A stretch of 9,476 nt of DNA, taken from CAVPRW01 sp046727435 [NCBI: bacterium]. GTDB lineage: Bacteria > Tectomicrobia > Entotheonellia > J063. The notes below the pieces were generated by a model. That model was not told the DNA's origin and did not search any database. It worked only from the letters and a program-made list of their open reading frames with translations. How positions within the stretch are numbered: the stretch's first letter is position 1; each line of letters starts with the position of its first letter. The DNA lies in contig JBKPCR010000043.1 in the NCBI GenBank assembly GCA_046727435.1, forward strand, positions 1 through 9,476, read 5' to 3'. The translations under genes were made by a program, and so were the position numbers. Positions 1-9,476 of the stretch are shown here, in pieces.

Positions 1-1540
1 GGGTCCTGGTGAGATCGAGGTGCGATTCGACCTCGCGGATGGCGGCAGGATCGGTGTTGTCCAGCACCAGAAGCGGTGGCCAGCCGGGAGCCGAGCTGAA
101 GGTAGCGCGGCAGGTTTCGGCACAGAGGCTGCTGCCACCCATACCGAGCAGCACGATGTGGGTGTATCCTGCGTCTTTGATGTCGGTGGCAAACACACTG
201 ATGCCACCAACCCTGCCGCGAAACGTCTGAATGCTGTCTAACCAACCCAATCGATGGCGAATCGTCTCGGCCTGTTCGACGTCGGATGTCCAGAGCAACG
301 CATCGTGCGCGAACAAGCGGCGCCCAAATCGCCTGGTGTCAAGCGCGGGATATGCCGGCGTCACGGCTGATCTCACGACTCCCAAGGCCATCGTTTGCGC
401 GCTCGCGTTCGCCCCTAAGAATTGCTGACGCTTGGCGGCGAGGGTCTTCATCAAGGCATCGTAGGGGTCGACGAACTTCTGCGCCCCTTCGTTCTGCAGT
501 TGCCAGATGACATGGTCGAGATCCACCCCCACGTTTTCGAGATCAGGTAAGGTTTGGCGGGCCTGTTCGAGGTCTGCTTCCACCGAGTTCTCGCGGATGA
601 CGCCGTGATCGGCAAAGGCGTCAATGGTCTCGTCAGGCATCGTATTGACCGTGTGCGGGCCGATGAGCGGCTCGACGTAACGCACATCGTCGTAGAGGGG
701 ATCTTTGCTGCTGGTGCTGGCCCAGAGCGGACGTTGCAGGCGGGCCCCTCTCTCCTCAAGCGCCCTCCACTGAGCGCCCCTGAAGATCCGCTTAAAGCTC
801 TGGTAAGCGAGCTTGGCGTTGGCAATCGCCGCCTTACCCAAGAGTTGCTGGGCACGTGGCTCCTCACCGCGAGTCGCGTCCGGCCAGATCCGATGCCCCA
901 GTAGCTGGTCCACCAGTACATCGATGCGACTCAGGAAAAAGCTGGCCACCGAGGCGACGTACTTCACCGGTTGGCCCTCAGCTATGCGCCGTTCCAAGGC
1001 TCTGATGTATGCCTGGGCCACGGCCTCATAGTCTTTGATGGCGAAGAGTAAAGTGATGTTGATATTGATCCCTTCGTACAGCATCTCCTCGATAGCAGGC
1101 ACGCCCGCCGGGGTGCCAGGGATCTTGATGCACACGTTGGGGCGAGCGACGGCGTTCCAAAGATGCCGAGCCTCCGCCATGGTCCCAGCGGTATCGTGCG
1201 CCAGATAGGGCGAGACTTCGAGACTGACGAAGCCATCTTCCCCATCGGATCAGTCATACACTGGCCGCAGGATGTCACAGGCGTCCTGAATGTCGCTGAT
1301 CACCAGCCGCTCATAGATCTCATGAACTTCACACCCCGCATGCACGAGTTGTTGAAGCTGCGCGTCATAGTCATCGCCGCCCGAAATGGCTTTGTCGAAA
1401 ATGGCGGGGTTGGAGGTGAGTCCGCGCAATCCCTGTAACACGACGCGCTTGTCTAACTCGCCGCTGGTGATCTTGCGACGGGTGAGATTGTCGAGCCAAT
1501 AACTTTGGCCACACTTAATCAGTTGGAGCAATGCAGTCAT
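1..1540 (-). pseudogene. tal-pgi: Bifunctional transaldolase/glucose-6-phosphate isomerase, interrupted by one in-frame TGA, 3' end off window
   Basis: Cytoplasmic sugar-phosphate enzyme fusion joining the pentose phosphate pathway (transaldolase) to glycolysis (G6P-F6P isomerisation). The frame shows transaldolase motif LTSNPAIF (residues 41-48), then VYD, a TGA at codon 97 (1250-1252), then SDGEDGFVSLEVSP and IKIPGT with the Schiff-base lysine at about residue 139. The same frame stays open to base 1 and enters the isomerase half with GMGGSS (about 466-471). No frameshift is needed: the TGA is the only lesion. Homologues usually have a sense codon there, often Arg, so CGA to TGA is the simplest change. 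Start: ATG at 1540 with AGGAG 8 bases upstream; the GTG at 1546 is too close to that site. The fused enzyme is normally around 950 residues; 513 codons are visible. It could be a recent pseudogene, a sequencing error, or (unlikely) read-through. Confidence 0.87.
1250..1252 (-). other. In-frame TGA inside the transaldolase domain
   Basis: The reverse complement of tca at 1250-1252 is TGA, between VYD and SDGEDGF. The family usually has an arginine-type residue here, not cysteine, so selenocysteine is not expected. A 7-pair stem (one GU) can be drawn 16 to 36 bases downstream, but its loop starts TC and lacks the early G typical of bacterial SECIS elements. Nonsense mutation or base-call error is favoured. 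Confidence 0.85.
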
Positions 1541-1715
1541 TGCCACGACTCCTACGAAACTCAGGCTGTTTCACGACGGATTCGGTCGCGTCCTGTACGG
1601 CCATCGGTCTGGTTTTTGTCTCAGTTTCAGCCATATCCGTTATCTCATTATCCACCATTCAGACTGTGTCCAAGCCAAGCTCATCCTCATCTCTCGCATG
1701 CCATCATCCTCTACC

Positions 1716-2162
1716 TTAGAGCAACAACTCCATCAGGCACAGTACTCGGTCCCACAAATCGCTGCCGGGGTTTTTCACCTCGGGGTCGATGATCTTTATG
1801 GCCTGTCCAGCGAGCATAGCCAGCGTTCCTACGAGATCTGGCAGCATCGCCTCGACATCCAGACTCAAAGTGCGTTCCAGTGGTGGGTAGGTGGCTAGAT
1901 GGTCCAGGATCGGCTTCAGGTCAATTGCTTCCTCATAGCGGCGAAACACCCTTATGTGTTCGAGAATACCCTTGGTCAAGGGCAGGTCTGGCGCCATGAC
2001 GATGTCGCGGTTGTTGTAGCTGGCATTGCGTACCCCGATCACCAACAGGTCATTCAACTTCTTCCCTATCAGGTCGGTGAGTCGGTCCATATCGCTCTTG
2101 TCGATTTCGACCCCTGTCGAGCGACGCAGAAACTCTTTCATGCGAGTGTAGCCCACAATCAT
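1716..2162 (-). CDS. DUF1931 family histone-fold protein
   Basis: A 148-residue protein closely resembling the DUF1931 family, small bacterial proteins of about 150 residues containing histone-fold halves related to archaeal histones; their role is unsettled and DNA binding is only proposed. Recognisable segments are MKEFLRRSTGVEIDK, the long helix MDRLTDLIGKKLNDLL, the DLPLTKG turn, the central repeat-like YPPLER region and the C-terminal IIDPEVKNP segment. Length is normal. Start: ATG at 2162 has GGAGGA exactly 6 bases upstream; the ATG at 2168 abuts that site and the frame's earlier start at 2216 lacks one. The stop is TAA. It lies upstream of tal-pgi on the same strand with a gap of about 170 bases, so co-transcription is possible but not shown. 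No signal peptide or membrane segment is visible. Confidence 0.85.
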   Translation of the reverse strand: MIVGYTRMKEFLRRSTGVEIDKSDMDRLTDLIGKKLNDLLVIGVRNASYNNRDIVMAPDLPLTKGILEHIRVFRRYEEAIDLKPILDHLATYPPLERTLSLDVEAMLPDLVGTLAMLAGQAIKIIDPEVKNPGSDLWDRVLCLMELLL

Positions 2163-2216
2163 GAGCATTCCTCCGAACCACTCTCGATGTCTTGCGACGT
2201 CCCCCTTCTTGCGCAT

Positions 2217-2395
2217 ACCCCTATCTTATACTGTATGGCAGGCGGGGACCGGGGGCGACTCAGGACAGCGTGAACCTGATAACAAATGTGACACGGTATA
2301 GTTCAGGGCTGGTGTTATACTCCAGATGACGACTCAGTCTATTCAGCGCTGGCAGACTTAACCTCACGAGAGTGCGACAGCCGTTGGCGCTCTTA
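2217..2395. other. Intergenic promoter region between divergent genes
   Basis: This non-coding stretch separates the minus-strand DUF1931 gene from the plus-strand unknown gene. It is AT-richer than its neighbours and carries TATA-like hexamers on both strands (TATAAG on the minus strand near 2223-2228, TATACT on the plus strand at 2316-2321). No RNA gene was seen. Confidence 0.5.
2313..2321 (+). promoter_or_regulatory. Candidate extended -10 promoter element (TGTTATACT)
   Basis: TGT followed by TATACT matches the extended -10 form (TGn plus a hexamer one base from TATAAT). No good -35 box is found 16-18 bases upstream, which an extended -10 can tolerate. It would start transcription near 2328, about 70 bases before the unknown gene. 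Judged by eye only. Confidence 0.3.
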
Positions 2396-2399
2396 ATGA

Positions 2400-2891
2400 G
2401 TGTCGAAGGGTTCACTAGAGAACATTATGTTCGTTTCCAATGCTGCGGGCGCAGCCCAGAATAACGGTCTGAGTGTGGCCTTTGACCTGTCTACCCTGGT
2501 AACGTGCGATCTCGATCATCCGAGGTCTGGGGATGCTGCCATGCTGACAGACAACGACCTGCAAAGGATGTATGATCTCTCGCACTGCCTCCATCCCAAC
2601 CATGGCATCGCATTGTCCGTAACCCTTGAGGCCTGTGAGCGAGTGTCCCTCATTCGAAGCATTCAGGCTAGACGAGTAGGGTACTACAGGCGAAGACTCC
2701 CAGAGGCCTGCCTTCCCCAATACTGTGTTTATCTCGCATCAGACGCGCGCGAGCGCGACCAAGAACGCCCTCGATCTTGCGAGAAGCCTCTGTATGAGCC
2801 AACCTCTGATGACAGTCTGGTGCGCTATATCACGGCCCTTGTCTGGTGGACGATGGAATCGATCCGACGTGCGTGGGGTTGCCGCAGTTGA
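2400..2891 (+). CDS. Hypothetical protein, cysteine-rich, probable frameshift near its N-terminus
   Basis: Not securely recognised. The body from about residue 45 is convincingly protein-like: LTDNDLQRMYDLSHCLHP, then a helix with EACERVSLIRSIQARR, then LPEACLPQYCVYLASDARERDQE and a final LVRYITALVWW segment. The mainly helical, Arg-rich character vaguely recalls sigma-factor-like or regulatory proteins of uncultured bacteria, but I see no diagnostic motif. Start is uncertain: GTG at 2400 and ATG at 2427 are in this frame without a clear ribosome site, and residues 1-30 are low-complexity. The frame starting at ATG 2396 reads MSVEGFTREHYVRFQCCG before a TAA at 2462, which looks more like real protein, so a one-base frameshift near 2459-2465 is suspected. 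The end after VWWTME may also be truncated. Confidence 0.55.
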   Translation: MSKGSLENIMFVSNAAGAAQNNGLSVAFDLSTLVTCDLDHPRSGDAAMLTDNDLQRMYDLSHCLHPNHGIALSVTLEACERVSLIRSIQARRVGYYRRRLPEACLPQYCVYLASDARERDQERPRSCEKPLYEPTSDDSLVRYITALVWWTMESIRRAWGCRS

Positions 2892-2928
2892 TTCGCGAAT
2901 ATAATCATCATTTCCCACAAGGAGTGAT

Positions 2929-2982
2929 ATGCGCCTCGAGGATCCGGATCGTAAACTGCAGATGCCGTGTTTTAACCCGTGA
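2929..2982 (+). CDS. 17-residue leader-like ORF with strong ribosome site, resembling the start of the next gene
   Basis: AAGGAG sits 4 bases before ATG 2929, and the ORF reads MRLEDPDRKLQMPCFNP then TGA. Its start, including the ribosome site, resembles that of the gene at 3073 (MQLDDPLQNRVP): 19 of 25 bases match across the GGAGTGA-ATG block. The frame after the TGA is open into the 3073 gene. It may be a leader peptide, the stub of a duplicated gene start, or the true but TGA-interrupted start of the downstream gene. Nothing here decides between these. Confidence 0.35.
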   Translation: MRLEDPDRKLQMPCFNP

Positions 2983-3006
2983 TCTTCCGTGCCGGCTGAG
3001 CACATT

Positions 3007-3022
3007 CATGGAGCGCTCCATG
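3007..3022. repeat. Perfect 16-base palindrome CATGGAGCGCTCCATG
   Basis: The site equals its own reverse complement, and as RNA gives a 6-bp stem with a GCGC loop. It lies between the short ORF and the gene at 3073, 24 bases after the TGA at 2980-2982. It could be a dimeric operator or an RNA hairpin controlling the downstream gene. Confidence 0.6.
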
Positions 3023-3072
3023 TCGTGCAATCGCCTTACGTGTATAACCATCGTATCTCAAAAGGGAGTGAC

Positions 3073-3633
3073 ATGCAGCTGGATGACCCCCTCCAAAATC
3101 GTGTCCCAACGGGTGGCGGCGCCCTCACTCCAGCCGCAGGCAACCGTTTTACTCCTTCTCCTCTCAGCTACACTTCGATTGCTTTTCTAGAGCGGTCTCT
3201 CGAGCGCAATCAGCTCCGCCGGAGTGTGTACCGTGCAGGTCATCTCCGTGTCTATATTGATGGCGAACCACATGTACCACTCGACATAGAGGGAGGTGTC
3301 TCCAAGTCGTTCCGAGTCCCGCTCAGTGCGTCGTGTGTTGAAATCTTCGGGGACGATAATGAAGGAGATCTCCTCCTAGGAGTGTTTCTTCTGCCTGAGC
3401 CTGCATTGGTCGAGCACGACCAACCCCAGCACCTGTCGGTGACACTTGAGGGGGGACAGACGGTTGCCATGGAGATGCGAGTGGGCGACGGCCCATGTAG
3501 AGGGGTGTCTGAGTATGTCTTTCAGATCTCATACGCGGAAGCCCCTAGCCGCGAGATCCGTTCGGGTTTCAACCGCCATATTGTCTGGGCTGATGAGCAA
3601 CAGAGTCAATGGTGGGTTTGGGACATCTTGTAG
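3073..3633 (+). CDS. Hypothetical protein, soluble, beta-rich
   Basis: A 186-residue protein that I do not recognise. The first 40 residues are polar and Pro/Gly-rich. The body alternates hydrophobic and polar residues in the manner of a beta-sandwich: HLRVYIDGEPHVPLDI, SKSFRVPLSASCVEIFGDD, LLLGVFLLPE, HLSVTLEGGQTVAMEMRV, EYVFQISYAEAP. The tail holds a Trp cluster (QWWVWDIL). No signal peptide or membrane helix is seen, so it is probably cytoplasmic. Start: ATG 3073 with GGGAG 4 bases upstream is preferred over the in-frame GTG at 2989. It follows the 2400 gene on the same strand with a 181-base gap containing a mini-ORF and a palindrome; the two may form an operon. Interaction between them is inference only. 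Confidence 0.6.
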   Translation: MQLDDPLQNRVPTGGGALTPAAGNRFTPSPLSYTSIAFLERSLERNQLRRSVYRAGHLRVYIDGEPHVPLDIEGGVSKSFRVPLSASCVEIFGDDNEGDLLLGVFLLPEPALVEHDQPQHLSVTLEGGQTVAMEMRVGDGPCRGVSEYVFQISYAEAPSREIRSGFNRHIVWADEQQSQWWVWDIL

Positions 3634-3654
3634 TCGTGTTGTGGATTCTATTCT

Positions 3655-3795
3655 ATGTTCGGGATGACTTCATACGTCATCGTATTACCGAAGGTACCGG
3701 CTGGAGAGGTGACGACGATGGAGAGGGTATACAAGCCTGGTCCCAACTACCCTACGCCGACTCTGGGCAGCCGAGCGGTGAGTTGCCCAGATTGA
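3655..3795 (+). CDS. Possible small protein of 46 residues
   Basis: The ORF begins 22 bases after the stop of the 3073 gene. It reads MFGMTSYVIVLPKVPAGEV and continues with a Pro/Tyr-rich segment (KPGPNYPTPTLGSR) to AVSCPD and TGA. The composition is protein-like and the third codon position is GC-leaning like neighbouring genes. No ribosome site precedes it, so translational coupling to the upstream gene would be required. The longer overlapping frame at 3609-3869 looks less like protein. Could be chance. Confidence 0.3.
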   Translation: MFGMTSYVIVLPKVPAGEVTTMERVYKPGPNYPTPTLGSRAVSCPD

Positions 3796-3868
3796 TTATA
3801 ATGGAATATCGCGTTTCTGTTTGTATTTATACGAAACGTATATGGAATGATACGGCAGGGCCTCGATA
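3785..3868. other. AT-rich intergenic stretch upstream of integrase remnant
   Basis: This segment is markedly AT-richer than the surrounding genes. It holds TATAAT at about 3797, an inverted pair CGTTTC (3812-3817) / GAAACG (3833-3838) and a 15-base palindrome (3828-3842). It may be the former promoter and recombination-site region of the integrase, or imported DNA. No attC or GTTRRRY core site was seen. Confidence 0.4.
3828..3842. repeat. Palindrome TATACGAAACGTATA
   Basis: Two perfect 6-bp arms around an AAA centre, 26 bases before the recognisable start of the integrase remnant. Such a site could bind a dimeric repressor or a recombinase pair. Symmetry is seen directly; function is inferred. 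Confidence 0.5.
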
Positions 3869-4146
3869 GATCACAAACCTAAACTCCTTGATCTCGTTCG
3901 CCAGACCATCCGCCTCAAATTCTAGAGCACTCCTACGGAACGTAGGTATATGGACTGGATCAAGCGCTTCATCCTCTTCCACGCTAAGCGCCATCCGGCC
4001 TCTATGGGTGTGCCAGAAGTGCACGCGTTTCTCTCGCATCTGGCAGTCGAGCAACAGGTCGCCGCCTCGACCCAACGTTAAGTATTAGGCGCCATCGTGT
4101 TTCTGTACCGGGACATGCGCGATCGGGAGGTTAGCTGGCTGGGGAG
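3869..4146 (+). pseudogene. Integron-type tyrosine recombinase (IntI-like), N-terminal remnant
   Basis: One continuous frame reads HKPKLLDLVRQTIRLKF, a TAG (3923-3925), then TPTERRYMDWIKRFILFH followed by AKRHPASMGVPEVHAFLSHL, AVEQQVAASTQR, a TAA (4079-4081) and VLGAIVFLYRDM. This matches the N-terminal SAM-like core-binding domain of integron integrases, whose signatures are a YxxWIKRFI..F..KRHP block, an AF(L)xxLAVE..VAASTQNQAL block and a LFLYREV block. The stops replace what are normally Tyr and Gln codons, the latter fitting CAA to TAA. Homology fades after EVSWLG near 4140, and the catalytic domain (Arg, His-x-x-Arg and Tyr of a roughly 320-residue enzyme) is gone. It is therefore inactive, a scar of past recombination next to the grd-like cluster. 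No cassette array is visible. Confidence 0.85.
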
Positions 4147-4193
4147 ATCCCATGAGCAAAGCACCCTGAACGCTTGCAAGCAGGGAATGACGC

Positions 4194-5645
4194 TCAGGGC
4201 CATTGCGACTCGAGAATGAAAGACAGGCCATCGGCCATCTGGGTCATACGCCCCAGGAACAGACTGCCCTTAGCAAGGAACATGGCGCGTCGCATGGTAC
4301 CAGCTGTCATGCGGTCAAGCGCATGTCCCAAAAACGGAATTGCTGAGGCGATGTGACCTTGGGTGGGCGAAAAACCCGGCATGCCATGGGCGCTCACGAA
4401 GGGTCCAACCTCAGCCGGGATAATTTCCTTCCGGAGCGCTGCTAAACCGGCAATGACACGATAGTTCAGCAGCGGCACGTTGCCACTGCCGGCGGGCTCG
4501 GTCACCTCGGGATTATGCAGCTCTGTAGCATACTTATCGATGTCACGAAATCGCAACCCGAGCTGCTGTAAGGGTTTGGCAACGAGATGCTCGAAAATCG
4601 CCTGCTGGGATGATCCAGCGCCGACGGTATGGCGGCCAATCGCATCTAGACGTATGACTGGTGACTGTCCATCGTTTTCGCCGACGAGAATGGCTACACC
4701 CGCCAGCACATCTTCCAAGATCGGCTGATCGTGCTGAAGATGCCCCTGAAATTTCATGCCCAGCTTGGCGAGCGAGCATCCGCCGATGACCGCGACCTGC
4801 CGAAACATCCGCGAGCTGATGAGCCCCCCGGCCAAAGCCAGCGCATGGACTGGGCCACAGCAGAAGCCTTTGATATCAACGCCGGTCGCCATCGTGCACC
4901 CACACATCTCTGCCACCGCTTTCGCCAGATTACCACCACCGCGCTGGTACCGATCGCCCACCGCTTCCTCGCCACTGTTCAGAACGTACTCGATGGTCTG
5001 TGAATCGGTGCCCGTCTGGGCCAACAGGGTACGGAAGGCCATCGTAGCGGTGGCCTTGCAGACCAGATTTTCCAACAAGACGTCCGCTGCTAAAGAGCCA
5101 TCTTCGTCATGGGCCGCATGGATACAGCCAACCAGTCGCCCGTCGCGAAGGTACAGCGGCAGGATATGCCTGTCGGTGCTTAGCCTGGATTCGATGGCAG
5201 CCAGCGGTTTGCCATCGCCCATACGACTGCGGTCCGCGGCAGTGATGTGGGGATGGGTGGCCAGCAGCTCTTTGACGGTCGCGTTGAAGTGCTCGTCGAG
5301 CCACACCAGATCGAACACATCGCACATCTTCACGATCCCGTAAAATTCCTCCTCCGGCATGATCTCACCATGCGGCCCCCAACGCCGCCCCCCATCGGTC
5401 ATCTTGAACCAGGGTTGGCCATAGCTGCGGAGGTCGTCGGGGAAGATGCTCCCCAGGAACGCCTGGTTGGGGGGATACGCGGCGGCCGCTTCATGCGGGC
5501 GGAGATGCGCAGAAATCGCTGTGATCAACCCCGGATCCTTAACGAGCTCGCGCGCTGGTTTGGAACCATAGCGCACCATCCCCGGCGTATGCGCGAGAAA
5601 AAAGCGCACCCCATGTATGACCGGTGGGACAATCGTCTGGGGCAT
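4194..5645 (-). CDS. grdC: GrdC-like protein (glycine/sarcosine/betaine reductase component C, beta subunit family)
   Basis: A thiolase/FabH-like fold protein, 483 residues, near the usual size for GrdC (about 500). In the classical system GrdC with GrdD forms component C, which takes an acetyl thioester from selenoprotein A and releases acetyl phosphate. Diagnostic family segments are present: HTPGMVRYGSKP (about 19-30), YPPNQAFLG (57-65), VDIKGFCCGPVHALALAGG (256-274) with the candidate acyl-accepting Cys262/Cys263, LEDVLAGVAILVGENDG (310-326), RHTVGAGSS (338-346), NPEVTEPAG (378-386), HGMPGFSPTQGHI (420-432) and KGSLFLGR (459-466). Start: ATG 5645 with AAGGAG 7 bases upstream. It is the last gene of the three-gene cluster, 79 bases after the grdE-like gene. 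No GrdD gene follows; DNA downstream is the integrase remnant, so acetyl phosphate formation cannot be assumed. Stop is TGA. Confidence 0.88.
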   Translation of the reverse strand: MPQTIVPPVIHGVRFFLAHTPGMVRYGSKPARELVKDPGLITAISAHLRPHEAAAAYPPNQAFLGSIFPDDLRSYGQPWFKMTDGGRRWGPHGEIMPEEEFYGIVKMCDVFDLVWLDEHFNATVKELLATHPHITAADRSRMGDGKPLAAIESRLSTDRHILPLYLRDGRLVGCIHAAHDEDGSLAADVLLENLVCKATATMAFRTLLAQTGTDSQTIEYVLNSGEEAVGDRYQRGGGNLAKAVAEMCGCTMATGVDIKGFCCGPVHALALAGGLISSRMFRQVAVIGGCSLAKLGMKFQGHLQHDQPILEDVLAGVAILVGENDGQSPVIRLDAIGRHTVGAGSSQQAIFEHLVAKPLQQLGLRFRDIDKYATELHNPEVTEPAGSGNVPLLNYRVIAGLAALRKEIIPAEVGPFVSAHGMPGFSPTQGHIASAIPFLGHALDRMTAGTMRRAMFLAKGSLFLGRMTQMADGLSFILESQWP

Positions 5646-5724
5646 CTGGATGCTCCTTAAAAAAGGACGGCGCGCTGCAGACTGAGCAGGCGGCTCGCTT
5701 AGTCCCCAGCGCGCAGGGCTGAGC

Positions 5725-7014
5725 TCAAAATTCCGCGCAGCTCAGGCGATTGAAGCCGTAATGATCGTCGTAGCGGGGCGGTGGGGGCAAAGGGCCAGCG
5801 GTCGGAACCGGCTGATCGCGCAGCGGGCCGATCAGCTTCGTCTGGTGGCCGATGACGCGCTGGACGGCGGGTAGTTCGGGCACCCCGAGCGTCCGCGTTT
5901 TAAAAAAACTGGTGCTGACAATGGCATCGGCTTCGCGCAGTGGTTCGAGCATCGTGGGGGCCCCGCCTGTGGCGTCATCCTCGCTGGTCAAAAACACGGT
6001 CTTGATACCCAGCCGCTCGCACGCTTGGATAGTGCGGATGACCTCGATAAACTCGTTGCCCCCGGCATCCCAGGTGACAATCGCCCCCTGTGCTCCCAAC
6101 ATCTGGGCCAGCTTGGCCGTCTGATTTGCCATCAGTTGCTTCTCGTGCTGCGTCGTCCACTCCGTGCGCAACGCAATCACCCCCAGGAAATTCCAGTCCA
6201 CGCCGTGCTGTCGATACAGATCCAGGAGCACCGGGTTATTGGCGACGGTCCATGACATGGCCAAAGCGGTGCGATAGGGACCGGTAATCGCACCATCGAG
6301 AATTTCATTGGGATGGAACAGCCATGGCGGTGTCAGTTGCGTCAGCCCATAGGTAGTGGTGCAGAAGGTGTGCAGTGACCCAGACATCGCCTGTGGTGAG
6401 TGAATGCATTGGATATACAAGACCTTAGGAAGGCCAGGATCGACTGGGCGTAACTCAAAGACCTCGCGCTCCGGAGGGTGCAGGTCCTGCACGGCGGCTG
6501 CGAGGCGATCTGAGACGACGAGGGCCGCGTTATGGACGGCGAGGTTCTGGGCTTCATTTCCCAGCGCGGGGTCGGGTTCCACGACGACACAGGCATTGAT
6601 CAGTGAGCTCATCGGGATCAATTCGGCCCACGGCCCGGTCATATCCAGGAAGATTTCGACATAGTCCCCACCGGCCTCATGCCAATTGACCCCGGAGACT
6701 TCGGTCACCCCCATCCCAGCCAGACGATGGGTCCGCCCCTGGCCGACAGTCGTGATCGGTCGGCCGCAGATCCCCGGGTAGACGACGCCTGGTCCCTCGA
6801 CTTTGATACGCGGCTCGATGACATCGCGCACAGGCCAGATACGGACCGATTCGCCAGGCTTCGCGAGTTCGAGCTCAGCTGTGGCGATGCGAGGGTCGTG
6901 CAGGATCAGCTCGAGGATACTGTCGCGATCGATCTCCAGGCGCCCATCCTGCCACCGAGTGTGTGATCCAAAGACGACATCGTGAACCGGAAATGTGCCC
7001 ATTTCAAGACGCAT
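5725..7014 (-). CDS. grdE: GrdE-like protein (glycine/sarcosine/betaine reductase component B, alpha/beta precursor family), lacks the pyruvoyl cysteine
   Basis: A 429-residue member of the GrdE/GrdG/GrdI family. In classical systems the precursor self-cleaves at a cysteine to make two subunits, one carrying the pyruvoyl group that forms a Schiff base with the substrate amine. Family landmarks are clear: MRLEMGTFPVHDVVFG (1-16), AKPGESVRIWPVRDVIEPRIK (51-71), VGQGRTHRLAG (90-100), CVVVEP (142-147), LPKVLYIQ (195-202), NEILDGAITGPYRTA (236-250) and the C-terminal GFNRLSCAEF. As I recall the classical proteins, DGAIT is followed by an SGNC-type cleavage site; here it is GPYRTALAMSW (245-255) with no cysteine, so processing looks impossible there. 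Start: ATG 7014 with GGAG 6 bases upstream fits the family N-terminus; the GTG at 7026 is a poorer choice. It is the middle gene of the cluster. Stop is TGA. Confidence 0.85.
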   Translation of the reverse strand: MRLEMGTFPVHDVVFGSHTRWQDGRLEIDRDSILELILHDPRIATAELELAKPGESVRIWPVRDVIEPRIKVEGPGVVYPGICGRPITTVGQGRTHRLAGMGVTEVSGVNWHEAGGDYVEIFLDMTGPWAELIPMSSLINACVVVEPDPALGNEAQNLAVHNAALVVSDRLAAAVQDLHPPEREVFELRPVDPGLPKVLYIQCIHSPQAMSGSLHTFCTTTYGLTQLTPPWLFHPNEILDGAITGPYRTALAMSWTVANNPVLLDLYRQHGVDWNFLGVIALRTEWTTQHEKQLMANQTAKLAQMLGAQGAIVTWDAGGNEFIEVIRTIQACERLGIKTVFLTSEDDATGGAPTMLEPLREADAIVSTSFFKTRTLGVPELPAVQRVIGHQTKLIGPLRDQPVPTAGPLPPPPRYDDHYGFNRLSCAEF

Positions 7015-7137
7015 ACGAATCTCCACGTGCCTCCCTCGCCCTCAGAGAGCATAGGCGCCGGGTTAAGGGTAAACACCATCAGTGAGAAGCTCTTGGCCCT
7101 CTCTCCTCTCGGGAGAGGGCTGGGGTGAGGGAACAGC
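7015..7137 (-). other. grdB-grdE spacer with interspersed-type repeat
   Basis: About 120 bases separate the two genes. The spacer holds a pyrimidine/purine hairpin element at 7097-7131, then the ribosome site of the grdE-like gene. No promoter stands out. Confidence 0.5.
7097..7131. repeat. Interspersed palindromic element (CCCTCTC...GAGAGGG-CTGGGGTGAGGG type)
   Basis: CCCTCTC (7097-7103) pairs with GAGAGGG (7113-7119) across a 9-base loop, followed by a CTGGGGTGAGGG tail. This composition is typical of short intergenic repeats scattered in many bacterial genomes. It lies inside the presumed grd-like transcript, where its hairpin could reduce downstream expression or stabilise the upstream RNA. 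A diverged pair of similar blocks occurs at 8697-8772. Confidence 0.65.
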
Positions 7138-8466
7138 CTACCCGTTGAGCAACTCCACCGGATCGAACAGTGTCGGCCCATCGACAGGTGTCTGCAATGC
7201 CTTCAAGGCCGTGCGGACGATGCGCAGTCCATAGGTATAATCTTTCTCGGGGCCAAGGTCTGGATCCCCGCAGACATGCTCGATCCGACTGCCCCTTACG
7301 ACACGATTCGCCCCCGTCGTCATGGCGAATTCATAGATCGCCGAAATCTGCGCAGTGGGAATGCCTACACGCTCGATCTCTTTGGTCATCGTTGCACCGC
7401 AACGATTGCAGGTGCCTCAGGTCGCCACCAGGAGACAGCCGGCAACCCTGGCCTCCTGGAGCTCGCGGCCGACGTCAGCCCCCATGCGACGGGCCTGTGC
7501 CACCGGTGTGCTAACCCCCGGTAGGGCATAGATATAGGGATAGATGCCGCCGATCTCGCCTTTGCGCTCCAGGTCACGCATGAAGCTCAGCGGCAGGATA
7601 TAATTGGGGTTTTTGTTGACGATATGATTGAAATAGCCAGCGTGATAGGCTTCCCATTCCCTTCCACTCAGACTTTCGAGTTCTGATACATCATGGCGGA
7701 AGTAACGTGTCGCATTGGCGGAGACCTGCTTATCGGGGTTCCCCTTGCGGACAAGTCCGCCGGTGGTGACGAGGGCGATGGTGGCTTTGGCGAGATCGGC
7801 AATGGGCAACGCGGGCGAGACGCGTTCGGGGACCAGAATCGGCACCTCGGTGGTAAATGACTGGCCCAACAATTTGGCTTTGAGCATATCCAACGCACGG
7901 CGGTATCCTGGCGCCGTGCGGGTATACATAGAGCGCACGCCACGGGGCAGAAAGCCCTCGACTTCAGCCGGTCCGAGCGGCTCTTTACGAGCCAATTTGA
8001 TGGCCAGGCGAGCCATCGCCGCGAGAGCGGCCTGCATCTCCACCGGACTGGCGCCGGTGGGAACGATCAGAATGTCCGGTCTGCCGCTCTCGACTCCAGG
8101 GTTATCCGGATGCATCCCCGTCAATGCCGGGATGCCGATTCCCTGTGCCGCCTTGCAAGCCTCGGCACAGGCTAATCCATAACGCCCGGACTCGAAGGCC
8201 GGTCCAGCGATCACCATGTCCGGCTTGAGGTCTTGCAGTATACGGATGATCGCGGCCAGGGCATTGTCACGTGCATCGTTGAGGAAATTGTCGCCGCAGA
8301 TGAGCGTGGCCACCACGGTGCCCTCATCCTTGAGGATCTGTTGGAGGGGCCGCCCAGAGCCAACCGGACCTTGTTGCACACGGGGAGGGATGTTCGCCAC
8401 TTCCTCTCCGCCAATTCCCGCAAAGAATTGGTTCAGATAATGAACCACTCGCAACGGGGTTTCCAT
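7138..8466 (-). CDS. grdB: GrdB-like selenoprotein (glycine/sarcosine/betaine reductase component B, gamma subunit family), Sec at residue 350
   Basis: A 442-residue protein when the in-frame TGA at 7417-7419 is read as selenocysteine; this matches the family length of about 436. In classical Grd systems this subunit works with the GrdE products in substrate reduction and hands a carboxymethyl group to selenoprotein A. N-terminal hallmark: RVVHYLNQFFAGIGGEE (6-22). Others: ICGDNFLND (56-64), AGPAFESGRYG (86-96), HPDNPGVESGR (119-129). The Sec site reads LLVAT-U-GTCNRCGATMTKEIER, the family's U-G-T-C-x-R-C motif, and the frame continues uninterrupted for 92 residues to TAG at 7138. Start: ATG 8466 with GGGAGG 6 bases upstream. 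It is the first gene of the cluster. Automated callers are likely to truncate it at 7417 and mis-start the rest at 7389. Real substrate is unknown because the partners are atypical. Confidence 0.93.
7388..7406 (-). promoter_or_regulatory. Candidate bacterial SECIS hairpin of the grdB-like gene
   Basis: On the coding (minus) strand ATCGTTGC pairs perfectly with GCAACGAT around a GGT loop. The first loop G is about 18 bases after the UGA, within the 16-37 base window usual for bacterial SECIS elements, with G in the first loop positions as that model requires. An alternative 5-bp stem GCACC/GGTGC can be drawn nearer the UGA. The hairpin falls within codons for NRCGATM, and the synonymous codon choices make the palindrome exact. 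SelB binding is inferred. Confidence 0.75.
7417..7419 (-). other. UGA selenocysteine codon of the grdB-like gene
   Basis: Plus-strand tca at 7417-7419 reads TGA in the grdB-like frame, immediately before the conserved GTCNRCG. The sequence on both sides matches one family, which rules out a chance stop. The grdE- and grdC-like genes in the same cluster end in ordinary TGA stops, neither followed by family-like sequence. Confidence 0.93.
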
Positions 8467-8696
8467 AGCCGTCCTCCCATACTCTCATGTGCATCTGACG
8501 ACCTGAATGGTCATCGGGCCACGGCGATGATCTGCAACGCCATGCAGCTGTGAACCTAGCCCTTATCTGTAATCATGCGCTCGGAGAGTTGATGGCTAAG
8601 CGTTGATCTAAGTACCATGCGCCGCGATTTCACGCCCTCCCGAACCCCTCACAAGGGTAGGTCTTTCTCAGATACGACACTGATCCTGGTGCCGTG

Positions 8697-8772
8697 CTCC
8701 CTCTTTCAGAGGGAGAGGGGACGAAAAACCTACCATAGAAAACTCCCAAATCCTCTCCCGTCACGGGGAGGG
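8697..8772. repeat. Two purine/pyrimidine hairpin blocks related to the 7097 element
   Basis: CTCCCTCT-TTC-AGAGGGAG (8697-8715) is a perfect 8-bp hairpin. CCTCTCCCG-TCA-CGGGGAGGG (8752-8772) is a second, imperfect one followed by TTGGATAGGG. The wording resembles the 7097-7131 element, suggesting decayed copies of the same interspersed repeat family. Confidence 0.5.
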
Positions 8773-8895
8773 TTGGATAGGGCGATACAACTAGGGAAGT
8801 ACTTATGGCACACGGTACTCAGCGCTCTTCCTCAGCAGCAGCAGCTATACGTCAGCGGCGCGATTCTACTGCAGGGGTAGACACGTCGGCAATAG

Positions 8896-8921
8896 AAAAA
8901 GCCGTGAGGCCCCAAGGGCCT
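8896..8921 (-). terminator. Weak terminator-like hairpin on minus strand
   Basis: AGGCCC-CAA-GGGCCT (8907-8921) is a perfect 6-bp hairpin. Read on the minus strand it is followed after 6 bases by TTTTT (8900-8896). The gap is long for an intrinsic terminator and no gene is known to need one here, so an operator or leader hairpin for the crotonase gene is equally possible. Confidence 0.25.
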
Positions 8922-9021
8922 ATGCTATAACATCGGGCAAGAGTTCGGAGTATCCTGATCCAAGGACGGGGGATGGACGCGAGCGACGAAGGATTTGCGC
9001 ATGCCACGTGAGGGGACTTCG

Positions 9022-9476
9022 ATGGTTGATTACGGCGTATATCAGCATCTCATCGTTGACAAGCAAGATGGCATCGCACGCATCACGATGAACCGACCGG
9101 AGGTGTATAATGCCACGAATGGCCGATTGCACTACGAGCTTGGGCGCATCTGGCTGGATATCGGTGCGGATGCTGACGTCCGTGTGGCGGTCATCACAGG
9201 TGCGGGGAAAGCCTTCTCCGCTGGCGGGGATCTGGACCTGATTGAGGGCTTTCTTGGGGATGCCGCGGCGATCGCAAACACGATGAAGGAGGCCGGCGAC
9301 ATCGTCTACAACATTACGAATCTGGACAAGCCGGTGATCTCAGCCATCAACGGCATCGCCGTGGGCGCCGGGTTGGCGGTGGCTCTGATGGCGGACATCT
9401 CGATTGCTTCAGAGGAAGCGCGCTTCACTGATGGCCATATCCGGTTGGGAGTGGGAGCTGGCGATCACTCGGTCAT
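9022..9476 (+). CDS. Crotonase-family (enoyl-CoA hydratase/isomerase-like) protein, 3' end off window
   Basis: The first 151 residues of a crotonase-fold acyl-CoA enzyme. Seen: GIARITMNRPEVYNA (17-31), the first oxyanion-hole loop KAFSAGGDLD (63-72), LDKPVISAINGIAVGAGL (101-118) with the second oxyanion-hole loop, and ADISIASEEARFTDGHIRLGVGAGDH (124-149). Aligned from memory on rat enoyl-CoA hydratase, the two catalytic glutamates (144 and 164) correspond to Ala119 and His139, so a simple hydratase is doubtful; isomerase, dehalogenase, hydrolase or other crotonase chemistry is possible. Start: ATG 9022 has AGGGG 6 bases upstream; the in-frame ATG at 9001 also has a possible site (AAGGA) and would add 7 residues. 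It is divergent from the grd-like cluster across a 550-base gap, so a metabolic link is only a suggestion. The family is typically 260-290 residues, so roughly half is present. Confidence 0.88.
   Translation, partial: MVDYGVYQHLIVDKQDGIARITMNRPEVYNATNGRLHYELGRIWLDIGADADVRVAVITGAGKAFSAGGDLDLIEGFLGDAAAIANTMKEAGDIVYNITNLDKPVISAINGIAVGAGLAVALMADISIASEEARFTDGHIRLGVGAGDHSV

Follow-up and report, generated by a model that had tools for sequence, protein, structure and literature searches.

Within the window, as we term the whole 9,476-nucleotide stretch of DNA that was analyzed, intact genes of the grdB, grdE and grdC types lie in that order on the minus strand between positions 4194 and 8466 (Table 1). 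The preliminary description had proposed this order on a single strand, a ribosome binding site for each gene, and the lack of grdA and grdD from the cluster, and we found it to be accurate on all of these points. Each of the three ORFs matched its family among the Pfam and NCBIfam models, a purine-rich stretch resembling a ribosome binding site was visible by eye 5' of all three starts, and tblastn searches of the window returned nothing above chance for either GrdA (best E 0.46) or GrdD (best E 0.21). The start of grdE was placed by homology at the ATG at 7014; a longer ORF opens at the GTG at 7026.

Both of the borders described for the cluster, an integrase scar and a long divergent gap, are likewise real. 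The PF13495 match spans positions 3926-4078 of a truncated integrase ORF that reaches its stop at 4079-4081, while ~530 bp beyond grdB a divergent enoyl-CoA hydratase/isomerase gene begins, which nothing ties to the Grd system. A transaldolase/PGI gene nearby contains an in-frame TGA. The flanks of related loci gave no hint of a substrate: ten proteins scanned from loci L130, L152, L006, L013 and L009 included anthranilate-synthase, glutamine-amidotransferase, M48 peptidase, HAD, DnaE, GltX and GMC oxidoreductase types. Viral contigs yielded 183 pattern matches, none of which was a relative.

Table 1. Features of the window, ordered by position.
Feature	Position	Strand	Details
Truncated tyrosine-recombinase (integrase) N-terminal SAM-like domain	3926..4081	+	PF13495, E 5.9e-16; ORF list
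grdC gene, GrdD-less type	4194..5645	-	483 residues, predicted thiolase/KAS III fold, Cys262 at nucleophile site
grdE/G/I-like gene (substrate-specific protein B, other subunit)	5725..7014	-	GPYRTALAMSWT in place of the GNCVxxCDK pyruvoyl motif
grdB-like selenoprotein gene (substrate-specific protein B, Sec subunit)	7138..8466	-	442 residues, Sec350, motif UGTCNRC (UxxCxxC)
Bacterial SECIS right after the UGA	7379..7416	-	Rfam RF01990 SECIS_4, 44.7 bits (gathering cut-off 38)
In-frame UGA (Sec) codon	7417..7419	-	TGA inside grdB
Enoyl-CoA hydratase/isomerase family gene, divergent, runs off the window	8995..9474	+	PF00378, 106 bits, E 2.4e-30

The grdB product falls within the glycine/sarcosine/betaine reductase superfamily of selenoprotein B, scoring 397 bits with the Pfam GRDB model and 444 bits with NCBIfam TIGR01918 (cut-off 65). 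We read its in-frame UGA as selenocysteine because the element that follows scores above the Rfam cut-off for SECIS_4; this element has the stem CGUUGC/GCAACG and the loop GGU, and the genuine stop codon lies at 7138-7140. All 104 distinct homologue stretches that contain the motif carry TGA there (4 pieces were without the motif), the six stem pairs are possible at the equivalent place in 98 of the 104, and the stem is present in the simple minimum-energy fold of 90. The window's own minimum-energy fold favors a different hairpin over the SECIS stem. Neither the GrdB nor the GrdF motif given in PMC9751293 matched the window B protein. Among 103 B proteins, the former was found in 35 and the latter, applied minus its last element, in 2, these strict patterns also missing some close relatives of classical GrdB. 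A PDB sequence search with the window B and E proteins gave no match up to E 1.

The grdE product scored 270 bits with the Pfam Gly_reductase model. The cysteine pair that marks the pyruvoyl-forming subunit of glycine or sarcosine reductase is missing from it, and the corresponding GNCVxxCDK motif is present in 47 of the 94 E proteins that were aligned. Judged by its sequence, the window GrdE falls outside the classical pyruvoyl proproteins, and the missing cysteine pair makes a Schiff-base amine an unlikely substrate.

With 178 bits to Pfam DUF5940 and 629 bits to the GrdC equivalog NF040746 (cut-off 450), the third product is a GrdC. Its predicted model (pLDDT 91, pTM 0.93) reached Z 22.8 in VIA to both PqsBC and OleA, with FabH among the listed matches; identity to the listed structures was 10-18% in the structure alignments. 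Cys262 aligned to the FabH cysteine, and this nucleophilic cysteine is conserved. The predicted fold and the cysteine together place GrdC in the KAS III/thiolase superfamily. No Grd protein was named among the listed VIA-align and Foldseek matches, which is no sign of absence. A profile alignment with three FabH sequences left the position of the KAS histidine ambiguous between Glu375 and residue 377. Of the 29 GrdC proteins from GrdD-less genomes or records, 22 have His at residue 377 and 7 have Gln, which is also the residue in all 40 accompanied by GrdD. We dropped the idea that His377 is the catalytic KAS histidine or strictly marks the GrdD-less type, because 7 of 29 carry Gln and the alignment register is unsure.

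The preliminary description had also raised the possibility of a conserved B-E-C trio without GrdA and GrdD, and as to GrdA the relatives do not support it. Of 41 related genomes or records, 36 contain GrdA (35 with a match over the cut-off and one with a fragment below it), as do 10 of the 13 genomes nearest by GrdB. In the closest relatives, which are Tectomicrobia and one member of Chloroflexota, the genes form a single B-E-C-A row with grdA directly after grdC. On these counts and rows we rejected the idea that the lineage as a whole has a three-gene system devoid of GrdA. Among the nearest loci compared, the window is the only one without grdA in place, and the truncated integrase occupies the position after grdC where relatives have it; a GrdA remnant 3' of grdC in the window was ruled out by tblastn. 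A tRNA-Sec was over the cut-off (56 bits or more) in all 13 of the genomes G001-G013. By analogy with the relatives, GrdA for the window's system is probably encoded elsewhere in the genome.

Another explanation for this arrangement is that the integrase event removed grdA and left a relic whose remaining genes are unused, as suggested by the location of the truncated integrase and by the in-frame TGA of the neighboring transaldolase/PGI gene. We regard this as improbable, for B, E and C are full-length, retain the SECIS and Cys262, and are 66-78% identical to the Tectomicrobia copies. Moreover, a window-type B-E pair in genome G007 likewise stands separate from grdA and grdC.

GrdD was over the cut-off in 8 of the 41 genomes or records, all 8 of them GrdC-positive, a figure that is no population rate since the set was hand-chosen and consists mostly of non-classical members with a few classical controls. 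It was missing from 27 of the 35 GrdC-positive genomes or records and from all 10 further GrdC-positive genomes (37 of 45 in total). In one Clostridia-type phylum, 79 of the 80 genomes tested, drawn from 84 that are GrdC-positive, possessed GrdD (75 over the cut-off and 4 truncated where a contig ends next to grdC). A single branch of the GrdC tree, from which the frameshifted L134 was omitted, set the 40 GrdC rows accompanied by GrdD apart from the 29 that are not, at an SH-aLRT of 100, and GrdC measured 463-496 residues without GrdD versus 506 or more with it. The window GrdC, labelled by its own locus only, lies on the GrdD-less side, and the four Tectomicrobia genomes that are its nearest relatives are without GrdD. 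An extended GrdC tree has no rows for the additional GrdC proteins of L156 and L157, and in it the added GrdD-less GrdC of G356 fell on the GrdD side, on a long branch; the quick trees carry no bootstrap. Across the genomes searched, absence of GrdD is a lineage trait. Members of the GrdD-less branch come from Chloroflexota, Tectomicrobia, Rokubacteria, several deltaproteobacterial groups, Bacillaceae and Desulfofundulus, and include isolates of Cytobacillus and Alkalihalobacillus.

We considered whether the cluster might nonetheless be part of a conventional Grd system whose grdA and grdD lie at other sites of the source genome and whose product is acetyl phosphate and ATP. The sarcosine-reductase B genes of P. 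acidaminophilum also lack A, C and D within the 25 kb shown, and several B modules are described as feeding one common reductase system (PMC10838667). The position of the window GrdC in the tree and the lack of GrdD from its nearest relatives nevertheless make this explanation a poor prospect.

Acetate kinase was present in 19 of 19 GrdD-positive versus 8 of 31 GrdD-less genomes, a comparison in which the presence data are clustered by phylogeny, many genomes are MAGs, and G013, whose GrdC is fragmented, was counted as GrdD-less. The three GrdD-less genomes with chromosome-scale contigs, namely G007 (a 2.5 Mb contig), G012 and G041, are all without the kinase. A strong Pta/PTB match was found in 5 of the 31, and 4 (G029 and three Bacillaceae) possess both enzymes. 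The GrdD-less genomes that do carry these enzymes count against the reading preferred below. In the 23 GrdD-less genomes that lack acetate kinase, acetyl phosphate would therefore be without its usual outlet. This argues against the possibility that GrdC still yields acetyl phosphate, the role of GrdD being taken by housekeeping PlsX or by GrdC alone. GrdD is a member of PF02504, the Pfam family that it shares with PlsX, and has weak similarity to PlsX models; the sole GrdD-like matches in GrdD-less genomes were weak, partial and PlsX-looking. On balance we consider such a substitution unlikely.

Absence of GrdD, frequently together with that of AckA and Pta, would also suit a GrdC that releases free acetate by hydrolysis, or that uses some other protein or small-molecule acceptor, in a system devoted to detoxification or nitrogen release instead of energy. 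The presence of several GrdE paralogues per genome is consistent with such a role, given that most of the closest genomes have no more than one GrdA and no more than one GrdC. However, CoA or ACP thiols are the most frequent partners of KAS III/thiolase-type proteins, and we judge this alternative, too, to be unlikely.

Since the lineage, as far as it was searched, lacks GrdD and often acetate kinase, and since the window's GrdE is of a non-pyruvoyl type, acyl transfer to something other than phosphate is a reasonable reading. The corresponding suggestion of the preliminary description, that the cluster does something else, was thus strengthened, with GrdD missing from 37 of 37 GrdC-positive genomes of the lineage that were searched; the acceptor, like the substrate, is one that we infer. 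The reading we prefer, at a probability of roughly one half, is that the trio represents a B/E substrate module together with the acyl-accepting GrdC of a GrdD-less Grd-type branch, and that GrdC hands the acyl group on. Following the known Grd mechanism, B-E would bind a small substrate of the form R-CH2-COO- with no Schiff base to a pyruvoyl group, Sec350 would attack the substrate CH2 with release of the leaving group, and the carboxymethyl group would pass to the Sec of GrdA. Reduction of GrdA would then give an acetyl group, and Cys262 of GrdC would accept it. Without GrdD, the KAS III/thiolase-like GrdC would transfer this acetyl group to a thiol acceptor rather than to phosphate, CoA being the likeliest candidate.

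More tentatively, the whole GrdD-less branch may have uncoupled Sec-dependent reductive cleavage from acetyl phosphate, GrdC alone acting as a KAS III-like acyltransferase that forms acetyl-CoA. Up to eight B-E modules of differing specificity would then share a single GrdA and a single GrdC, in part within organisms that are not known to ferment amino acids. Even GrdC may be replaceable in some Grd systems, since the chromosome-scale genome G018 has matches to GrdA and GrdE and neither GrdC nor GrdD.

Glycine reductase is described in PMC13188914 as a soluble route to ATP via acetyl phosphate. Grd in Dehalococcoidia has already been reported (PMC9751293), in a paper whose main text contains neither 'GrdC' nor 'GrdD'. 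Among the titles and abstract openings searched, which leaned toward open access and covered subscription journals thinly, we found no description of Grd without GrdD and no paper on Entotheonella with glycine reductase; we do not claim absence from print. If true, the existence of a large GrdD-less branch would imply that marine, sponge-type and soil lineages run the same selenium chemistry uncoupled from acetyl phosphate. It would also give the unexplained paralogues of GrdB and GrdE in SAR202-like Chloroflexota and Tectomicrobia an assignment that can be tested, and a short GrdC combined with no GrdD would provide a genomic rule for spotting the variant.

Like the glycine reductase GrdABCDE of Clostridia, the window encodes a Sec protein B with UxxCxxC, a B subunit pair and GrdC, and its relatives possess a Sec-containing GrdA. 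In contrast to that enzyme, the lineage as searched is without GrdD and its GrdC lacks the extra length, GrdE is without the pyruvoyl cysteine pair, and the window B scores 392 bits versus a GrdB equivalog cut-off of 602. The top-scoring substrate-specific models were those of sarcosine reductase GrdFG, although the scores of B (442 bits) and E (227 bits) are far under the respective cut-offs of 800 and 780, B fails the published GrdF motif and E lacks the pyruvoyl motif. The GrdI-type E of betaine reductase GrdHI is also without the pyruvoyl motif, as stated in PMC10838667, and reads SGSFMPCSSK there; the window E has a different loop. The window B scores 400 bits versus a GrdH equivalog cut-off of 775 and lies outside the branch with annotated GrdH in the GrdB tree, a quick tree under a simpler model and without bootstrap.

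Fluoroacetate reductase FarEB of Synergistota likewise has an E protein without pyruvoyl cysteines and constitutes a B-E module that feeds a shared A/C system (PMC10838667). Unlike farB, which the same source reports to be without CxxC, the window B retains UxxCxxC, and the window E scores 115 bits versus a FarE equivalog cut-off of 675. Finally, GrdC resembles KAS III (FabH), OleA and PqsBC thiolase-like enzymes in its predicted fold and nucleophilic Cys site, yet shares 10-18% identity with the structures listed in the alignments and belongs to a Grd system.

The preliminary description had recognized grdB-, grdE- and grdC-type genes on one strand, and this observation was correct, all three being intact. 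The B protein scored 444 bits against the Grd/Prd selenoprotein B subfamily profile (TIGR01918; cut-off 65), far under the substrate-specific cut-offs for glycine (392 versus 602 bits), sarcosine (442 versus 800) and betaine (400 versus 775). The E protein likewise fell under those for sarcosine GrdG (227 versus 780 bits) and fluoroacetate FarE (115 versus 675), and the C protein exceeded the GrdC equivalog cut-off (NF040746; 629 versus 450 bits). We read the in-frame UGA of grdB as a Sec codon based on the curated SECIS model, homology and conserved position. TGA occupied the motif site in all 104 distinct homologue stretches bearing the motif (4 further pieces lacked it), and a six-pair SECIS stem was possible at the same position in 98 of them. 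When 45 bases were folded by simple energy minimization, this stem formed in 90/104 stretches, while the window favoured a different hairpin without it. A tRNA-Sec exceeded the cut-off in all 13 closest genomes (at least 56 bits), in a search that 5 of 14 controls also passed. More than one tRNA-Sec passed the cut-off in two Bacillaceae genomes (two copies in G032, three in G037), and in each case one copy lay within ~0.4-2 kb of the grd cluster.

Features of the window
Feature	Position	Strand	Evidence or remark
grdB, grdE, grdC (this order)	4194-8466	minus	three intact genes
In-frame UGA of grdB	7417-7419	minus	Sec codon
SECIS_4 (Rfam), after UGA	7379-7416	minus	44.7 bits, gathering 38
Truncated tyrosine recombinase (N-terminal domain)	3926-4081	plus	PF13495, E 5.9e-16; directly behind grdC
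DUF1931 protein	1716-2216	minus	PF09123, 148 bits
Transaldolase/glucose-6-phosphate isomerase (bifunctional) frame	2-1546	minus	single in-frame TGA, stop near 1247-1249, just past VYD
Intergenic stretches	~7076-7137; 8690-8770		C+T-rich, partly palindromic, alike by eye

The TGA in the transaldolase/glucose-6-phosphate isomerase frame is more likely a nonsense change or sequencing error than Sec. The two intergenic stretches were not among the repeat families in a repeat search of the window.

A similarity search across the window failed to find GrdA. We therefore sought it in the genomes behind related loci, where 36 of the 41 genomes or records carried it, 35 of them above cut-off; among the 13 genomes with the closest GrdB, 10 had it and the remaining three were MAGs. 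These results do not support the earlier view of B-E-C as a system without GrdA. Rather than a conserved trio lacking GrdA, the nearest relatives displayed the order B-E-C-A, as in two Tectomicrobia loci from genomes that include chromosome-scale contigs (L130 and L152; 66-67% identity to the window for B, 77-78% for E and 68% for C) and one from a Chloroflexota MAG (L009). In two more Tectomicrobia genomes (L151, L153) grdA also followed grdC. In the Dehalococcoidia genome G007, which has a 2.5-Mb contig, L013 (a B-E pair of the window type), grdA and grdC were mutually separate, with grdA and grdC ~300 kb apart and each adjoining another B-E pair. Since relatives carry GrdA, and the truncated recombinase directly follows the window grdC, we conclude that GrdA is an ordinary component of these systems that is absent from its place here, probably due to rearrangement. 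Past the recombinase stop, a further integrase-like stretch was visible by eye; it had no Pfam match.

The lack of GrdD, also pointed out in the preliminary description, is real for the lineage searched and makes the window cluster, which has none, a variant of the Grd kind. Using profile NF040747 on the same 41 genomes or records, GrdD exceeded the cut-off in 8, every one with classical loci; the best match in any other was partial, PlsX-like and 38 bits. As GrdC exceeded its cut-off in 35 of the 41, including these 8, GrdD was missing from 27/35 GrdC-positive members. GrdC was likewise over cut-off in 11/294 genomes of the class of G007 and 4/5 of the phylum of G012, and none of 10 additional GrdC-positive genomes from these groups had GrdD. 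In contrast, in a sample of one Clostridia-type phylum selected by the search tool, GrdC was over cut-off in 84/299 genomes, and of the 80 of these searched for GrdD, 75 were over cut-off and 4 more bore a GrdD piece beside grdC, ended by the contig edge. The sole genome without any GrdD, G356 (L165), has a divergent, short GrdC adjoining GrdA; GrdD may have been lost here independently, for a second time.

A tree of 69 GrdC proteins required a single change between those with GrdD (40 rows) and those without (29 rows), across a branch with SH-aLRT 100; window GrdC, labelled by its locus, grouped with a Tectomicrobia sequence. With six rows added, including G356, two changes were needed. The G356 protein, which lacks residues typical of GrdD-less rows, joined the GrdD side via a long branch flagged unsafe by the tree program. 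GrdC measured 463-496 residues without GrdD versus 506-520 with it; seven GrdD-bearing rows were longer still, six of them exceeding 800 residues and resembling C-D fusions. Apparent GrdC-GrdD fusions (frames of 838-879 residues) occurred at the GrdD-bearing loci L032, L039, L051, L076, L102 and L103. Residue 377 was Gln in 40/40 rows with GrdD versus His in 22/29 and Gln in 7/29 without; we do not claim it as the KAS histidine.

Acetate kinase was over cut-off in 19/19 genomes with GrdD versus 8/31 without (Fisher p 1e-7, too strong a figure given shared kinship), and Pta/PTB matches above 100 bits occurred in 17/19 versus 5/31; a low cut-off gave 25/50, PlsX-like matches included. Given this scarcity, acetyl phosphate has no evident path to ATP in the majority of the GrdD-less genomes searched, which supports, without proving, an acetyl acceptor other than phosphate. 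Four GrdD-less genomes (three Bacillaceae and G029) possess both enzymes. In the Desulfobacterales chromosome G018 (behind L035), GrdA, a single GrdE match and a GrdB locus were present without any GrdC or GrdD match, a combination that a non-phosphate acceptor does not explain.

According to PMC10838667, a cysteine pair in E yields the pyruvoyl group for Schiff base formation in glycine and sarcosine reductases. GNCVxxCDK was present in 47 of 94 aligned E proteins; the window reads GPYRTALAMSWT at this site. E proteins of L006, L008, L009, L013, L014, L127 and L132 share GPYR[TS]xFA[TM]SWT, from which the window departs by Leu instead of Phe. Since its E lacks the pyruvoyl motif and its B fails to match published GrdB and GrdF motifs, glycine or sarcosine is an unlikely substrate; the leaving group may be betaine-like or of another kind. 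Some GrdD-less loci retain the motif (L038, L043, L061, L080), so the absence of GrdD is independent of substrate type. The 13 closest genomes had 1-8 GrdE matches each, contig-end fragments among them, one GrdA in 10, and never more than one full GrdC. The Chloroflexota MAG G024 (behind L049) had 18 GrdE-family matches, some partial, a partial GrdC and no GrdA match in a genome search. Flanking genes differed among five related loci and offered no substrate hint.

With respect to known enzymes, Cys262 of GrdC, kept in all 69 rows, aligns with the nucleophile of FabH (KAS III), and the structure model (pLDDT 91, pTM 0.93) predicts the thiolase/KAS III fold of PqsBC and OleA (Z 22.8). In the GrdB tree, a Tectomicrobia copy was sister to window B (SH-aLRT 100), which lay outside the branch of annotated betaine reductase GrdH. 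Finally, window E differs from glycine and sarcosine reductase E in lacking their cysteine pair, resembling FarE and GrdI, both reported to be without it in PMC10838667.
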